The notes under the pieces were generated by a model. The model was not told the DNA's origin. It saw only the letters and a program-made list of their open reading frames with translations, and made no database searches. Made by a program: the position numbers and the translations under genes. Shown here piece by piece: positions 1 to 64,000 of a DNA stretch of 64,000 nucleotides. The stretch comes from Actinomycetota bacterium (GTDB lineage: Bacteria > Actinomycetota > Geothermincolia > Geothermincolales > RBG-13-55-18): contig JAQVFR010000002.1 in the NCBI GenBank assembly GCA_028697145.1, positions 87,394-151,393 on the forward strand. The letters run 5' to 3'. Numbering within the stretch: the first letter of the stretch is position 1; every line of letters starts with the position of its first letter.

Positions 1-188
1 TGCCAGGCCATAACGCTCGGAAGCGTTAAGGCGACTGGCACTGCTGCGCCTCCCTACAGTCGGCGCAGTCGCTTTCGCGATGCAGTATGTGCGCAGATCA
101 CACCTGCCAGGCCATAACGCTCGGAAGCGTTAAGGCGACTGGCACTGCTGCGCCTCCCTACAGTCGGCGCAGTCGCTTTCGCGATGCA
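1..188. repeat. 84-bp direct repeat, two copies, hairpin-rich
   Basis: Positions 1-84 and 105-188 are identical, separated by a 20-bp spacer, so the period is 104 bp. Each copy can fold into three hairpins. In copy 1 the first pairs 1-6 with 35-40, 7-9 with 30-32 and 11-17 with 22-28 around the loop CGGA. The second pairs 44-50 with 62-68. The third pairs TCGC (69-72) with GCGA (77-80). The repeat lies just downstream of the thiolase gene. It may be a REP/BIME-like element or a tandem array cut by the window edge. A local assembly duplication is not excluded. Confidence 0.85.
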
Positions 189-206
189 AACGTCCGTAAC
201 GTATTC

Positions 207-1457
207 CTATATACGTTCGAGGATGTGGACGCACATCGCCGCCTCGCCCATGCCGATGAAGCCGCCTCCGTTCTCGGCCAGGGCGATGCGCGCTCCCTCC
301 ACCTGGCGCGGTCCCGCGGCGCCGCGAAGCTGGTTGACCAGCTCGTAGGCCTGGGCCAGGCCTGATGCGCCGATGGGATGCCCGCGGCATTCCAGCCCGC
401 CGGAGGGATTGACGGGGGTCTTGCCGCCCAGGGAGGTGGCGCCGGACTCGGCGAAGGGACCGCCCTCGCCCACCGGGCAGAAGCCCATCTCCTCGTACTG
501 CGCCAGTTCCCCGAAGGCGGTGGCGTCGTGCACCTCGGCGACGTCGATGTCCTCGGGGCCCAGCCCCGCGGCCTCGTAGGCGCGGCGGCTGGCCCGCTCC
601 CCTATGACCGCGAGGCCACTGTCGGGGAGAGACCCCGAGACCAGCACGGAAGCGCGGATGCGCACCGGTTTCGCGTCGGGGAACCTCCCCAGGGCCTTCT
701 CCGAGCAGATGATGGCCGCCGCGGCGCCGTCCCCGATGGGGGCGCACATGGCCCTCGTGAGGGGGTAGGCCACCTGGTAATCCTCGAGGACTTCCTCCAC
801 CGTCATGTCCATCTGGTATTGCGCCATGGGGTTCATGGAGCCGTTGTGGTGGTTCTTGGCGGCGATCACCGCCAACTGCCTCTGGGTGGTGCCGTAGGCC
901 TTCATGTGCATGCGCGCCCCCATGGCATAGATGTCCATGAAAGCGGTGTGCCCGCCGCCGCCCTTCTTTTCCTTGCCGCCCTCCTCTGCCTCGGCGGCCT
1001 TCTTAGCCGCGTCGGCCTGGAAGGCTGCGATCATGCCGTGCACGAACTCCACGTCCGCACCAGAGGCGAATCCCTCGAACATCTTCGCCCTGTCCTCGGG
1101 GAAATAGACCTTCTCGGCTCCCACCGCCAGCACCAGGTCGTAGAGGCCCGCCTTCACCGCCGTCCATGCCCCGTGTATGGCGGTGGAGGCGCCGGCGCAG
1201 GCGTTCTCCACGTTGGTGATGGGGATGCCCTGGATGCCCAGGGGGGCCAGGGCCACCTGGCCCCGGATGCAGTGCTGCATCTGGCTCATGCCCCAGCCGG
1301 AGTTGGAGAACCAGGCCGCCTCGATGTCTTCCTTTTTCACCTGAACGTCTCCCACGAGGGCCTCGAGGGCCTCGGCGGTGAGCATCTTTATGGTCTTCTC
1401 CGGGTACTTCTTGAAGCGGACCATGCCCACGCCTAGGATATATACGTTGTCGCTCAT
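207..1457 (-). CDS. Thiolase-family protein (acetyl-CoA acetyltransferase / SCP2-thiolase type)
   Basis: A 416-residue thiolase-fold enzyme, expected to cleave or condense acyl-CoA with CoA or acetyl-CoA in the cytoplasm. The nucleophile is probably Cys87 in the segment VENACAGAST. The C-terminal half has HDATAFGELAQYEEMGF and then NPSGGLECRGHPIGASG, which carry the active-site histidine and second cysteine of the SCP2-thiolase group. A Lys/Gly-rich insertion near residue 165 looks like a surface loop. The start follows the stop of the acyl-CoA ligase by 4 nt with a GGGAGG-type ribosome site, so it is the last gene of the TetR operon. Chain-length specificity cannot be read from sequence; a lipid-transfer or synthase role is possible. 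Confidence 0.85.
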   Translation of the reverse strand: MSDNVYILGVGMVRFKKYPEKTIKMLTAEALEALVGDVQVKKEDIEAAWFSNSGWGMSQMQHCIRGQVALAPLGIQGIPITNVENACAGASTAIHGAWTAVKAGLYDLVLAVGAEKVYFPEDRAKMFEGFASGADVEFVHGMIAAFQADAAKKAAEAEEGGKEKKGGGGHTAFMDIYAMGARMHMKAYGTTQRQLAVIAAKNHHNGSMNPMAQYQMDMTVEEVLEDYQVAYPLTRAMCAPIGDGAAAAIICSEKALGRFPDAKPVRIRASVLVSGSLPDSGLAVIGERASRRAYEAAGLGPEDIDVAEVHDATAFGELAQYEEMGFCPVGEGGPFAESGATSLGGKTPVNPSGGLECRGHPIGASGLAQAYELVNQLRGAAGPRQVEGARIALAENGGGFIGMGEAAMCVHILERI

Positions 1458-1461
1458 TCCC

Positions 1462-3180
1462 TTACCGCCTCCCTTCCCTGTCGTAGGTGTCCGGGGTCAC
1501 GCCCAGCTTCTCCACTTCCTTCTTTATCACGCGGTGGGTCTCCGTCTTGGGCAGCGCGTCGATGACGCGGTAATACCTGGGGACCGCGAACTTCGCCAGC
1601 TCGCCGGAGAGGAATCCCGGCATGCTGGCGGGATCGATGCTTTTTCCGTCCACCGGCACCAGGGTCACCATGATCTCGTCCTCGGCCAGTTCCGAGGGGA
1701 CGGCGTAGACCGCGCACTCCAGCACGTCCGGATGTTTGAGCACGGCCTGCTCCACCTCGTAGGCGGAGACGTTCTCCCCCTTCACCCGCATGGACTCGGT
1801 GTTTCGTCCGACGAAGTAGACGTAGCCCTTCTCGTCCCTGTACACGAGGTCGCCGGTGTACAGCCAGCCGTCACGCATCTTGTCGCTGGTGGCCTCCTCG
1901 TTCTTGTAGTACTCCACCGAGCCCTTACGCTCCCCCACGTAGCAGATGAGCTGGCCGGGGGTGTGGGGTGGGACGTCGTTGCCATCGCCGTCGATGACCC
2001 TGATCTTCGCCCCGAGGGGCTTGCCCATGGAGCCGACGGGTGCGGTCTCGAAATTGACGATGAGCACCCCGCCGCCGTCCACCGCACCGTATCCCTCGTA
2101 GATCTTGACCCCGAAGCGCCGCTCGAAGTCCTCCCACATGTCGACCGGGCAGCCGGCCGAGAGGACGAAGCGGACCCTGTTGTCCGCATCGTCGGGCCGG
2201 GCCGGCTGCTTCATGAGGATGGGCATGACCGCGCCCAGGCCGTTGAAGGTGGTCGCCCCGTAGCGCCTTACCTCGTCCCAGAAGCGGCTGGCGCTGAACC
2301 TCTCGCCCAGGGCCACGCTGCCGTCGCAGTGCATGGCCGGCGTCACCGTGAGGAAGAGCGCGTTGGCATGGAAGAGGGGATAGCAGGTGTAGGCGATATC
2401 GCTCCTGTTGGTGAGCAGGCGCCCGACGATGGAAATGGCCTTGACGTTGGTGTTGTTGTAGCGGTAAACGACCCCCTTGGGCAGGCCGGTGGTGCCGGAG
2501 GTGTACATGAGCACGCAGAGGTCGTCGGGGTCGTATCTCTCCGGGGGGGTGGAGGCGTCCGAGCCGGGCCCGAAAGCCCGGGACAGCTCCTCCATGCCCC
2601 CGGGAAGCTCGAAGCTCGCGGGAGCGCCCTCGGTGTTCACGATGACCTTCTCTATCTTGTCCAGCCTCTCCGCCACCGCCTGGTAGAAGGGGAGCAGGTC
2701 GTGGTCGATGACCACGAAACTCGCGTCGGAGTTGTCTATGACGTGGGCCAGCTGGTCTCCCCTGAGGGCCACGTTCACCGGCACGGTGTACATCCCCAGC
2801 TTCTCCAGGCCGAAGAATACGTAGAGCCAGAGGGGAGAATTCTTCATGATGATCGCAAGGCCTTTGCCCGGACACCCGCCCGACTCCCTGAGGAAGTTGG
2901 CCGCGCGGTTGGCGTTGAGGTTCATGTCGCGGTAGCTGATGACCTGGGCCTTGAAATAGAGGAAGGGCCGGTCCCTTAGCCTCTCGGCCTTCTCCTCGAG
3001 CAGCTCAGCGTGGGACATGTCCCGCGTCAGGGAAAGCCCCCTCGCATCCGCTATGCTGCGCAGGTTTTCCTTGAGCGTGCCCCTTCTGCGTTCGTCCGCC
3101 ATGAACATGGCCAGGGAGCGCAGCAGGCGCCATCCCACCCACACCCTCCGCATGTACATCTTCCTCTCCTGTGGTGTCAT
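1462..3180 (-). CDS. AMP-forming acyl-CoA synthetase (FATP/FadD-like)
   Basis: An adenylate-forming enzyme of about 572 residues that activates a carboxylic acid, probably a fatty acid, to acyl-CoA. It has the P-loop YTSGTTGLPKG near residues 226-236, the motif GYGAVDGGG in the acyl-binding region, WLYTGDL with the AMP-binding Asp, and a C-terminal lysine segment (KTETHRVIKK). The hydrophobic N-terminus and overall pattern resemble FATP/very-long-chain synthetases. I place the start at the ATG at 3180, which has AGAGGTG five bases upstream, rather than the in-frame ATG at 3216. It lies between the TetR gene and the thiolase in one operon. The substrate is inferred from context only. Confidence 0.85.
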   Translation of the reverse strand: MTPQERKMYMRRVWVGWRLLRSLAMFMADERRRGTLKENLRSIADARGLSLTRDMSHAELLEEKAERLRDRPFLYFKAQVISYRDMNLNANRAANFLRESGGCPGKGLAIIMKNSPLWLYVFFGLEKLGMYTVPVNVALRGDQLAHVIDNSDASFVVIDHDLLPFYQAVAERLDKIEKVIVNTEGAPASFELPGGMEELSRAFGPGSDASTPPERYDPDDLCVLMYTSGTTGLPKGVVYRYNNTNVKAISIVGRLLTNRSDIAYTCYPLFHANALFLTVTPAMHCDGSVALGERFSASRFWDEVRRYGATTFNGLGAVMPILMKQPARPDDADNRVRFVLSAGCPVDMWEDFERRFGVKIYEGYGAVDGGGVLIVNFETAPVGSMGKPLGAKIRVIDGDGNDVPPHTPGQLICYVGERKGSVEYYKNEEATSDKMRDGWLYTGDLVYRDEKGYVYFVGRNTESMRVKGENVSAYEVEQAVLKHPDVLECAVYAVPSELAEDEIMVTLVPVDGKSIDPASMPGFLSGELAKFAVPRYYRVIDALPKTETHRVIKKEVEKLGVTPDTYDREGRR

Positions 3181-3228
3181 GACATCACCTCTTTCAGCCG
3201 ACCATACGGACTCCAACCGGTCCCCGCC

Positions 3229-3906
3229 CTACTCCGCTCCCTGCGGCGGCGCGGCGTTTTTCAACGTCTTGTACAGGCCTTCCGGGTAGACGGCGGCGTC
3301 ATTCCCCGCCGGGGATTCCTCCGCCGTTTCCGTTCCCAGTTGCAGTATTTTGAGGTATTTATCCGCGATGTCGGGGTCATCGATCTCGTCCGGGGCCATC
3401 TCGGTCATGAGGATGAGGGTGAAATAGGCTCCCACGTACAACCAGGCCACGAGACGGCAATCTATGTCCCCTCTTATCTCCCCCAGTTCCTGGCCTTTTC
3501 TGAGCATGTGCTCCGTGGCCCCGATGTTGAGGTTCACGAAGTCCTCGAGTTCCCTGCGGAAATCCTCGTCGAAACTGTTGTTGAGGACGAAGGCGAGGAA
3601 CTTGCGCATAGAGGGGTTCTCGCGCACGAAGGCGAGGTAGCTCCTGGACACCCGCTTGAGATATTCCAGGGGATGGTCCCCGTATTCGAGATAGATGGCG
3701 TCGTAGCGGGCGATGAGCAGTTCCTCTATGTAGCGGCAGCACGCCAGGAACAGCTCCTTCTTGCTGGAGAAGTATTTGTAAAGGGTTCCCTCCGCCACTC
3801 CCGCCTCCCTGGCAAGCAGGGCGGTGGTGGCCTTCTCGTAGTTGGTACGCGAGAAGGTGTCGATGCACGCGAGGATGATCTCGTTGTAGCGGTCGCTCTT
3901 TTCCAT
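3229..3906 (-). CDS. TetR-family transcriptional regulator
   Basis: A 225-residue regulator with an N-terminal TetR helix-turn-helix at about residues 27-46 (including AGVAEGTLYKYF) and an all-helical ligand domain. It is the first gene of the operon with the acyl-CoA ligase and thiolase, so it probably represses that operon and responds to an acyl-CoA or fatty acid, as FadR/PsrA-type TetR proteins do. A perfect 16-bp palindrome sits between its promoter and its start codon, which fits autoregulation. The ligand is inferred, not visible. Confidence 0.9.
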   Translation of the reverse strand: MEKSDRYNEIILACIDTFSRTNYEKATTALLAREAGVAEGTLYKYFSSKKELFLACCRYIEELLIARYDAIYLEYGDHPLEYLKRVSRSYLAFVRENPSMRKFLAFVLNNSFDEDFRRELEDFVNLNIGATEHMLRKGQELGEIRGDIDCRLVAWLYVGAYFTLILMTEMAPDEIDDPDIADKYLKILQLGTETAEESPAGNDAAVYPEGLYKTLKNAAPPQGAE

Positions 3907-3981
3907 ATCTCCCGCCCATCCTTACCGGCAAGAGCGCTTCGTCCCCGGGACTAATGTCCCCCGAGGTAGGGTTAGTTTTCT

Positions 3982-3997
3982 AAGTGAGCGCTCACTT
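3982..3997. promoter_or_regulatory. Probable TetR operator, perfect 16-bp palindrome
   Basis: AAGTGAGCGCTCACTT is a perfect inverted repeat, and a weaker outer pair GTTAG (3971-3975) / CTAAC (4000-4004) frames it. The sequence has the TGAGCGCTCA core common in TetR-family operators. It lies just downstream of the -10 element of the promoter at 4016-4045, at roughly +12 to +27, where bound repressor would block transcription. Confidence 0.75.
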
Positions 3998-4015
3998 GCC
4001 TAACAGCCGTGACCA

Positions 4016-4045
4016 TTTATACAATAAGCCGCGACCGACTGTCAA
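4016..4045 (-). promoter_or_regulatory. Sigma-70-type promoter of the TetR/acyl-CoA operon
   Basis: On the minus strand a perfect -35 TTGACA (4045-4040) is followed by an 18-nt spacer and a -10 TATAAA (4021-4016). The predicted start is near 4009, leaving a leader of about 100 nt that contains the palindromic operator. Confidence 0.7.
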
Positions 4046-4112
4046 TACATGAAAGGCAGGTTATGTATGTTATGCATAGCCCGCACCCAGCTCGTCGCGG
4101 ACTCCCGCCGCG

Positions 4113-4601
4113 TCAAAGCGCTGTCGGCCCATCATCCCTGTCCTTGAACCACCCTATATGGACGTCGGGGATGGAGTCGATCCGGGAGCTGTAGGGCTTG
4201 ATGTCGAGGAGGTAGCTGCCGTCCACGGCATCGAGGCCCCTTACCGTCAGGCGGCTTCCGTCCCTCTCCAGCAGCTCTACGACGCAGAACTGTATGGGGT
4301 TGGGCCGCGACGGCGAGCGGCAGGCGAACACACCCCGCACCTCCGGCCCCCAGGGCGTAACGGTCTGCAGCGTTTTCCGGTCTGCGAGATGGGCCCAGTA
4401 AAGGACGATGAGATAGCGCGACGTCTCCATGTCCTTCAATGCATCCGCGAATTCATCGTAGACCTCGATCACGGACTCGTCTTCCGTGAAGCGGCCCTGG
4501 AAGGGGGCTTCGTTCATGGCACTGTACGGCGAACCGATCACCCCCACGGGTTTCAACACCATGGGCTCAACCCGCTTCTCGGCGGAGCTTTCATCGGGCA
4601 T
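4113..4601 (-). CDS. trmO: TrmO-family tRNA methyltransferase (UPF0066/TsaA/VirR-like)
   Basis: A 162-residue protein of the TrmO/TsaA family, whose characterised members N6-methylate the threonylcarbamoyl-adenosine at tRNA position 37 using S-adenosylmethionine. The signature stretch GVFACRSPSRPNPIQF and the following GLDAVDGSYLLDIKPY are intact. The gene overlaps the end of the ABC-transporter ATPase by 11 nt and has a good GGAGG six bases before its ATG, so it is translationally coupled to the transporter. The family was once called a metal-related hypothetical, and its place at the end of a metal-transport operon may be functional or incidental. Confidence 0.85.
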   Translation of the reverse strand: MPDESSAEKRVEPMVLKPVGVIGSPYSAMNEAPFQGRFTEDESVIEVYDEFADALKDMETSRYLIVLYWAHLADRKTLQTVTPWGPEVRGVFACRSPSRPNPIQFCVVELLERDGSRLTVRGLDAVDGSYLLDIKPYSSRIDSIPDVHIGWFKDRDDGPTAL

Positions 4602-5391
4602 GCTGTTCCTCCCTCGTTACTGCCTTTGCTTCCATGGTCTGCAGGGGGATGATGATCTTTCTCTCTCCCAGCGTCTCGACCTCAACTTTTACGCCGTACA
4701 CCTCCTGTATGTTTCCGGAAGTTATGACTTCGGCCCCCCCGCATGCGAATATGACGCCGCCCCTGAGCAACATGAACTTGTGCGAGAACCGCAGGGCCAG
4801 GTTGACGTCGTGTATGGCCATCAGAGCCGCTATCCCTCTTTCGGTGACCGCCCTCCTTACCGTCTCCATGACTTCAAGCTGATTTCTCAGGTCCAGGTTG
4901 CTGGTAGGCTCGTCCAGAAGCATCACCCCCGGCTCCTGGGCAAGCGCCCTTGCGATCACCACTTTCTGCAACTCCCCTCCGCTCAGCTCATCGAGATAGC
5001 GCAGTGAAAGGTCCTCAAGCTCCAGCGCCTCCACAACCCCCCGCACCACCTCCAGATCCTTCTCGCCGACTCCCCAGTTTATATGAGGCCTCCTGCCCAT
5101 GAGCACTGCATCGAAGACGGTGAGCCTCGCGTTTCCGCTCTCCTTCTGGGCCACATACCCCATGCGACGCGCCAGCTCCATGCGTTTCATATGCGATGCA
5201 TCCTCTCCCTCTATGAGCACGCTGCCTTCCCGGGGCTGCAGGACCCTCAAGATACATTTGAGGAGGGTGCTCTTGCCGGCGCCGTTGTTTCCCAGGATGG
5301 AACACAATTCCCCTCCCGCGACGTCGAACCTAACCCCGTTCAGGACGGATTTGCAGTTATAAGCGAAGCTGATGCCGTTCACCGAAAGCAT
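4591..5391 (-). CDS. ABC transporter ATPase, FecE/BtuD type
   Basis: A 266-residue nucleotide-binding subunit for a FecCD-type importer of iron-siderophore, cobalamin or another metal chelate. Walker A is GNNGAGKST (residues 34-42), the signature is LSGGE (136-140), Walker B is VMLLDEP (156-162), and the H-loop is in AIHDVN. I choose the second of two adjacent ATGs (5391) because GGAGG lies five bases upstream; it overlaps the permease stop as TGATG. The reading frame remains open upstream but that part is the permease gene. It overlaps trmO at its 3' end. Confidence 0.93.
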   Translation of the reverse strand: MLSVNGISFAYNCKSVLNGVRFDVAGGELCSILGNNGAGKSTLLKCILRVLQPREGSVLIEGEDASHMKRMELARRMGYVAQKESGNARLTVFDAVLMGRRPHINWGVGEKDLEVVRGVVEALELEDLSLRYLDELSGGELQKVVIARALAQEPGVMLLDEPTSNLDLRNQLEVMETVRRAVTERGIAALMAIHDVNLALRFSHKFMLLRGGVIFACGGAEVITSGNIQEVYGVKVEVETLGERKIIIPLQTMEAKAVTREEQHAR

Positions 5392-6512
5392 CATGACCTC
5401 CTGTATCCCCTTATGAGCAGGTAGAGGAAGAGAGGGGCGCCCATGAAAGAGGTTATGGCCCCCACCGGCAGGACGACAGGGGCGATGATGGTCCTGCTCA
5501 GGGTGTCGGAAGCCAGGAGCAGCAAGGCTCCCATGGCACATGAGCCCGGTATGAGAAAACGGTAATCGTCGCCGATTATCCTGCGCATCAAGTGCGGGCT
5601 TACCAGGCCGATAAAAGCGATGATTCCCAGGAAGGATACAGCGACCGACGCCACCAGCGAGGCAAGGAGCATGCCCATCAGGCGAGTGCGTCCCACGTTC
5701 ACCCCCAGGCTCCTCGCCGTGTCGTCGCCGCTCTCCAGGGCATTGTAATTCCAGCGGTTGAATACGAAGTAAGCGGTTACGGGAAGGGTGACCGCAGACA
5801 TGATCGCCAGTTCCCGCCAGGACGCCCGACCGACATCGCCGAAGGTCCAGAAGACTATGGACGCCACCTGCACGTCATTCGCGAAATACTGGGTGATGAC
5901 CGTGCCGGCGGAAAACAGAGATCCGAAGGCGATACCGGCCAGGATCATGGCCTCGGGGGATATGCCCTTATACCTCGCCAGGAGCAGTATGGCCAGGGTG
6001 GCGGCGATGGCGCCGCCGAAGGCGGCCACGGTTACCAGGTAAGGGTTCCGTATCAGCACCGCGTCTGCGCCCGAACTCTGCATGCTGCCCGCGCCTGTGG
6101 CTACAATGGCCACGGCAGCGCCGAAGGCGGCACCCTGGGATACTCCCAGGGTATAATCCGAGGCAAGTGGGTTGAGCAGAACCGCCTGCATGACACAGCC
6201 CGCCAGGGACAGCCCTATGCCCGCCACCACCGCGGCCAGTACGCGCACCAGCCTGATGTTGATCACGATCTGGGTGGTGCGCTCGTCGGCCTGGCCCAGC
6301 AGGGCCTTGATCACCTCCAGGGGGGAAATGCCCGCGGAGCCCAGCGCCATGGATATTATCGCCAGGACTACGGCAGCGATGATCACCGCCGCGATTACCA
6401 GGACCTTCCTCCTCGTATACGCTCGGTACCCGTCGCCTACGTTCTCGACGGCCTCATACACTTGCCCGTCAACCTCCAGTTCACACCAGTCTCTCCTTCT
6501 GCCCGCGCGCAT
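5391..6512 (-). CDS. FecCD-family ABC transporter permease
   Basis: A 373-residue polytopic permease of the iron-complex/vitamin B12 importer family. After an unusually long hydrophilic N-terminus of about 35 residues come roughly ten hydrophobic segments, with family motifs NPLASDYTLGVSQGAAFGAA and LGIIAFIGLVSPHLMRRIIG. The ATG at 6512 overlaps the stop of the binding-protein gene (TGATG). It works with the ATPase and the lipoprotein on either side. The cargo cannot be decided from sequence: ferric siderophore, heme, cobalamin and molybdate/tungstate transporters all occur in this family. Confidence 0.92.
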   Translation of the reverse strand: MRAGRRRDWCELEVDGQVYEAVENVGDGYRAYTRRKVLVIAAVIIAAVVLAIISMALGSAGISPLEVIKALLGQADERTTQIVINIRLVRVLAAVVAGIGLSLAGCVMQAVLLNPLASDYTLGVSQGAAFGAAVAIVATGAGSMQSSGADAVLIRNPYLVTVAAFGGAIAATLAILLLARYKGISPEAMILAGIAFGSLFSAGTVITQYFANDVQVASIVFWTFGDVGRASWRELAIMSAVTLPVTAYFVFNRWNYNALESGDDTARSLGVNVGRTRLMGMLLASLVASVAVSFLGIIAFIGLVSPHLMRRIIGDDYRFLIPGSCAMGALLLLASDTLSRTIIAPVVLPVGAITSFMGAPLFLYLLIRGYRRS

Positions 6513-7669
6513 CAATCCGGAGCCAGCTTTATCTCCGTAAAACCGCCGAAGTCTCCGGCCATGCGTTCGTACACCGCCTTGCCCACCAGGAACTCGTAGA
6601 TCTCATCTGCCTTCGCAACGGGGTCCACGTCCTCGAAGGCATGCGGGAAGATGGCCTTGCCCATGAAGTACGTATCGGCGAGGGCGGTGTCGATATTGGT
6701 AGCGTAGAAGTTGAAGGGCAGGTAGCCGTAGAGGCGGCCTTCCTTGACCGCTTTCAGGGCATTATAGAGACCGGGGTTGCCGGCGTAATCATCCCTCACC
6801 ATCTGCAGCCCGACCTCATCTACGAATATGATCTCAGGGTCCCAATGCAACAGCTTCTCCTTGTCGATAATCACGCTCCCGCCGGCCCCCGTCTCGTCCA
6901 CCACGTTAAGGGCGTTTGCGGCGTCCAGGGGAGGGAATTCCGCCTGGGTGCTTTCTATGCCATGGGTGCCCTTCATACCCAGCCCACCCGCGTAAACGGC
7001 AGGTTTATCCACCTCGGGGATGTCCGCGGTGCGCTCTTCCACGTCATCAAGGCATCCCCTGATATATCCCGCCACCTTTCCCGCCCGCTCCGAGTCGCCT
7101 GTCACCTCTCCGACGATATCGATGGACTCGAATACCTCTTCGTCGAACGTTCCCAGCCGACCGTAACTCAGCACCACCACCGGGATGCCCGTCTTGTACT
7201 GCAGCTCGTTCGCCTTCGCCGTGTCCACGAGGTAAGCGGCGAAAATCACGTCGGGGTCCACGGTGATGAGCATCTCGGGATCGGGGGTCGAGTCCGGGCC
7301 GCCCTGTCCGATGACCGGCAGCTCGAGTAGTTCGGGATGGGCTATCATGTAAGGCCGGCCGGTGTCCCACTGTATCTCGAATCTCTCTATCCCCACCACC
7401 TTCTCCGCGGCGCCGACGTAACATACGAGGCGCAAGGCTCCCGGTCCTATGGCTACCACTCTCTCGACCGGAGAGTCTATCTCCACCCGGCGGCCGGCCA
7501 GGTCGGTCACGACTGCCACATCCCGGGTTTCCTGCCCATCAGCCGCCTTGCTGCCGCACCCCGCCAACGGCAACATGGCCAGGATCATCGTACAAAGCAC
7601 AGCCATGACGGTTATCCTTGCCCCGGCCGTCATGCCTTCAGCATCATCCGCCCCGCGAAAAACGTTCAT
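6512..7669 (-). CDS. Substrate-binding lipoprotein of FecB/BtuF type
   Basis: A 385-residue extracytoplasmic binding protein for the FecCD importer. Residues near 14-36 form a signal peptide ending in the lipobox LAGC, so it is probably a lipoprotein. The mature part has the typical opening VVTDLAGRRVEIDSPVERVVAIG and the two-lobe helical-backbone pattern of metal-chelate binding proteins. The start is the ATG at 7669, with GAAGGGAG upstream; an earlier in-frame start at 7738 would read through the terminator hairpin and is rejected. It is the first gene of the transporter operon. Confidence 0.9.
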   Translation of the reverse strand: MNVFRGADDAEGMTAGARITVMAVLCTMILAMLPLAGCGSKAADGQETRDVAVVTDLAGRRVEIDSPVERVVAIGPGALRLVCYVGAAEKVVGIERFEIQWDTGRPYMIAHPELLELPVIGQGGPDSTPDPEMLITVDPDVIFAAYLVDTAKANELQYKTGIPVVVLSYGRLGTFDEEVFESIDIVGEVTGDSERAGKVAGYIRGCLDDVEERTADIPEVDKPAVYAGGLGMKGTHGIESTQAEFPPLDAANALNVVDETGAGGSVIIDKEKLLHWDPEIIFVDEVGLQMVRDDYAGNPGLYNALKAVKEGRLYGYLPFNFYATNIDTALADTYFMGKAIFPHAFEDVDPVAKADEIYEFLVGKAVYERMAGDFGGFTEIKLAPD

Positions 7670-7699
7670 TTCCGCTCCCTTCAAATGCAATAATGCGAG

Positions 7700-7735
7700 A
7701 AAAACAAAACCACGAAGGTCTGCGACCTTCGTGGT
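7700..7735 (-). terminator. Intrinsic terminator in the leader of the transporter operon
   Basis: Read on the minus strand, a perfect 12-bp stem (7735-7724 with 7720-7709, 3-nt loop) is followed directly by TTTTGTTTTT. It ends about 31 nt before the start codon of the binding protein. No minus-strand gene lies immediately upstream, so it is placed as a transcription attenuator rather than as the end of a gene. Confidence 0.8.
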
Positions 7736-7992
7736 CACTATTTCTCGTCTTCGATCTCTCGACGTGCTCGTGGCGGCTTCTCGCCGCCGGCTTCTCTTAT
7801 CTGCTCCTTTCTAAAGGATATATGAGGAGCGGTCAATCCGCAAACGCCTGAAAGGGGCTTTGCCCGCTCGAGCCCGTTGCCCTCGATGCCTTCCATGGTG
7901 GAAAATCCATGACAGACGGCGGCACGGAGAGCGTGATTTCCCGACCGTGCAGGACGCACGGGTGGATGTCCCGGGTCGAAGGAGGGCACAGC
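7736..7992 (-). other. Structured divergent leader upstream of the transporter operon
   Basis: The 323-nt gap between the binding-protein gene and the HD gene holds several potential hairpins besides the terminator: GGCGGC/GCCGCC (7772-7777 with 7783-7788), GCTCCT/AGGAGC (7803-7808 with 7825-7830) and a competing CCTTT/AAAGG (7806-7810 with 7813-7817). The element TCGTGG (7768-7773) is also present in the terminator stem, so an alternative pairing is possible. I do not see the conserved boxes of the cobalamin or Moco riboswitches. A metal- or cofactor-sensing leader is inferred. Confidence 0.5.
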
Positions 7993-8550
7993 ATGGATAG
8001 AGAAGAAGCCCTGAAGCTGTTGCATGGCAACCTTCAGGCGGAAAACCTGCTCAAGCACTGTTACGCTACGGAGGCCGTGATGCGGCGGCTGGCGCGGGAG
8101 AGGGGCGAGGACGAGGAGCTGTGGGGGCTCACGGGGCTGCTGCATGACCTTGACCTCGAGACGTGCGGAAACGACATGGCCGTGCACGCCGAAACCGCCG
8201 CGCGCATGCTGGAGGAACGGGGCGCGCCCGCGGAGATGGTGGACGCGGTGCGCATGCACAACGCCGAGGGGCTGGGGCTGGCCGAGAGGTCAACCGTCCT
8301 CCAGCACGCCCTGGCTTCCGCCGAGACGGTGACCGGTTTCATCGTCGCCGCCGCCCTGGTGCGCCCGGACAAGAAGCTGGAGGGGGTGAAGGTGAGTTCC
8401 CTGCGCAAGAGGATGAAGGAGAAGGCCTTCGCCCGGGGAGCGCGCCGGGAGGTCATCGCCGAATGCGAGCAGGCCGGCTTCGAGCTGGACGGGTTCCTGG
8501 CCCTGGCCCTGGAAGCCATGCAGGGTATCTCGGACGACCTCGGCCTCTAG
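7993..8550 (+). CDS. HD-domain phosphohydrolase
   Basis: A 185-residue HD-superfamily protein, expected to be a metal-dependent phosphohydrolase acting on a nucleotide or similar phosphoester. The metal site is suggested by His22 (KHCYATE), the His51-Asp52 pair in LLHDLDLE, and later histidines in VHAETA and MHNAEG. The ATG at 7993 has AAGGAGGG eight bases upstream; an earlier in-frame ATG at 7909 has no such site. The gene is divergent from the transporter and its stop shares the tetranucleotide CTAG with the stop of ispF on the other strand. The substrate is unknown. Confidence 0.85.
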   Translation: MDREEALKLLHGNLQAENLLKHCYATEAVMRRLARERGEDEELWGLTGLLHDLDLETCGNDMAVHAETAARMLEERGAPAEMVDAVRMHNAEGLGLAERSTVLQHALASAETVTGFIVAAALVRPDKKLEGVKVSSLRKRMKEKAFARGARREVIAECEQAGFELDGFLALALEAMQGISDDLGL

Positions 8551-9026
8551 TCGGTTTCGAGGAGGACGGTGGCGATGGCGGCGATGCCCTCGCCGCGCCC
8601 GGTGAAGCCCATGCCCTCCGTGGTCGTGGCCTTAACCGCCACCCGTGCGGCGTCTATTCTCATGGTTTTCGCGATTCTCTCACGCATGAGGTCGATATAG
8701 GGCGACAGGCGCGGTTCCTGGGCCACCACGACGCAGTCGGCGTTGACCACCCGGTATCCCTTGTCCCGCAATATCCCCGCCACCTCCTCGAGGAGAACGA
8801 GACTGGAAATGCCGCTATATGCGGGATCTGTATCGGGGAAATGGGTGCCGATGTCCGTATCGCCGCAAGCCCCGAGCATGGCGTCCATGAGGGCGTGCAC
8901 GAGCACGTCCGCGTCGGAATGGCCCTCCAGGCCACGCTGGTGCGTGACCTCCACGCCTCCCAGGATAAGCTTCCTCCCCGCCGCGAAGGCGTGGGCATCA
9001 AATCCCAGTCCCACCCGGTTCTGCAA
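8547..9026 (-). CDS. ispF: 2-C-methyl-D-erythritol 2,4-cyclodiphosphate synthase
   Basis: A 159-residue IspF, which cyclises CDP-methylerythritol phosphate with loss of CMP in the MEP isoprenoid pathway. The zinc ligands Asp10, His12 (GFDAHAF) and His44 (in DVLVHALMDAMLG) are present, as are HSDAD and the C-terminal ATTTEGMGFTGRGEG stretch. The gene overlaps ispD upstream by 29 nt and so is probably translationally coupled to it. The length matches the family. Confidence 0.96.
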   Translation of the reverse strand: MQNRVGLGFDAHAFAAGRKLILGGVEVTHQRGLEGHSDADVLVHALMDAMLGACGDTDIGTHFPDTDPAYSGISSLVLLEEVAGILRDKGYRVVNADCVVVAQEPRLSPYIDLMRERIAKTMRIDAARVAVKATTTEGMGFTGRGEGIAAIATVLLETD

Positions 9027-9723
9027 CGTCCAGACCTCCCTTGTCCAGCAGGGCTTCCGCCAGGATGAGGTCGCTGGCGTAGGTTATCTTCAGGTTGGTC
9101 AACTCCCCCTCCACCACCCTCACGCGATAGCGGTATCTTTCCAGCAACGCTGCGTCGTCCGTCGCCCATACCCCCTCCCGGTAGGCGCGCTCGTGGGCAT
9201 CGAGCAGGGCCTCGGAACGGAAACACTGCGGGGTCTGCACCGCCCACAAGCGCTGCCGGTCGGGGGTCCTTATCACCCAGCCCCCCTCGACCTCCTTCAC
9301 CGTGTCCACGACCGGTATGGCGGATATGATCCCCTCGCAGTTGCAATCCTCCAGGGCCTTCATGGCGCGGCGGAACAGCGCCGGGGTGGCGAGCGGCCGG
9401 GCGCCGTCGTGCACGATGACGATGCCGGGATGGGAGGAAAGGGCGCGCAGTGCCCTGAACACGGATTCCTGCCTGCGCTCTCCGCCCTCGACCACGCTGA
9501 TCGCCTTGCCCTGCCCGAAGGGGATTATCTCGCTCGCGGCCCGCCCGACATGATCGGGGTTGACCACCAGCACGATCTCCTCTACCTCGGGGACGGCAGC
9601 GACGTTCAGGAGCGAGCGCGCCAGCACCGGCACGCCGGACAGGGCGAGGAACTGTTTGCCTTGCTTGATTCCCAGCCTCTCCCCGCGTCCAGCGCCGGCT
9701 ATGATGGCGGCTGCTTTCGCCAT
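8998..9723 (-). CDS. ispD: 2-C-methyl-D-erythritol 4-phosphate cytidylyltransferase
   Basis: A 241-residue IspD that transfers CMP from CTP to methylerythritol 4-phosphate, the step two before IspF in the MEP pathway. The N-terminal nucleotide loop is GAGRGERLG (residues 10-18) followed by KQGKQF. VHDGARPL and WATDDAALLE are the other family motifs. I use the ATG at 9723, which has AGGAG eight bases upstream; a GTG at 9729 would be too close to it. The gene follows the PIN-TRAM gene with only a few bases between, forming one operon with ispF. Confidence 0.96.
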   Translation of the reverse strand: MAKAAAIIAGAGRGERLGIKQGKQFLALSGVPVLARSLLNVAAVPEVEEIVLVVNPDHVGRAASEIIPFGQGKAISVVEGGERRQESVFRALRALSSHPGIVIVHDGARPLATPALFRRAMKALEDCNCEGIISAIPVVDTVKEVEGGWVIRTPDRQRLWAVQTPQCFRSEALLDAHERAYREGVWATDDAALLERYRYRVRVVEGELTNLKITYASDLILAEALLDKGGLDVAEPGGTGI

Positions 9724-9725
9724 GC

Positions 9726-10811
9726 TCACCTCTCCTTGAGGGTGGCGAAGATCATCCTCCCCGCCGGGGTCTGCAGAATGCTGGTCACCAGTGTTTCCAC
9801 TTCGCGGCCGATGAGTCTCTTGCCCCCCTCGACCACGACCATGGTGCCGTCATCCAGGTAGCCCACGCCCTGGCCGGACTCCTTACCCTCCTTGAGCAGG
9901 GTGAGGGTTATGGATTCCCCCGGGAGCACTACCGGCTTGAGCGAGTTCGCCAGCTCGTTGATGTTGAGCACCCGTACGCCCTGGAGTTCTGCGATCTTGT
10001 TGAGGTTGAAATCGTTGGTCATCACCGGCAGGTTTAATGCCTTGGCCAGCGCGACCAGCTTGGAATCGACCGCCGCGAGCTCGGGAAAATCCAGTTCCTC
10101 TATGCGCACCTCCACCCGGTCCTGCCTCTGCAGGGCGTTGAGGACGTCGAGGCCGCGCCTGCCGCGATTGCGCTTGAGCGGGTCCTCGGAATCGGCGATA
10201 CTCTGCAGCTCGTTGAGGACGAAGCGCGGGACGACCAGCTCGCCCTCGAGGAAACCTGAAAAGCAGATATCGCTGATGCGCCCGTCGATGATCACGCTGG
10301 TATCCAGTATGCGGGATGCCGCGCCGCCGCCGGAGTCGTCGGCCTTCTCGCCGTGGCGAGAGCGGGAAGGGCTGAAGAAATTGAGCAGGTCGTCTTTCTT
10401 CTGCACCGCGATCACGTACCCTATGACCCCGCAGATGGTGTATACGATGAGGGCGAACGTCCAGCCCCAGTCCGACACCCAGCCCCAATTGATGCGGAAC
10501 AGGATCACCGAGGGGAGAAAGGCGATGAGAAACCCGGCGATTATGCCGATTACGCCCATGAGAATATCGGTGCCGGGGACATCCTGGATAGCGTGCTGGA
10601 AACGGTTGAGGAGCTTCGCCGCGTACCTTCCCGCGGCTCCCCCTATGACGAAACCCAGACCCACGCACACGAATATGGAGATGATAAAGCCGATAATATA
10701 ATAGGCTGGGTCATATTCCGCCAGGTACGTTTCCTTGAGCAGCTCTCCCAGTGCATACCCCCCGACTCCTCCCAGTATCATGAAGATGAATCGGACGAGC
10801 AGGACAACCAT
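9726..10811 (-). CDS. Membrane-anchored PIN/TRAM-domain protein (YacL family)
   Basis: A 361-residue protein with four predicted N-terminal membrane segments (about residues 5-20, 37-60, 83-105, 117-136), a PIN nuclease-like domain from residue 167 with Asp170 and Asp176 in ILDTSVIIDGRI, and a C-terminal TRAM domain from about residue 285. The same architecture occurs next to ispD and carD in many Gram-positives. It probably binds RNA at the membrane; nuclease activity is not shown. The nearest AGGAGG lies about 14 bases before the ATG, which is long. Confidence 0.88.
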   Translation of the reverse strand: MVVLLVRFIFMILGGVGGYALGELLKETYLAEYDPAYYIIGFIISIFVCVGLGFVIGGAAGRYAAKLLNRFQHAIQDVPGTDILMGVIGIIAGFLIAFLPSVILFRINWGWVSDWGWTFALIVYTICGVIGYVIAVQKKDDLLNFFSPSRSRHGEKADDSGGGAASRILDTSVIIDGRISDICFSGFLEGELVVPRFVLNELQSIADSEDPLKRNRGRRGLDVLNALQRQDRVEVRIEELDFPELAAVDSKLVALAKALNLPVMTNDFNLNKIAELQGVRVLNINELANSLKPVVLPGESITLTLLKEGKESGQGVGYLDDGTMVVVEGGKRLIGREVETLVTSILQTPAGRMIFATLKER

Positions 10812-10912
10812 TTGAACCCTGTTTACCTCCTGATTGGAGCAACCCTCCTTTCTCGTTATTTCCCCCGGGGAGATGATAAGAATGATAACCCGGTGGATTC
10901 AAAATAATAATA

Positions 10913-11398
10913 TCAGGACGAAGAGGAAAAAACCTCCTCGATCATGCGCATGGCCTCCTCCACCTCAACATCGACCGCGTACATCAGCTCGCTGGCCAGT
11001 ATGTCGCGTGCCTGTCCCAGCATGCGTTTCTCTCCCGACGAAAGTCCCTTTTCCATGTCCCTCAGGGTGAGGTTTCTCACAACCTCGGCGACCTCGAATA
11101 TGTCTCCGCTGCGGAGCTTATCCCGGTTCTTCTTGTAGCGGTGGTTCCAGTTCGATGGCATCGGGCTCTGCTTCTCCGCCAGGACGCAGAGGACTTTTTC
11201 GACTTCCTCCCTGTCTATTACGTTGCGGAGGCCTACCTGGAGGGAATTATCCGCGGGCACCATCACCTTGAGATTTCCCTGGCACATGCGCAGGATAAAG
11301 TATTTCTTCACTTCTCCGTCCATGTCCTTTTCGGAAATGCCCTCGATCACACCCGCTCCATGGTGAGGATATACCACGACGTCTCCAACACAAAACAT
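10913..11398 (-). CDS. carD: CarD-family RNA polymerase-binding regulator
   Basis: A 161-residue CarD, which binds the RNA polymerase beta subunit and stabilises open promoter complexes, especially at rRNA promoters. The N-terminal RNAP-interaction domain begins MFCVGDVVVYPHHGAGVI, and the C-terminal helical DNA-binding part has PSNWNHRYKKNRDKL with the tryptophan that wedges the open bubble. I prefer the ATG at 11398, eight bases after AGAGG, over a GTG at 11407. It is followed by the PIN-TRAM, ispD and ispF genes in the same direction. Confidence 0.94.
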   Translation of the reverse strand: MFCVGDVVVYPHHGAGVIEGISEKDMDGEVKKYFILRMCQGNLKVMVPADNSLQVGLRNVIDREEVEKVLCVLAEKQSPMPSNWNHRYKKNRDKLRSGDIFEVAEVVRNLTLRDMEKGLSSGEKRMLGQARDILASELMYAVDVEVEEAMRMIEEVFSSSS

Positions 11399-11418
11399 CC
11401 CCATCACCTCTCATACCC

Positions 11419-11440
11419 GAGAGGGTCTCCATGCCCTCTC
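11419..11440 (-). other. Hairpin in the carD 5' leader
   Basis: GAGAGGG (11419-11425) and CCCTCTC (11434-11440) form a perfect 7-bp stem with an 8-nt loop about 20 nt before the carD start codon. There is no T-run, so it is not a terminator. It may affect carD translation or stability. Confidence 0.4.
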
Positions 11441-11587
11441 CCGTAGAAGTAAAATATTTCTAATAGATCAGGGTGGTTATGCGTGAGGCTTTATCTCACC
11501 AGGCCACTGCTGACATATAAAATTGACGGTTTTACCCGCAATAACTTCCATTCTCCCGGGGAATGTTGCCTGTCTTTATACATGAGC

Positions 11588-11983
11588 TCAAGTAAGGCTA
11601 TAGACTCCGAGGGTATTGATGCGGTCGTTCTCCCTTTCCAGCACGTTCTTCAGGTCCAAACCGAGCAGGCAGCAGGTGGCGGCGAGATAGAAGATGGCGT
11701 TCCCCAGCTCCGTCTCTATCACGTCGGCGCAGTTAGGGCAGAGCTCTCCCTCGATATGGCTCTTGACATAATGCGCTACCTGGGAGATATTGACATCTTC
11801 TGGGATTTCCTGCTTGCTGGCCTCAACGGTCAGGCATCCACAACTGGTAACCGTTTTGGCCAGGGCCCGGTTGACCCTCGTGGCGGCGTCCTGGAGTTTG
11901 GTCATAACGTCGAGAATACTGCGATTGCGCACGAGATACTCGGAGACCGTTCTCTGAAATTCCGCGCAATCCGCTTCCCGCAT
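11588..11983 (-). CDS. Small cysteine-rich protein, possible MazG-like fold
   Basis: A 131-residue protein that I do not recognise firmly. The C-terminal part (TELGNAIFYLAATCCLLGLD) resembles the helical pattern of MazG/all-alpha NTP pyrophosphohydrolases, with Glu and Asp residues that could hold magnesium. It has CGC at 48-50, CPNC at 82-85 and a Cys pair at 104-105, suggesting a metal or redox site. It has a clear GGAGG eight bases before its ATG and its own strong promoter at 12016-12045. It lies alone between disA and carD on the minus strand. Confidence 0.65.
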   Translation of the reverse strand: MREADCAEFQRTVSEYLVRNRSILDVMTKLQDAATRVNRALAKTVTSCGCLTVEASKQEIPEDVNISQVAHYVKSHIEGELCPNCADVIETELGNAIFYLAATCCLLGLDLKNVLERENDRINTLGVYSLT

Positions 11984-12015
11984 GTCTATTACCTCCGTCC
12001 CTACTGACTAGATTC

Positions 12016-12045
12016 ATTATAGGTTCGGCTTTTCGGGGGTGTCAA
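12016..12045 (-). promoter_or_regulatory. Near-consensus promoter of the MazG-like gene
   Basis: On the minus strand TTGACA (12045-12040) and TATAAT (12021-12016), both perfect, are separated by 18 nt. The predicted start is near 12009, about 25 nt before the start codon. This is the best match to a sigma-70-type promoter in the window. Confidence 0.8.
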
Positions 12046-12147
12046 ACGCGCAGCGGCCTCCGCCCCGTACGCATGTTGTACATATACCAGAATATGGTTA
12101 GATTTAGAGAGGTGAGCGGCGCCCCGCGCGAGGACGGGGACCTCGCG

Positions 12148-13224
12148 CTACATGTACCTCTCCACCAGGGATGACTCGGCGATATGCCGCAGCCCCTCCT
12201 TGATGGCCTTGGCGCGTATCTTGCCGATCCCTTCGACTTCGTCTAGCATCTTATCCGAGGCATGCATGATGTTCTGCATCGTCTTGAAGTTCTTCACCAG
12301 TTTCTCCACCACGGACGCCGGCAGGCGGGGTATGCGCTCCAGGATGCGATAGCCGCGCGAGGAGAGCTGGCGGTCGAGTTCGTCATGTGCGCCCGAATAT
12401 CCGAGGGCTTGCGCGACGTTGGTCAGCTGGAGGAGCTCCTCATCGCTGAGACGCGCCAGGCTGCGCTCCACCGCTTCCACGGATTTTCCCCTCTCCTCCA
12501 CGCGATAGTCCCGGATCACGTTCCGTTTCTCGCGCTCGACCCCGGACATCAATTCCTCCATCTGGAGCTCTATGAGGCGGCCTTCCGTGCCCAGCTCCGC
12601 CAGGTAGACCCTGACCTCGTCCGCAATCCTCTGCATCATCTCGGCCCTCTGCAGCACGCTCACCACATCCTGCAGGCTGACCAGGTCCTCGAACTCGAGG
12701 GCGCTCAGGGTGGCCGAGACCTGGTCCAGGCGCATCTTGTACTTCTCCACCGTCTGCAGGGCCTGGCTGGACTTGCTGATGAGCACGCGCACGGAGAGGA
12801 TGACGTGTCGCCAGTCGTCCTTGTACATGGTGACCCTGGTCATGCGCTCCGACACCGCTATGACCAGCTTGCCGGTCTGCCGCGCCACCCTTTCCGCCGT
12901 GCGGTGGCGCGTGCCGCTCTCCGACGTCAGCACCGAGGGATCGGGCACGAGATGGGCGTTGGCATATCTTATCCTGGTCAGGTCCTCGTCCAGGACCACC
13001 GCACCGTCCATCTTGGAGACCTGGAAGAGGTTGGCGGCGGAGAACTCCCAGTTCAACTCGACCCCGCCGTTGACGATCTTCAGAACGTCATCGTTGTCTC
13101 CCACTACGATGAGCGCGCCCAGGCGGGAGGCCATGAGGCGGGCGATGGCTTCACGCAGCTCCGTCCCCGGAGCTACGAGCCGGATCACTTCCAGGTAATC
13201 CTTGTCCCTTTGAGGATCATCCAT
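12148..13224 (-). CDS. disA: Diadenylate cyclase DisA
   Basis: A 358-residue DisA, which makes c-di-AMP from two ATP while scanning DNA for branched structures. The cyclase motifs DGA (residues 73-75) and RHR (106-108) are intact. The C-terminal half holds the helix-hairpin-helix DNA-binding segment (VEGIGKIRAKAIKEGL). The ATG at 13224 gives the usual DisA length; the frame is open to an ATG at 13320, which would add 32 residues, and neither has a strong ribosome site. It follows radA, the usual partner that regulates DisA. Confidence 0.95.
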   Translation of the reverse strand: MDDPQRDKDYLEVIRLVAPGTELREAIARLMASRLGALIVVGDNDDVLKIVNGGVELNWEFSAANLFQVSKMDGAVVLDEDLTRIRYANAHLVPDPSVLTSESGTRHRTAERVARQTGKLVIAVSERMTRVTMYKDDWRHVILSVRVLISKSSQALQTVEKYKMRLDQVSATLSALEFEDLVSLQDVVSVLQRAEMMQRIADEVRVYLAELGTEGRLIELQMEELMSGVEREKRNVIRDYRVEERGKSVEAVERSLARLSDEELLQLTNVAQALGYSGAHDELDRQLSSRGYRILERIPRLPASVVEKLVKNFKTMQNIMHASDKMLDEVEGIGKIRAKAIKEGLRHIAESSLVERYM

Positions 13225-13422
13225 ACTCAGGCGCTTTCTCTGCTGCAGGCTCGTACTTTCCAATTGTTGCCCTGGCCCCCTAATCATAAACAATGAGCGC
13301 TTGCCCTTGCCAGTTCCCATACCAGTTCAAGTATGTGAGGTGTCCACCATGCTCGAGGACCTGCGCAGACCGGCCAGGGAGAAGCGTCCTCCCGTGTATG
13401 CGCTCGCGCCGTCGGCGAGGGC

Positions 13423-14772
13423 TCAGGCCATGCCCAGGCGTTCCAGAGCCCGGCCCACGTCGCGGACCTGCACCAGCTCCAACCCGGGATGCTTTGCCTG
13501 GGGTTTCGACTTGTCGGACAGCATCAGCGACTTGTACCCCAACCGCGATGCCTCCCTTGCCCTCTCCCCGACCCTTGAAACCGGCCGTACCTCTCCGGTG
13601 AGGCTGACCTCGCCCAGGAAAACCATTTCGGGGGAGATGGTCCTGTCCAGGCGCGAGGACGCGATGGCCATGCACACCCCGAGGTCGAGGGCGGGCTCGC
13701 TCACCTTGAGGCCGCCGCATATGCCCACGTAAACGTCCCGGTCCGAGAGTCGTATCCTCGCCTTGCGCTCCAGGACGGCCACGTCTATGGCCAGCCTCCT
13801 GTGGTCCATTCCCGTGGAGACGCGCTTGGGGGTGGGAAGGTGGGAGGGCACGACCAGTGCCTGCACCTCCACCAGCAGGGGGCGGCGGCCCTCCATGATC
13901 ACCACCGTCGCCGTGCCGGACACCGCCTCCTCGCGGCTGTCGGCGAAGAGGTGGGACGGGTCCTCCACCTCGCGCAATCCCTGGCCGGTCATCTCGAAGA
14001 TCCCCAGTTCGCTCACGGAGCCGAAACGGTTCTTCACCGCCCGCAGTATGCGCAGGGAATCGAAGCGCTCTCCCTCGAAATAGAGCACGCAGTCCACCAT
14101 GTGCTCGACCGTCCTGGGCCCGGCCAGCATCCCCTCCTTGGTCACGTGACCGACCAGGAATACGGCGGCATCGATCTCCTTGGCCAGGGACTGCATGCGC
14201 GAAACGCATTCGCGCAGCTGGTTGACGCCTCCCGGGGACGAGTCGAGTTCGGGGCTGCGCATGGTCTGGATGGAGTCGATGATCATCACCTGCGGCGCCA
14301 GTTGCCTGGCGGCCTCCAGCACCGCCCCGAGATCGGTTTCGCACAGCAGGTAGAGACCGGGGTCGAGCGCCCCGGTGCGGCGGGCGCGAGTTCCGATCTG
14401 GGCGGCGGATTCCTCCCCGCTCACCAGCATCACCCTTGCCCCCCTCCCCGTAAGCGCGGCGGCGGCCTGAAGGAGCAGGGTGGATTTGCCGATTCCCGGT
14501 TCTCCTCCCAGCAGCACCAGGGACGCGGGCACCACCCCCCCGCCCAGGACGCGGTCCAGCTCTCCGATGCCCGTGACGATGCGGGGCCCTTCCTCCTCGA
14601 CGCTGCTCAGCAGCAGCGGCTCGGCCCGGGTGCCCGAGCTCTCGCTGCGGGGGGTCTCCTTCCTTTCCTCGCGCATGGTGCCGAAGCTGCCGCAGGCGGG
14701 GCAGCGCCCCAGCCACTGCACCGAGGCCTCCCCACATTCCTCGCACACGTAATGAGACCGCTCCGCCTTCAA
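13423..14772 (-). CDS. radA: DNA repair protein RadA
   Basis: A 449-residue RadA/Sms recombination ATPase that promotes branch migration. It has the N-terminal zinc finger (Cys10, Cys13, Cys24, Cys27), a RecA-like core with Walker A GGEPGIGKST at 89-98, the RadA motif KNRFG, and a C-terminal Lon-protease-like domain. The start codon is TTG, with GAGGTG five bases upstream. It precedes disA by about 200 nt and follows clpC, an order common in Gram-positive bacteria. Confidence 0.96.
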   Translation of the reverse strand: MKAERSHYVCEECGEASVQWLGRCPACGSFGTMREERKETPRSESSGTRAEPLLLSSVEEEGPRIVTGIGELDRVLGGGVVPASLVLLGGEPGIGKSTLLLQAAAALTGRGARVMLVSGEESAAQIGTRARRTGALDPGLYLLCETDLGAVLEAARQLAPQVMIIDSIQTMRSPELDSSPGGVNQLRECVSRMQSLAKEIDAAVFLVGHVTKEGMLAGPRTVEHMVDCVLYFEGERFDSLRILRAVKNRFGSVSELGIFEMTGQGLREVEDPSHLFADSREEAVSGTATVVIMEGRRPLLVEVQALVVPSHLPTPKRVSTGMDHRRLAIDVAVLERKARIRLSDRDVYVGICGGLKVSEPALDLGVCMAIASSRLDRTISPEMVFLGEVSLTGEVRPVSRVGERAREASRLGYKSLMLSDKSKPQAKHPGLELVQVRDVGRALERLGMA

Positions 14773-15241
14773 CGACGCACCTCACCTGAAGAGATTCCGG
14801 ACTTCACCGTCGTAGTGATTATACTTCCCCCCACCGTCAGGCGGGGAAGGCCTGGGTGCCGGATGTGGGGTGACCTCCCGCCCGGGGCGTTGGAGGGGGA
14901 CGGGTCTTGGATTCCGCTCTCTTCAGCCGTTGATCGTGCATGCGGGTACGAGCCGAAGCTGGGCGCTTTCCCGGACGGAAAGCCTTAAGGGGGCAAGCTC
15001 AATCCCGCGAGAAATCCTTCTCCAACCTGGCCTTGACATCCCCCGACAGCTTCCTTTCCGCCGCCATCTCTCTTCCGGCATCCTCCACCGGCGGGCAAGG
15101 TGCTCGGAGGAGCCTCGGGCGACGACGACCAGCCTTGCTGCCGGGCTCCTGCGGAAGCGAGACCGTTACCCGGAGGGCCCGGGCCTCCGAGGGCCGCATG
15201 CCCCGGGCCCAGGCGGGAAGAACACTGGCAGATCAGGCCTT
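14773..15241. other. 469-nt intergenic region between clpC and radA
   Basis: No convincing gene is visible. On the minus strand TATAAT at 14823-14818 is a likely -10 for radA. A 22-codon ORF (15067-14999, beginning MAAERKLSGDVK) has a purine-rich GGAAGAGAG before its ATG and could be a tiny gene or chance. The clpC-proximal end holds the GC-rich inverted repeat listed separately. Confidence 0.45.
15175..15210 (-). terminator. GC-rich inverted repeat downstream of clpC
   Basis: GGGCCCGGG (15175-15183) and CCCGGGCCC (15202-15210) form a 9-bp stem with an 18-nt loop, about 30 nt after the clpC stop on the minus strand. It has no T-run, so it is at best a weak or Rho-assisted terminator or an RNA-stability element. 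Confidence 0.4.
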
Positions 15242-17713
15242 CTAAGTCGTCTGCAAGAGGTCGGCGCCGCTCTCGGGCGCCTCCACCCTCTCGAAGGTGA
15301 TGCTTCCCTCACGGTCGGTGGCGATGAGGATGGTCGAGCCCGGCAGGTATTCCTTGAGCAGCACCTTCTCCGAGAGGGGATCTTCGATGAGCTTCTGGAT
15401 GGCGCGGCGCAGGGGCCTCGCGCCGTATACCGGGTCGTACCCCTCCTTGACCAGCGCCTCCTTGGCATCGTCCGAGAGGATGATCTCGATCTCCTGCTCG
15501 GCCAGTTGGTCCTTCACCCGCTTCATGAGCAGGTCCACGATCTGCTTGATCTCGTCGTGGCTCAGCTCGTGGAAGACGATGACGTCGTCGATGCGGTTGA
15601 GCAACTCCGGGCGGAAGGTCTTCTTCAGCTCCGAGAGCACCTGGTCCTTCATCTTGGCGTAATCCATGCCCCCCTCCTTCCTGGCGGTGAAGCCGAGGGA
15701 GGTCCCCTTGCTGATGTCCCGCGCTCCCAGGTTGGAGGTCATGATGACGATGGTGTTGCGGAAATCGACCTTGTGGCCCTGGGAATCGGTGAGGCGCCCG
15801 TCCTCCAGGATCTGCAGCAGCATGTTGAAGGCGTCGGGGTGGGCTTTCTCGATCTCATCCAGGAGCACCACGCTGAAGGGTTTGCGGCGCACCGCCTCGG
15901 TAAGCTGGCCGCCCTCCTCGTATCCCACGTAGCCGGGCGGCGAGCCCACCAGCCGCGACACGGCGTGCTTCTCCATGTACTCGGACATGTCGATCTGGAT
16001 GAGGGCCGACTCGTCCCCGAAGAGGAATTCCGCCAGGGTCCGCGCCAGCTCCGTCTTGCCCACGCCGGACGGCCCCAGGAAGATGAACGAGCCGCCGGGG
16101 CGCTTGGGGTCCTTGAGCCCGGCACGGGTGCGCCGGATGGAACGCGATACCGCGACGACCGCCTCGTCCTGGCCCACCACGCGCTCGTGCAGGGCGTCCT
16201 CCATGCGCAGGAGCTTGCTGCTCTCCTCCTCGGTGAGCTGGCTCACCGGGATGCCCGTCCAGGAGGAGAGGATATCGGCGATGTCGTCGTCGGTGACCTG
16301 CAGCTGGTGCGAGCCGAAGGGTATCTTCCAGTCCTCCTCCAGCTGCTCCATCTCGCTGAGTATCTCCTTTTCCTTGTCCCTGAGGCCGGCGGCCTTCTCG
16401 AACTCCTGGCCGGCTATCGCGGCCTGCTTCTCCTGGCGTATCTGCTGGAGCCTTTCCTCCAGGTCGCGGAAGTCGGGCGGGGCGGTCATGGCGTGGATGC
16501 GCAGCCGCGAGGCCGCCTCGTCGATGAGGTCGATGGCCTTATCCGGCAGGAAGCGGTCGGAGATGTAGCGTCCGGCCAGCCTGGCCGCCGCCACCAGTGC
16601 CTCGTCGGTTATGGCCACGCGGTGGTGCGCCTCGTAACGGTCACGCAGGCCCTTCAATATGTCTATGGTATGGTCCACCGTGGGCTCCTCCACCAGTACG
16701 GGCTGGAACCGCCTCTCCAGGGCCGCGTCCTTCTCGAGGTGTTTGCGGTACTCGTCCAGGGTGGTGGCGCCTATGGTCTGCAGCTCGCCGCGGGCGAGGG
16801 CCGGCTTGAGGATGGAGGCGGCGTCGATGGCTCCCTCCGCCGCTCCGGCGCCCACCAGGTTATGCAGCTCGTCGATGAAGAGGATGATGTCCCCGCGGCT
16901 GCGTATCTCCTTCACCACCTTCTTCAGGCGCTCCTCGAAATCGCCGCGGTAGCGCGAGCCGGCCACCAGGGCCCCCAGGTCCAGGGTGTAGAGCTGCTTG
17001 CCACTCAGCATATGGGGGACCTCGTTGTTCACGATCTTCTGGGCGAAGCCCTCGACCACCGCCGTTTTGCCCACCCCGGGCTCGCCGATGAGCACGGGGT
17101 TGTTCTTGGTGCGGCGGGCCAGGACCTGCATGACCCTCTCGATCTCCTTGTCCCTGCCGATGACCGGGTCGAGCTTGTTCTGGCCGGCGAGCTGCGTGAG
17201 GTTGCGACCGAACTGGTCCAGGAGCAGGTTGCCCTGGGCCGGGGCCTCCCCCGCTTGGGCCACTTCCTTGGTTCCCGCGGCGCCGGTGAGGAGCTGGACC
17301 ACCTGGTTGCGCACTCGGTCCAGGTCCGCTCCCAGCTTGGTAAGCACCTGGGCGGCGACTCCCTCGCCCTCGCGGATGAGCCCCAGGAGGATGTGCTCGG
17401 TCCCGATGTAGTTGTGCCCCAACTGCAGGGCCTCGCGCAGGGAGAGCTCGAGCACCTTCTTGGCCCGCGGAGTGAAGGGGATGTGGCCGGTGGGGGCCGA
17501 GCTGCCCCGCCCGATGATCTCCTCCACCTGGTTGCGCACCGCCTCCAGGCTTATGTTCATGGACTCCAGGGCCTTGGCGGCGACGCCCTCGCCCTCCTGG
17601 ATCAACCCCAGCAGGAGGTGCTCCGTCCCGATATAGTTATGATTGAGCATGCGGGCTTCTTCCTGGGCGAGCACTACCACCCTGCGAGCCCGGTCGGAAA
17701 ACCTTTGAAACAA
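15242..17713 (-). CDS. clpC: ATP-dependent Clp protease ATPase subunit ClpC
   Basis: An 823-residue ClpC unfoldase that feeds proteins to ClpP. Two N-terminal Clp repeats (residues 1-70 and 78-145) are followed by AAA domain 1 with Walker A GEPGVGKT at 210-217, a short middle coiled-coil with a UVR-like segment near 420-450, and AAA domain 2 with [11 protein letters not shown] near residue 555. The start codon is TTG with GGAGG seven bases upstream. It has its own promoter at 17747-17775. Length and order match actinobacterial and Firmicute ClpC. Confidence 0.96.
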
Positions 17714-18025
17714 GTCTATCCCTCCAAAAACGTACTCCGGACCTTGATTATCACACCTATTCTCGCTCTTTTCAAAGACGATTCGCCATGCGATATCTCA
17801 AGTCCTGCGGATCTGCGCTCGAGCCCGCCGGCGGCTCCCGCGCTGCCCTTTCGTCTATCTGCATCGTCACCCGGAACATCTTCCTTGAAAGGCCGCCGGG
17901 CGACGGGACGCAATAACGCCTTCCATTATTATATTATCCCCATCCGGGACACCGGCTCACGTGATATATGACGCGCCGCCGCGCTACAAGGTCCCGGCAC
18001 GGAAGAAAAGGGCCGCCTCGACCCG
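17714..18025. other. 312-nt intergenic region between lysS and clpC
   Basis: It holds the clpC promoter near its left end. I see no gene, no HAIR (HspR) inverted repeat and no CtsR heptad repeat. An AT-rich patch at 17924-17940 stands out against the GC-rich background but has no assigned role. Confidence 0.5.
17747..17775 (-). promoter_or_regulatory. Promoter of clpC
   Basis: On the minus strand TTGAAA (17775-17770), a 17-nt spacer and GATAAT (17752-17747). The predicted start is near 17740, giving a leader of about 27 nt that contains the GGAGG before the TTG start codon. Confidence 0.6.
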
Positions 18026-19558
18026 TCAGTTTCCGGAGCGGAGATGCGGGAAGAGGATGACCTCGCGGATGGAGTGGGTGTTCGTGAGCAGCATGACCAG
18101 GCGGTCCACGCCCAGGCCGAGCCCTCCCGTGGGAGGCATACCGTATTCGAGGGCGCGCAGGTAATCGTAATCCACGACGTGCGCTTCCTCGTCTCCCCCC
18201 TCGCGCTGCCGGGCCTGCTCCTCGAAGCGTTCCCGCTGGTCTAGGGGGTCGATGAGCTCGGAGAAGGCGTTGGCGACCTCGCGGCCCGCGACGATGAGCT
18301 CGAACCTCTCGGTGAGCTGCGGGTCGTCGCGGTGCAGGCGGGCCAGGGGGGATACCTCGCGCGGGTAGTCCATGACCAGGGTGGGCTCCCAGAGGTTGGG
18401 CTCGACCAGCTTCTCGAAGAGCTCCGTTGCCACCTTGCCGGCGCCCCAACCCTTCTCCGTCGGCACCTCGTGCCCATTCGCCAGGGCGCGAAGTTCCTCC
18501 ACCGGCGTACGCGTGCTCACCTCGCTCCCCACCGCCTCGCTCACCGCCCGCATGAGCGTGATCCGCCGCCAGGGAGGCGTGAGGTCCAGGTTCCTCTCCT
18601 GGTACTCGAAGGACAGCGTCCCCTTCACCGACGTCACCACATCGGCGAGCATCTCCTCGAGGAAGGCGGCCAGGTCGTTATAGTCGGCGTAAGCCCAGTA
18701 GAACTCGAGCATGGTGAACTCGGGGTTGTGTTTGTAGGAGATGCCCTCGTTGCGGAAATTACGGTTGATCTCGTAGACCTTCTCCATCCCCCCTACCACG
18801 CACCGCTTGAGGTAGAGCTCGGGCGCTATACGCATGTACAGGTTCTGCCCCAGGGCCTGGTGAAAGGTGATGAAGGGGCGGGCGGTGGCTCCCCCGGGGA
18901 TGGGCTGCAGCATGGGGGTCTCCACCTCCACGAAACCGCGTTCGTCCAGAAAACGCCGCAGCTCGCGGACGGTCTTCACCCTTACCATGAGGTTCTCCTT
19001 CACCTCGGGGTTGACCATGAGATCCAGGTATCTCTGGCGGTAGCGCAACTCGACGTCCTTGAGGCCGTGCCATTTCTCGGGAAGCGGGCGCAAGCTCTTG
19101 CTCAGCAGCTCGAACGCGGAGACGCGCAGTGTTATCTCCCCGCGCCTGCTCTTGAAGACCTCGCCCCGCGCTCCGATCCAGTCGCCGATATCCAGGTCCT
19201 GGAACGCGGCGTAGGAGGCCTCACCCAGCGAATTCACGGAGGCCATGAGCTGCAGCCGCCCCCCGCTGTCCGCGAGGTCGGCAAAACATGCCTTGCCGTG
19301 GCGCCGCAGGGCCATTATCCTGCCCGCCAGGGAGGCGGTATAGCCGCTTTCCCCGCCGTCCAGCAACGCATCGAAGCGGTCGCGTATGTCCGAGGTCATG
19401 TCCGTGCGTTCGTACCTGAGGGCGTAGGGTTTGATGCCCTTTCCCCGCAGTTCCTCGAGTTTTTCCATGCGCCTCTTCACCAGGTCGCCCTCGTCCTTGA
19501 AAGCGGCGGTTTCCCTTCCGTCATCCACGCTGCTCACATCCCGCGTATCTCGTACCAT
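18026..19558 (-). CDS. lysS: Lysyl-tRNA synthetase, class II
   Basis: A class II LysRS of up to 510 residues that charges tRNA-Lys. The N-terminal OB-fold (about 70-170) is followed by motif 1 (ETPMLQPIPGGATARPF), motif 2 (FRNEGISYKHNPEF) and motif 3 (GLGLGVDRLVMLL). Position ITFHQALG replaces the more common THHNALD, a small change near the active site. The N-terminus is longer than usual and the ATG at 19558 has no ribosome site. A GTG or ATG 10-30 codons downstream may be the true start. It lies downstream of greA. Confidence 0.95.
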   Translation of the reverse strand: MVRDTRDVSSVDDGRETAAFKDEGDLVKRRMEKLEELRGKGIKPYALRYERTDMTSDIRDRFDALLDGGESGYTASLAGRIMALRRHGKACFADLADSGGRLQLMASVNSLGEASYAAFQDLDIGDWIGARGEVFKSRRGEITLRVSAFELLSKSLRPLPEKWHGLKDVELRYRQRYLDLMVNPEVKENLMVRVKTVRELRRFLDERGFVEVETPMLQPIPGGATARPFITFHQALGQNLYMRIAPELYLKRCVVGGMEKVYEINRNFRNEGISYKHNPEFTMLEFYWAYADYNDLAAFLEEMLADVVTSVKGTLSFEYQERNLDLTPPWRRITLMRAVSEAVGSEVSTRTPVEELRALANGHEVPTEKGWGAGKVATELFEKLVEPNLWEPTLVMDYPREVSPLARLHRDDPQLTERFELIVAGREVANAFSELIDPLDQRERFEEQARQREGGDEEAHVVDYDYLRALEYGMPPTGGLGLGVDRLVMLLTNTHSIREVILFPHLRSGN

Positions 19559-19690
19559 CCATACAGATCATAACCCATGTGCCGGACCATCGACGGTATT
19601 TCAGGTGGAGCCGAAAAAGCTCCGCGCGCGCAGGCCTCGGGCTGCTCCCGCCCCATGGGACGCGGGGACGCGATGCGATCCATGCGGGGA

Positions 19691-20218
19691 TCATCGCTCA
19701 ATGTGAACGATACGGTATTTCAACGCCCCGGAGGGAACCTGCACCTCGACTATCTCTCCGGCCTTGCGCCCCATGATGGCCCTGCCCACGGGCGATTGGT
19801 CCGATATGCATCCCTGGTCCCCCCGCGCTTCCGCGGCGCTGACCAGGCGCAGGCGCATCTCCTCGCCCCTCTCCACGTCCTCCAGGCGCACGGTGGAACC
19901 GATGGCAACCACCGACAGGTCGATCTCCTCTTCCCTGATGACGCGGGCGTTTTCCAGGACGTTCTCTATCTCCTTGATGCGCCCGTGCACGAAAGCCTGC
20001 TCGTGCTTGGCGTCGTCGTACTCGGAGTTCTCCATGATATCGCCGAAGGCCCTAGCCTGCTCGATGCGCTTGGCCACCTCCCACCACTTCACATTCTTGA
20101 GGTGGTCCAGTTCCTCCTGGAGCTTCTGGTAACCATGCTCCGTGAGGACGATGTCGTCCTCCTTCTCCTCCCGGTATTCACCGAGCACCGGCCTGTTTAC
20201 GCTCTCGTCCATTTCCAT
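19691..20218 (-). CDS. greA: Transcription elongation factor GreA
   Basis: A 175-residue GreA that rescues backtracked RNA polymerase by stimulating transcript cleavage. The N-terminal coiled coil carries the acidic tip in GDIMENSEYDDAK. The C-terminal FKBP-like domain ends with DQSPVGRAIMGRKAGEIVEVQVP. An N-terminal extension of about 20 residues precedes the usual start of the family. Its promoter is near consensus. It is upstream of lysS, a frequent neighbour. Confidence 0.95.
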   Translation of the reverse strand: MEMDESVNRPVLGEYREEKEDDIVLTEHGYQKLQEELDHLKNVKWWEVAKRIEQARAFGDIMENSEYDDAKHEQAFVHGRIKEIENVLENARVIREEEIDLSVVAIGSTVRLEDVERGEEMRLRLVSAAEARGDQGCISDQSPVGRAIMGRKAGEIVEVQVPSGALKYRIVHIER

Positions 20219-20277
20219 CCTTATCCTGATCTCGCGTTTTGCGTGGGGTGATGACTGTTCTGGGATAACAAAGAGCT

Positions 20278-20306
20278 ATTATATGCCAGCCCGCAGGGCC
20301 AGTCAA
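20278..20306 (-). promoter_or_regulatory. Promoter of greA
   Basis: On the minus strand TTGACT (20306-20301), a 17-nt spacer and a perfect TATAAT (20283-20278). The -35 box overlaps the hairpin at 20305-20326, so a protein or structure there could control greA. Confidence 0.75.
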
Positions 20307-20326
20307 AGCGCCCTGCGGGGCGCTTT
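20291..20326. other. Competing inverted repeats between greA and the acetyl-CoA synthetase
   Basis: AAAGCGCCC (20305-20313) and GGGCGCTTT (20318-20326) are a perfect 9-bp inverted repeat with a 4-nt loop. CCGCAGGG (20291-20298) pairs equally well with CCCTGCGG (20311-20318), so the two structures exclude each other. They sit on the greA -35 box and just upstream of the forward promoter. Confidence 0.6.
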
Positions 20327-20353
20327 CCCGGGATAATCAGCGAGCGCAACGGG

Positions 20354-20359
20354 TATAAT
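20354..20359 (+). promoter_or_regulatory. -10 element of the acetyl-CoA synthetase operon
   Basis: A perfect TATAAT lies 21 nt before the TTG start codon. No good -35 box is visible at 16-18 nt upstream. The predicted transcript start is near 20366. Confidence 0.55.
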
Positions 20360-20379
20360 GATTTCGGGAAGAAACCGCT

Positions 20380-22494
20380 TTGATAAAAGGAGCGATCAAG
20401 CTGCTCGACGAACTGTTCAGGCCCGCCGCGCTGGCGGTGATAGGGGCCTCGGAGAAAGCGGGAAAGGTGGGGAGGGTGGTTCTCGAGAACATCCTCAACT
20501 CCGGTTACCGGGGCACGGTATATCCCGTCAATCCGTCTTACGGAGAGGTCTTCTCCCTGAAATGCTATCCCTCCGTATCCGACCTTCCCGAAGCGCCGGA
20601 GCTGGCTATGATCATCATCCCCGCGGAGTCCGTGCAGGGGGTGATCGAGGAGTGCGGTGCGCGGGGAGTCAAGGCGGCGGTGATCATATCCGCCGGCTTC
20701 AAGGAATCGGGTGTGGAGGGCTACCGCCGCGAGACCGTGCTTCGCCAGACGGCGGAGCGCCTCGGCATCGAGGTCCTGGGCCCGAACTGCCTGGGGATAG
20801 CCGACACCTCCACCCCCTTGAACGCCACCTTCGCCACCAGCTCGCCGCTTCCCGGCAGGGTGGCTTTCATGTCCCAGTCCGGTGCGCTCGGTACCGCCAT
20901 GCTGGGATGGTCGGAGGAGAACCACCTCGGCTTCTCCCGCTTCATCAGCCTGGGCAACAAGATGGACCTCAACGAGAGCGACATGCTGGAGGCACTGGAG
21001 CATGACGTGAACACCTCTGTGATCGCGGCCTACCTCGAGGGCATCTCCGAAGGGGAGAGGTTCCTGGAGGTCACCGCGCGCGTAAGCCGCTCCAAGCCGG
21101 TGATCATCTATAAGGCGGGCGTCACCCAGGCGGGGGCGCGGGCGGTTTCCTCCCATACCGGAACCCTGGCCGGATCCGAGAACGCCTACGCTGCCGCCTT
21201 CCGCAAGAGCGGGGCGCTGCGGGCGAACAGAGTGGAGGACCTCTTCATGCTTGCCCAGGGTTTCTCCGCCCAGCCGCCGCCCGCGGGACCCAGGGTATGT
21301 GTGATCACCAACGCCGGAGGCCCGGGGATAGTCGCCTCCGACGCACTGGAGCATGCCGGGTTGAGCCTGGCGGTATTGACCGAGGAGACCACCCAGCACC
21401 TCAACGAGAAGCTCCCCGAGGCCGCGAGCGTATACAACCCGGTGGACGTGCTGGGCGACGCCGGAGCAGACCGCTACCGCCTGGCCATGGAAAGCGTGAT
21501 CGCGGACCCCGGGGTGGACGCCGTGATGATCGTCCTCACGCCGCAGGCCATGACCAGGGCCACGGAAACGGCACGCGTAGTGGCGGACTGCGCGGGCGGG
21601 TCGGAGAAGACCGTGTTCGCGGTGTTCATGGGGGGCAGCGAGATCAGCGATGCCGAGGACATCATGAGGGAGGTGGGCATCCCCAACTTCCGTTTCCCGG
21701 AGGAGGCCGTGGATACCCTGCGCTGCATGAAGGCCTACACCGATTTCCTCTCGCGCCCGCGTCGCACCATGGTGCGCTTCGACGTGGAGAAGCACAAGGT
21801 CGACGAGGTCTTCTCGACCACCCGCGAGCAGGGCCGCAACGAGCTTGTGGAGGTGGAGGCCCGCGAGGTCCTGCTGGCATACGGCCTGCCGGTTGCGCGC
21901 ACCATGCTGGCGACCAACCTCGAGGAATGCATAAAGGCGGGGCGCGAGATAGGCTACCCCGTGGTGGTCAAGATCGCCTCCCCCCAGATCCTGCACAAGA
22001 CGGACGTGGGAGGGGTCATCGTGGGGATCGAAAACACCGACGAGCTCATCACCGCCTACGAGAAGGTCACCGCGAACGCGCGCAAGTTCTTTCCCCGCGC
22101 CGATATCTGGGGGGTGCTGGTACAGGAGATGCTCCCGCCGTCGCGCGAACTCATCGTGGGCATGAACCGCGACAGCCAGTTCGGTCCCCTGCTCATGACC
22201 GGCCTGGGCGGCATCTACGTCGAGGTGCTCAAGGACGTGAGCTTCCGCCTCGCCCCGGTGAGCGAGGAGGAGGTCATGGACATGCTGCGCGAACTCAAGA
22301 GCTACTGGCTGTTGCAGGGTGCGCGAGGGGAGCCGCCGGCGGACATAGACGCGGTAGTGGAATCCGTGCTGCGCGTCTCCCAACTGGTCACCGATTTCCC
22401 CGAGATCAACGAACTCGATATAAATCCCCTGCGGGTACTGGAGGACGGCAAGGGCTGCCTGGCCGCGGACGCCAGGATCGTTCTGGAGGAGTGA
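20380..22494 (+). CDS. ADP-forming acetyl-CoA synthetase, fused alpha-beta
   Basis: A 704-residue acyl-CoA synthetase (NDP-forming) that converts acetyl-CoA, ADP and phosphate to acetate, ATP and CoA, an energy-conserving reaction in anaerobes. The CoA-binding alpha part has LAVIGAS near the N-terminus, GPNCLG and the phosphohistidine His259 in SSHTGTLAG. The ATP-grasp beta part covers about residues 470-704. No ATG is available: TTG at 20380 is the conventional choice, but AAAGGAG at 20386-20392 lies eight bases before an in-frame CTG at 20401, which would give LDELFRPAALAVIGAS, closer to family N-termini. Confidence 0.93.
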   Translation: MIKGAIKLLDELFRPAALAVIGASEKAGKVGRVVLENILNSGYRGTVYPVNPSYGEVFSLKCYPSVSDLPEAPELAMIIIPAESVQGVIEECGARGVKAAVIISAGFKESGVEGYRRETVLRQTAERLGIEVLGPNCLGIADTSTPLNATFATSSPLPGRVAFMSQSGALGTAMLGWSEENHLGFSRFISLGNKMDLNESDMLEALEHDVNTSVIAAYLEGISEGERFLEVTARVSRSKPVIIYKAGVTQAGARAVSSHTGTLAGSENAYAAAFRKSGALRANRVEDLFMLAQGFSAQPPPAGPRVCVITNAGGPGIVASDALEHAGLSLAVLTEETTQHLNEKLPEAASVYNPVDVLGDAGADRYRLAMESVIADPGVDAVMIVLTPQAMTRATETARVVADCAGGSEKTVFAVFMGGSEISDAEDIMREVGIPNFRFPEEAVDTLRCMKAYTDFLSRPRRTMVRFDVEKHKVDEVFSTTREQGRNELVEVEAREVLLAYGLPVARTMLATNLEECIKAGREIGYPVVVKIASPQILHKTDVGGVIVGIENTDELITAYEKVTANARKFFPRADIWGVLVQEMLPPSRELIVGMNRDSQFGPLLMTGLGGIYVEVLKDVSFRLAPVSEEEVMDMLRELKSYWLLQGARGEPPADIDAVVESVLRVSQLVTDFPEINELDINPLRVLEDGKGCLAADARIVLEE

Positions 22495-22499
22495 GAGAC

Positions 22500-23567
22500 A
22501 TGGTCTGTATTTACCTTACCTCGGAGGTAGGCCTCTCGGGCCTGCACACCCTGTGCATCGGCCTGGGCCGCCGCTTCCGGGAGGAGAACCTGAAGGTCGG
22601 GTACATCAAGCCGGTCGGCCACCGCTATTTCACCGTGGAGGGATACGTGACCGACGAGGACGCCGCCTTCATGCGCACCACCCTCGAACTGGACGAGGAA
22701 CTGAAAGACCTCTGCCCGGTGGTGCTCACCCCACAACTGGTCAACTCCGCCTACCTGGAAGGCGGGCCGGGCCTGCTGGAGCGGGTCAGGCAGGCCTATG
22801 ACCGCGTCAGCGCCGGCAAGGACGTGGTCATCGCCCAAGGGGCTTACACCTCGCTTCAGGGACGTTTCATGGGCCTGTCGGCCTATCAGCTCGCACCCGT
22901 CTTCGGCGCCAGGGTCATCCTGGTGGAACGCTTCGACGACGCCTTCCTGGGGGACAACGTGCTGGCGGCGAAGGACGATTTCGGCGACAGCCTCATCGGC
23001 GTCATCTACAACATAATCCCGCCCAACCGCGAGAGCTTCGTCAGCGACATCCTCGCGCCGAGCCTGGAGAAGCGGGGCATACCGGTGCTGGGCAAGGTCC
23101 CCGTGGACCACTTGCTCTCCTCCATAAACGTCGGAAACCTGGCCGAGCTGCTCGACGGCCGCGTACTCTCGGGGGAAACGTGCCTCGATAACCTGGTCGA
23201 GGATATCGTGGTGGGAGCCATGAGCCAGGAGCACGCACTGTCCGTTTTCCGCAAATACCGCAACCTCTGCGTGGTCACGGGCGGGGACCGCAGCGACATC
23301 CAGCTCGCGGCCATTGAAGCCAAGGCCCGCTGCCTCATCCTCACCGGCAACCTCTACCCCTCCAGCATCGTCCTGGGCAAGGCGGAGGAGCTGTGCATCC
23401 CCGTGATCATGGTCAGCACGGACACCTTCACCACGGCGGAGCGCGCCGACATGATCATCAAGAGCGCGCGCACCCACGAAGCGAGGAAGCTGGAGAGGCT
23501 GCGCGAGCTGATAGACTGCTGCGTGGACCTGCCGCGTATCCGCGAACTGGCCGGGATCAGCCCCTGA
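22500..23567 (+). CDS. Phosphotransacetylase N-terminal-like protein (P-loop plus DRTGG domain)
   Basis: A 355-residue protein that matches the regulatory half of long phosphate acetyltransferases without the catalytic Pta domain. It begins with a BioD/CobQ-type P-loop-like domain (about 1-200) and continues with a DRTGG domain (about 215-320, with NVGNLAELLDGRVLSG). It begins 5 nt after the synthetase stop, sharing its GGAGG region, so the two are co-expressed. An allosteric or regulatory role for the synthetase is inferred. Its 3' end overlaps the convergent M23 gene by 11 nt. Confidence 0.85.
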   Translation: MVCIYLTSEVGLSGLHTLCIGLGRRFREENLKVGYIKPVGHRYFTVEGYVTDEDAAFMRTTLELDEELKDLCPVVLTPQLVNSAYLEGGPGLLERVRQAYDRVSAGKDVVIAQGAYTSLQGRFMGLSAYQLAPVFGARVILVERFDDAFLGDNVLAAKDDFGDSLIGVIYNIIPPNRESFVSDILAPSLEKRGIPVLGKVPVDHLLSSINVGNLAELLDGRVLSGETCLDNLVEDIVVGAMSQEHALSVFRKYRNLCVVTGGDRSDIQLAAIEAKARCLILTGNLYPSSIVLGKAEELCIPVIMVSTDTFTTAERADMIIKSARTHEARKLERLRELIDCCVDLPRIRELAGISP

Positions 23568-24636
23568 TGGCCACCAGGAGGGGGTAGGGATTAACCGCCC
23601 CTCCGCCGTTGGGGTGAAATTCGAAGTGAAGGTGGGGACAGCCGCGCGCATTACCGGTGTCGCCGACGTAGCCGATGACCTGGCCGCCGCTCACCCTCCC
23701 CGAAGCCCCGTAGCTCTGCAGGTGCATGTAGTAGTAGAGGTGGCCGTTGTCGCCGTAGAGGAAGACGTACAAGCCAGCGTTGCCTCCACTGCGCTGCACC
23801 ACGGTCCCGCTGGTGACGGCCACGCACGGCGTGCCGTAGTTGGCCATGATGTCGCATCCCTTGTGGGTGCGGCCCACTGAGCGGGGAGCGCCCCAGTCGT
23901 TGGTGAAGCTGCAGGGCCCGGCCACCGGGAAATAGAGGCCGTTGACGGGGCCGACGTTCCAGCCCCCATCGCCCCCCCCGCCGCCGCCGCCGTAGCGGCT
24001 GCTCAGCAGGGAGGCGACCTCGGCGTCGATGCCGGCCAGGATGGCCTTCTGCTCGTTGAGCTTGCTCTGTATGGAACCCCTCTGCGACTGCAGGCTTCTC
24101 GAATAAGCCTCCTGCTCCGCCTTGGCGCTGTCCAGCTCCGCACGTTTCGCCCTGATCTGGGCCATCAGCTCCTGGGTGGCCTTGATGGTATCGGCGTCGT
24201 GGTTGCCGATACGCGACATGTAGTCATAGGAATTGATGAAGGTATCAAAGTCGTCGCACTCCAGCAGGACGTCGATGGCGCTGACGCCGCCCTCCTTGTA
24301 CATGGTCACCAGCCGCTCGGAGAGGATGCCCTGCCAGCGGCCGTACTCCGCCTCCGCCGCCGCCAGCTGGGCCTGGTTGGCCTGGATGTTGGCCTGCAGG
24401 GTGGCGATGCGTGACTCAGTCCGGCTCAGCTCCGAGGTGAGGCGGTTCAGCTCGGACTGCAGGGAATTGAGCTGCTGTTCTACCTGGCGCGCCTGCTCCT
24501 TTTTCTCGCTGATGGAATCGGCGCCGAGCGGGGGCGCGTGCTGGCCGGCGAGAAGCACCAGGACCACCAGGAGGAAAGCGGGGCGGAGGGATGCCTTGAA
24601 GGCTTTCCTCACCGCGACCCTGCCACGAACATGCAC
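23557..24636 (-). CDS. Secreted coiled-coil M23 peptidoglycan endopeptidase
   Basis: A 359-residue secreted protein. A signal peptide of about 40 residues (LRPAFLLVVLVLLAG core) is followed by two long coiled-coil segments (about 42-110 and 150-215), a glycine-rich linker near 215-225 and an M23 domain with the zinc motifs HKGCD and HLHF. This is the EnvC/PcsB-like plan for controlled cell-wall cleavage. The start is a GTG at 24636 or a second GTG at 24612. The coiled coil is related to that of the NlpC/P60 protein at 52471-53502. Its promoter is at 24673-24702. Confidence 0.9.
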   Translation of the reverse strand: MHVRGRVAVRKAFKASLRPAFLLVVLVLLAGQHAPPLGADSISEKKEQARQVEQQLNSLQSELNRLTSELSRTESRIATLQANIQANQAQLAAAEAEYGRWQGILSERLVTMYKEGGVSAIDVLLECDDFDTFINSYDYMSRIGNHDADTIKATQELMAQIRAKRAELDSAKAEQEAYSRSLQSQRGSIQSKLNEQKAILAGIDAEVASLLSSRYGGGGGGGDGGWNVGPVNGLYFPVAGPCSFTNDWGAPRSVGRTHKGCDIMANYGTPCVAVTSGTVVQRSGGNAGLYVFLYGDNGHLYYYMHLQSYGASGRVSGGQVIGYVGDTGNARGCPHLHFEFHPNGGGAVNPYPLLVAIRG

Positions 24637-24672
24637 GCCATAACCGCCTTACTGTACAACACGTCGCTTAAT

Positions 24673-24702
24673 ATTTTAGGAAACCGATCGCGAGCCAGTC
24701 AA
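24673..24702 (-). promoter_or_regulatory. Promoter of the M23 peptidase gene
   Basis: On the minus strand TTGACT (24702-24697), 18-nt spacer, TAAAAT (24678-24673). It lies about 40 nt before the start codon, in the 247-nt gap after prmC. Confidence 0.6.
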
Positions 24703-24883
24703 ATGAAGCCCGGCCCGCTTTTCCGCCCGTCAACGATATGTTGTTACTGTTTCACCAAGAGAACACCGATATATTGTCATTTTCGCTTCTCAGTGGGCGC
24801 CGCTGTCGTCGACGCGGCGCCTGGAGAGATGAGACCCGTGAGGGGAGGGTTTTGTTCCCAGCCGGAAGAGGGGTCAACTCCAA

Positions 24884-25759
24884 TTATCCCCGTCGCATCT
24901 CCACGATGCGGGGCCTTCCGTTGAGGTCCGCGTGCACCTCCGCGACGGTGAAACCAAACCCCGCCGCCTCACGGGCCAGCCCTTCCACCTGCTCCTCCCC
25001 TCCCTCCATGAGGAGCAAGCCTCCCGGGGCCAGCCAGAGCGGGGCCTGCCCCATGAGGCGGTGGTGGGTCTCCGTGCCGGAGGGTCCCGCCACCAGGGAG
25101 ATGCGTGGCTCGTGCTCCCTCACCTCGGGCGGCAGGGACGGGAAGTCCCCCTCCCTGACGTAGGGGGGGTTGGATACGATGACGTCGATGCGGCCCTTGA
25201 GCTCGTCCGGCAGGGCGTCCAGCAAGTCCCCCCGGCGGAACTCCACGGCATCGTCCAGGCCAAGAAGACGGGCGTTCATCCGCGCCACCTCCAGTGCTTC
25301 GGCGCTGATCTCGGTGGCGCAGACGACGGCGGCCGGACATTCCCGGGCCAGGGAAAGGGCTATACACCCGGAGCCTGTGCCGACGTCCACCGCCAGCGGG
25401 TGTCCCGGGAAGGCCCCCAGCGCCGACACGGCCCTCTCCACCAGCGTCTCCGTCTCGGGCCGCGGGATGAGGACGCGGCGGTCCACCGCCAGCTCCAGGT
25501 AGCGGAATCCCTTGCGGCCGGTGATATACTGCAGCGGCTCGCGTGCGGCCCTGCGGCGCAGCAGCTCGGCGAATTCCCCTCTCTCGCGCATCGAGACCGG
25601 CCGGTCGTGATAGGCGTAGAGCTCGACGCGGCTGCGCCCGGTGCAATGGGAGAGCAGTTGCTCGGCGTTGAGCCGTGGCCTGACCACGCCGTTTTCCTCC
25701 AGGTACCGCGCCGCCCAGGCGATGAGTCCCGGCGTGCCGGTGGAGGGCATGTCCTCCAC
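24884..25759 (-). CDS. prmC: Peptide chain release factor N5-glutamine methyltransferase
   Basis: A 291-residue PrmC/HemK that methylates the glutamine of the GGQ motif in release factors. The N-terminal helical domain precedes a Rossmann methyltransferase with DVGTGSGCIALSL for S-adenosylmethionine and the catalytic NPPYV. The start is GTG at 25759, just after the prfA stop; prfA encodes its substrate. Confidence 0.95.
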   Translation of the reverse strand: MEDMPSTGTPGLIAWAARYLEENGVVRPRLNAEQLLSHCTGRSRVELYAYHDRPVSMRERGEFAELLRRRAAREPLQYITGRKGFRYLELAVDRRVLIPRPETETLVERAVSALGAFPGHPLAVDVGTGSGCIALSLARECPAAVVCATEISAEALEVARMNARLLGLDDAVEFRRGDLLDALPDELKGRIDVIVSNPPYVREGDFPSLPPEVREHEPRISLVAGPSGTETHHRLMGQAPLWLAPGGLLLMEGGEEQVEGLAREAAGFGFTVAEVHADLNGRPRIVEMRRG

Positions 25760-25761
25760 GA

Positions 25762-26844
25762 TCAGTCCCCACCGCCAATCTCCGCCAGTTTCTCCGCGCG
25801 GTCCGCGGCGGCGAGCGTCTCGATGATATCCTCCAGGTCGCCGTCCAGCACGTCCTCCAGGCGGTGGACGGTCAGGCCGATGCGGTGGTCGGAGATGCGG
25901 CCCTGGGGAAAGTTATAGGTGCGGATGCGCTCCGAGCGGTCCCCGGTCCCCACCTGGGAACGCCTCTCCTCCGCCTGCTCGCGCAGCTGCCGTTCCTGTT
26001 CCGCGCGCAGGAGGCGGGCGCGCAGGATGCGCAGCGCTTTCTCCCGGTTCTGGAGCTGGCTCTTTTCGTCCTGGCAGGACACCACGACCCCCGTGGGCAC
26101 GTGGGTCATGCGCACGGCGGAATCGGTGGTGTTTACCGACTGACCGCCCGGGCCGGTGGAACGGAAGACGTCGACGCGCAGGTCCGCGGGGTCGATGGTG
26201 ACCTCCACCTCCTCGGCCTCGGGCAGCACGGCGACGGTAGCGGTGGAGGTGTGGATACGCCCGCCGGATTCCGTGACCGGTATGCGCTGCACGCGGTGCA
26301 CGCCGGATTCGAACTTCATCCTGCTGTAGGCGCCCTTCCCCCTCACCGAAAAGATGATCTCCTTGAAGCCGCCCAGTTCGGAAGGGCTTGATGACAGTAT
26401 CTCCGTCTTCCAGCCCCGGCGGTCGGCGTAACGGGTATACATGCGATAGAGGTCTCCGGCGAACAGGCCCGCCTCCTCGCCGCCCGCCCCGGCGCGGATC
26501 TCCATGATCACGTCCTTCTCGTCACGGGGGTCCGGGGGCAGGAGCATGACCTTGATCCTCCGCTCCAGCTCCTCCGCCCTGGTCTCGGCGGCCAGTTGCG
26601 AGTCGCGCAGAAAATCGAGCATCTCGGGGTCCTTTTCCTCGCGCAGCATCTCTCCCGCCTCGTGCGCCTCGCGCTTCGCCTCGCGGTACTCACGCAGGGC
26701 GCCCATTACCTCCGCCAGCTCGGCATGGCTGCGTGCCAGCTCGGCGTAGCGCTGACGGTCCCCGTAGACTTCGGGCTGCGCCAACTGGCGCTCCAGGTCC
26801 AGGTAATTGCGCTCTATTTCCGCCAGCCGTTCCATGAATCCCAT
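25762..26844 (-). CDS. prfA: Peptide chain release factor 1
   Basis: A 360-residue RF1 that reads UAA and UAG. The peptidyl-hydrolase motif GGQ lies in [15 protein letters not shown] near residue 230. The codon-recognition domain precedes it and the C-terminus has [12 protein letters not shown]. It follows the DUF1385 gene by 4 nt and precedes prmC, the conserved actinobacterial order. Confidence 0.96.
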
Positions 26845-26848
26845 GCCA

Positions 26849-27808
26849 TCATCCTCTTGCCGTCAGGTCCTCTTTCTCCAGCAGCGCCTTGAGCGCGCTC
26901 AGCGCGACCTCCGCCTGCTCCAGGTCGGGACGGCGGGTGGTCAACCTCTGCAGCGCCATTCCCGGCGCTGCCAGCGCCTGCATCCAGGGGGACCTGCTGC
27001 GGTCCGCGTATTTCATTATCTCATAGGAAATGCCCGCCACCAGGGGTATGATCGCCACCCTCTCCGTGATGCGCAGCCACAGGGGGGGTTTGCCCAGGAA
27101 GGAATAGACCACCACCGTGATCACCAGGACCAGGAGCATGAAGGAGGTGCCGCAGCGCAGGTGGTCGGTACCCTCGCGCAGCGCCCACTGCGGCTCCAGG
27201 GGGTACCCGTCCTCCAGCAGGTGGATCGACTGGTGCTCCGCGCCGTGGTACTCGAAGACGCGGCGCATCTCCCGCGAGAGGGAGACCAGGAGCAGGTAGG
27301 CCACGAAGAACGCGATGCGCATCCCGCCCTCCACCAGGTTCCACAGCCACACCGGGCTGTCATGGCCGACCATGCGCGGCGCGAGCCATGTCGGCAGGGC
27401 GATGAACAGGCCTATCGTCAGGGCCAGGGCCAGGACAATGGAGACCGTCTTCTCTATCCAGCCCATGCCCTTGCCCTGACTCTCTTCCTCCAGGGCGATG
27501 TCGGCGGAGATGGAAAGAGCCCTCCACCCCAGGACCAGGCTCTCTCCCAGCACGAATATCCCCCGCAGGAGGGGCTTGTCCCAACCGGGATGTCGCACCA
27601 GGAAGGAGGTAAGTGGCTCGGCCTGGGTGTGTATGCTGCCGTCCGGCTTGCGCACTGCCAGTGCCCAGTGCCTCCGGCCGCGCATCAGGACGCCCTCTAT
27701 CACCGCCTGGCCCCCGACCCTGAGGTCGTCATCTCGGCCTGAGGGGGACGAGGCCAGGACGGGGGAGGAAATGATGGGCGGTATCCCTGTCATCTTGGCG
27801 TAAGGCAA
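26849..27808 (-). CDS. DUF1385 membrane protein
   Basis: A 319-residue protein of the DUF1385 family of unknown function. The N-terminal half has the conserved [13 protein letters not shown] and several membrane helices between about residues 75 and 220, and a histidine-rich segment [12 protein letters not shown] near residue 190 that may bind metal. The family is widespread in Gram-positive genomes between rpmE and prfA, as here. It begins 3 nt after rpmE, so it is part of the same operon. Confidence 0.88.
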
Positions 27809-27811
27809 GAC

Positions 27812-28069
27812 CTAGTCCTGCGCTTCGGATTTCCTGCTCTTTTCCTCCGCAGACTTCCTGCGCTGGGGCCTCGCCTTGCCGTAGCGGCGCTCGAAACGCT
27901 CGACCCTGCCGCCCGTATCCACGAGCTTCTGCTTGCCCGAGTAAAACGGATGGCATTGCGAGCATATCTCCACGCGCAGCTCCGGCTTGGTGGAGCGGGT
28001 CTTGAACGTGTTACCGCAGGAGCAGGTAACCGTGGCTTCCACGTAATCCGGATGGATTCCCATCTTCAT
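27812..28069 (-). CDS. rpmE: 50S ribosomal protein L31
   Basis: An 85-residue L31 with the zinc-binding cysteines Cys16, Cys18, Cys36 and Cys39 (the C+ form) in VTCSCGNTF and [11 protein letters not shown]. The basic, low-complexity C-terminal tail of about 20 residues is longer than usual. The start MKMGIHP aligns with the family. It heads an operon with DUF1385, prfA and prmC. Confidence 0.95.
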
Positions 28070-28107
28070 CTCTTATCTACCTCGACTTTCTTCCACACAA
28101 CCCTACC

Positions 28108-28113
28108 AGTATA
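28108..28113 (-). promoter_or_regulatory. -10 element upstream of rpmE
   Basis: TATACT on the minus strand, about 40 nt before the rpmE start. The -35 region (TGTTCA at 17 nt) is a weak match. Confidence 0.4.
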
Positions 28114-28215
28114 GCAACACGTATTTCCCTTGAACAGGGTCCGGGGAAGACGTCATCGGAGTAACGGCGTAGCGGGAAACCAGGCTGGAGCGGTTTCGCC
28201 GCCGCCGCCACGATT

Positions 28216-29481
28216 CTACGAGATCGGCGACCTCGCTATCTCGTTCAAGAACTCCGCGTTGTTCTTGGTATTGCGTATCTTGTCTATAAGCAGCTCGATG
28301 GCCGCGCCGGGGTCGAGGGAGTGCAGCACCCTACGGAGCTTCCAGACCACCTGCGCCTCCTCGGGCGACATGATCAGCTCCTCCTTGCGGGTCCCGGATT
28401 TGTCGATCTCTATGGCGGGGAAGATGCGCTTGTCCGCAAGCTTGCGGTCCAGGTGCAGCTCCATGTTTCCGGTCCCCTTGAACTCCTCGAAGATGACCTC
28501 GTCCATACGAGATCCGGTCTCCACCAGCGCGGTAGCCATGATGGTGAGGCTGCCTCCGTCCTCGATGTTCCTCGCCGCTCCAAAGAAACGCTTCGGCGGA
28601 TAGAGGGCGGTGGAGTCCACTCCACCGGACAGGATGCGCCCGCTGGTGGGTGTCGCCAGGTTGTAGGCTCTCGCCAGCCTGGTGATGCTGTCCAGGAGGA
28701 TGACCACGTCGTGGTTGTGTTCAACCAGTCTCTTGGCCCTCTCCAGCACCAGCTCCGCCACCTGAATGTGGTTGTCCGACGGCTGGTCGAAGGTCGAGCT
28801 GTTGACCTCGCCGTCGACCGACCGTTCCATGTCCGTGACCTCTTCGGGCCGCTCGTCCACAAGGAGCACGATCAGCTTCACCTCGGGGTTGTTGTAGGTG
28901 ATGCTGTTGGCTATCTGCTTGAGGATGGTGGTCTTCCCCGCCTTGGGGGGAGACACGATCAGGCCCCTCTGGCCTTTTCCTATCGGCGCGATGAGGTCGA
29001 TGATGCGCGGGGCGGTCACCTCGTCCGGCGTCTCCAGGCGCAGTCGCTGCAAGGGAAATAGCGGCGTCAGCTGCTCGAACTGCTTGCGGTCCCTGCATAC
29101 CTCGGGATTGTCGCTGTTCACCTTCTCGATGCGGAGCAGCGCGTTGTATTTCTCGCTGTCCTTCGGGGGGCGTACCTGCCCCGTGACCTCGTCCCCTCGC
29201 TTGAGGTGGAAACGCCTTATCTGCGAAAGGGAGACGTATATATCCTCCTCGCTGGGCAGATAGCCGCGTGTGCGCAGGAAACCGTAACCCTCGGGGAGCA
29301 CGTCCAGGATGCCGGTGCGGATGAAGAGCCCTTCGTCTTCCACCTTGCGGTTGAGGATGTTATCGATGAGCTCGTGCTTGCGCAACCCGGTTATCCCGGT
29401 AAGCCCCATCTCGCGCGCGATGCCCTGCAGGTCGACCAGGAGCTTCGATTCCAGATTGTTCCGGTCCAGCGTCTTTTCCAA
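28216..29481 (-). CDS. rho: Transcription termination factor Rho
   Basis: A Rho helicase of 421 residues. The N-terminal helical and cold-shock RNA-binding domains are followed by the ATPase core with Walker [11 protein letters not shown], Walker B in [17 protein letters not shown], and the Q-loop and R-loop of the secondary RNA site. The start is TTG at 29481 with GGAGGTGAG upstream; the ATG 60 nt earlier lacks a site. It lacks the long Arg/Asp-rich insertion seen in many actinobacterial Rho proteins. Confidence 0.96.
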
Positions 29482-29518
29482 ATTCTCACCTCCTCCCCGG
29501 TGGTTCTTCGTCCTTGCC

Positions 29519-30166
29519 TCAAAGGTCTTTGATCTTTTCATAATCCTCCAGGAATCTCTTGATCCCTATGTCCGTCAGGGGATGACGAGCCATCTTCAGC
29601 ATGACGTCGTAGGGAATGGTGGCGATATGGGCTCCGGCCAGCGCCGCTTCGATCACGTGCACGGGATGGCGCAGGCTGGCCGCTATCACCCGGGTAGGGA
29701 TGGAATGGGTGTCGAAGATGTCGACTATCTCCTCCACCACGGTCATGCCCCTGTTGCCGATATCGTCCATGCGCCCAACGAAAGGGCTGACGAAAGTGGC
29801 CCCGGCCGCGGCGGCCAGCATGGCCTGGTTGGCGGAGAACACCAGGGTCACGTTGGTCCTGATACCCTCGCCCGCGAGGACGCTTACGGCCGACAGGCCT
29901 TCAGGGGTCATGGGGATCTTCACGTTTATGTTGGGAGCTATGGCCGCCAGCTCGCGGGCTTCGCGCAGCATCCCTTCCTTGTCCATGCTTATCGCTTCCG
30001 CGCTGATGGGCCCGCTGACCATCCCCGCTATCTCGACCAGGCAGTCCCGCATGCAGCGCCCCTCCTTGGACACCAGGGAAGGGTTGGTGGTCACGCCGGC
30101 CAGGATCCCCCAGCCGACTACTTCCCTGATGTGATCGACGTTCGCGGTGTCCAGAAAAAGCTTCAT
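29519..30166 (-). CDS. tal: Transaldolase (TalC/fructose-6-phosphate aldolase-like)
   Basis: A 215-residue small-type transaldolase for sedoheptulose/erythrose interconversion in the pentose phosphate pathway, or fructose-6-phosphate aldolase. The Schiff-base lysine is Lys83 in INVKIPMT, and the TTNPSL segment near residue 27 is intact. It lies between 2-phosphoglycerate kinase and rho in the same direction. Short TalC-type enzymes are mostly transaldolases, so that is the likelier activity. Confidence 0.92.
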
Positions 30167-30190
30167 ATCGATACCTCCAAATGCGGGATG

Positions 30191-31150
30191 TCAGAGGAAC
30201 TGCGCCGCTTCCTGCCCCACCTTCTCCTTCTTCGCCATCTCGTAGGCCGCGTTGATGATGTAATCCACCACCTCGGACACGGCGGCGTCGAGGTTGACGC
30301 TCTCCACCGTCTTTACCCCCGTGGCCTCAGCCAGTTGCATGATATAGTCCTGAATCCTGCGTATGTTGTCGAAATGCTCCACGTACCTCTGGAAGGGACG
30401 TGTGCCCTGCGTCTCCACCTCGCGGATATAGAAATGGCTGCGGTGCATCTTCTCGTCGGCGACCGCCACGAGCAGGGGGACGATGAGGGCGTCGGGGAAC
30501 TGCTCCGGCGCGATGAAGCCGGGGACGATGTGCGCTCCCTCGATGATGATGTGCGTCCCCTCCTTGAGGGCGCGGTTTATGATGGCGCGTACCCCCACAA
30601 GCACAGAGAGGCTCTGCTCGCGAAAACCCGCCACCACCGGATCGACGTGCGCCGGGAGCGGGTGCAGGAGCGCCGATTCCGCGTCGAAGGACGAGGTGTG
30701 GATGGTGGGCATGAGTTCGCGCGAGAAGAATGCCCGCATGACCTCCCTGATGGCGTCCGTTGACACGATGCGCACTATGCTCAGGCGGGTGGCCAGCATG
30801 GTCGCTATAGTAGATTTTCCCACGCCCGTCGATCCCCCGATGAGTATCACCAGGGGTTTGTTCATGCTGCTGAATGAGACGTACCGCCAGTAATTGACGG
30901 CGTAGTGTCCGCCTATCTTCTCGGTGAGGAAGTTGTAGATGAGCTTGCGCAGCTCGTTGGCCTGGATCTCCAGCTTGTCCTCGGAGATGAGGTATTCCTC
31001 TATGTCGGCGGCCACGTAATACGCCCTGCCCGGCGCCAGGCCGGAGGCCATGATGGCGTTGGCTGTAAGCCCCTTGGAGAAGGGAACCCGGTGGTGTTCC
31101 TCATCGAGGATGGTTATCCTCTTCTTCAGCTTTCCTTCATCGCCCGGCAT
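30191..31150 (-). CDS. pgk2: 2-phosphoglycerate kinase
   Basis: A 319-residue kinase of the methanogen 2-phosphoglycerate kinase family, which phosphorylates 2-phosphoglycerate to 2,3-diphosphoglycerate. An ATP-cone-like N-terminal region (about 20-60) precedes the P-loop GGSTGVGKST at 105-114 and a P-loop kinase fold. The start is ATG at 31150 (the frame is open to a GTG at 31180), and it overlaps the end of the cyclic-DPG synthetase by 25 nt. The pairing with that synthetase makes the function much more secure than similarity alone. Its product is the substrate of the neighbour. Confidence 0.87.
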   Translation of the reverse strand: MPGDEGKLKKRITILDEEHHRVPFSKGLTANAIMASGLAPGRAYYVAADIEEYLISEDKLEIQANELRKLIYNFLTEKIGGHYAVNYWRYVSFSSMNKPLVILIGGSTGVGKSTIATMLATRLSIVRIVSTDAIREVMRAFFSRELMPTIHTSSFDAESALLHPLPAHVDPVVAGFREQSLSVLVGVRAIINRALKEGTHIIIEGAHIVPGFIAPEQFPDALIVPLLVAVADEKMHRSHFYIREVETQGTRPFQRYVEHFDNIRRIQDYIMQLAEATGVKTVESVNLDAAVSEVVDYIINAAYEMAKKEKVGQEAAQFL

Positions 31151-32484
31151 GATCTCTCCACGACCTTGTCCCAGATGCACTCGAAAAATTTCTCCAGCAC
31201 CGTCTCTCCCGGGAGAGGTACGGGCTGGTTATGAAAGAACGCTACTTCCTTCCCGTTGGCGCGCGCGAAGCGCGTCACCACGTCCACCGCAGCCGCCTTG
31301 AGCTCGGTGAGCACTATATCAGCCCCCGCGGCCCCCTGCAGCTCCTCCTCGAGGCGCTCGCGGTCGGAAAGGCTATGGCTCCTCCCTACTACCGTGCACC
31401 CCTCCTCGTCCTCCAGGTAATCCTGCAGCAGAGTCCCCGCTTCCTCGGGAGCAGTCGAGACAAGAAAAGCTCTCCTGTCTCGGATGGGTTGCAATGGATG
31501 TGGCCTGAAAATCGTTTTCAAGACAACGATATCGCCGTTTATCCTTTTTATCCTCTCGCTGAGCTCCTGGATTTTTAGGGGAGATGCGAACGGTTCTTCA
31601 GCCATTGTAATGATAACCCCATCGGAAATCAAGAGCCGGTACGAGCCCAGGAACCCCAGGGCTTCCTCCAGGTCCTGCGCGGCGCTGATGACGCAAACCA
31701 CTGCATCGGTGGCCACGGGCGGAATGCTGGAGCCGCTGCCCTCCGTGATCACCACGCGCGCGGGGAGCGAATCCGCCAATACGGCCGCCTCGACGCAGTT
31801 GGTGACGAACGGTTCGCCGGCCATGCCTCCGCCGCAACGGCGCGAACCGACGGTCAGCACCCCAGACACAAGTGCGTCCTCGTAGTGATCGGAGGCGGCA
31901 TGCAGACCCTTAGCGAGCTCCGAGAGAAGAAACTCCTCTCCGATACCTTTCTCCTCGACGAGGTATGGCCGCGGCGGTCCGCCCCTCCCCATGGCGACGA
32001 CCACCGGCGTCCGGCCCGACCCGTCCAGATAACGCGCCATCTCCGCGGAAACCGCCGTCTTGCCGCAACGTTTTCCGGTGCCGATAACCGCGCAGGAGGG
32101 CTTGGAGAGCACCTTCTCCCGGCGCGGGGGATGAAACTCGAAGTCGCCGCCGCGGTAGGCCGCGCCGTGTGCCAGGGCCACCGCGGCCAGCCTCATCCTC
32201 AGCGCCGGGCCCAGCACGGGCAGATCGCTGAGGTCCGCGACTAGTCGCGGCCCCAATCTCCTCAACACCCCCGCCAGATCCTGCAGCGGGTCGTCGGGAT
32301 ATATCACCTCCAGCCCGCCTGAAGCCAGCTCCGTGAGGTCCTTCATCTTCTCCGTGCCGCCGATAAAATAGAGCGCGAGCGGCTCGAACCCCTCCCTGTC
32401 CTCCAGCTCGCGCAAGGCGTCGAGAGTCGTGGCGGGGTGGTGCTCCCCGTCAACGAGAAAGAGGGTCGGGATGTTCTCTCCCAT
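31126..32484 (-). CDS. cpgS: Cyclic 2,3-diphosphoglycerate synthetase
   Basis: A 452-residue protein of the cyclic 2,3-diphosphoglycerate synthetase family, which uses ATP to close 2,3-diphosphoglycerate into an intramolecular anhydride. An N-terminal domain with the start FLVDGEHHP leads to a P-loop-like GTGKRCGKT (residues 135-143), a glycine-rich GRGGPPRP (167-174), and a SRRCGGGMAGEPF segment. The start is ATG at 32484 with AAGGTGAG just upstream. It is translationally coupled to 2-phosphoglycerate kinase. The family was characterised in hyperthermophilic methanogens, where the product is a major solute; bacterial homologues are known but little studied. Confidence 0.87.
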   Translation of the reverse strand: MGENIPTLFLVDGEHHPATTLDALRELEDREGFEPLALYFIGGTEKMKDLTELASGGLEVIYPDDPLQDLAGVLRRLGPRLVADLSDLPVLGPALRMRLAAVALAHGAAYRGGDFEFHPPRREKVLSKPSCAVIGTGKRCGKTAVSAEMARYLDGSGRTPVVVAMGRGGPPRPYLVEEKGIGEEFLLSELAKGLHAASDHYEDALVSGVLTVGSRRCGGGMAGEPFVTNCVEAAVLADSLPARVVITEGSGSSIPPVATDAVVCVISAAQDLEEALGFLGSYRLLISDGVIITMAEEPFASPLKIQELSERIKRINGDIVVLKTIFRPHPLQPIRDRRAFLVSTAPEEAGTLLQDYLEDEEGCTVVGRSHSLSDRERLEEELQGAAGADIVLTELKAAAVDVVTRFARANGKEVAFFHNQPVPLPGETVLEKFFECIWDKVVERSCRAMKES

Positions 32485-32594
32485 GGACTCACCTTCACTC
32501 GATACGCACACGTGCCAGGCCCTGCCCTCGCTCCGCTCCGGCATGGCACTGGGACACTGTGTCGAATGTTACAGGGCAGACGTTAGTGTTGGTG

Positions 32595-33416
32595 TCAGAT
32601 GTCCGTGCCGATTATCTCGCGAACTACGCCGGACAGCTCGCGCTGCGTCTCGCTTACCCCCACGCCGAACTGGGCGATGACGTCGCGTCCGCCGAAGGGG
32701 TATTTGCGAAAGACCTTGACCAGGTCCTCCCTTATCTCGATGACGTTATAGCAGGGCTTGGTGTGTCCCCGCAATCGCAACGATGAGATGGTGCCGGCGT
32801 TGACCACGTACATATCCTCGAGCTTCCATACGTAGGGAACATGCTTGTGGCCGGTGAGGACGAGATCGACGCCCGAATATATCAATAGCTCGAGGACGTC
32901 TCCCGCATCGGTGACGATGTTCCGCTCCCTCCCGGTGCCGGGGACTGGCAGCAGGTGATGGTGCAGAGCGAAGATCTTGAAACCCTCGGAGTTATGGAAA
33001 TTGTTGACGATCTTGTAGTATTTCTCTCTTCCGATCTGCCCTGAATCGAGGTCGGGCTCGCTGGAATCCACTCCCATCAGGAATATGCCACCCCACTCCA
33101 TATCCTGGAAAAGGGATCCGAATAGCTCCTGGAAATGCAGGTACCCGACGTTACGGGAATCGTGGTTTCCGGGTATGACCACGATGCGTTCGCATTCCAG
33201 CCCGTCCAGGTATGTCTTGGCCGTCAGGTATTCCTGGCGAAAACCTTCGTTGGTCAGATCTCCCGTGACCACCACGATATCCGGACTCAACTCGTTTATC
33301 TCCAGTATGGTGCGGTTCATGAGATTGGCCACGAAGTGGTAGGAACCGACGTGAAAATCGGAGATGTGGGCGACCAGCAGCGGGGATTTTGATATCGGAT
33401 ATACCCTCAACGGCAT
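32595..33416 (-). CDS. Calcineurin-like metallophosphoesterase
   Basis: A 273-residue metallophosphoesterase with the full dinuclear-metal set: Asp20 and His22 (ISDFHVG), Asp53 (TGDLTN), GNHD, ALHHH and GHKH. It resembles the CpdA-type cyclic-phosphodiesterase group. It lies between the ApgM-like enzyme and the cyclic-DPG synthetase in the same direction. Hydrolysis of cyclic or linear diphosphoglycerate is a context-based guess. A good GGAGCG lies eight bases before the ATG. Confidence 0.88.
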   Translation of the reverse strand: MPLRVYPISKSPLLVAHISDFHVGSYHFVANLMNRTILEINELSPDIVVVTGDLTNEGFRQEYLTAKTYLDGLECERIVVIPGNHDSRNVGYLHFQELFGSLFQDMEWGGIFLMGVDSSEPDLDSGQIGREKYYKIVNNFHNSEGFKIFALHHHLLPVPGTGRERNIVTDAGDVLELLIYSGVDLVLTGHKHVPYVWKLEDMYVVNAGTISSLRLRGHTKPCYNVIEIREDLVKVFRKYPFGGRDVIAQFGVGVSETQRELSGVVREIIGTDI

Positions 33417-33524
33417 GTCCTGTTCGCTCCAATAAATCTCTTACTCGCGGCGCTTGAACGGGGTTCGATTCCTGTCATCGCGCGATATCCATTACCCCCT
33501 CAATATAACACAGTCCGCCGGCTA

Positions 33525-34727
33525 TTATGACCTCCGGGTGCCCTCAACGAGCAGGTCCAGAAGCTGCCAGGCGGGCAGCGCGGCGTAACTCCCGCCCGCC
33601 ACTCCCTTCTCGCTGAACGACCTCCCCCGGTCGGGAACCACGTGCGGGTAATAGACGGCGAAGGGAACGGGGTCGGCCACGTGCGTGCGTACCTCGAGTG
33701 GGGTGAAATGGTCGGGCATGAGCAGGAAGGCGAACTCCTCGCCACTGCGAACCGTCTCGTCCAGAAAGGCGCCCACGATCTGGGCGTCGAAGTTCTCCAG
33801 CGCCTCGACTTTTGCCTCCCAGTCGCCCTCGTGCCCCGCTTCGTCCGGAGCTTCGACGTGCACGTAGACCAGGTCGGAGAAGCGCAGGCTCTCCAGCGCG
33901 TAACGGGCTTTAGCCGCGTAATCGGTGTCGTAATAGCCGGTCGCGCCGGGCACCTCCACCACTTCCATGCCGGCCAGCATACCCAGCCCTTTGATGAGAT
34001 CGACCGCGGTTATGATCGCGCCCGCCAGGCCATACCTGTCCTTCATGGCGGGGAGCTCCGGCAGCCTGCCCTGGCCCCAGGGCCAGATCATGTTCGCGGG
34101 CCGCAGTCCCTTTTCCTCCCTGCGCCGGTTCACGTCGTGATCCGCCAGCAGGCGCCGCGATACGCGCATCAGGGCTGTAATCCTCTCCGCGTTTGGTCCC
34201 CGGGGCCTGACCTCCTCGATCATGCGTCCCACCACGTCATGGGGAGGGGTACAGCGATCCTCCAGGAATTTCAAGCCCTTGAGGACCAGGAGGTGGCGGT
34301 AACCGATCCCGGGGTAGAATGCGGTGTATTCATCCTCCAGTTTTTCGCGCAGGACCCTTACGAGCATCGCGGCCTCCGCCGTGCTGATATGGCCGGCGCT
34401 GTAATCGAGAAGGACTCCGCCGCTCTCGGTGACCAGGTTGCAGCGGAACGCAACGTCGTCGGGACCCAACGCCACGCCCATGCTCACTGCCTCCAGGGGG
34501 CCACGCCCCGTGTAATACCTTTGGGGGTCGTAGCCAAGGATGGAATAGTTGGCCACGTCGCTCCCGGCCGCCATGCCCTCCGGGATGGTCAGGGCGGTGC
34601 CGCATACGCCCTCCCTGGTCAGGAAATCCATGTTCGGTGTACGCGCAGCCTCCAGGGGAGTAGAACCGCCGCGCTCGCTGACGGCGTAATCGGCGGCGCC
34701 GTCCGGCACCAGAACAACGTACTTCAT
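33525..34727 (-). CDS. ApgM-family enzyme: phosphoglycerate mutase or replacement homoserine kinase
   Basis: A 400-residue member of the archaeal cofactor-independent phosphoglycerate mutase family (alkaline-phosphatase superfamily). Metal residues appear in VLVPDGAAD (Asp9) and the likely nucleophile is Ser56 in AAGSDVANYS. The ATG at 34727 has GAGGAG eight bases upstream. It sits where thrB is in the actinobacterial hom-thrC-thrB-rho order, and the same family in such loci has been proposed to be a homoserine kinase. It is also next to the cyclic-DPG genes, which need 2-phosphoglycerate. Both roles fit; sequence does not decide. Confidence 0.88.
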   Translation of the reverse strand: MKYVVLVPDGAADYAVSERGGSTPLEAARTPNMDFLTREGVCGTALTIPEGMAAGSDVANYSILGYDPQRYYTGRGPLEAVSMGVALGPDDVAFRCNLVTESGGVLLDYSAGHISTAEAAMLVRVLREKLEDEYTAFYPGIGYRHLLVLKGLKFLEDRCTPPHDVVGRMIEEVRPRGPNAERITALMRVSRRLLADHDVNRRREEKGLRPANMIWPWGQGRLPELPAMKDRYGLAGAIITAVDLIKGLGMLAGMEVVEVPGATGYYDTDYAAKARYALESLRFSDLVYVHVEAPDEAGHEGDWEAKVEALENFDAQIVGAFLDETVRSGEEFAFLLMPDHFTPLEVRTHVADPVPFAVYYPHVVPDRGRSFSEKGVAGGSYAALPAWQLLDLLVEGTRRS

Positions 34728-34864
34728 CCCCACCACTCCTCGTCTCTCATCTGAGCGCCCTCGCGTAAGACCGGCCCGGCGAAACGCATGGTGCCGTCAC
34801 GTCTCACACCGCGAGGCGGAAGCTCGATGCGACCGCGAACGGGGCCGGAATACGCGCCCCGCCT

Positions 34865-35920
34865 TCAGAGCCCCAGCATCTCCAGTATCGTATCCATGTG
34901 CGGCGGTACGGCCCGCGGCTCCTCCACGCACCTCACCGCCAGGTCCGGGTCCTTGAGGCCGTGACCGGTGAGGACGCAGACCACCAGCGATCCCCGGGCC
35001 AGCTCCCCTCGCCGGAAGGACTTGTAAAGCCCGGCCACCGAGGCCGCGGAGGCCGGCTCCACGAAGATGCCTTCGCTTTCGGCCAGCAGGCGGTAGGCAT
35101 CCAGGATCTCGTCGTCGGAAACCATGTCGATGCTCCCCCGCGATTCCTCGGCGGCGCGCACCGCCCTCTCCCAGCTCGCCGGGTTACCTATGCGGATCGC
35201 CGTGGCCAGTGTCTCGGGGTTCTCCACGACATGCCCCCGCACTATGGGGGCCGCTCCTTCCGCCTGCCATCCCATCATGCGGGGGAGGGAACCGATCCTG
35301 CCGGCCTCGTGATATTCTCGGTACCCCTTCCAGTAAGCGGTTATATTGCCGGCATTGCCTACTGGTATGAAGTGATAGTCGGGGGCCCGTCCGAGCGCGT
35401 CGCATATCTCGAAAGCCCCGGTTTTCTGCCCCTCGATACGATAGGGGTTGAGGGAATTGACCAGCACTATGGGATGGTCATCGCTTATCTTTCGCACCAG
35501 CTTCAGCGCCTGGTCGAAGTTGCCGTCCACGGCGATGACCTTCGCGCCGTGGATCAATGCCTGCGCCAGCTTCCCCAGGGCGATGGCCTTGCTCGGTATG
35601 AGCACGGCGCAGTCGATGCCGGCGCGCGCCGCATAGGCCGCGGCGGAGGCGCTGGTGTTGCCCGTGGAGGCGCAGATGACCGCCTTTGCCCCTTCCTCCA
35701 GGGCCTTGGAGAGGGCCATGGTCATACCCCGGTCTTTGAAGGAACCCGTGGGGTTGAGGCCCTCGTACTTGAGAAAGACCGTCAAGCCAAGCTGCCCGCT
35801 TATGCAGGGGGCTTCCACCAGCGGGGTGTTTCCCTCCAGCAGGGTGACCACGGGCATGCCCTCGTCAACCGGGAGATACTCCCGGTATGCCTCTATCACG
35901 CCTTTCCATGCGCTGCTCAA
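34865..35920 (-). CDS. thrC: Threonine synthase
   Basis: A 351-residue PLP-dependent threonine synthase that converts O-phosphohomoserine to threonine. The Schiff-base lysine is Lys62 in PTGSFKDRG, and the PLP phosphate loop [10 protein letters not shown] is present. It is the short form without the long N-terminal extension. It lies directly downstream of hom and upstream of the ApgM-like gene. Confidence 0.94.
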
Positions 35921-35999
35921 TACATGCCTCCCTTACTGGACGACGACATCTCCTCCGCCTTCCCACTGGAGGGCTCGGTGCGCGCGGCCGCGGGGTCCC

Positions 36000-37316
36000 T
36001 CATCGCCCTTGCCCTTCATCCACGGCGGGATCTTCCACCCTGATCACGCTGACGATGCGGTTGACCGCCTCCGTCTCCTCCAGCCCCTTCACCGTGGCGC
36101 GCAGGCTATCCTCGCGCACGGCGTGGGTGATGAGGACGATGCGCGCCTCCCGGCCCATGCCGTGCTGGATAACCGACTTGATGCTCACGCCGTTGTCCCC
36201 GAACACGCCGGCGATCCTCGCCAGCACGCCGGGGCGGTCGGGCACGTCGAAGATCATGAAGTAGCGGCAGACGACGTCCGCCATGTCCTTTATGGGCTTG
36301 TCGTAGAAGCAGGTGCATCCCACCATGCGCCCGCCCGAGAGTATGTTACGGGCTATGGAGATCACGTCGCCGACCACGGCGCTCGCCGCCGGCAGCGAGC
36401 CCGCGCCCTTGCCGTAGAACATGAGTTCGCCGACGGCGTCCCCGGAGACGAAGATGGCGTTGTTCTCGTCCCGCACCGCGGCCAGGGGATGGTCGCGGGG
36501 TATCATGGTCGGGTGCACCCTCACGGAAATGCCCTCCGCCTCGTTTTTGGCCACCGCCAGCAGCTTGATGACGTAGCCCATGTCCCCCCCGAAGGCGATG
36601 TCGTCAGGCGTGATACCCTCAATGCCTTCGGTGTAGACATCATCCAGGGTCACGCGCGAGTTGAAGGCCATGGAGGCCAGGATGGCCAGCTTGGCGGCGG
36701 CGTCCTTCCCCTGCACGTCGGCGCTGGGGTCCGCCTCGGCGTAACCCAGGGACTGGGCCCTGCTTATGGCCTGGTCGAAGGAAAGGCCTTCCTCGCTCAT
36801 GCGCGTCAACGCGTAATTAGTGGTGCCGTTCACTATGCCCAGGATCTGCTCTATCCTGTTCCCGGCCAGGCTCTGCTTCAGCGGCAGCAGGATGGGGATG
36901 CCGCCCCCCACACTGGCCTCGTAGGCGACGTCCACCCCCGCCTCTTCGGCCGCCTCCAGTATCTCTCCGCCGTGGGTGCTCATGAGTTCCTTGTTGGCGC
37001 ATACCACATGTTTCCCTGCGGCCAGTGCTTCCAGGATGAATGCGCGCGCGGGCTCGACCCCGCCCATGACCTCGACGACGATGTCCACCTCCGGATCGCG
37101 CAGGACCGCCGCCGCGTCGGTGGTGAGCATGCTCTCCGGGACCTCGACGTAGCGGGGGTCCGCGAGGTCTTTCACCGCGACGCTCTTCAGCCTTATCTCG
37201 CATCCCGTGCGCCTGGAGATGACCTCCGCGTTGTCCCGCAGGATGCTGATCACGCCCGATCCCACGGTGCCGCACCCAATCTGCCCGATGTGAATGATCT
37301 TTTTTTCCTGAGCCAT
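36000..37316 (-). CDS. hom: Homoserine dehydrogenase
   Basis: A 438-residue NAD(P)-dependent homoserine dehydrogenase for the last common step of threonine and methionine synthesis. The N-terminal Rossmann fold has GQIGCGTVGSG, the middle catalytic domain has ANKELMS and a lysine in the EADPSADVQGKD stretch, and a C-terminal ACT domain (about 355-438) suggests threonine feedback. The ATG at 37316 has GGAGG five bases upstream; an ATG at 37343 does not. It heads the threonine genes. Confidence 0.95.
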   Translation of the reverse strand: MAQEKKIIHIGQIGCGTVGSGVISILRDNAEVISRRTGCEIRLKSVAVKDLADPRYVEVPESMLTTDAAAVLRDPEVDIVVEVMGGVEPARAFILEALAAGKHVVCANKELMSTHGGEILEAAEEAGVDVAYEASVGGGIPILLPLKQSLAGNRIEQILGIVNGTTNYALTRMSEEGLSFDQAISRAQSLGYAEADPSADVQGKDAAAKLAILASMAFNSRVTLDDVYTEGIEGITPDDIAFGGDMGYVIKLLAVAKNEAEGISVRVHPTMIPRDHPLAAVRDENNAIFVSGDAVGELMFYGKGAGSLPAASAVVGDVISIARNILSGGRMVGCTCFYDKPIKDMADVVCRYFMIFDVPDRPGVLARIAGVFGDNGVSIKSVIQHGMGREARIVLITHAVREDSLRATVKGLEETEAVNRIVSVIRVEDPAVDEGQGR

Positions 37317-37412
37317 ATGTTCCTCCGGCCTCCGCACGATCATGAATAACGATATTCTACCAGGAAGCCGGGTTTACTATCGAGGCAGGTCGGAGGAGGG
37401 CGGATGCGTGCG

Positions 37413-37421
37413 TGATATAAT
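37413..37421 (+). promoter_or_regulatory. Extended -10 promoter for a leaderless transcript
   Basis: TGATATAAT is an extended -10 (TGn followed by a perfect TATAAT at 37416-37421). The next gene's ATG is at 37428, exactly where transcription would start, and no Shine-Dalgarno sequence lies before it. This fits a leaderless mRNA, which is common in actinobacteria. No -35 box is evident. Confidence 0.65.
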
Positions 37422-37427
37422 CCGTTT

Positions 37428-38723
37428 ATGAAACCGAAGGAACCGATATTGCAGGTGGCCCTGGACTTCCTCGACCTCGAGCGCGCCATCCAGGTCGCGG
37501 AGGAGGCGGTGGCCGGCGGCGTCGACTGGATCGAGGCCGGCACCCCTCTGATCAAGAGCGAAGGCCTCAACGCCGTCAGGGAGCTGCGGCGGCGCTTTCC
37601 AGACCGCGTCATCGTCGCGGACATGAAGACCATGGACGCGGGTAGGGCCGAGGTGGAGGCGGCGGCCAAGGCGGGCGCCAACATCATCGACGTGCTGGGG
37701 GCCGCCTCCGACGCCACGGTGAAGGAGTGCGTGGAGGCGGCGGACAACTACGGCGCGGAGATCGTCGTGGACCTCATCGAGGTCGGTGACCCCGTCGACC
37801 GGGCACGCGCCGCGGAGGCGGCGGGGGCGGACTATATCGCCGTGCACACGGCCATCGACGTGCAGATGCGCGGCGGAGACCCCTTCGAGAGGCTCAAGGT
37901 GGTGGCGAACGCCGTGGACATCCCCATCGCAGTGGCCGGGGGGATCAACTCGGAGACGGCGGCGAAGGCGGTGGAGAACGGCGCGGACATCGTCATCGTC
38001 GGCGGCGCCATCATCAAGAGCAAGGACGCCCGCAGGGCGGCCGAGGAGATCAAACGGGCCATGCTCACCGGAGAGGCGCTGAGAACGGAGCTCTACAAGA
38101 GGGTGGACCTGGGCAGCGTCAGGGAGATACTTTTGCGCGTGTCCACCCCCAACATATCCGATGCCATGCACCGCTCCGGCGAGATGGAGGGCATACTGCC
38201 CATCAGCCCCGGGATGAAGATGGCGGGTCCCGCTCTCACCGTGCGCTCCTACCCCGGGGACTGGGCCAAGCCGGTGGAGGCCATCGACCTGGCGGAGGAG
38301 GGCGACGTCATCGTCATCGAGGCGGGCGGCATGGCCCCGGCTCTATGGGGCGAGCTGGCGACCCACAGCGCGATACAGAAGAAGGTTGCGGGGGTGGTCA
38401 TAGACGGGGCCATCCGCGACACCGTGGATATCCGCGCGCTCGGCTTCCCCGCATTCTCCCGCATCATCACCCCCACCGCCGGAGAGCCCAAGGGCTTCGG
38501 CGAGATAAACGTCCCCGTCAAGGCGGGAGGAAAACGCATCTTTCCGGGCGACTGGCTGGTGGGAGACGACGACGGGGTGGTGGTGATACCCAGGGACAAG
38601 GTGGTGGAGATAGCCAACCGCGCCATGGACGTGCTGGAGAAGGAGAACCGCCTGCGTGGGGAAATAGATGCCGGGTCCACCCTCTCCCAGGTCGCCTACC
38701 TGGAAAAGTGGGAGAAGAAGTAA
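37428..38723 (+). CDS. 3-hexulose-6-phosphate synthase / RraA-like fusion
   Basis: A 431-residue fusion. Residues 1-210 are a 3-hexulose-6-phosphate synthase TIM barrel with the phosphate and metal residues around VADMKTMD (Asp65, Lys67, Asp70) and a C-terminal GGINSETAAKAVENGADIVIVGG phosphate site in shorter form. Residues 215-431 are an RraA-like domain with DGAIRDTVDIRALGFP, found in RNase E regulators and 4-hydroxy-4-methyl-2-oxoglutarate aldolases. The pair is known in archaea and some bacteria. No hexulose-phosphate isomerase is in the window. It could run in reverse to make ribulose 5-phosphate, but a transaldolase is also present. Confidence 0.9.
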   Translation: MKPKEPILQVALDFLDLERAIQVAEEAVAGGVDWIEAGTPLIKSEGLNAVRELRRRFPDRVIVADMKTMDAGRAEVEAAAKAGANIIDVLGAASDATVKECVEAADNYGAEIVVDLIEVGDPVDRARAAEAAGADYIAVHTAIDVQMRGGDPFERLKVVANAVDIPIAVAGGINSETAAKAVENGADIVIVGGAIIKSKDARRAAEEIKRAMLTGEALRTELYKRVDLGSVREILLRVSTPNISDAMHRSGEMEGILPISPGMKMAGPALTVRSYPGDWAKPVEAIDLAEEGDVIVIEAGGMAPALWGELATHSAIQKKVAGVVIDGAIRDTVDIRALGFPAFSRIITPTAGEPKGFGEINVPVKAGGKRIFPGDWLVGDDDGVVVIPRDKVVEIANRAMDVLEKENRLRGEIDAGSTLSQVAYLEKWEKK

Positions 38724-38736
38724 CCGGCCGGTCCCT

Positions 38737-39567
38737 CTATTCCCTGCGGCGACGCCACTTGCTCAGCCACTGCCGCTTGGCGGCCTCCGCGGAACCATCC
38801 TCGTCGACCACCTCTCGATCCTTCTCCCCGCTCGCCTCCGGCTGAACCGCGGCGGGCTGCTCCTCGGTGAGCATGGCGGCACCCTGGAAGTTGGGAACCT
38901 CCCACAGCAGGGCGGTCATGGGCCCCTCGGCCCCCTTGCGTTCCGCGATGGCCGAGAGCAGCAGGGAGGCCTTGGAGTGGTCGGGCGCGCGGCGCAGGAT
39001 CAGGGTCACGTCTCTCTCTCCGATGACCTTGGCGACCACGGGATCGCACAACACAGCTATATCCCCCGGCTGGATAAGCGCTTCCTGCACCTCCACGGTA
39101 TCGCCGGAAGCGGTGCCGAGCAGGGCTTCTCCTCCTCCTCCCGCGCGGAAGACCGAGCGCGCCTCCCCGTCATGAAAGATGAACAAGCCCCCGCCGCCGC
39201 TGCGGGCGGCGAAGACCGACTGGGGATTGGCGACAACCACCGCGAGGTCCAACCCGATGTCCCGGCCCGCCCACTTCTCCGAGATATGGCCGTGTATGTG
39301 CCGGAAGGTACGCCTGAGCAATCGCTCGTAATCGGCCACCTCCAGCTCCCTGCCCTTACTCTTGAAGAACCCGTGCAGCAGCGCCATGGCATAGCGCCTC
39401 ATCTCCGTCTCCTCCAGGCCGGGCAGCTCGGAGCAGACCCCAGCGGCGAACACCATGCCGGATGGGGCTCCACCCTCCGCCATCTCCAGGGCGAAGTAAG
39501 GGGCGTCGGGTGGAGAGTTCCTCTCCCCGGTATAGGCGATGCCGGTGTTGGATCCTCCCTCTTTTAT
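38737..39567 (-). CDS. Degenerate PP2C-like phosphatase domain protein, likely ATA start
   Basis: A protein of about 276 residues with the PP2C fold pattern: the C-terminal core has ALIQPGDIAVLCDP, then SKASLLLSAIAERKGAEGPMTALLW. The metal-binding Asp residues of active PP2C enzymes are not evident, so it may be a pseudophosphatase or a binding module. The usual ATG would be 39483 with no ribosome site, but the frame is open 28 codons further with coding-like sequence. An ATA at 39567 overlaps the lysA stop (ATAA) and has GGAGGTGG six bases upstream, so I extend to it. A sequencing error changing ATG to ATA is possible. Confidence 0.6.
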   Translation of the reverse strand: MKEGGSNTGIAYTGERNSPPDAPYFALEMAEGGAPSGMVFAAGVCSELPGLEETEMRRYAMALLHGFFKSKGRELEVADYERLLRRTFRHIHGHISEKWAGRDIGLDLAVVVANPQSVFAARSGGGGLFIFHDGEARSVFRAGGGGEALLGTASGDTVEVQEALIQPGDIAVLCDPVVAKVIGERDVTLILRRAPDHSKASLLLSAIAERKGAEGPMTALLWEVPNFQGAAMLTEEQPAAVQPEASGEKDREVVDEDGSAEAAKRQWLSKWRRRRE

Positions 39568-40874
39568 GCCGTTCCACCTCCCGTGATATCCGGTTGCAGC
39601 ACAGAGGCGGCGTCTTCTCCGGCCGGCTCGACCCAGACACGTTCCCCGCGCACCAGGTCCTCGTAGTCCTCCCTCTCTCTCACCACGACGAAGCTGCCGC
39701 CGTCCACCATGACCTCCGCGGCGCGGCGGCGCGAATTATAGTTCGAGGACATGGCGAAGGAGTAGGCGCCCGCGCTCATCACCGCGAGCAACTCGCCCGG
39801 CTCGGCGCGCGACAGCGCCCGGTCCCTGGCGAGGAAATCGCCGGATTCGCACACCGGACCCACCACGTCGACGATCTCCTCCTCCCGCTCCGCTTTCACG
39901 GCAGGCACTATCTCATGGTAGGACCCGTAGAGGCTGGGGCGGATGAGGTCGTTCATCGCCGCGTCCACTACCAGGAAACCCTTTTCACCGGTGTGTTTGC
40001 GGTAGAGCACCCTGGTCGCCAGGATGCCCGCGTTGCCCACTATCATGCGCCCGATCTCCAGGATGACCGTGCATCCCGACTCCCCGAGCACCGGCTTGAG
40101 GGCTTGCGCGTAATCGCGGGGGTAAGGCACCTCCTCCTGCCGGTAGGGTATCCCGAAACCTCCCCCGATGTTGATAAAGCGGATGGCGGTGCCGTTCGCC
40201 TGCAGCCTTTTCACCAGTTCGCCGACGATTGCGATGCTCTCACGGAACGGCTCTACGCTGGTTATCTGAGAACCGATATGCTGGTGGACTCCCACCACCT
40301 CCACGTTGGGCAGCAATGCCGCATGCCCGTAGACGGACAGCGCCTCTTCGATGTCTATGCCGAACTTCGCCTCCCTGAGGCCCGTGGCGATGTAGGGGTG
40401 GGCGCCCGCGTCCACGTCGGGGTTCACGCGCAGCGCGATCCGCGCTTTCACCCCCAGCTCCCCCGCGACGCGGTCGATGACGTACAGCTCGGTCTCTGAT
40501 TCCACGTTGAACATGAGGATGCGCGAGCGCAGCGCGTATTCGATCTCCTCAGCGGTCTTGCCGATGCCGGCATAGACGACCTTGTCCGCCGCCATCCCGA
40601 CCCTCAAGGCCCGGAACAGCTCGCCGCCCGAGACGATATCCGCGCCGGCCCCCTCGGCGGCGAGGGTGGAGAGGACCGCCAGGTTTGAATTGGCCTTGAC
40701 CGAATAGCAGATGAGGTGGGGCAGGCCCGAGAAGGCCTCGTCCAGCTTGCGGTAGTGGTCGCGCAGGGTGCGCCGGCTGTAGATGTACACGGGCGTGCCA
40801 ACCTCTTCGGCGATGCGCCGCAGGGGCACGTCCTCGCAATGAAGCTCTCCGTCAAGGAACTTGAACTCGTGCAT
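39564..40874 (-). CDS. lysA: Diaminopimelate decarboxylase
   Basis: A 436-residue PLP fold-III decarboxylase for the last step of lysine synthesis. Lys60 in CYSVKANSN binds PLP, HQHIGSQI and GGGFGIPY follow, and VCESGDFLARDR carries the catalytic cysteine. It lies 19 nt after yjbQ and overlaps the PP2C-like gene. In actinobacteria lysA normally precedes hom, and here the HPS-RraA and PP2C-like genes separate them. Confidence 0.95.
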   Translation of the reverse strand: MHEFKFLDGELHCEDVPLRRIAEEVGTPVYIYSRRTLRDHYRKLDEAFSGLPHLICYSVKANSNLAVLSTLAAEGAGADIVSGGELFRALRVGMAADKVVYAGIGKTAEEIEYALRSRILMFNVESETELYVIDRVAGELGVKARIALRVNPDVDAGAHPYIATGLREAKFGIDIEEALSVYGHAALLPNVEVVGVHQHIGSQITSVEPFRESIAIVGELVKRLQANGTAIRFINIGGGFGIPYRQEEVPYPRDYAQALKPVLGESGCTVILEIGRMIVGNAGILATRVLYRKHTGEKGFLVVDAAMNDLIRPSLYGSYHEIVPAVKAEREEEIVDVVGPVCESGDFLARDRALSRAEPGELLAVMSAGAYSFAMSSNYNSRRRAAEVMVDGGSFVVVREREDYEDLVRGERVWVEPAGEDAASVLQPDITGGGTA

Positions 40875-40893
40875 GTTATCCCGACACCGATCC

Positions 40894-41313
40894 TTATTCC
40901 CCGATAAAGGTTAACACCAGCGTGCGTTCCCTGGGGACCTCGTCGAAATCGACGAACACCACCTGTTGCCACGTCCCCAGCTGCAGCTTCCCGGACTGGA
41001 AAGGCACGGTCAGCGAGGGGCCGAGCAGGCCGGCCCGCACGTGGGAATGACCGTTGCTGTCAACACCGCGACGGTTATGATAATAGTCGCGCTCAACGGG
41101 GGCGATGAAGTCGAATAGTTCCTGGAAATCACGGCATACACCCGGTTCGTGCTCGAGGGTCGTGATCGCCCCGGTGGCGCCGGGTACGAACACGTTTACG
41201 ATCCCGTCCTCGAGAGCGGTCTTGCGCAACAACCCCCCGATCTCCCCGGTGATCTCCACGATGTGGGCATCGCCACCGGTCTTGAACTCAAGCTTTTCCT
41301 TGATAACCGCCAT
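40894..41313 (-). CDS. yjbQ: YjbQ family protein (UPF0047)
   Basis: A 139-residue member of the YjbQ/UPF0047 family, a small beta-rich trimer. Members have weak thiamine-phosphate-synthase activity; the true role is unclear. The signature NGHSHVRAGLLGPSLTVPF is present with conserved His residues that bind metal. The ATG at 41313 has AAGGA eight bases upstream; the frame is open to 41346. A TATAAT on the minus strand (41341-41336) is a likely -10. It leads the lysA operon. Confidence 0.9.
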   Translation of the reverse strand: MAVIKEKLEFKTGGDAHIVEITGEIGGLLRKTALEDGIVNVFVPGATGAITTLEHEPGVCRDFQELFDFIAPVERDYYHNRRGVDSNGHSHVRAGLLGPSLTVPFQSGKLQLGTWQQVVFVDFDEVPRERTLVLTFIGE

Positions 41314-41569
41314 CGCTGCATTCCTTTCCATATTCATTATAGTCATAAATAGAACCAGGCCTTAAGTCTTTATCATCCATGCCGTCTTGTAAACATCCGG
41401 GCAAGGCCATTTGACCGCGGCGGCCAAGGATCTCTCGCGCAGCGGCGGCGTTAAAGCGGCATGCGCGGCAGACCCGCACCGCCGCATCGCAGCAGCGCGA
41501 TCCTTTGCTCTTTTGCCGCTCTGCCCGCATAATGCTCTTAGGGCTGCATGGGGAGGAGGAGGAGGAGGA

Positions 41570-42253
41570 TTGAAGCCGTTCAAGGTAACGGAGGGTGTTT
41601 TCCAGGTAGGCGGCCCGGACATGACGGCGCCCGAGGACTGCTGTTTCTTCCTGGTGGACATGGGGCGTCCGATACTCATCGACACCGGCGCGGGCGGCGA
41701 CAGGCGCAGGTTCCTGAACAACATCGAGGACCTCGGGTACTCGCCCAGGGACATAAAGCTCGTGGTCTTGACCCACTGCCACATCGACCACGTGGGCGGC
41801 GCCGTTTTCCTGGCCGATAAATACAAGATCCCCCTGGCCATCCACGAGCTCGACGCGCCGCCGGTGGAGGAGGGGGACACGCGGCGAACCGCCGCGAACT
41901 GGTACGGGATGACGCTCCCGCCGACCAGGGTCAAGAACCACCTGCGGGGAGAACGGGGGGTCATCGAGGGCGGCGCTTCCCCCTTGAGGTGGATGCATAC
42001 GCCGGGACATACTCCTGGGTCCATCTCCCTCTACCTGGACAACGGCATGTACAGGGTGCTCTTCGGGCAGGACATACACGGGCCCTTTTACGCTTCCTTC
42101 GGCTCGGACCTGGATGACTGGGGCGCATCCATGCGCGCCCTGCTCGACCTGGAGGCGGATATCCTCTGCGAGGGCCATTTCGGCATCATCCGCCCCACCT
42201 CGGAGGTAAGGTCGTACATAGAGGGTTACCTGCGCAACTACGGAAAGCTCTGA
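41570..42253 (+). CDS. Metallo-beta-lactamase-fold hydrolase
   Basis: A 227-residue MBL-fold hydrolase with the metal motif THCHIDHVGG, a second His in HTPGHTPGS, and DIHGP and EGHFG further on. The start is the TTG at 41570, directly after a GGAGGAGGAGGAGGA run; upstream codons do not look coding. The substrate is unknown: the family includes thioesterases, lactonases and glyoxalases. It is followed by a 187-nt gap before the PadR gene, so it is probably a separate unit. Confidence 0.88.
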   Translation: MKPFKVTEGVFQVGGPDMTAPEDCCFFLVDMGRPILIDTGAGGDRRRFLNNIEDLGYSPRDIKLVVLTHCHIDHVGGAVFLADKYKIPLAIHELDAPPVEEGDTRRTAANWYGMTLPPTRVKNHLRGERGVIEGGASPLRWMHTPGHTPGSISLYLDNGMYRVLFGQDIHGPFYASFGSDLDDWGASMRALLDLEADILCEGHFGIIRPTSEVRSYIEGYLRNYGKL

Positions 42254-42320
42254 ACGGCACCCTCACCGCTACCACACCATATGCTGCTGCCCCGCGGAAG
42301 TGTATTCTATATATTGGGGC

Positions 42321-42398
42321 TTGTGGTAAATCACAGCGTGGACTAATATATCGAATAGATATATCGGATTGATATATCGGGGCGATACTTTCGTATCG
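42321..42398 (+). promoter_or_regulatory. PadR promoter with three 13-bp-spaced repeats and a palindrome
   Basis: TTGTGG (42321-42326), a 17-nt spacer and TAATAT (42344-42349) form a promoter. From the -10 onward come AATATATC (42345-42352), GATATATC (42358-42365) and GATATATC (42371-42378), each 13 bp apart, followed by the hairpin CGATAC-TTTC-GTATCG (42383-42398). The repeats cover the -10 and start region, where bound PadR would repress its own operon and ino1. Confidence 0.65.
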
Positions 42399-42440
42399 GC
42401 CCACGCGACAGATTATATGCACGCACCGGGAGGATGTAAA

Positions 42441-43067
42441 GTGCTGGAACTGGCCATTCTGGGAGCGCTCAAGGAGAAGCCGATGTACGGCTACGAGCTG
42501 AAGAAGCGCTTGTCCTATCTGCTGGGGCACCTGTGGAAGATAAGCTACGGCTCCCTCTACCCGGCCTTGAAAAGGCTCGAGGCGAAGAACGCGGTCGAGC
42601 GCGCGTACACGGTCAAAGCCAAGACCCGCAACCGCTACGTTTACCGCATCACCCCCGAGGGGGAGGAGACCTTCCAGAGGCTGCTCGTGGACACGCGCAA
42701 GAAGTCCGAGATAACCGATGCCGACAAGTTCAGCATCAGGCTGGCCTTTTTCCAGTACATGGAGCCGGAGATGCGGCTGTGGCTGCTGGAGAGGAGGAGG
42801 AATTACCTCGAGGAGAAGCTGACGGAGATGAGCGGTACCGGAAAGGGCCGCGACAAGGAATCCGACAGCTATCGCCAGGGCCTCTACCGCCACCGGCAGG
42901 AGCTGCTCACGAGCGACATTGTCTGGTTGCAGGAGATGATAGACCAGGAGAAGCAGCATATACAGAACCGCAAGGAGAGCGCTGAGGCCGTGATGGAGGA
43001 CAGGGGGGGTGAGAAGCTGGTCATAGACGATAGTTCAATCAAGAACGTGACGCCTATGCAGGCTTAG
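42441..43067 (+). CDS. PadR-family transcriptional regulator
   Basis: A 208-residue regulator with an N-terminal winged helix ([21 protein letters not shown], then [14 protein letters not shown]) and a C-terminal coiled-coil dimerisation part. The start is GTG at 42441 with GGAGG seven bases upstream. It lies directly before the inositol-phosphate synthase gene; mycobacteria also have a PadR gene beside ino1. It probably represses the pair through the repeats in its promoter. Confidence 0.92.
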
Positions 43068-43126
43068 TCGATACGAACGTGATCCCGCTTCGTGGGGGAT
43101 TTATGGGGGTTACAGGAGGTTTTTCG

Positions 43127-44311
43127 ATGGATGACATAAGAGTGGCCGTTGTGGGTTTGGGCAACTGCGCTTCCTCGCTCGTCCAGGGCATCGAGTACTA
43201 CCGGGACGCAAAGGACGGCGATCTGATACCCGGGCTGATGCACGTAAGTGTGGGCCCTTATCACATCAGGAACGTCGATGTCGTATGCGCCTTCGACGTG
43301 GATGCCGACAAGGTCGGCAAGGACATAAGCGAGGCCATAAACTGCGGCAAGAACAACACCATCAAGATATGCGACGTCCCCTACCTCAACGCGCCCGTGT
43401 TCAGAGGCCATACCCTGGACGGGATGGGCAAGTACTACCGCATGACCATCGAGGAGGACGGCTCGCAACCCGTGAACGTGGCGGAGGTCCTCTCGAGGTA
43501 TGACGTGGACGTGCTCGTCAATTACCTCCCCGTCGGCAGCGAGAACGCCGCCCACTTCTACGTGGAGGAGGCGCTGAAGGCCGGCTGCGGCGTGGTAAAC
43601 TGCATCCCCGTGTTCGTGGCCAAGGAGGAGATGTGGCAGGGCAAGTTCCGCAAACACGGCCTGCCCATCATCGGCGACGACATCAAGTCGCAGGTGGGAG
43701 CGACCATCCTGCACCGCGTCCTGGCCAAGCTGTTCAACGACCGCGGCGTGCTCCTCGACCGCACCTCGCAACTGAACATCGGTGGCAACATGGACTTCAT
43801 GAACATGCTCGAGCGCGAGCGCCTGGAGTCGAAGAAGATCTCCAAGACCGATGCCGTCGTCTCCCAGCTCTGCCACAACATCGACAAGGACGACGTGCAC
43901 ATCGGGCCCAGCGACTACGTGGCCTGGCTGAACGACCGCAAGTGGGCCTATATCCGCCTCGAGGGAAGGGAGTTCGGCGACGTTCCCATGTCCGTCGAGT
44001 TCAAGCTGGAGGTCTGGGATTCTCCCAACTCCGCCGGCATCGTCATCGACGCCATCCGCTGCTGCAAACTGGCCATGGACCGCGGCATGTCCGGGGCGCT
44101 GCTCGGGCCATCGGCGTATTTCATGAAATCGCCGCCGGTGCAGTACTCCGATGACATGGCCAAACAGATGGTGGAGGATTTCATCACCTCCCAGCCATCG
44201 GGGCTTCTCACCACGGCGGATTTCGGAAACGGCAAGGACCTCGAGAGCTCGGAGAAGCTCGCGCAGTTCCCGCCGCAGCAGCCCCCGGGATTGAAGGAAT
44301 CCAGCGTCTGA
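43127..44311 (+). CDS. ino1: myo-Inositol-1-phosphate synthase
   Basis: A 394-residue inositol-phosphate synthase that converts glucose 6-phosphate to inositol 1-phosphate with NAD, the first step toward phosphatidylinositol or mycothiol-type products. The Rossmann motif is [14 protein letters not shown], the catalytic region has [15 protein letters not shown] with the active-site lysine, and LNIGGNMDF follows. The ATG at 43127 has AGGAGG seven bases upstream. The archaeal/actinobacterial short form is clear. A hairpin follows the gene. Confidence 0.96.
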
Positions 44312-44336
44312 AAGCTCGCCTGCCGCGCGCATTCAG

Positions 44337-44357
44337 GGCCGGGGAAGATCCCCGGCC
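44337..44357 (+). terminator. Hairpin downstream of ino1
   Basis: GGCCGGGGA (44337-44345), loop AGA and TCCCCGGCC (44349-44357) form a perfect 9-bp stem 25 nt after the ino1 stop. The T-run is poor, so termination may be partial or need Rho. Confidence 0.6.
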
Positions 44358-44437
44358 GGCGGCTTGATTTAAGGGCGGGTTGTGTTATATTGACAGAATC
44401 ATACGTTTATCGCTCTCTTTGTTCAGGAGACAAGCCT

Positions 44438-44734
44438 GTGGACTCAGGGCTCACATCATCCGCCGTCTCGGAGTTGACCGACCGCCCCGTCGACGTTAAA
44501 TGCTATTCCGGCTTCAAAGCCAACGAGAGGCCCCTTAGCTTCACCTTCTGCGAGCGCGAGTTCTCTGTGATGGACATAGAGGGAAGCTGGTTCGAGCAGG
44601 ACGCGGCGGGGCGTGAAAGAAGGGTATGTTTCCGGGTGCGCGCCGACGACGGCAACCTCTACCTCCTCAGCTGCGGCGAGGGCTCGGACGACTGGCTGCT
44701 ACGCCGTGTCTGGATGCTGGGGAACTCGAGCTAG
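44438..44734 (+). CDS. DUF6504 family protein
   Basis: A 98-residue protein with the DUF6504 pattern (DRPVDVKCYSGFKANERPLSF and WLLRRVWM at the end). The function is unknown; the family is mostly actinobacterial. The GTG at 44438 has GGAG eight bases upstream and is preferred to a TTG at 44390, which lies inside the promoter-like TTATATTGACA. It is a single small gene after ino1. Confidence 0.7.
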   Translation: MDSGLTSSAVSELTDRPVDVKCYSGFKANERPLSFTFCEREFSVMDIEGSWFEQDAAGRERRVCFRVRADDGNLYLLSCGEGSDDWLLRRVWMLGNSS

Positions 44735-44766
44735 CGTCTCCCCCGTGGCCGCGAAGACCGCGGGTT

Positions 44767-45216
44767 TCAGATATCTCGCTTCCCGGCGCCCTTCGCGGTT
44801 TTCTCCCTTATGAGGAAAGTCGCCATGGCCTTGGCGAGCAATCTGCCGCCGGCGTCTAAGACGCTCGTCTCCCCTACCGCCACCAACCTGCCCCGCTGGA
44901 TTATCCTCGCCTCGCAGAATATATCTCCCGCGCGCACGGGAGATATGTAGTTTATCTTCATCTCCACCGTGGCGATGGCCTCCCTCTCCGTGTCTACAAG
45001 GGTCGCCAGCGCGGCGGCGGCGGAGGCGTCGGCGATGGAGGCGAGCACCCCGCCGTGCACCACGCCACCGGCGTTGAAAAAACGGGGCTCCACGCTCATG
45101 GCGAAACGAGACGTTCCCTCCCCCAGCTCCTCGAGGCGCATGCCGAGGAGGGCGTAATAGGTCGACGGATCGGAGCGGGACTGCATGATCTCCCGGTAAC
45201 GGTCGTCGTCCGTCAT
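44767..45216 (-). CDS. Hotdog-fold thioesterase (PaaI-like)
   Basis: A 149-residue PaaI/YbgC-type acyl-CoA thioesterase of the hotdog fold. The signature VVHGGVLASIADASAAAA holds the HGG motif and the catalytic-area Asp. The start is uncertain: ATG at 45216 avoids overlap with the epimerase, while an in-frame ATG at 45258 would overlap it. The substrate is not clear. It is convergent with the DUF6504 gene and downstream of the epimerase gene. Confidence 0.85.
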   Translation of the reverse strand: MTDDDRYREIMQSRSDPSTYYALLGMRLEELGEGTSRFAMSVEPRFFNAGGVVHGGVLASIADASAAAALATLVDTEREAIATVEMKINYISPVRAGDIFCEARIIQRGRLVAVGETSVLDAGGRLLAKAMATFLIREKTAKGAGKRDI

Positions 45217-45233
45217 GCCGCTTTTATCCGCCT

Positions 45234-46166
45234 CTAGGCTGGAGCCTTCTGAAACCACTCCACGACCCTCCTCAGGCCATCTTCGAGTTCGACCTCGGGC
45301 TCCCAGCCCAGGAGGGCCCTGGCTTTTTCCAGCCTTGGCCGGCGCTTCCGGGGGTCGTCCTCCGGGAGGGGTTGATAAGTGATGCTGGAGCCGGAGCCGG
45401 TAATCTCCTTTACCCTGTCCGCAAGCTCGAGGACGGTCATCTCTTCGTCGTTGCCCATGTTGATGACCTCACCCACGGCCGCGTCCGTGTGCAGGGCCCG
45501 GTACATGCCCTCGACCAAGTCGTCGACGTAACAGAAGCTGCGCGTCTGCGTACCGTCTCCGTAAACCGTAATCGGCTGACCGGCGATGGCCTGGAGGATG
45601 AAGTTGGGCACGACCCTCCCGTCCTCGCGGCGCATGCGCGGACCGAAGGTGTTGAAGATGCGCAGGATGACCGCATGCAGGCCGTAGATGCGCTGGTATG
45701 ACGAGGTCAGGGCCTCGGCGAACCGTTTTGCCTCGTCGTAGCAGGCGCGGGGGCCGATGGGATTGACGTTGCCGTTATATTCCTCCTCCTGGGGCGATTC
45801 AAGGGGGTCGCCGTAGACCTCCGAGGTCGACGCGAGCAGGAAACGGGCCTTGTTCTTGCGGGCCACCTCCAGGGCATGATAGGTGCCCAGGGAGTTGACC
45901 ATCATGGTCTCCACCGCCAGGCGGCCGTAGTCAACGGGGCTCGCGGGGCTGGCCAGGTGTGCAACCCTGTCCACCTCCAGGGTAATAGGCAAGGCAGCGT
46001 CGGCGAGCACAAACCTGAACCTGGGATTGCCCTGGAGCTGCGCGATGTTGCTCAGCTCTCCCGTACAGAGGTTGTCCAGGCAGACAACATCGTGCCCCTC
46101 CGACACCAGGCGGTCGCAGAGATGGGAGCCGATGAAGCCCGCCCCTCCGGTCACCAGGACCTTCAC
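45234..46166 (-). CDS. UDP-glucuronate decarboxylase (UDP-xylose synthase)
   Basis: A 310-residue short-chain dehydrogenase/reductase that decarboxylates UDP-glucuronate to UDP-xylose. The NAD loop GGAGFIG is at residues 7-13, the catalytic Tyr-Lys pair is in [12 protein letters not shown], and [17 protein letters not shown] and [13 protein letters not shown] are typical of the UXS group. Other epimerases are less likely. No related sugar-nucleotide genes are adjacent. Confidence 0.9.
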
Positions 46167-46256
46167 TTGAATGCTGCCTCCTTCTTCGCTTGCCGGATTT
46201 TCAATTATATCAACACTGCATAAGCGTGAAAACGGCGGCGCGATCTCGGTAACGTA

Positions 46257-47390
46257 TCATCCCGCCCGGGGGGAGAAACACCCTTCCCCGGACCCTCCCG
46301 CGCACGCCTCGCCCACCAGGATGCGCTGGCCGGCCCGGCTCAGCCATGCGAAGAAGCGCGGATTGTCAAGGACTTCGTGTGCGGTGTGGACCCCCGGAGC
46401 CCAGGAGTCCCTCACCATCCCCTCCACGGCCGCCGCCATGACCAGGCCTGATATACGATAGTAATCTCCTGCCACGCAAAGCGTCCTGTGCATTACGCCG
46501 CCCTTCTCCGTGCCCCGTGCCGTTACGCGCAGGGCGGTGGGGAATGACGGCCTTCCGCGCCTGGCGAGGGCTGCGGTCACGGCATGCAGCGAAGACCTCT
46601 CCAGCTCCGTCCTCGCCCCCTCCCCCAGGCGTGCCAGTGCCTGCAGCAACAAGCCCTTTGCCCTGCTCCCCATGCCCGCCTTAAACCATACGTCCCCGGT
46701 CACCGCGAGGGCGCCACCCAGGGTGAGGGGCTCGGGGTGGGCGAGATGGGAGACGAACCGCGTGCCGACTGGAGGCGGGAATTCAACCTCCTCCTCCCAG
46801 CTCCCCGCCCTCGCCCCGCGGTCTATCCCCCCGCGACGGACCGGCGCCTTGACCGCATACGAATGCAGCAGGTGCTCCAGAGTGGCCGCGCCCAGGTCTG
46901 GCCCGGGTTCCAGGAACCATGCGAGCTCCACGGCATCCGTCTCGTCCAGGCGAGAACAAGCACGGCGGGCGAGCAGGTCTGAAAGGCCGGGAGTAAGGCC
47001 GCAGCCGCAAAGGATCCTTACCCCGGCACGCTCGGCATCGGGGCTCAAGGACATGACCTCTCGGGTCGATTCGACGTCGTCGCACAGGGAGAGGTAATCC
47101 ACGCCCACGGCGATGGCCGCCCTGGCTATGCCGCCTTCGTGGAGATGAAACGGCCCCAGGCACCCCAGGACGAGGTCCACCTCCCGCATCCTGGCGCGGA
47201 GGCTGCACTCGTTCCCGGCATCGAGATAGCGCGGGCTGACGGCAATCCGGACAAGGTCGGCGGACTGCCTGCAGAGCGCCTCGGCATCGCGGTCGGCCGT
47301 ATAGATGCGCTCGATCGCCGGCAGGAAGCGCAGGGAGTGGATGACCGCCTTCGCCGCTTTTCCCGCCGCGCCCAGGACAAGTATCTTCAT
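46257..47390 (-). CDS. Saccharopine dehydrogenase NADP-binding domain protein
   Basis: A 377-residue oxidoreductase with an N-terminal Rossmann motif GAAGKAAKAV (about residues 7-16) and the SDR-like fold of saccharopine/homospermidine reductases. CGCGLTPGLSDLLARR matches the family's active-site region. The reaction is unknown. It lies 9 nt downstream of a small membrane-protein ORF and may be co-transcribed with it. Confidence 0.82.
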   Translation of the reverse strand: MKILVLGAAGKAAKAVIHSLRFLPAIERIYTADRDAEALCRQSADLVRIAVSPRYLDAGNECSLRARMREVDLVLGCLGPFHLHEGGIARAAIAVGVDYLSLCDDVESTREVMSLSPDAERAGVRILCGCGLTPGLSDLLARRACSRLDETDAVELAWFLEPGPDLGAATLEHLLHSYAVKAPVRRGGIDRGARAGSWEEEVEFPPPVGTRFVSHLAHPEPLTLGGALAVTGDVWFKAGMGSRAKGLLLQALARLGEGARTELERSSLHAVTAALARRGRPSFPTALRVTARGTEKGGVMHRTLCVAGDYYRISGLVMAAAVEGMVRDSWAPGVHTAHEVLDNPRFFAWLSRAGQRILVGEACAGGSGEGCFSPRAG

Positions 47391-47399
47391 GGGCCGGCC

Positions 47400-47558
47400 T
47401 CAGAAAAGATCGGCCTCGCCGGCCTCCCTCCACGCGAACTCCGCGGGTAGGCCCTCCATGGATTCTTCATAAAGACCCCTCCAGAGCAGGACGCACAGGA
47501 GCCCGGCCGCCAGGATAACGGCCGTCCATGCAACTGCTCTTGGTCTGGTAATGGACAT
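47400..47558 (-). CDS. Small single-pass membrane protein
   Basis: A 52-residue ORF (MSITRPRAVAWTAVIL and onward) with one membrane helix around residues 9-27 followed by an acidic tail ending in EAGEADLF. It ends 9 nt before the saccharopine-dehydrogenase-like gene on the same strand. No strong ribosome site is seen, so it may be leaderless or spurious. The function is unknown. Confidence 0.5.
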   Translation of the reverse strand: MSITRPRAVAWTAVILAAGLLCVLLWRGLYEESMEGLPAEFAWREAGEADLF

Positions 47559-47863
47559 GGTCAGACCATATTCTCAATCGCCTGGTGCCAGAGCCGAAGC
47601 GGCCGGCGGCGGCTCCCGGCGGTTTTGGCCTCCTTGGCAAAGTCTGTCGCCTCTTTGGGTTCGGACATCTTCCCCCTCCTCTGCACAGCGGTCATTTAAT
47701 CTGCACGAGGCTCGCGTGCGCCGGGCACGACGAAAAGCCACCAGGCGATCCCGCATAGCCGCGCACCTTCTGTAAAAAGAATAAGGCTTACGCTCTTTGA
47801 CGGCAAAAACTATCGCTCTCCAGGATAAGGGATTGGTAGCAGGTTCCTTGCCTGAAAGAAACG

Positions 47864-48109
47864 ATGGCCAAGAAAAAGAGTATGACCGTGGAGGAGGCCC
47901 TGCAACTGATCCTGGCCTCCGAGGGAGACAGCCCGTTTCGGGCCATGCCCGCATTCATCGCCCGGCGCGCTGGAGTTCGATATGGCCGGGCACCTGGTGG
48001 GGCAAACACCCCGGGACTCGCCCTTGCCCTTTGCGAGATAGGCGAACGCCCGGCGGAGCGCTTCCGCCGGGCCGTTACGCCCGGTCCCGGGAACAGAACC
48101 GGTTTATGA
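47864..48109 (+). CDS. Doubtful small ORF
   Basis: An 81-residue ORF beginning MAKKKSMTVEEALQLIL. The first 38 residues look like a real helical, charged N-terminus, and the rest looks like non-coding GC-rich sequence. It may be the remains of a gene with a frameshift or a chance ORF. No ribosome site or promoter is convincing. Confidence 0.25.
   Translation: MAKKKSMTVEEALQLILASEGDSPFRAMPAFIARRAGVRYGRAPGGANTPGLALALCEIGERPAERFRRAVTPGPGNRTGL
48048..48072. other. Perfect 10-bp hairpin downstream of fadD
   Basis: GCCCGGCGGA (48048-48057), a 5-nt loop and TCCGCCGGGC (48063-48072). It is about 100 nt past the fadD stop on the minus strand, without a T-run. It may be a weak terminator or an RNA-stability stem. 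Confidence 0.5.
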
Positions 48110-48174
48110 GCCGGATCTGTCCACGCGCCCCTTCACGGTACCTCTCACCGACGCTTCGATCATTAACCGGCCGC

Positions 48175-49896
48175 CTACGAGTCCGCTTTCTGCTCCGCGA
48201 GCTTCTTTTCCTCCTCCTCGACCAGCACCCGCCGCAGCACCTTGCCCACCATGGTCTTGGGCAGCTCGGCGCGGAACTCCACCGCCGTCGGCACCTTGTA
48301 CTTGGAGAGCTTGTCGCGGCAGAACTCGATTATCTCCTCCGGGGTGGCCGTCTCCCCCTCCTTGAGCACCACGTAGGCCTTCACCGTCTCGCCGCGCTTG
48401 GGGTCGGGGACGCCGGCCACGGCCACGTCCTCCACCTTGGGGTGCTCGAAGATGACCTCCTCCACGTCGCGCGGGTAGATATTGTACCCGCTGGCTATGA
48501 TCATGTCCTTCTTGCGGTCAACGATGTAGAAGAAGCCCGTCTCGTCGGCGCGGGCGATGTCCCCGGTGTAGAGCCAGCCGCCTGCGTCCATGACGTTCTC
48601 GGTTTCCTCGGGCATGTTCCAGTAGCCCTTCATCACCTGGGGGCCCTTTACCGCCAGCTCCCCGACCTCGCCGAGCGGGAGTTCCTTGGTGCGGTCCTCC
48701 ACGTCCACGACCTTGACCTCGGTGTTGGGCACCGGCATGCCGATGCTGCCCGCCTTGCGTATCCCGTCCAGGGGATTGGCGTGGGTCACCGGGCTGGACT
48801 CCGAGAGCCCGTATCCCTCCACCAGCTTGCCGCCGGTAAGCCTCTCGAACTCCTGCTGCACCTCCACCGGCAGGGGGGCGGCGCCGGAGAGGCAGGCGCG
48901 GATGCTGGTCACGTCCATCTTGCCGCTCTGCACGTCGGGGTTGTTGATAAGCGATATGTACATGGCGGGGACGCCGGGGAAGAGGGTGGGCCGGTGCTTG
49001 GTAATGGCCTTGAGGACCATGTGCAGATCGCGCGGGTTGGGTATGAGCACCAGGGTGGATCCCGAGAGCACACCGAAGTTCATGTCCACGGTCATGCCGT
49101 AGGAATGGAAGAAGGGCAGGGTGCAGAGGATGCTCTCCTTGCCCATCCTGATATCGGGGAACCACGCCAGGCACTGATGCACGTTGGCCACCAGGTTGCG
49201 GTGGGTGAGCATGGCCCCCTTGGATACCCCGGTGGTGCCCCCGGTGTACTGGAGGACGGCGAGGTCCTCGGCGGGGTCGATCTCCACCGTCGGTTTCTCC
49301 GCGCTGGCCCGCGACATCAGCTCCTTGAGCCCATACATCCCCTTCAGGCCGTATTTCGCGGCATCCATGTCCACCTCCACGAAGGTGCCCTCCTTTTTGG
49401 CCTTGACGGGCTCGAGGAGGTTGAGGGGGAACTTGAGGTAGTCCTTGACGTGGGTGACGATGAGGTGCTCGGGCTTCGCTATCTCCATGGCCGTCTTCAC
49501 CATGGGCCACATGAGGTTGAGGACGAGCATCACCTTGGCTCCCGAGTCGCGCAACTGGTGCTCGATCTCCCGCGGGGAGTAGAGGGGGTTGAACATCACC
49601 GCCACCGCCCCCAGCTTCACCGCCCCGTAGAAGGCGAAGACCATCTGGGGCGTGTTGGGCATCTGCAGGGCAACGCGGTCACCCTTCTGCACGCCCAGTT
49701 TTTTGAGGACGTTCGCGAAACGGTTTGCCATCTCGTCCAGCTTGGCGTAGGTGATCTTGTTGTTGATGAAGACCACGGCCACATTGTCGGGGTACTTGGC
49801 AGCGGTCTTCTCCAGCATCTGCCCCAGGCTGATGTCCGGCACCTCGATCTCCTGTGGCACTCCGGCGGGGTAGTTGTCTAACCAGATCTTTTCCAT
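48175..49896 (-). CDS. fadD: Long-chain fatty acid-CoA ligase
   Basis: A 573-residue acyl-CoA ligase with the AMP-binding P-loop YTGGTTGVSKG, the GYGLSESSPVTH acyl-site motif, YTGDIARADETGFFYIVDR, and a C-terminal lysine segment PKTMVGKVLRR. The ATG at 49896 has AGGAGG seven bases upstream; the frame continues to 50091 without a site. It activates fatty acids to acyl-CoA at the inner membrane face. It stands alone, away from the TetR operon at the left end. Confidence 0.92.
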   Translation of the reverse strand: MEKIWLDNYPAGVPQEIEVPDISLGQMLEKTAAKYPDNVAVVFINNKITYAKLDEMANRFANVLKKLGVQKGDRVALQMPNTPQMVFAFYGAVKLGAVAVMFNPLYSPREIEHQLRDSGAKVMLVLNLMWPMVKTAMEIAKPEHLIVTHVKDYLKFPLNLLEPVKAKKEGTFVEVDMDAAKYGLKGMYGLKELMSRASAEKPTVEIDPAEDLAVLQYTGGTTGVSKGAMLTHRNLVANVHQCLAWFPDIRMGKESILCTLPFFHSYGMTVDMNFGVLSGSTLVLIPNPRDLHMVLKAITKHRPTLFPGVPAMYISLINNPDVQSGKMDVTSIRACLSGAAPLPVEVQQEFERLTGGKLVEGYGLSESSPVTHANPLDGIRKAGSIGMPVPNTEVKVVDVEDRTKELPLGEVGELAVKGPQVMKGYWNMPEETENVMDAGGWLYTGDIARADETGFFYIVDRKKDMIIASGYNIYPRDVEEVIFEHPKVEDVAVAGVPDPKRGETVKAYVVLKEGETATPEEIIEFCRDKLSKYKVPTAVEFRAELPKTMVGKVLRRVLVEEEEKKLAEQKADS

Positions 49897-50097
49897 AAAG
49901 CTCCCTCCTTGGCTGTGCTCGAGAAACACCCTCGATAAACATGTTTCTGGCAAACTGCTCTTGCCGCTGTAAAGAAACCCTCGTCTAACGGCAACCGCAC
50001 CTCCGCAGCTCCCATCCCTGCCGGGTGGTCTCAGCCGCTCCACGCCCTCCCCGGTCTCACCGTATCGCGGCGCGCCGGACCGGGACCGCAAGCGCGC

Positions 50098-51195
50098 CTA
50101 CTTGGTGAGCATGTCCTCCTCGACCTCCAGCCCCAGCTGCTTGACCGCAAGGCTGAAGTCGTGGGGGCTGGTGGAGGCCGAAACCGCGGTCCTGTAGTCG
50201 ACAAGCCCGTACCTGTACAGGTCCACCAGGGACTGGTCGAACGTCTGCATGCCGTAAAACTCCCCCTCCGCGATGATCTCCCGCATCACGGTCGTCGGCT
50301 CCTCGTTGAACAGGACTTCCGCCATGCGTCCCGTCATCACCAGCACCTCCACCGCGGGAACGCGTCCGCTGTGGTCCTTGAGGGGGAGGAGGCGCTGCGA
50401 GACGACCCCCTTCAGGACGCTGGCCAGGGTCAGGCGTATCTGTTTCTGCTGCTGGGGAGGGAAGAAATCGATGATACGGTTTACCGTCTCCGTGGTATCT
50501 ATGGTATGGAAGGTAGAGAGGACGAGATGGCCGGTCATGGCGACGCTCATGGCGGCAGTCACAGTCTCCGGGTCCCTCATCTCACCGATGAGGATCACGT
50601 CAGGGTCCTGGCGCGTGACGTATTTCAGCGCGTCCTGGTAATCCTCCGTATCGGTGCCGATCTCCCTCTGGTGTACGATACTCTTCTTGTCCACGTGCAG
50701 GACCTCGATGGGGTCCTCGATGGTGATGATGTTCACCTGCTCCGTGGTGTTGATGTAGTCGATGATGGCCGCCAGGGTGGTCGTCTTGCCGGCGCCGGCC
50801 GGACCGGTGACCAGGATCAACCCGCGCCGCTCCATGGCGAGACGGCGCAACACGGGGGGAAGCCCCAGTTCCTCGAAGGTAGGCACGGAGGTGGTCAACA
50901 CCCGCCGGATGGCTATCCCCACCGTCCCACGCTGTTTGAAGATGTTGGCGCGGAACCTTCCCAGTCCGGCGATGCTGTACGCGAAGTCAACCTCGTTCTG
51001 CTCCGCGAACTTCTTCGCCTGCTTTTCGTTCATCAGCGCATAGGCCGCTTCCACAGTATCCGTGGGAGAGAGACGGGGGAAATCCGGCTTCTCCAGCTGG
51101 CCGTCTATACGGAAATACGGAGGCCCGCCCGCCTTGATGTGCAGATCCGAGGCCTGCTTGTCTACCATGTACTGCAGCAGGTTCTGTATGTCCAT
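50098..51195 (-). CDS. pilT: Twitching motility ATPase PilT
   Basis: A 365-residue PilT, the hexameric ATPase that retracts type IV pili. Walker A is GPAGAGKTTT, the Asp box and His box follow (HQREIGTDT, GEMRDPET, GHLVLSTFHT). No other pilus gene is in the window, so the rest of the machinery must be elsewhere or PilT has another role. The ATG follows GGGGGAG. Confidence 0.93.
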   Translation of the reverse strand: MDIQNLLQYMVDKQASDLHIKAGGPPYFRIDGQLEKPDFPRLSPTDTVEAAYALMNEKQAKKFAEQNEVDFAYSIAGLGRFRANIFKQRGTVGIAIRRVLTTSVPTFEELGLPPVLRRLAMERRGLILVTGPAGAGKTTTLAAIIDYINTTEQVNIITIEDPIEVLHVDKKSIVHQREIGTDTEDYQDALKYVTRQDPDVILIGEMRDPETVTAAMSVAMTGHLVLSTFHTIDTTETVNRIIDFFPPQQQKQIRLTLASVLKGVVSQRLLPLKDHSGRVPAVEVLVMTGRMAEVLFNEEPTTVMREIIAEGEFYGMQTFDQSLVDLYRYGLVDYRTAVSASTSPHDFSLAVKQLGLEVEEDMLTK

Positions 51196-51349
51196 AACTC
51201 CCCCTCTGGCAGCGCTTTTCCCTGATATTCCAGCACAATTAAATATACCATAGATGCGTTGGGCTGGAAGGGGCGGGGTCTCAAACGGTAGGCGTGGCTG
51301 TGTATCGATGCGTAGGTGCGAGGTAATGGGATGTGGGGCCAGGATTTAC

Positions 51350-52402
51350 TCAGATGGGCCAGTATTCGGAGAGGGTTTCGCGGGTGGACTCCACTATCTC
51401 CATGCCCCGCCGGGAGGAGGGGTGTATGGTCTCGATGTCCACGTCCTCCTCCAGCCTTACTTCCTCGCCCGCCATGACCGCTATGGTGTTGGTTATGGAG
51501 ATGGCGATTCCGACCAGGTTGTATCCGCCCTCGAGGGCAGCCATCATCTTACCGCCGCAATACTCCTCGGCCATGCCTTTGAGCCGCATCGCCATCTCCG
51601 CGTATGAGTTGCCCCGCAGGAGCATGGAGCAGAGCTGGTCGCTGAAATGACCGTCGTAGCCGGCCGAGATCAGCACCAGTTCCGGCTGGTAAGTCCGAAC
51701 GATCGGCGCGATCACCTGATCGAACGCGGCAAGATATACTTCCTCGCCGCTGCGTGCCGGCAGCGGGAAATTGATCGTGAACCCTTCGCCCGCGCCGATC
51801 CCCAGCTCGCTGGTGCTCCCGGTGCCGGGATAGTGTGGGTACTGGTGGAGCGATACGTAAAGCACCTTGTTGTCGTCGTAGAAGATGTCCTGCAGTCCGT
51901 TGCCGTGATGCGCATCCCAGTCGAGGATGAAGACCCTTCTTATCCCGAACTCCTTGATGGCGAACCTGGCCGCGATGGCGTTGTTGTTGAAGAGGCAAAA
52001 CCCCATGCCGCGCTCCTCGGTGGCGTGGTGCCCCGGCGGCCGGACCAGGCAGAAAGCGTTGTCGATATCTCCCGAGAAGATGCGCTCCAGGCCCTCCAGC
52101 ACCGCGCCCGCGGACTTCAAGGCCGCGTCGTAGGAACGCACGCCTACGTGGGTGTCGGGATCAAGCCAGCCGCCGCCGGACTCCGCCGTCTTCCTGACCT
52201 TGTCGATATATTTCCTGGGATGCACCAGCCCGATCTCCTCCACGCTCGCGTCGCGAGGAGAGATGATGCGGACCTTCTCCGAAAGACCCGATTGCTCCAT
52301 GACCTGCATGGTCGTCTGCAGCCGTTCGGGCCGCTCCGGATGGCCGTATCCGGTGTCGTGTTCCATGTAGATAGGATCGTAGAAAACGGCGGTAGTGCTC
52401 AT
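51350..52402 (-). CDS. Histone deacetylase-family protein
   Basis: A 350-residue bacterial HDAC-superfamily hydrolase. The zinc site and catalytic His pair appear in RPPGHHATEERGMGFC and WDAHHGNGLQD. Such enzymes deacetylate acetylpolyamines, acetoin-pathway proteins or other amides. The ATG at 52402 is preferred; GGGGGT lies five bases upstream. It is downstream of the NlpC/P60 gene by about 70 nt. Confidence 0.92.
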   Translation of the reverse strand: MSTTAVFYDPIYMEHDTGYGHPERPERLQTTMQVMEQSGLSEKVRIISPRDASVEEIGLVHPRKYIDKVRKTAESGGGWLDPDTHVGVRSYDAALKSAGAVLEGLERIFSGDIDNAFCLVRPPGHHATEERGMGFCLFNNNAIAARFAIKEFGIRRVFILDWDAHHGNGLQDIFYDDNKVLYVSLHQYPHYPGTGSTSELGIGAGEGFTINFPLPARSGEEVYLAAFDQVIAPIVRTYQPELVLISAGYDGHFSDQLCSMLLRGNSYAEMAMRLKGMAEEYCGGKMMAALEGGYNLVGIAISITNTIAVMAGEEVRLEEDVDIETIHPSSRRGMEIVESTRETLSEYWPI

Positions 52403-52470
52403 GTCAGACCCCCGGTTACCGCTCGGACCGCCAGCGGTCCTCGACCCGGCTCGAACGCTCGAGCCGGCCT

Positions 52471-53502
52471 TCAATAATTGATACGGACGGCTCCGCAGAA
52501 ATCACGGCGCCTCCCCAGGTCGGCGATGCGCACCACATCGCCCGTGCGGGGTGCGTGGACGTACTGGCCTCCACCTATATACATCCCCACGTGACCGTAA
52601 CCATGGAAAAACACCAGGTCGCCCTGCTGCAGTTCGCCATAGGAGACCGGCGTCCCGCAACGCGCCTGCATATAAGAGCTGTGAGGAAGGCTCACTCCCA
52701 CCTGCGCGTAGCAATACATGACCAGGCCCGAACAGTCGAATACGTTGGGGCCGGATCCCGCGTACACGTACGGCTTGCCCAGCTGCGCATAAGCAACCTG
52801 CACGACGGCCGATGCGTACGGCGGAGGGGGAGGGGGTGGAGTGCGCGGCTGCGCAACAGACCTCGGCGGGGTGCTCACCGGCCGACTCGCGGCTTCCTGG
52901 GCGATAAGCGAGTTGACCTCGGCCTCCACGCCGCTCATGAGGCTCTGGCGCCGCTGCAGCTCGCCCTCTATCTGGCTTTTCTGCGCGCCGAGCTGGGCCT
53001 GGGCCGCATCGAGTTCCGCCTTCCGTGCCTGAAGATCCGCCTTCGCCGCCTCTATCTCCTCACGCGAGACGAGCACGGAGGTGATGATATCGACGTCGCC
53101 GCCGCCTATGCGCTGGGCGCGGTCGATGTTGGTGTAGAGGTCGTCCACAGTCCTGCACTCGGTTATGACCTCGAGGATATCGGCATTGCCCGCCTTATAG
53201 ATCTCGCGCAGGCGATCGCCGAGGATATCCTTTCTCTGTTCCAACTGGGCGTTGAGGGAAGCCAGCTCCGCCTCCTTCTCCGCGATCCTCGCCCTGGCCT
53301 GCTCCACCCTGACGCTGGTCAGGTTATACTGCTCAGTCACCGTCTCGAGCTGGGAATCGATCCGCTGCACTTCGCTCTTGATCCTCTCCAGCTCGTCCTT
53401 CTTGTCCTGCACGCGATCGGCGTACGAGAATCCTCCGCTCAACAGCAACAGGGTCACGGCAAGCATCACGCTCAGCGTGACCGCCGTCATCTTCCTCGTC
53501 AT
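52471..53502 (-). CDS. Secreted coiled-coil NlpC/P60 peptidoglycan hydrolase
   Basis: A 343-residue secreted protein: a signal peptide (VMLAVTLLLLSGGFSYA), a long coiled coil (about 30-215), a proline-rich linker (about 215-230, PPPPPPP) and an NlpC/P60 domain with the catalytic Cys in DCSGLV and the His in GHVGMYIG. It should cleave the stem peptide of peptidoglycan. The coiled coil includes DRLREIYKAGNADILEV, clearly similar to ERLVTMYKEGGVSAIDV in the M23 protein at 23557. GGGAGG lies before the ATG. Confidence 0.92.
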   Translation of the reverse strand: MTRKMTAVTLSVMLAVTLLLLSGGFSYADRVQDKKDELERIKSEVQRIDSQLETVTEQYNLTSVRVEQARARIAEKEAELASLNAQLEQRKDILGDRLREIYKAGNADILEVITECRTVDDLYTNIDRAQRIGGGDVDIITSVLVSREEIEAAKADLQARKAELDAAQAQLGAQKSQIEGELQRRQSLMSGVEAEVNSLIAQEAASRPVSTPPRSVAQPRTPPPPPPPYASAVVQVAYAQLGKPYVYAGSGPNVFDCSGLVMYCYAQVGVSLPHSSYMQARCGTPVSYGELQQGDLVFFHGYGHVGMYIGGGQYVHAPRTGDVVRIADLGRRRDFCGAVRINY

Positions 53503-53717
53503 AACAGCCTCCCGTCGTTCCCGTTGCGGCCCTGAGCCGCGCCTGGAACCCTCTTGTCTTACATCCTCACATAGGATAATTCATGCTAAATGATACCATA
53601 CCCTTCTATTACCGTTCCTTGGACGGAGCGCGGACCCATTTGTTCCCCAGCAGCTCGGCCACGGGAGCATAGGGACACGCTCACGCGAGGAGCGGTGACG
53701 GACGCGCGGCGGCGCCC

Positions 53718-55481
53718 TCAGGAGTTCGAGGTAAAGACCAGTGTCGCCTCGTTACCTTCCCGGTTAAAGCGCAGCTCATCGGCATAATGACGCACGATAA
53801 GAAGCCCGCGGCCCCGCTCCGAGAGAACGTCGGGCACTTCGCCCCGGGCGCCTTCCTGACGCAGGTGATCGAACCCCTCGCCCTCGTCGCGGACGCGGAT
53901 GGTCGCGCGCGTCGGCTCGGCCTTTACCGTGATATAGACCTTTTTCGAGACGTCGCAGCGGTTGCCGTGCTCCATGGCGTTATGCAGCAGTTCCTCCAGG
54001 CAGAGGCGAAGCGTTATGGGGTCCTTGAGGCCCTCGAACCCCTGGAGGGTCTCTAGGACGCTGTCGATAACGTAGCGTATCTGCAGCACGTCAGTCCCCA
54101 CCGTCATGGTGAGGTCATAGAGGTCCTCCAGCTCCAGCACCATGACGGCTATATCGTCCGGCTGGGGCGCGTCTCCGGAGAAGAGCATTATCTCGTCGGC
54201 GAGGGCGTCGAGGAAGGCCTCGATGTCCTGGCCGGCGAGGGAATTGACCAGCTCCACCAGCCTTTTCCTGCCCAGTATCTCGCCCTTGGCGTTCAAGGCA
54301 CCGGTGAGGCCGTCGGTATAGAGCAACACACGGTCACCGCGTTCCAGTTTCACCGTCCTCTCCTGGTACATGCCGTCCTCCATGAGGCCGACCGGAAACC
54401 CCTCGCCCTCGAGGTAATCGAATCCGCCGCCCTGCCCCCGCAACAGGAGCGGCGGTTCATGCCCCGCCTTGGTATAGGTGAGGGTGTTGTCGTTGTTGTC
54501 GTAGAAGGCGTAGAAGAGGGTGGCGAAACCATATTGCGACTCGTTGAAGAACCTGCGGAACGCGGCATTGGCCTCGTCCAGGATGGTGCGGGGTGAGATA
54601 TGGTGCCGCCCCACCTCGTAAAGTATGGTGGTGAGCACGGACATGATCAGCGCGGCCGGCATACCCTTGTTGGCGACGTCCCCGATCATCACTCCGAACT
54701 TGTTCGGGCAGAACTGTGTGCGCAGCTTCTGGCAGCGGTCCTGCGCTTCGGAGGAACAATAGAAGCAGAAGCGGGAGTCGCGGTCGAGCGGGATGACGCT
54801 GAAGAAATCCCCGCCCACCGCCGACGCGGGCATCAAGCGGGACACCATACGCACGGAGGCGCAGGGCACATGGGTGGAGATGATGGAGCGCTGGATGCGG
54901 CTGGCCATGAGCATTTCCTTGTTCAGGTGATCCCGGTCCCTTCTCAGGGCCTGGTACAGGCGCGCGTTCTCGATGGCCACCGCGGCCATGTCCGCGAATG
55001 AGCCCAGCAGCTCCAGATCGGAATGGTCGAAGCGGCGCCTGCGCGTGGTGTTGGAGATATTGAGCACGCCGATGACCTTGCCGTCGGCGCGCAGCGGCAC
55101 CGCCAGCGCGCTCTTTACGCTGGGGTCACTTCCGGTGAAACGGTGGTCGGAGACCACGTCCTGAAGCACCAGGGGTTCCCCGTGCTCGGCCACCCATCCG
55201 GCTATGCCCTCGCCAAGGGGCACGCGGAACTCGAGCGCCGAATCCAGGCCGCGGGACGCTTTGACCACCAGTTCCCGGCTATCATCTTCCAGGAGCATGA
55301 TGCTGCCGCGGTCGGCAGCCAGCAGTTCCATCGCCTGCTCGACGACGCGCTCCAGCCGCGTGGTCAGGTCAAGCGTCGCGGCCAGCATGCGCCCTATGCG
55401 ATAGAGATCACCGTTGGAGACGGCTCCCCGTGGTGAACTCCTCGTATCCTCTTCCGCTTTTTCCATCATCTCCGCGCTCAC
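53718..55481 (-). CDS. GAF-SpoIIE phosphatase-HATPase signalling protein with Cys cluster
   Basis: A 587-residue multidomain protein. A GAF domain (about 35-175) is followed by a SpoIIE/RsbU-type PP2C phosphatase (about 200-400; GGDFF and GDVANKG) and an RsbW-like HATPase_c domain (about 440-587). Between GGDFF and GDVANKG there is an insertion with Cys239, Cys242, Cys250 and Cys258. The gene overlaps the STAS gene upstream by 4 nt. It should dephosphorylate the STAS partner, and the kinase domain could rephosphorylate it, a complete switch in two genes. Confidence 0.93.
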   Translation of the reverse strand: MSAEMMEKAEEDTRSSPRGAVSNGDLYRIGRMLAATLDLTTRLERVVEQAMELLAADRGSIMLLEDDSRELVVKASRGLDSALEFRVPLGEGIAGWVAEHGEPLVLQDVVSDHRFTGSDPSVKSALAVPLRADGKVIGVLNISNTTRRRRFDHSDLELLGSFADMAAVAIENARLYQALRRDRDHLNKEMLMASRIQRSIISTHVPCASVRMVSRLMPASAVGGDFFSVIPLDRDSRFCFYCSSEAQDRCQKLRTQFCPNKFGVMIGDVANKGMPAALIMSVLTTILYEVGRHHISPRTILDEANAAFRRFFNESQYGFATLFYAFYDNNDNTLTYTKAGHEPPLLLRGQGGGFDYLEGEGFPVGLMEDGMYQERTVKLERGDRVLLYTDGLTGALNAKGEILGRKRLVELVNSLAGQDIEAFLDALADEIMLFSGDAPQPDDIAVMVLELEDLYDLTMTVGTDVLQIRYVIDSVLETLQGFEGLKDPITLRLCLEELLHNAMEHGNRCDVSKKVYITVKAEPTRATIRVRDEGEGFDHLRQEGARGEVPDVLSERGRGLLIVRHYADELRFNREGNEATLVFTSNS

Positions 55482-55822
55482 CTGAAGCTCCCGATTGCCT
55501 CCTCTTCGTCCTCGTAGATGTCGATGATCTTGGTGAACCTCACCACGTCGAGCAGTTCCCTGATGGCTTCGCCAGCCCGCAGTATCTTCAGGACTCCCTT
55601 GTTCTGGCTGGATTTCTTGTATGCGTCGGCGATGATGCTGAGCCCCGCGGTGTTGATGTAGGTGAGCCCGTCGATATCAAGGATGATATTGTAGCAGCCC
55701 TCCGCAAAGACCCCCTCGACGGCGTCCCCGAACAGCTCCACCGTTTCGGAGTCAACCACCCCCGATACCTTTACCACGGCGATCTCTCCCATATCGCCGA
55801 CCCTTGACACCGCAATCTCCAT
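55478..55822 (-). CDS. STAS-domain anti-sigma factor antagonist
   Basis: A 114-residue SpoIIAA/RsbV-type protein. The phosphorylated serine would be in the segment TYINTAGLSIIADA, here with Thr/Ser in the right place. The ATG at 55822 has GGAGGAAG upstream. It overlaps the phosphatase gene by 4 nt, so both are made together. No sigma factor gene is nearby. Confidence 0.92.
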   Translation of the reverse strand: MEIAVSRVGDMGEIAVVKVSGVVDSETVELFGDAVEGVFAEGCYNIILDIDGLTYINTAGLSIIADAYKKSSQNKGVLKILRAGEAIRELLDVVRFTKIIDIYEDEEEAIGSFR

Positions 55823-55911
55823 GAACTTCCTCCTCTCCGACCACCTGGTTAGACAGGGACAATGATGGTATCGGCACAACCTCGCCGTCATTTGAATGAC
55901 TACATGTGGTG

Positions 55912-55940
55912 TTGATAGAAGAATATTTTTACTATATATT
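55912..55940 (+). promoter_or_regulatory. Promoter of the chelatase-like gene
   Basis: TTGATA (55912-55917), 17-nt spacer and TATATT (55935-55940). The leader is about 21 nt to the ATG at 55968. The region is AT-rich and may also drive the divergent STAS gene. Confidence 0.65.
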
Positions 55941-55967
55941 GTATTAAAAAGATGGAAGGATGATCGC

Positions 55968-57974
55968 ATGAAGCAGGGCTTCATCCTCTACCCGTTCTCG
56001 GCTATCGTGGGACAGGCGAAGATGAAGCGTGCCCTGCTGATCAACGCAGTCGATCCCCGCATCGGCGGGCTTCTGATAAAAGGTGAGAGGGGCACGGGGA
56101 AATCCACGGCCGCCAGGGCCCTCGCGGACCTGCTTCCCGACATCGAGACCGTCGCAGACTGCCCTTTCTCGTGCAACCCGCACAACGAGGAGGAGATGTG
56201 TACCTCCTGCCTCGACCGCAGCCGGGGGGGTGAACCCCTCCCCGTCCTCACCCGTCCCATGCGCTTCGTCACCCTGCCCCTGAACGCCAGCGAGGACCGG
56301 GTCATAGGGACCCTGGACCTGGAGAAGGCCCTGCGGGAAGGGGTCAAGGATTTCGAGGCCGGCATACTCGCCGAGGCCAACCGCTCGCTTCTTTACGTAG
56401 ACGAGGTCAACCTCCTCGACGACCACATAGTGGACGTGTTGCTCGACGCCGCGGCCATGGGCGTGAACCTGGTGGAACGCGAAGGGGTATCTTACTCGCA
56501 CCCGTCCTCTTTCATCATGGTGGGCACCATGAACCCGGAAGAGGGCGAGCTGCGCCCTCAGCTCGAAGACCGCTTCGGGCTGTGCGTGGAGGTGGAGGGA
56601 GAGAAAGCCGGTACAGACCGCGTGGAGGTGATCCGCCGTCGCCAGCGTTTTCTCGATGATCCAAGGCTGCTGCAATCGTCCTTCGCCGCCTCACAGGAGA
56701 GGCTTCGCGCGGAGCTAACGCGCGCAAGGGAGCTCCTGCCCCACATCGAGCTCCCTGACTCCATCATGGAGCTGGTCGCGCGCATCGCGGTCGAGCTGGG
56801 AGTATGTGGGCACCGTGCCGATATCGCCACCTGCCAGGCCGCCAGGGCCCTCGCCGCCCTGGAGGGCAAGACGGTCATCGCTGAAGGCCACATCCGCGAG
56901 GCAGCGGAGATGGCCCTCGTGCACCGTTTGAGGAGAACCCCCTTCGACGACCAACTCAAGGACCTGGAGCGGCTGGAGCGCATCATAGAGCGCAAGGGAA
57001 AGCTGATCGACCTCCCGCTCCAGGACCCTCTCCCGGGCTCGATGCCGGCCGCGGAGCATGCCTCCGTGACGGCGGGAGACACCGAGAACCGGCCACCTGG
57101 TGCGGCCGGTGACAGGGAAGCCGCGGCGTCCGCCAATGAGCTGGAAGCGCCCTCCCTGCAGGGGCTCGCGGCCAAGGTATCCCGCATGGCCAGCGGCAAG
57201 AGGAGCAGCGCGGTCACGGAAACGGGCGCAGGCAGGCGCGTCGGCCACCGCCTCCCCCGCCCCGACGAGGAGATAGGGACCGCCAACCTGGCATTGGATG
57301 CAACGCTCCGCGCCGCGGCCGCGAGGACGGCGGGGAGCGATCAGCCGCTGAGTATCAGCAAGGAGGACTTGCGCGCCTCCATCAGGAGGCGAAAGGTCGG
57401 AAACCTCATCCTGTTCATCCTTGACGCCAGCGCTTCCATGGGATGCAACGAGCGCATAGAGACCACAAAGAAGGTGGTGAGCCAACTGCTTGTGGACGCT
57501 TATCAGAAGCGGGACCGTGTGGGCCTGATATCATTCCGTGACGAAGGGGCCCAACTCGTCCTCAACCCGACCTCCAGCGTGCAGCTGGCAAACCTGCGCA
57601 TCAAGGACCTCTCCACGGGCGGCGCTACCCCGCTCAACCATGGGCTGGCCCTGGGGCTGCTGGTGGCGAAGAGGGAGCTGAGGCGGGACCCGGACATGGT
57701 CCCGCTGCTGGTGCTCATAACCGACGGGCACGGCAACGTGGGATACGCCTCGGACAACCCCCTGCGGGAGAGCCTCGAGCTGGCGGAGAAAATCCGCTCT
57801 CAGAACCTCCAATGCCTGGTTTTCGATACGTCTCCGGGGATAATCCGCACGAAAGAAGGACGCGCCGCTCCCTCGCAGGCCAGACGCATAGCCGAGGCCA
57901 TGGGGGCGGAATACCATCACCTCGCGAGCTTCCAACCCCGGGAGATGCTGGACCGCCTGGGCAAGCATCTTTGA
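55968..57974 (+). CDS. Magnesium/cobalt chelatase-like I-D fusion
   Basis: A 668-residue fusion of a BchI-type AAA ATPase (Walker A KGERGTGKST, Walker B LLYVDEVNLLDD) with a BchD-type VWA domain (MIDAS DASASMG near the C-terminus, TDGHGN). A four-cysteine cluster CPFSCNP/CTSCLD near residues 65-80 probably binds zinc. A proline/acid-rich linker separates the halves. The family inserts magnesium or cobalt into tetrapyrroles with a large H/N subunit that is not in the window. It has a good AAGGA site and its own promoter. Confidence 0.88.
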   Translation: MKQGFILYPFSAIVGQAKMKRALLINAVDPRIGGLLIKGERGTGKSTAARALADLLPDIETVADCPFSCNPHNEEEMCTSCLDRSRGGEPLPVLTRPMRFVTLPLNASEDRVIGTLDLEKALREGVKDFEAGILAEANRSLLYVDEVNLLDDHIVDVLLDAAAMGVNLVEREGVSYSHPSSFIMVGTMNPEEGELRPQLEDRFGLCVEVEGEKAGTDRVEVIRRRQRFLDDPRLLQSSFAASQERLRAELTRARELLPHIELPDSIMELVARIAVELGVCGHRADIATCQAARALAALEGKTVIAEGHIREAAEMALVHRLRRTPFDDQLKDLERLERIIERKGKLIDLPLQDPLPGSMPAAEHASVTAGDTENRPPGAAGDREAAASANELEAPSLQGLAAKVSRMASGKRSSAVTETGAGRRVGHRLPRPDEEIGTANLALDATLRAAAARTAGSDQPLSISKEDLRASIRRRKVGNLILFILDASASMGCNERIETTKKVVSQLLVDAYQKRDRVGLISFRDEGAQLVLNPTSSVQLANLRIKDLSTGGATPLNHGLALGLLVAKRELRRDPDMVPLLVLITDGHGNVGYASDNPLRESLELAEKIRSQNLQCLVFDTSPGIIRTKEGRAAPSQARRIAEAMGAEYHHLASFQPREMLDRLGKHL

Positions 57975-58137
57975 ACCCGGGAGGCCTGGCACGCGTGGCC
58001 TGCGCACCCTCGTTCGATAATAAGCTAAAAAGCGGAGTTTTCCTGCCGATAAAGAGGGAGTAGGGACCTGACGGCACGAGCGGACTGAGGGGTGAACGGC
58101 CGGACCGGGCAGGGCCGCCATCCCCTTGAGGTATGCA

Positions 58138-60003
58138 ATGGTGGAAGAGCAAGGGGCAAGGGCCGCGGAAGGGGCAGGAGAACCCCGTAAACCGATCGGC
58201 TATCTCCTCCCTCTCATCGTAGCCATCATCGCTGTCCTAGTCGGGGGCATGATAGCGGTATCGGCCACTTGCGATCCGCCCGTCGTCTATATACTCGAGG
58301 GCGTGCTGGGCGCATGCGTGGTCGCGCTGGGGGTCTTTCTCGCCTTTGAGTGGTGGCACTTCAGGGAACAGAACAGGGGCTACATAGACGAGATCACCGA
58401 CCTGAACCTGAGGTTCGGCATACTAGCCGACGCCGTCAGCGCTGTCAGCTCGACCCTGGACCTGGAGGAGCTGGTGGCGAATATCCTCGGGGTCATGCTC
58501 ACCCTGACCAACTCGAGGATCGGGGTGGTCCTGGTGCCGGATGAGGACACCAAGTACCTGACGGTGCTCTCGCACCGGGGTTTCAGGGACAAGGCGGTGC
58601 GCGGCCTCAAGATCGAGGTGGGCAAGGGGGCCGTGGGGAAAGCGTTCAAGAGCGGTCAGACGGTGATCCGCAAGAACCTTCCGGAAGATCCCAAGGCCGC
58701 AGAGACATACGCCGAGGGTAAAAGCCCCTCTTCGCAGATAATCATGCCCTTGAAGGCCAAGGGGCAGTTGGTGGGTATAGCGGTCACCGCCTCGATCGAG
58801 GAGCACGAATATAAACCGGATGAAGTCGTGCTGCTCTCCAGCCTCTGCCACGAGCTGGCCGTGGCCATGATAAACGTGGACCTCTACCAGCAGAGCCAGA
58901 AGACCCTGGAATGGCTCGCCGACACCCAGGAATATACCGAGCATTTCATCCAGGAGATGCTGGCGGGCGCCATTGTGATAAACAACGATGGCGACGTCAT
59001 ATACTTCAACGACGAGGCCGCCTCCATCATGGGTATCTCCGCGACGGAGGCCATCGGGGTGAATTATGAGGACATGTCGGAGGAGGTCGACAAGTTCCGC
59101 CCTCTCTCCTATCTCAAGCCCATATTTCGGCTGTGCCTGGAGGAGGACCGCGTGTTCCGCCGTCACGAGATCACCATCACCGGACCTGAGAACAACAAGG
59201 TGATCCTGAACTTCAACGCCTTTCCCCTCCACCGCTCCAAGGGGGAGAGGATGGGGGCGTCCATGGTGTTCATGGACGTCTCGGCGATAAAGGACATGGA
59301 AGCGCGTCTCAGGCAGCAGGACCACCTGTCGATCCTGGGACAGATGGCCGCCAAGATAGCGCACGAGGTCAAGAACCCGCTCTTCGCCATCATCGGGCTG
59401 GCCGACGAGCTGGTGGAGGAGGAAACCGATCCCGACCGCAGACACTTGATCGAGATGATCCACCAGGAGGCGACCCTCAGCAACCAGTGGATCTCCGGGA
59501 TGTTGACCTTCAGCAAGTCGCCTTTCCCCGTGGGCGAGGAAGCGGCGCTCGTGCTGCAGTCGTGCGTTCCCGAGCTCATCGCCGATTTCCAGCGCACCCA
59601 CGCTCAGGATAACCTGAAGATCGTGCGGGACTTCGATGAGGCCATGCCGCCTGTCATGTTGAGCCGCGATAATATGCGGCATATCCTCTTCAACCTGCTG
59701 GAGAACTCCATGCAGGCCATGCCCCGGGGAGGGGTGATAACCGTGCGAGCCCGTTACGCGGGCAACGGGTACGTGGAGATGCGCGTGGAGGATACGGGGG
59801 GTGGGATCCAGCCGGAGATACTGTCCTCGGTTTTCGAGCCTTTCTTCACCACCAAGGACGGGGGCACCGGGCTCGGCCTGTCCATTGTGCAGAAAATCCT
59901 CCTGGACATCGGCGGCGACATAGATGTACGCTCACAACAGGATTTGGGTACCACCTTCATCCTCAAGCTGCCAACAAGAGGAGTCGGTCATGAACGGAGT
60001 TAA
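58138..60003 (+). CDS. Membrane sensor histidine kinase (GAF, PAS, HisKA, HATPase)
   Basis: A 621-residue sensor kinase. Two membrane helices (about 20-43 and 51-73) are followed by a GAF domain (about 90-250), a PAS domain (about 270-390), a HisKA dimerisation helix with the phospho-His in AAKIAHEVKNPL, and an HATPase domain with N, G1 (DTGGGI) and G2 (GTGLGLSI) boxes. The ATG at 58138 follows GAGGT. Its stop overlaps the response regulator start by 14 nt. The signal is unknown; cytoplasmic sensing by GAF/PAS is likely. Confidence 0.93.
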   Translation: MVEEQGARAAEGAGEPRKPIGYLLPLIVAIIAVLVGGMIAVSATCDPPVVYILEGVLGACVVALGVFLAFEWWHFREQNRGYIDEITDLNLRFGILADAVSAVSSTLDLEELVANILGVMLTLTNSRIGVVLVPDEDTKYLTVLSHRGFRDKAVRGLKIEVGKGAVGKAFKSGQTVIRKNLPEDPKAAETYAEGKSPSSQIIMPLKAKGQLVGIAVTASIEEHEYKPDEVVLLSSLCHELAVAMINVDLYQQSQKTLEWLADTQEYTEHFIQEMLAGAIVINNDGDVIYFNDEAASIMGISATEAIGVNYEDMSEEVDKFRPLSYLKPIFRLCLEEDRVFRRHEITITGPENNKVILNFNAFPLHRSKGERMGASMVFMDVSAIKDMEARLRQQDHLSILGQMAAKIAHEVKNPLFAIIGLADELVEEETDPDRRHLIEMIHQEATLSNQWISGMLTFSKSPFPVGEEAALVLQSCVPELIADFQRTHAQDNLKIVRDFDEAMPPVMLSRDNMRHILFNLLENSMQAMPRGGVITVRARYAGNGYVEMRVEDTGGGIQPEILSSVFEPFFTTKDGGTGLGLSIVQKILLDIGGDIDVRSQQDLGTTFILKLPTRGVGHERS

Positions 60004-60361
60004 CGCCAGGCTTCTTATCGTGGACGACAACGAAGGGGTCAGGCACCTCGTCTCTCGCTGGCTGGAGAGAGCCGGCTTCTCGGTGCAGGAGGCAAAGGAC
60101 GGGGCCGAAGCGATAGACATGGTCAAGAAAGACCCTCCCGACATCATCCTCGCGGACATACGGATGCCCAAGGTCGACGGTATCGAGCTGGCGCGCGTCA
60201 TTAAGAACGAGTACCCAGCCATCAAGATAATCCTCATGACCGCATACTCCTCCCCGCAGACCATCGCGCAAGCCCGTCGCGAGGGAGTCGACGACTACCT
60301 GGAGAAGCCCTTCACCAAGGACCAGGTCGAACGGATAACCATGGAGGCGCTCTCCACCTGA
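59990..60361 (+). CDS. CheY-like response regulator
   Basis: A 123-residue single-domain receiver with the acidic pocket Asp12-Asp13, the phospho-acceptor Asp56 (ADIRMP), Thr in MTAY and Lys in EKPF. There is no output domain, so it acts by protein contact. The start overlaps the kinase gene by 14 nt and has AGGAG six bases upstream. It forms a two-gene unit with the kinase. Confidence 0.93.
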   Translation: MNGVNARLLIVDDNEGVRHLVSRWLERAGFSVQEAKDGAEAIDMVKKDPPDIILADIRMPKVDGIELARVIKNEYPAIKIILMTAYSSPQTIAQARREGVDDYLEKPFTKDQVERITMEALST

Positions 60362-60407
60362 CCGGGGATTGGACCGTTGGGCGCGTCCCCCTCCGCCGTT
60401 GTTACCC

Positions 60408-61229
60408 TCAAGCGGGAAGCCGCAGGGCGGACCTCTCGCGGCCGTTGAAGACCACCAGCTCCTCGTACCCTACGCGCCGCAGCAGGGAAAGCGCCTCCTC
60501 GAAATCCCGGCCCACTTCACCGGGGCGGTGGGCATCCGAGCCCAGGGTCACGGAGATATCCCGCTCGCGGCAAAGCCGCAGGAAGTCCTCGCCGGGATAT
60601 ATCTCTTTGACCGGTTTGCGCAAGCCGGCCGTGTTTACCTCCACCACCACGCCGCTTTCGGCTATGCGGTCCAGGCAGTCTTCATGCAGGTGGCGCACGT
60701 CCGCGTCGGGCCGGAACCCGAACTTCTTCACCAGGTCCGGATGGGCAAGCACGTCGAAGAGGCCGCATTCCGCCGCCTCGCCCAGGAGATCGAAATAGCG
60801 TTCCCACAACGCGAGCAGATCGCGGCCCGCGTACCCGTCGAGGTTGCGCGGGTCGTCGAAGCCCCACCCGTCCACGAAGTGCAGGGACCCCATGACGTAA
60901 TCGAAGGGGTGGGCATCGAGGAGCGCGTGAAGGCGTGACGCCGTCTGCGGGAGATAGTCCACCTCTATGCCGAGCCGGATGTGAGGGCCGCGATAACGGC
61001 CGCGCAGCTCTTCCACCTCCCTCACGTAGAGGGGGAATTCCTCCAGGCCCATGCTCAGGGTCTCGTCCCTTGTGTGCAGCAGGGGCATGTGATCCGAGAA
61101 TCCCAGCTCCACCAGGCCGATCTCGAGGGCCCTGGCCGCGTAGTCCTCCAGGCGGCCCTCGGCATGACCGCAGCGGGCGGTATGCACGTGGTAATCGACC
61201 AGGTTCAAGTCCTTCATAGAGTGAAGCAT
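60408..61229 (-). CDS. PHP-domain histidinol-phosphatase-like protein
   Basis: A 273-residue PHP-superfamily hydrolase, closest in pattern to HisJ-type histidinol-phosphatases. Metal ligands are in DYHVHTARCGHAEG, GFSDHMP, GSLHFVD, AHPD and GSDAHRPGE. No other histidine gene is in the window, so another phosphate substrate is possible. The start is at 61229 or the ATG four codons later. It is convergent with the response regulator gene. Confidence 0.88.
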   Translation of the reverse strand: MLHSMKDLNLVDYHVHTARCGHAEGRLEDYAARALEIGLVELGFSDHMPLLHTRDETLSMGLEEFPLYVREVEELRGRYRGPHIRLGIEVDYLPQTASRLHALLDAHPFDYVMGSLHFVDGWGFDDPRNLDGYAGRDLLALWERYFDLLGEAAECGLFDVLAHPDLVKKFGFRPDADVRHLHEDCLDRIAESGVVVEVNTAGLRKPVKEIYPGEDFLRLCRERDISVTLGSDAHRPGEVGRDFEEALSLLRRVGYEELVVFNGRERSALRLPA

Positions 61230-61331
61230 AACAGATTCAGCGGCACTTCTCGGGGAAGAACCGGAGATGATATACTTCTTTGGTACGCTAGGAGGGAAGA
61301 TTTCTTTTCATTAGAAAGGAGGACGTGGGGA

Positions 61332-61502
61332 ATGGGTAAGGCGAGGAAGCTCAAGAAGGCGGAAAAGATCGTCGCGTGTGCCGATAAGAAATCGAGCAAG
61401 CTGGAGAAGAAACTGGCGAAACTCGATAAGAAGAGCGCGAAAGCCCAGAAAAAGGTGGACAAGCTCTCGAAGAAGCTCGGGGGAGCCGGCACAGAGGATT
61501 AG
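61332..61502 (+). CDS. Lysine-heptad small protein
   Basis: A 56-residue protein with 19 lysines. Residues 19-46 are four exact KKxxKxx heptads, a partial fifth follows, and another such heptad at residues 8-14 is offset by four residues. It should form a straight helix or coiled coil with a lysine-rich face. A good AAAGGAGG and TATACT (61271-61276) precede it and an intrinsic terminator follows. I do not recognise the family. It could bind nucleic acid, polyphosphate or an acidic surface. Confidence 0.75.
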   Translation: MGKARKLKKAEKIVACADKKSSKLEKKLAKLDKKSAKAQKKVDKLSKKLGGAGTED

Positions 61503-61534
61503 CGCTTAGCTGGAAATCGCTCGTTGTCTCGAAC

Positions 61535-61567
61535 CAGGGGGCAGCCTGGACGGCTGTCCCCTGTTTT
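61535..61567 (+). terminator. Intrinsic terminator of the lysine-heptad gene
   Basis: A 12-bp stem (61535-61546 with 61552-61563, one G-T pair) with loop TGGAC is followed by TTTT (61564-61567). It lies 32 nt after the stop codon. Confidence 0.85.
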
Positions 61568-61596
61568 CCGTATCGGTATCATCCCTGCCCTGCGGG

Positions 61597-62511
61597 TCAG
61601 CCCTCCCCTTCCTTCAGGTTCAGCAGCTCTTCCTTGGCCCTCTGGAACTCGGCATCGCTGAGGGCGCCGGACTTGTGCAGCTCCGAGAGCTTTTCCAGGC
61701 GCTCCACCACGCTTTCCCCCACCGCCGGAGCGGCCGGAGCGGCCGGGGCGGCCGGCGCCGGACCCTGACGCAGGACCGCGGCCATCTCCCTCGCCATGTC
61801 CTTGCCCTGCTTCGTCTCCAGCGTCTCCTCCAGGGCTTCGCGCTGCTCGAACACCTGCTTCTTGACCTCCAGGGGATGGCCGATGTTCGTAAAGGGCTGC
61901 TGCCCGAACTCCGAGGCCGTCTCCATCACCACGTCGCCGTAGTCGAAGATCCTCTCCCAGGCGTTCTGGCTGCTGCGGATATTCGTTATCTGTTCCAGGG
62001 GTATGGACATGGTGCTCTTGTTGATGATCCCCTGGGAAAGGATGACGCGGCGGTCGGTGAGGACGAAATGGGCGAATATCCAGGCGAAAATGGGATAGAC
62101 GAGCCATCCGATTATCACCACGAAGAAGGCGATCCACACCACGGTGGTCCATAGATCCCTGAACCTCTCGTTGTTTTCGAACACCATCAGTACGATAAAG
62201 CCGCCAACGGCCAGGATCATGACGGAAAGGGGTATGAGCATGCGTTTTTCCGGCAGGTTCCGCCGCTCGAAAAGCGGCCAGGCACCATACATGACTATGA
62301 AGAACAGGGCGAGGATGCCTATGAGGGCGATGTATCCCCAGTTGGTCTCGGGTTCCGGACTCGGTTTGAAGGTGGTCAGCAGGAGCACGAGGGCGACGAT
62401 GGCCCCCGCCCCGATGATGAAGTTCCTCCATATCTCCCACAGGGAATGCCTCCTGTCGAAGATTATGGTCTCCTGCGGCTCTATCAATTTCTTGTGATAC
62501 TGCTCGGCCAT
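61597..62511 (-). CDS. Membrane protein with bacterial PH and SHOCT domains
   Basis: A 304-residue protein with four membrane helices (about 32-47, 58-76, 90-108, 120-145), a bacterial PH-like domain (about 150-215, FVLTDRRVILSQGIINK), an Ala/Pro linker (about 245-262) and a C-terminal SHOCT domain (about 268-302, LHKSGALSDAEFQRAKEEL). Such proteins are of unknown function, perhaps in membrane stress. The gene is convergent with the lysine-heptad gene. Confidence 0.85.
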   Translation of the reverse strand: MAEQYHKKLIEPQETIIFDRRHSLWEIWRNFIIGAGAIVALVLLLTTFKPSPEPETNWGYIALIGILALFFIVMYGAWPLFERRNLPEKRMLIPLSVMILAVGGFIVLMVFENNERFRDLWTTVVWIAFFVVIIGWLVYPIFAWIFAHFVLTDRRVILSQGIINKSTMSIPLEQITNIRSSQNAWERIFDYGDVVMETASEFGQQPFTNIGHPLEVKKQVFEQREALEETLETKQGKDMAREMAAVLRQGPAPAAPAAPAAPAVGESVVERLEKLSELHKSGALSDAEFQRAKEELLNLKEGEG

Positions 62512-62663
62512 GTCCCCCTCCTTTAACGACCCGCCGCATCGGCCGGCCTCGCTTCGTCGCCCTGGACGTCCGCCGGCGCGTCCGTCGCCGCAATCCCGAT
62601 CCCCGCTCTCTCCCCTCGAGCCGGTTCACCCCGATGAAGCACCTGAGGATTCGCTGGCCGGCC

Positions 62664-63563
62664 TCAGAAGCAGGTGATCGACGTGAACTCGCGGTATCTC
62701 TTCTCTATCTCATCCATGGTCAGTTCACGCAGGCGGTTGCAGGAGAAGGACTCGACGTCATACGATGCGATGACGCTGCCGTAGACGATGGACCTGCGTA
62801 TATCCTCCTCGCTCATCTCCGGGTAGCGGGAGAGGGAGCCCAGGAAACCGCCGCCGAAGCTGTCTCCCGCCCCCGTGGGATCGAAGACCGTCTCCAGGGG
62901 ATAGGCGGGAAGAGAGAAAAAGACCTCCTTGCCGAGCATGATCACGCCGTGTTCGCCCTTCTTGATGACCACCCTGCTCGGGCCCATGGTCAGGAGTTTC
63001 CTGCCCGCTGCCACCAGGTTGGGCTCGCCCGCGAGCTGGCGCGCCTCGGCGTCGTTCAGCAGGAGGTAATCCACGTGGGAGATGGTTTCCAGCAAGGCCT
63101 CGCGCTGGTTCTCGATCCAGAAGTTCATGGTATCGCAGATGACCAGCCGGGGGGAGGGTATCTGCTGGAGCACCTTGAGCTGCAGCGCGGGATGGATGTT
63201 GGCCAGGAACACGTATTCCGAGTCCCGGTACTCCTCCGGTATCTCCGGGTCGAAATCCTCGAACACGTTTAGCTGGGTATCCGTGGTGTGGGCGTCGTTG
63301 AGATCGAACTCGTAGTATCCCTTCCAGCGAAAGGTCTTGCCCGGCACCCTCTTCAGGCCCCCGATATCCACCTTGCGCGATACGAGGAAGTCTACGTGCT
63401 CGGGCGGGAAATCCTCCCCCACCACCGCCACCAGCCTCACGTCGTTGAAGAACGACGCCGCCACGCTGAAGTATGTTGCCGAGCCTCCCAGGATTTCCTC
63501 CACCTCGCCGAAGGGAGTGCGGATCGAATCCAGGGCCACGGACCCTACGACCAGTATGCTCAT
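62664..63563 (-). CDS. PfkB-family sugar kinase
   Basis: A 299-residue PfkB/ribokinase-fold kinase with the ATP-site and catalytic motif DPTGAGDSFGGGF near residue 235 and GSVALDS at the start. The substrate is unknown: ribose, adenosine, fructose 6-phosphate and other sugars are handled by this family. The ATG at 63563 has GGAGGTGACT just upstream. Confidence 0.9.
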   Translation of the reverse strand: MSILVVGSVALDSIRTPFGEVEEILGGSATYFSVAASFFNDVRLVAVVGEDFPPEHVDFLVSRKVDIGGLKRVPGKTFRWKGYYEFDLNDAHTTDTQLNVFEDFDPEIPEEYRDSEYVFLANIHPALQLKVLQQIPSPRLVICDTMNFWIENQREALLETISHVDYLLLNDAEARQLAGEPNLVAAGRKLLTMGPSRVVIKKGEHGVIMLGKEVFFSLPAYPLETVFDPTGAGDSFGGGFLGSLSRYPEMSEEDIRRSIVYGSVIASYDVESFSCNRLRELTMDEIEKRYREFTSITCF

Positions 63564-63688
63564 AGTCACCTCCGTCTTTATTGCAATTCTAGCAGGAAAA
63601 AAGCCTGCGGCGACAGCTCCGCCGCGAGGCGGCGGGCTCCGTCCAGGATAATCCACGTCAATGCCTTGCCGCGCCAGGGGTGCTAGTG

Positions 63689-63717
63689 TTGATGTATGAG
63701 AGAATTGAATGTATATT
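63689..63717 (+). promoter_or_regulatory. Promoter of the fmdB-like gene
   Basis: TTGATG (63689-63694), 17-nt spacer and TATATT (63712-63717). The predicted start near 63724 leaves a leader of about 85 nt. Confidence 0.6.
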
Positions 63718-63808
63718 TTTAGACTGCGAGCCCTTTCAGGTGGTTGCTCGGCTGCTTCACGCGGGCAACCGGGCATGGCGGAATATGCTTATCCAGAGGT
63801 GAACGGAA

Positions 63809-64000
63809 ATGCCGAGATACGATTACAAGTGTGAGGGCTGCGAAAACGTCTTCGAGACGACGCACGGCGTCGACGACACCGTCACGGACTGCCCCAGGTG
63901 CGGGGGGAGGGTAAGGCGCCTCTTCCACCCCGTGGGCATCATATTCAAGGGTTCCGGCTTTTACAAGACCGACTACGGCTCGGCCTCCGGCAACGGGGGC
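63809..64000 (+). CDS. FmdB-family zinc ribbon protein (partial)
   Basis: The first 64 codons of a small zinc-ribbon protein of the FmdB family. It begins MPRYDYKCEGCENVFE, and the four zinc cysteines are Cys8, Cys11, Cys28 and Cys31. FIIFKGSGFY-like sequence follows, as is usual. GAGGTG lies eight bases before the ATG. The rest is cut off by the window. Confidence 0.9.
   Translation, partial: MPRYDYKCEGCENVFETTHGVDDTVTDCPRCGGRVRRLFHPVGIIFKGSGFYKTDYGSASGNGG

Follow-up and report, generated by a model that had tools for sequence, protein, structure and literature searches.

The RNA leader of a metal importer operon in an Actinomycetota genome appears, at odds we put near two in three, to belong to an undescribed family of attenuators for the uptake of nickel, or possibly of nickel and cobalt, that occurs in Actinomycetota and Bacillota and is opened by an RNA-binding factor. 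Sequence comparison supports the attenuator, the wider family and a metal-uptake regulon. The most likely mechanism is antitermination by a protein; nickel is the hypothesized signal and the protein CooT the hypothesized reader. Since the element fronts many nickel/cobalt importer genes in two phyla, the switch probably controls nickel supply.

The importer operon and its leader

The leader lies in a window of 64,000 nucleotides, the whole stretch of DNA that was analysed. The genes around it are the following.

7993 to 8550, plus strand: HD-domain protein gene, divergent, the next gene upstream of the operon
7669 to 6512, minus strand: substrate-binding protein of a FecCD-type ABC importer (profile match to Peripla_BP_2, E 1e-17)
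6515 to 5391, minus strand: FecCD permease (profile match, E 6e-88)
5394 to 4591, minus strand: ABC transporter ATPase, its start inside a longer ORF (profile match)
4601 to 4113, minus strand: TrmO (TsaA) tRNA methyltransferase, last gene of the operon (profile match)

Among solved structures, 2etv, which was deposited as a putative iron(III) binding protein, comes closest to the binding protein (E 8e-112); the match to HI_1472 (3psa) is far weaker (E 1e-8). The following features were assigned upstream of its gene.

7843 to 7838, minus strand: predicted -35 box TTGCGG (from the sequence; TTGCGG or TTGACA-like at the same place in relatives)
7820 to 7815, minus strand: predicted -10 box TATCCT, spacer 17 (from the sequence; TATCCT, TATAAT or TAGAAT at the aligned place in relatives)
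7809 to 7670, minus strand: predicted 5' leader RNA of the transporter operon, about 140 nt (from the promoter and the start codon)
7788 to 7772, minus strand: hairpin H1, 6 bp, pentaloop GAGAA at 7782 to 7778 (alignment of relatives; -12.4 kcal/mol)
7738 to 7722, minus strand: hairpin H2, the putative antiterminator, 6 bp GTGACC/GGTCGC, pentaloop ACGAA at 7732 to 7728 (covariation; -7.6 kcal/mol)
7736 to 7708, minus strand: intrinsic terminator stem-loop (terminator scan; -20.9 kcal/mol; kept in relatives)
7707 to 7700, minus strand: T tract of the terminator (sequence and terminator scan)

The initial annotation had noted a terminator about 31 nt before the binding-protein start with no upstream gene to end. 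The distance was found to be 30 nt, and there is no gene for the terminator to end because the upstream HD-domain gene is divergent. The terminator has a stem of 13 bp and a loop of 3 nt, followed by TTGTTTTT, which reaches 7700 on the minus strand. The binding-protein ATG lies at 7669, 30 nt past the T tract, with a Shine-Dalgarno sequence within those 30 nt. Between 7400 and 8300, three terminator-like sites were found versus 0.6 in shuffled sequences. The promoter pair was picked by eye and is backed by the aligned relatives; a consensus promoter scan of the locus listed no promoter, this -35/-10 pair included. Transcription is predicted to start near 7809 on the minus strand, so most of 7810 to 7992 would be upstream DNA and not leader. 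The structured leader proposed earlier over 7700 to 7992 thus survives as a leader of about 140 nt rather than about 290. A long riboswitch spanning 7700 to 7992 was rejected, as it would include the predicted promoter and conservation is lacking 5' of that promoter. The fold of a 303-nt stretch beat 100 of 100 shuffles (z -4.6), and since the opposite strand likewise folds better than its shuffles, this z-score alone proves little.

Mutually exclusive hairpins

H2 (7738 to 7722) occupies most of the 5' arm of the terminator (7736 to 7708). Because this arm contains most of H2, the two structures are mutually exclusive, in agreement with the alternative stems that had been read from the leader before. 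A transcript cut just after H2 was predicted by folding to form H1 and H2, and the full leader to form the terminator. At -20.9 versus -7.6 kcal/mol, the default should therefore be termination. A terminator between the predicted promoter and the first gene, together with an alternative hairpin, is the layout of an intrinsic-terminator attenuator. The window also has the three marks proposed here for the NGAA-hairpin family, namely an H2 with an NNGRA loop in the terminator arm, a similar H1 upstream and a metal-uptake gene downstream.

In an alignment of the related leaders described below, the promoter, H1, a variable stretch and the terminator follow in that order, with 33-57 nt between H1 and the CCACG arm (14 leaders). 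H1 is GGCGGC-GAGAA-GCCGCC in the window, and its stem varies with the loop GAGAA kept (GCCTG/CAGGC in G008, TTGC/GCAA in G016). The terminator stem is conserved in sequence. This is unusual and is explained by H2, which sits in the same letters. In the 11 of 14 leaders used for the covariance model R1, the only one built (G016, G008 and G021 were omitted, their H1 misaligned by MAFFT), the H2 helix pairs in 97% of cells and three of its six pairs have changed on both sides. The covariation score of H1 and H2 in these 11 leaders was above 500 of 500 shuffles, and that of H1 and the terminator was likewise above all shuffles. T tracts follow the terminator in 14/14 leaders. The absence of conserved structure from related leaders had been named as a possible refutation; such structure is clearly present.

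Three further elements were considered and rejected. A P1 helix can be drawn around H1 in G008 and G007 but is not general, since the predicted start leaves no room for it in G006, G013 and G014. Pairing of the H1 loop with the 3' arm of the terminator (GAAG/CUUC) is broken in G008. As to a leader peptide, frames judged by eye run through the terminator in several relatives, but the frame differs among them and is stopped in others.

Conservation in related Actinomycetota

A DNA search with 7992 to 7660 matched the leader in 8 of 59 related genomes, its own included. In the 7 others the leader lies 5' of a class I methyltransferase gene, and the wider operon runs methyltransferase, CooC-like ATPase, binding protein, permease, ATPase and TrmO as far as the contigs extend. 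A CooC match was not seen in the longer stretches around the leader of G005 or G012. The set reached 14 leaders after G007, G009, G012, G021, G028 and G008 were added. In the window and in G028 the binding-protein gene is the first gene after the leader; G008 shows a binding-protein gene there too, truncated where its contig stops. The methyltransferase and CooC of the wider operon have no close counterpart in the window's genome (best matches 37% and 33% identity), which nevertheless keeps the leader. Judged from these arrangements, the leader follows the operon and not one particular gene. Of 296 genomes of the phylum, 10 hold the pattern CCACGAAGG-N3..8-CYTTCGTGG, each at a single place, and the window's own genome holds a single copy even at 3 mismatches.

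The covariance model matched 35 of 346 genomes of the phylum at E <=0.05, partial palindrome matches included. Twenty second or weaker places were opened, and the surrounding genes were listed for 17. Nine of the 17 precede CbiM/CbiQ operons, and five of the CbiM/CbiQ places lie directly after CooT and DUF3842 genes (G196, G275, G216, G021, G026). At least three are near NikA-like binding proteins (G006, G012, G009). Others stand before a ZnuABC-like set with a methyltransferase (G166), before a methyltransferase-like ORF (G017) or near chelatase or DUF2149 genes (G235, G004). Some of the weaker places, such as those in G061 and G214, look like chance.

Several smaller observations concern these loci. 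Two such attenuators stand in tandem before one operon at L124 (G002), L116 (G012) and L017. A small conserved ORF (MC..GIN..FKL-like) lies between the element and CbiM at L113 (1097-1384), L117 (1022-1342) and L125 (2674-2907), and no convincing Pfam match to it was found. At L060, L061 and L066, all of one genus, the frame past the terminator opens with a common IPPGE-like peptide about 200-500 nt before the methyltransferase core, possibly a longer N terminus or alternatively a leader peptide. The automatic ORF of the window's binding protein begins at a GTG at 7738 (minus strand) and runs through the terminator, as do the automatic ORFs at L004, L005, L007 and L008. Gene callers may thus put the starts of the binding-protein gene and of the relatives' methyltransferase gene too far upstream. 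At L014, a Spirochaetales record (JAFGSW010000044.1), the operon matches and the binding protein shares 61% identity with that of the window; FmdE lies ahead of the binding protein, and the locus gave no such leader. This contig may be misbinned Actinomycetota.

A wider family in Bacillota

The covariance model gave full-length matches before homologous importer operons of Bacillota (L015, L017, L019, L023, L024), that is, at 5 of 18 loci searched (E 1e-4 to 0.013); the H1 part of the L017 match is not a hairpin. A terminator-only pattern, CCAYGAAGG-N4..34-YTTCRTGGYTTT, matched 5 of the 18 genomes behind L014-L031, with 0 for the reversed control. The same pattern was found in 40 of 398 Bacillota genomes, at 81 places and up to 7 per genome, and its reversed control gave 0 in all 398. 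This genome set is labelled Bacillota after its member G347, the genome of L015 (Desulfotomaculum copahuensis).

For statistics, 82 elements were read from loci. Elements with less than 95 nt upstream and two palindrome double readings were dropped, which left 79, and removal of near-duplicates left 76; the set was found without using the outer pairs of H2. An H1 (stem >=5, loop NNGAA or NGAA) lies upstream in 40 of the 76 (3.3 in shuffles, at most 10 in 200). When the loop pattern was permuted in seven ways, between 0 and 6 of the 76 elements matched, most with AAG-N-N (6, versus a shuffled maximum of 5 in 20), and the pattern A-N-G-A-N, which contains the motif, gave 25. With a stem >=4, a looser loop rule and a distance up to 130 nt, H1 was found in 59 of 76, a count that has no shuffle control. 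The 17 elements in which this looser rule found no H1 within 130 nt count against the family reading. The 59 hairpins have 37 different 4-nt stem sequences and a C-G closing pair in 42, and their linkers to H2 range from 5 to 107 nt (median 53). Two H2 pairs are not fixed by the pattern; the third forms in 74 of 76 (shuffled maximum 71) and the fourth in 61 of 76 (shuffled mean 40, maximum 49). The H2 loop of family leaders is ACGAA or ATGAA, more rarely GCGAA, ACGGA or ATGGA. Most family leaders have an upstream H1 whose loop is of the H2 kind, and many have a third hairpin inside the terminator. This third hairpin, with a similar loop type, was found in 37 of 76 elements (2.1 in shuffles, maximum 6); the short terminator of the window is without it.

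Genes behind the element and the probable metal

First genes were assigned by rule as ORFs for 69 of 76 elements, and 68 distinct proteins were scanned; families may overlap on one protein. The scan gave CbiM (9), SBP_bac_5 (8), methyltransferases (6), DUF3842 (4), Peripla_BP_2 (4), FmdE (3), [FeFe] hydrogenase (3), ECF S component (3), CobN (2), DUF4198 (2), PDGLE (2) and TrmO (2). Eight of the proteins match NCBIfam nickel_nikA at E 1e-10. CooC, CooT and, as judged by eye, a HypF-like ORF lie close to elements. Nickel is needed for CODH and [NiFe] hydrogenase. Taken together, the first genes seem to fit nickel better than cobalt or iron. Cobalt is also compatible, as CbiM and CobN can serve cobalt, and the identity of the metal is read from gene names and neighbours. 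The ligands suggested by the initial annotation (cobalamin, heme, molybdate, tungstate, iron) omit nickel, the likeliest metal.

The element also stands before [FeFe]-hydrogenase-like genes at L132, L163 and L198. This placement would make sense if cells short of nickel change over to a hydrogenase that does without it, with the [FeFe] enzyme as a presumed nickel-sparing substitute.

Proposed mechanism and the candidate reader

The RNA alone would fall into the far more stable terminator, with the operon off by default. Under nickel shortage, the NGAA loops would be held by a factor that binds RNA in trans, probably as a dimer, with H1 as its landing site and H2 bound next. With the factor on H2, the terminator would be blocked and the importer operon transcribed. 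When nickel is plentiful, the factor would let go and transcription would stop near 7700. The FecCD-type importer of the window is predicted to import nickel or a nickel chelate.

The best candidate for the factor is the nickel-binding dimer CooT, whose family was once labelled a predicted RNA-binding protein. Of 60 element genomes, 56 carry CooT (PF10133), among them the window's, versus 8 of 20 controls (Fisher p 2.4e-6), the controls being hand-picked at spaced numbers among pattern-negative genomes, some of which may carry missed variants. CooT would correlate with any nickel regulon, which counts against this candidate. A CooT match was not found in the element genomes G008 (62% complete), G366, G409 and G703; the last two are among the genomes with the element before ECF S-component-like proteins. 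The window's genome has two CooT copies, both on contigs other than that of the element. In 9 of 44 Bacillota element genomes CooT lies within 2 kb of an element (G360, G381, G422, G444, G464, G479, G544, G589, G672). CooT is described as a dimer that binds one nickel with a Kd of 9 nM, its function being unclear, and its mutants as needing extra nickel (PMC6006190). In the full form of this idea, apo-dimers of CooT, a family so far known only as nickel-binding accessory proteins of CODH, would bind NGAA hairpins and prevent termination, and nickel would release them, giving one switch for nickel import, CODH/hydrogenase maturation and nickel-sparing [FeFe] hydrogenase in two phyla. This extended scheme is speculative and, taken whole, rather unlikely. 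CooT is put forward as a candidate RNA-binding metal sensor that is open to test.

Alternative readings and known systems

A metal riboswitch would need no protein: Ni2+ or Co2+ would bind the NGAA loops directly and thereby change which of H2 and the terminator prevails. The recurrence of purine-rich loops in front of metal importers fits this reading, as does the lack of any partner protein found in every element genome, but a metal that stabilizes H2 would switch uptake on when the metal is plentiful, which is the wrong sign for uptake genes. No compact conserved aptamer was found either, and the linkers between H1 and H2 (5-107 nt, median 53) are very variable; two or three short (N)NGAA hairpins so spaced look more like sites for an RNA-binding protein. 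We consider a protein-free switch unlikely. Of the suggested riboswitch or attenuator before a metal transporter, the attenuator is supported, and the small-molecule riboswitch lacks particular support. The reported absence of the known cobalamin and Moco boxes was borne out by an Rfam search of the window (4227 families), which gave no match at the gathering score. Three weak matches at the locus (Corio-PBP, sraA and mir-H7, E 3.4-4.7) are not credible and were set aside as chance. The same 4227 families gave no match at the gathering score in 20 element loci.

The closest known layout is the ANTAR target RNA. It is described as two small leader hairpins with conserved letters in hexanucleotide loops (A at 1, G at 4), of which the second overlaps the 5' arm of the terminator; in eut the linker is 5-12 nt and lengthening it stops function (PMC3369931, PMC8934654). 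H2 likewise overlaps the terminator 5' arm and excludes the terminator, and ANTAR genes were found in 34 of 44 Bacillota element genomes and 12 of 15 family genomes. The element could thus be read as a variant target of ANTAR-protein antitermination. However, its loops are NNGAA or NGAA penta- or tetraloops and not hexaloops with A1 and G4, its linkers are far longer (median 53 versus 5-12 nt) and its regulon is one of nickel/cobalt uptake. Furthermore, an ANTAR domain was found neither in the leader-bearing genome of the window (G000, 97.6% complete) nor in G005, and it is absent from 10 of 44 Bacillota element genomes. ANTAR control is accordingly very improbable. About equally improbable is an ordinary constitutive terminator or a small RNA (H1, spacer and terminator) without effect on the operon. 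The order of promoter, hairpin, spacer and terminator would suit a small RNA, and the gap to the first gene varies from 30 nt in the window to several hundred in G014. In the window, however, the 30 nt from T tract to ATG would be too little for a separate promoter. Moreover, H2 covaries, for which a plain terminator would give no reason, and the element recurs before metal-uptake genes. The near-perfect palindrome CCACGAAGG...CCTTCGTGG might instead be bound as DNA by a repressor, and its single copy in its own genome even at 3 mismatches would agree with this. Such a DNA operator is the least probable reading, as tens of nt with hairpins among them separate the arms in Bacillota, changes in the stem are matched by compensating ones as in an RNA (G008 is an example) and T tracts follow in 14/14 leaders.

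The element also differs from known metal regulators. The NiCo (czcD) riboswitch has a four-way junction and exporter targets. The element is likewise an RNA tied to Ni/Co genes, but it stands on uptake genes, has no four-way junction and has no Rfam match in the window or the 20 element loci. The cobalamin riboswitch on cobalt transporters is a large aptamer; the element, also a leader before CbiM/BtuF-type transporters, is a short hairpin array, again with no Rfam match at these loci. NikR has target genes of the same kinds (NikABCDE, NikMNQO), but is a DNA-binding repressor and not an RNA attenuator. Among organisms with NikABCDE, a 2009 survey found NikR in less than half (PMC2667541). The element could explain part of this gap, as an RNA signal shared by nickel importers, FmdE, CooC/CooT-linked operons, chelatases and [FeFe] hydrogenase. 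No description of it was found in the literature searched, which did not cover subscription papers or preprints, and a prior description is possible.

Orphan importers of the FecCD, ECF and peptide types could further be assigned their substrates by means of the element. At L145, L203, L207 and L209 the element precedes ECF S-component-like proteins with a common LPMHxPV motif, which are candidates for a new nickel or cobalt importer. Several elements lie within 20-40 kb of one another at L210-L211 (G434), L213-L214 (G615) and L215-L216 (G706). These clusters hold many importers together with FmdE, CobN, chelatase and DUF2149 genes, and each may be a nickel-acquisition island.

Follow-up and report, generated by a model that had tools for sequence, protein, structure and literature searches.

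A conserved unit of three genes is found in many deep-branching Actinomycetota; it encodes a calcineurin-like metallophosphoesterase (MPE), a cyclic-2,3-diphosphoglycerate synthetase (cDPGS), and a 2-phosphoglycerate kinase-family protein (2PGK). In the reading preferred here, which is given a probability of about 0.6, this unit would make and hydrolyze cyclic 2,3-diphosphoglycerate (cDPG), with 2-phosphoglycerate supplied through a separate ApgM and with the neighboring ApgM-like gene serving threonine synthesis. The conservation of the unit suggests that cDPG, held to be found only in heat-loving methanogenic archaea, may be made and recycled by bacteria as well.

The three-gene unit and its candidate hydrolase

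The locus lies in a window, i.e. the whole stretch of DNA that was analyzed, of 64,000 nucleotides from one actinobacterium. The features of interest are as follows.

29519 to 30166, minus strand: fructose-6-phosphate aldolase/transaldolase-like gene (TIGR00875, 311 bits, cut-off 246)
30191 to 31150, minus strand: 2PGK, in an open reading frame extending to 31180 (NF008994 and NF003259 matches, P-loop)
31126 to 32484, minus strand: cDPGS, in an open reading frame extending to 32544 (phmmer matches to PDB 8ork, 8oru, and 9sxb; ligand contacts; alignment)
32595 to 33416, minus strand: MPE, candidate cDPG/2,3-DPG phosphohydrolase (PF00149, metal ligands, fold)
33525 to 34727, minus strand: ApgM-superfamily protein, best read as a homoserine kinase (TIGR02535, thrC and hom neighbors, ThrB complementarity)
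34865 to 35920, minus strand: threonine synthase, ThrC (TIGR00260, 338 bits, cut-off 167)
36000 to 37343, minus strand: homoserine dehydrogenase, Hom (NF004976, 555 bits, cut-off 205)

As in the preliminary description of this DNA, the ApgM-type, MPE, cDPGS, and 2PGK reading frames follow one another in that order in a single row on one strand, and the last two overlap. The longest reading frames of cDPGS (31126-32544) and 2PGK (30191-31180, GTG start) share 55 bp. Shorter starts, chosen from homologue alignments and Shine-Dalgarno-like sequences, are likely for both: ATG 32484 for cDPGS (452 aa, with GAAGGTGAG upstream) and ATG 31150 for 2PGK (319 aa, with GGAGAG upstream), so that the overlap becomes 25 bp. 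The longest ApgM-type frame spans 33525-34736; its ATG start, at 34727, has GAGGAG upstream. The aldolase-like gene lies directly 3' of 2PGK and is often a neighbor in relatives; it is not claimed for the unit.

Among 297 Actinomycetota genomes sampled for co-occurrence, cDPGS is found in 163, 2PGK in 165, and both in 161, and the MPE family is present in 159 of the 163 cDPGS-bearing genomes versus 3 of the 134 without cDPGS, with shared ancestry inflating the co-occurrence statistics. Gene order is similarly well conserved. Directly downstream of cDPGS lies 2PGK at all 101 assessable loci outside one family, f18, and MPE lies directly upstream at 110 of 130 loci. In family f18 itself (24 loci), MPE and cDPGS are adjacent in every case and 2PGK is present elsewhere in the genome. 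Of the four-gene order proposed earlier, it is the linkage of MPE, cDPGS, and 2PGK that is conserved in deep Actinomycetota. The region around rho is broadly syntenic in relatives.

The identity of the phosphoesterase given previously holds up well (PF00149, 66.8 bits over a cut-off of 21.5, E=4.6e-18). Its metal-ligand set is complete (D20, H22, D53, N84, H85, H152-154, H190, H192), and the corresponding DxH, GD, GNHD, H, and GHxH motifs are invariant in 22 sequences; two family-specific motifs, GTGRER and GHKHVP, are invariant or nearly so. The nearest solved folds are those of the phosphodiesterases Rv0805 and GpdQ (E 2.6e-14, TM about 0.7). Linkage and co-occurrence make this family a candidate cDPG hydrolase, an activity for which a literature search found no assigned gene.

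The MPE might instead be an unrelated housekeeping phosphodiesterase that lies beside cDPGS by chance, in a part of the chromosome whose gene order is old and conserved. The synteny around rho would fit this explanation, as would the commonness of the fold and the empty MPE slot in several families that retain cDPGS and 2PGK (f8, f9, f42, f45, and part of f13); unlinked MPE paralogues also exist. However, MPE accompanies cDPGS at other sites (families f11 and f46 keep the intact trio outside the rho region), which indicates that the linkage is more than conserved chromosome order, and it does so without a local 2PGK in f18. Passive synteny as the sole explanation was rejected on these three counter-examples. 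Further, the family is rare in Actinomycetota that lack cDPGS, and it occurs in 10 of 11 cDPGS-bearing methanogens and, in a wider sample of the methanogen phylum, in 95 of 105 cDPGS-bearing genomes, so that a housekeeping role is judged rather unlikely. As the phosphoesterase is both conserved beside the synthesis pair and co-occurring with it, the make-and-recycle unit envisaged at first appears reasonable on the sequence evidence for these three genes, although not for ApgM as a member.

The synthetase and the kinase

The annotation of cDPGS is borne out by a near-full-length alignment to the Methanothermus fervidus enzyme (PDB 8ork), in which residues 21-444 of the window protein align with residues 1-434, including the N-terminal domain (E=7.5e-101; matches to 8ork, 8oru, and 9sxb extend to 1.5e-89). 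Identity to the archaeal enzyme is about 45%, and all 12 positions that contact ATP, Mg, or 2,3-DPG according to PMC10690619 are the same in the two proteins. These include, in M. fervidus positions, the Walker A residues K145/R146 and K149, the Mg ligands T150/D208, E45/K46 from the partner subunit, and E305, T353, E404, and K406. The position given in that paper as P335 is F in the structure chain and F in the window protein. In an alignment of 23 sequences from bacteria and 5 from archaea, E65, K66, K158, R159, K162, T163, D219, E414, and K416 (window numbering) are invariant. The cDPGS gene tree, which is midpoint-rooted only, tracks families and places the archaeal sequences and 9sxb in a separate clade. 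A recent transfer of cDPGS from archaea to this genome was rejected in view of this tree and of the phylum-wide occurrence of the gene.

The 2PGK matches NF008994 and NF003259 with E values of about 1e-91 to 1e-93, over the whole length in the latter case (7-301 of 306). It combines an ATP-cone-like N terminus (a weak match, below cut-off) with a P-loop kinase domain whose GG.TGVGKST motif is intact and invariant across 22 homologues, and its identity to the counterpart in a cDPGS-bearing Methanobrevibacter is 38%. A fold search with its model returned only generic nucleoside-monophosphate-kinase-like folds. Its scores fall below both curated 2PGK cut-offs (314 bits versus 603 for NF008994, 305 versus 343 for NF003259), whereas the unlinked kinase of family f18 (387 bits) and archaeal homologues (384) pass the curated cut-off, which renders the substrate of the cassette enzyme less certain. 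It is described here as a 2PGK-family protein with an inferred specificity for 2-phosphoglycerate.

These low scores are among the observations that would fit a switch of substrate in bacteria, with the cDPGS and 2PGK homologues making some other phosphorylated or cyclic compound. The kinase superfamily contains a mevalonate-3-phosphate 5-kinase (98 bits for the window 2PGK), the bacterial synthetase has diverged from the archaeal one to the extent noted above, and a literature search found no report of a bacterial cDPGS or of cDPG in a bacterium. Nevertheless, every named ligand-contact position of cDPGS is conserved, it is exactly the two pathway enzymes that strictly co-occur, and the 2PGK models give the kinase scores more than 200 bits above that of the mevalonate kinase model. 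Such a switch therefore seems improbable, and homology and active-site identity support the earlier suggestion of a cDPG-synthesis pair, at the level of prediction, in an actinobacterium.

Proposed cDPG turnover and the ApgM-type neighbor

In the preferred make-and-hydrolyze reading, homology suggests that 2PGK would convert 2-phosphoglycerate to 2,3-diphosphoglycerate, from which cDPGS, given also its active-site identity, would form cDPG, with a second ATP consumed as the intramolecular phosphoanhydride is closed. The MPE, on the strength of its linkage, its co-occurrence, and its presence in cDPGS-bearing methanogens, may hydrolyze cDPG and/or 2,3-DPG towards phosphoglycerate and phosphate. 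With both activities, the unit could build up a store of phosphate, three-carbon units, and anhydride energy and draw it down again. The 2-phosphoglycerate would come from ordinary glycolysis/gluconeogenesis through the separate ApgM mutase. Somewhat short of even odds is a broader proposal, that cDPG metabolism is not confined to methanogens but has long been passed down vertically within deep Actinomycetota, roughly half of the genomes sampled having the trait, and that in bacteria and archaea alike the long-known cDPG hydrolase, to which no gene has been assigned, corresponds to the linked MPE subfamily.

Rather than a phosphate and energy reserve, cDPG might here be a thermoprotectant accumulated in bulk, the role suggested for it in hyperthermophilic methanogens. 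Among the relatives that have names are two hot-spring lineages, Candidatus Geothermincola and Solincola. In addition, cDPG has been tied to thermostability (PMC10690619). The carriers, however, include metagenome-assembled genomes from sediment and groundwater as well as gut-dwelling Methanobrevibacter, whose record titles point to habitats that are not hot; HPAEC-based solute analyses of Rubrobacter, which may have missed cDPG, name trehalose, mannosylglycerate, and DIP rather than cDPG (PMC3505630). A bulk thermoprotective function is judged unlikely. If the proposed unit is real, its conservation in lineages including some from habitats that are not hot would shift ideas about the role of cDPG beyond heat protection to that of a phosphate and anhydride-energy reserve, bacterial enzymes for cDPG production would become available, and the biochemically known cDPG hydrolase would gain a specific candidate gene.

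The preliminary description also made the ApgM-type gene a mutase and the supplier of 2-phosphoglycerate, neither of which can be retained as given. The protein belongs to the ApgM superfamily (E=1e-152 to 1e-162) and exceeds the cut-off of NF003242, "phosphoglycerate mutase," but it also reaches 534.5 bits against TIGR02535, "proposed homoserine kinase" (cut-off 446.3), and it sits in a hom-thrC-apgM gene run. The classical homoserine kinase ThrB is absent from the genome (best match 46 bits, cut-off 168), and among 59 relatives ThrB and TIGR02535 are mutually exclusive in all but 1 genome (Fisher 8e-9). Only 15 of 133 loci have an ApgM gene close to cDPGS, and the genome has a second ApgM at another site, which scores above the threshold of the phosphoglycerate mutase equivalog PRK04135. 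This evidence points to threonine synthesis, in which the gene is best read as the homoserine kinase, so that the unit comprises three genes and ApgM was rejected as a member; that it is a mutase dedicated to feeding cDPG synthesis, for which its superfamily and its adjoining position on the same strand might speak, is highly improbable. The case illustrates how a gene can be assigned to the wrong pathway on account of its neighbors in a run.

Comparison with known systems

The ApgM-type gene fits the TIGR02535 family in that it scores above the cut-off and lies beside thrC and hom, with the function of that family itself being only proposed by its curators. The MPE shares calcineurin-like metal ligands with Rv0805 and GpdQ but is only about 20% identical to them; in a comparison made within the MPE subfamily, its GTGRER and GHKHVP motifs are shared by members from different cDPGS-bearing genomes. 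The reaction proposed for the MPE would be that of a membrane-bound cDPG hydrolase activity in Methanobacterium thermoautotrophicum, reported in PMC1224877 with reference to van Alebeek 1994, and MPE homologues occur in the phylum of that methanogen.

A 2023 structural paper describes cDPG as exclusive to hyperthermophilic methanogens. As in the cDPG biosynthesis of M. fervidus and Methanothermobacter, 2PGK and cDPGS homologues occur here in one genome and the cDPGS ligand contacts are conserved; 2PGK-family genes are likewise present in 11 of 11 cDPGS-bearing methanogens. The present unit differs in being bacterial and widespread in deep Actinomycetota. Its synthesis genes are clustered with the phosphoesterase ahead of them, whereas cDPGS had neither a 2PGK nor an MPE gene as its neighbor at those Methanobrevibacter loci that were inspected.

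Gene order in the window

All four open reading frames that the preliminary description had placed in a row on one strand were found, on the minus strand. With likely starts taken from Shine-Dalgarno-like sequences and homologue starts, the last two genes share 25 bp, in agreement with the overlap described for them.

ATG 34727, minus strand, ApgM-type open reading frame
ATG 33416, minus strand, calcineurin-like metallophosphoesterase (MPE)
ATG 32484, minus strand, cyclic 2,3-diphosphoglycerate (cDPG) synthetase (cDPGS)
ATG 31150, minus strand, 2-phosphoglycerate kinase-family protein (2PGK)

On this strand the genes run hom - thrC - apgM - MPE - cDPGS - 2PGK - talC-like - rho, in an Actinomycetota MAG (G000) of 2.98 Mb and 97.6% completeness; loci of the same family include Candidatus Solincola (class Candidatus Geothermincolia). 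Divergent from the hom-thrC run, and adjoining it in relatives too, is a 3-hexulose-6-phosphate synthase gene fused to an RraA-like domain (37428-38723, plus strand; NF005442, 601 bits, cut-off 593).

Predicted synthesis pair and its linkage

The window synthetase has three PDB matches, all of them chains that carry the name cyclic 2,3-diphosphoglycerate synthetase. The ADP-, Mg- and 2,3-DPG-contacting residues of the Methanothermus fervidus enzyme (PMC10690619) are identical in it at 12 of 12 aligned positions, most of which are invariant among 28 bacterial and archaeal sequences. Most of the kinase aligns with both NCBIfam models for 2-phosphoglycerate kinase, and it shares 38% identity with its counterpart in a cDPGS-bearing Methanobrevibacter, a protein that passes the cut-off. 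The window kinase itself scores below the curated cut-off of both models, so that its assignment is good but not formal. Unlike it, an unlinked 2PGK of family f18 (L145:4334-5287, genome G041) exceeds the curated cut-off (387 versus 343), and cDPGS-bearing Actinomycetota may thus be served by two kinase subtypes.

Of 297 evenly sampled Actinomycetota genomes, 163 carry cDPGS, 165 carry 2PGK and 161 carry both. MPE was detected (E<=1e-25) in 162, 159 of them with cDPGS, and in 3 of the 134 genomes that lack cDPGS; all three genes are present in 157. Fisher p-values for the co-occurrence lie near 1e-75, but they ignore shared ancestry. In one AT-rich genome of the phylum sample (L153, G246:C90), MPE and 2PGK homologues are present and cDPGS was not detected.

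The proposed conservation of a four-gene linkage held for MPE-cDPGS-2PGK and failed for the ApgM gene, which belongs to a threonine-synthesis context. Among 133 loci from 32 families, 2PGK lies immediately 3' of cDPGS in all 101 assessable loci outside f18, and MPE immediately 5' in 110 of 130. The trio is intact in families f11 and f46 with rho not nearby, the inspected f11 loci having a quite different neighbourhood, and the MPE slot is empty in f8, f9, f42 and f45. In f18, one genome of which is probably Rubrobacter xylanophilus DSM 9941, the kinase is missing at the locus but is found elsewhere in the genome, and MPE and cDPGS are adjacent in 24 of 24. Nearly every family is recovered as a single clade in the cDPGS tree, a pattern that favours vertical inheritance over recent import. 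One cassette-bearing record (L017) is titled Slackia heliotrinireducens on a contig named for a mine metagenome; the species name looks doubtful.

The ApgM gene and 2-phosphoglycerate supply

The suggestion that the window mutase supplies 2-phosphoglycerate was not supported. The gene exceeds the cut-off of TIGR02535, a proposed homoserine kinase family, although it also passes NF003242, an older mutase label. Classical homoserine kinase (ThrB) over cut-off was not found in G000; among 59 relatives, ThrB passes in 20, TIGR02535 in 33 and both in one, where the two genes are adjacent (G048:C3:24017-26027). A second ApgM in G000 (C16:13883-15010) scores 555 bits against the PRK04135 mutase model (cut-off 468), so that 2-phosphoglycerate supply would not need the window gene; a bacterial-type iPGM was not found in G000.

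Phosphoesterase and proposed function of the unit

The calcineurin-like metal site of MPE is complete, and the subfamily motifs GTGRER and GHKHVP are kept in cassette, paralogous and archaeal members. Its AlphaFold model (pLDDT 85.8) is nearest in fold to Rv0805 and GpdQ, both phosphodiester-hydrolysing enzymes. MPE occurs in 10 of 11 cDPGS-bearing methanogens and, in a wider sample of the methanogen phylum, in 95 of 105 genomes with cDPGS versus 7 of 15 without, a contrast weakened by incomplete genomes and relatedness. A membrane-bound cDPG hydrolase activity is reported in M. thermautotrophicum (PMC1224877), for which the literature searched named no gene; MPE is a good, if unproven, candidate.

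Unlinked actinobacterial paralogues (L153, L156, L157, L299-L308) form a separate subclade, occur in many cDPGS-bearing genomes and are apparently the sole MPE type found in f8. In the MPE tree, 16 of 17 archaeal sequences lie apart from them. The exception is a second copy beside the paralogue clade, from a methanogen-phylum genome (G321; copies L314 and L315) whose first copy, ~40 kb from cDPGS, falls in the main archaeal clade.

The unit is taken to form cDPG and to break it down again. Carriers from non-hot habitats fit a reserve of phosphate and anhydride energy, as does the methanogen chemistry, described as reversible or hydrolysable (PMC1224877). A bulk thermoprotectant is possible in hot-spring members. 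If f18 is Rubrobacter, a large pool there is weakly disfavoured, since cDPG is absent from the solutes mentioned in a Rubrobacter survey that quantified named solutes (PMC3505630).

Judging by title and abstract, none of the 11 papers that bear the enzyme's name in the open-access literature searched is on a bacterial enzyme; automatic annotations of such genes may well exist in other databases. A cDPGS gene has been noted in the archaeon Nitrosocaldus, and the structure paper describes cDPG as exclusive to hyperthermophilic methanogens (PMC10690619).
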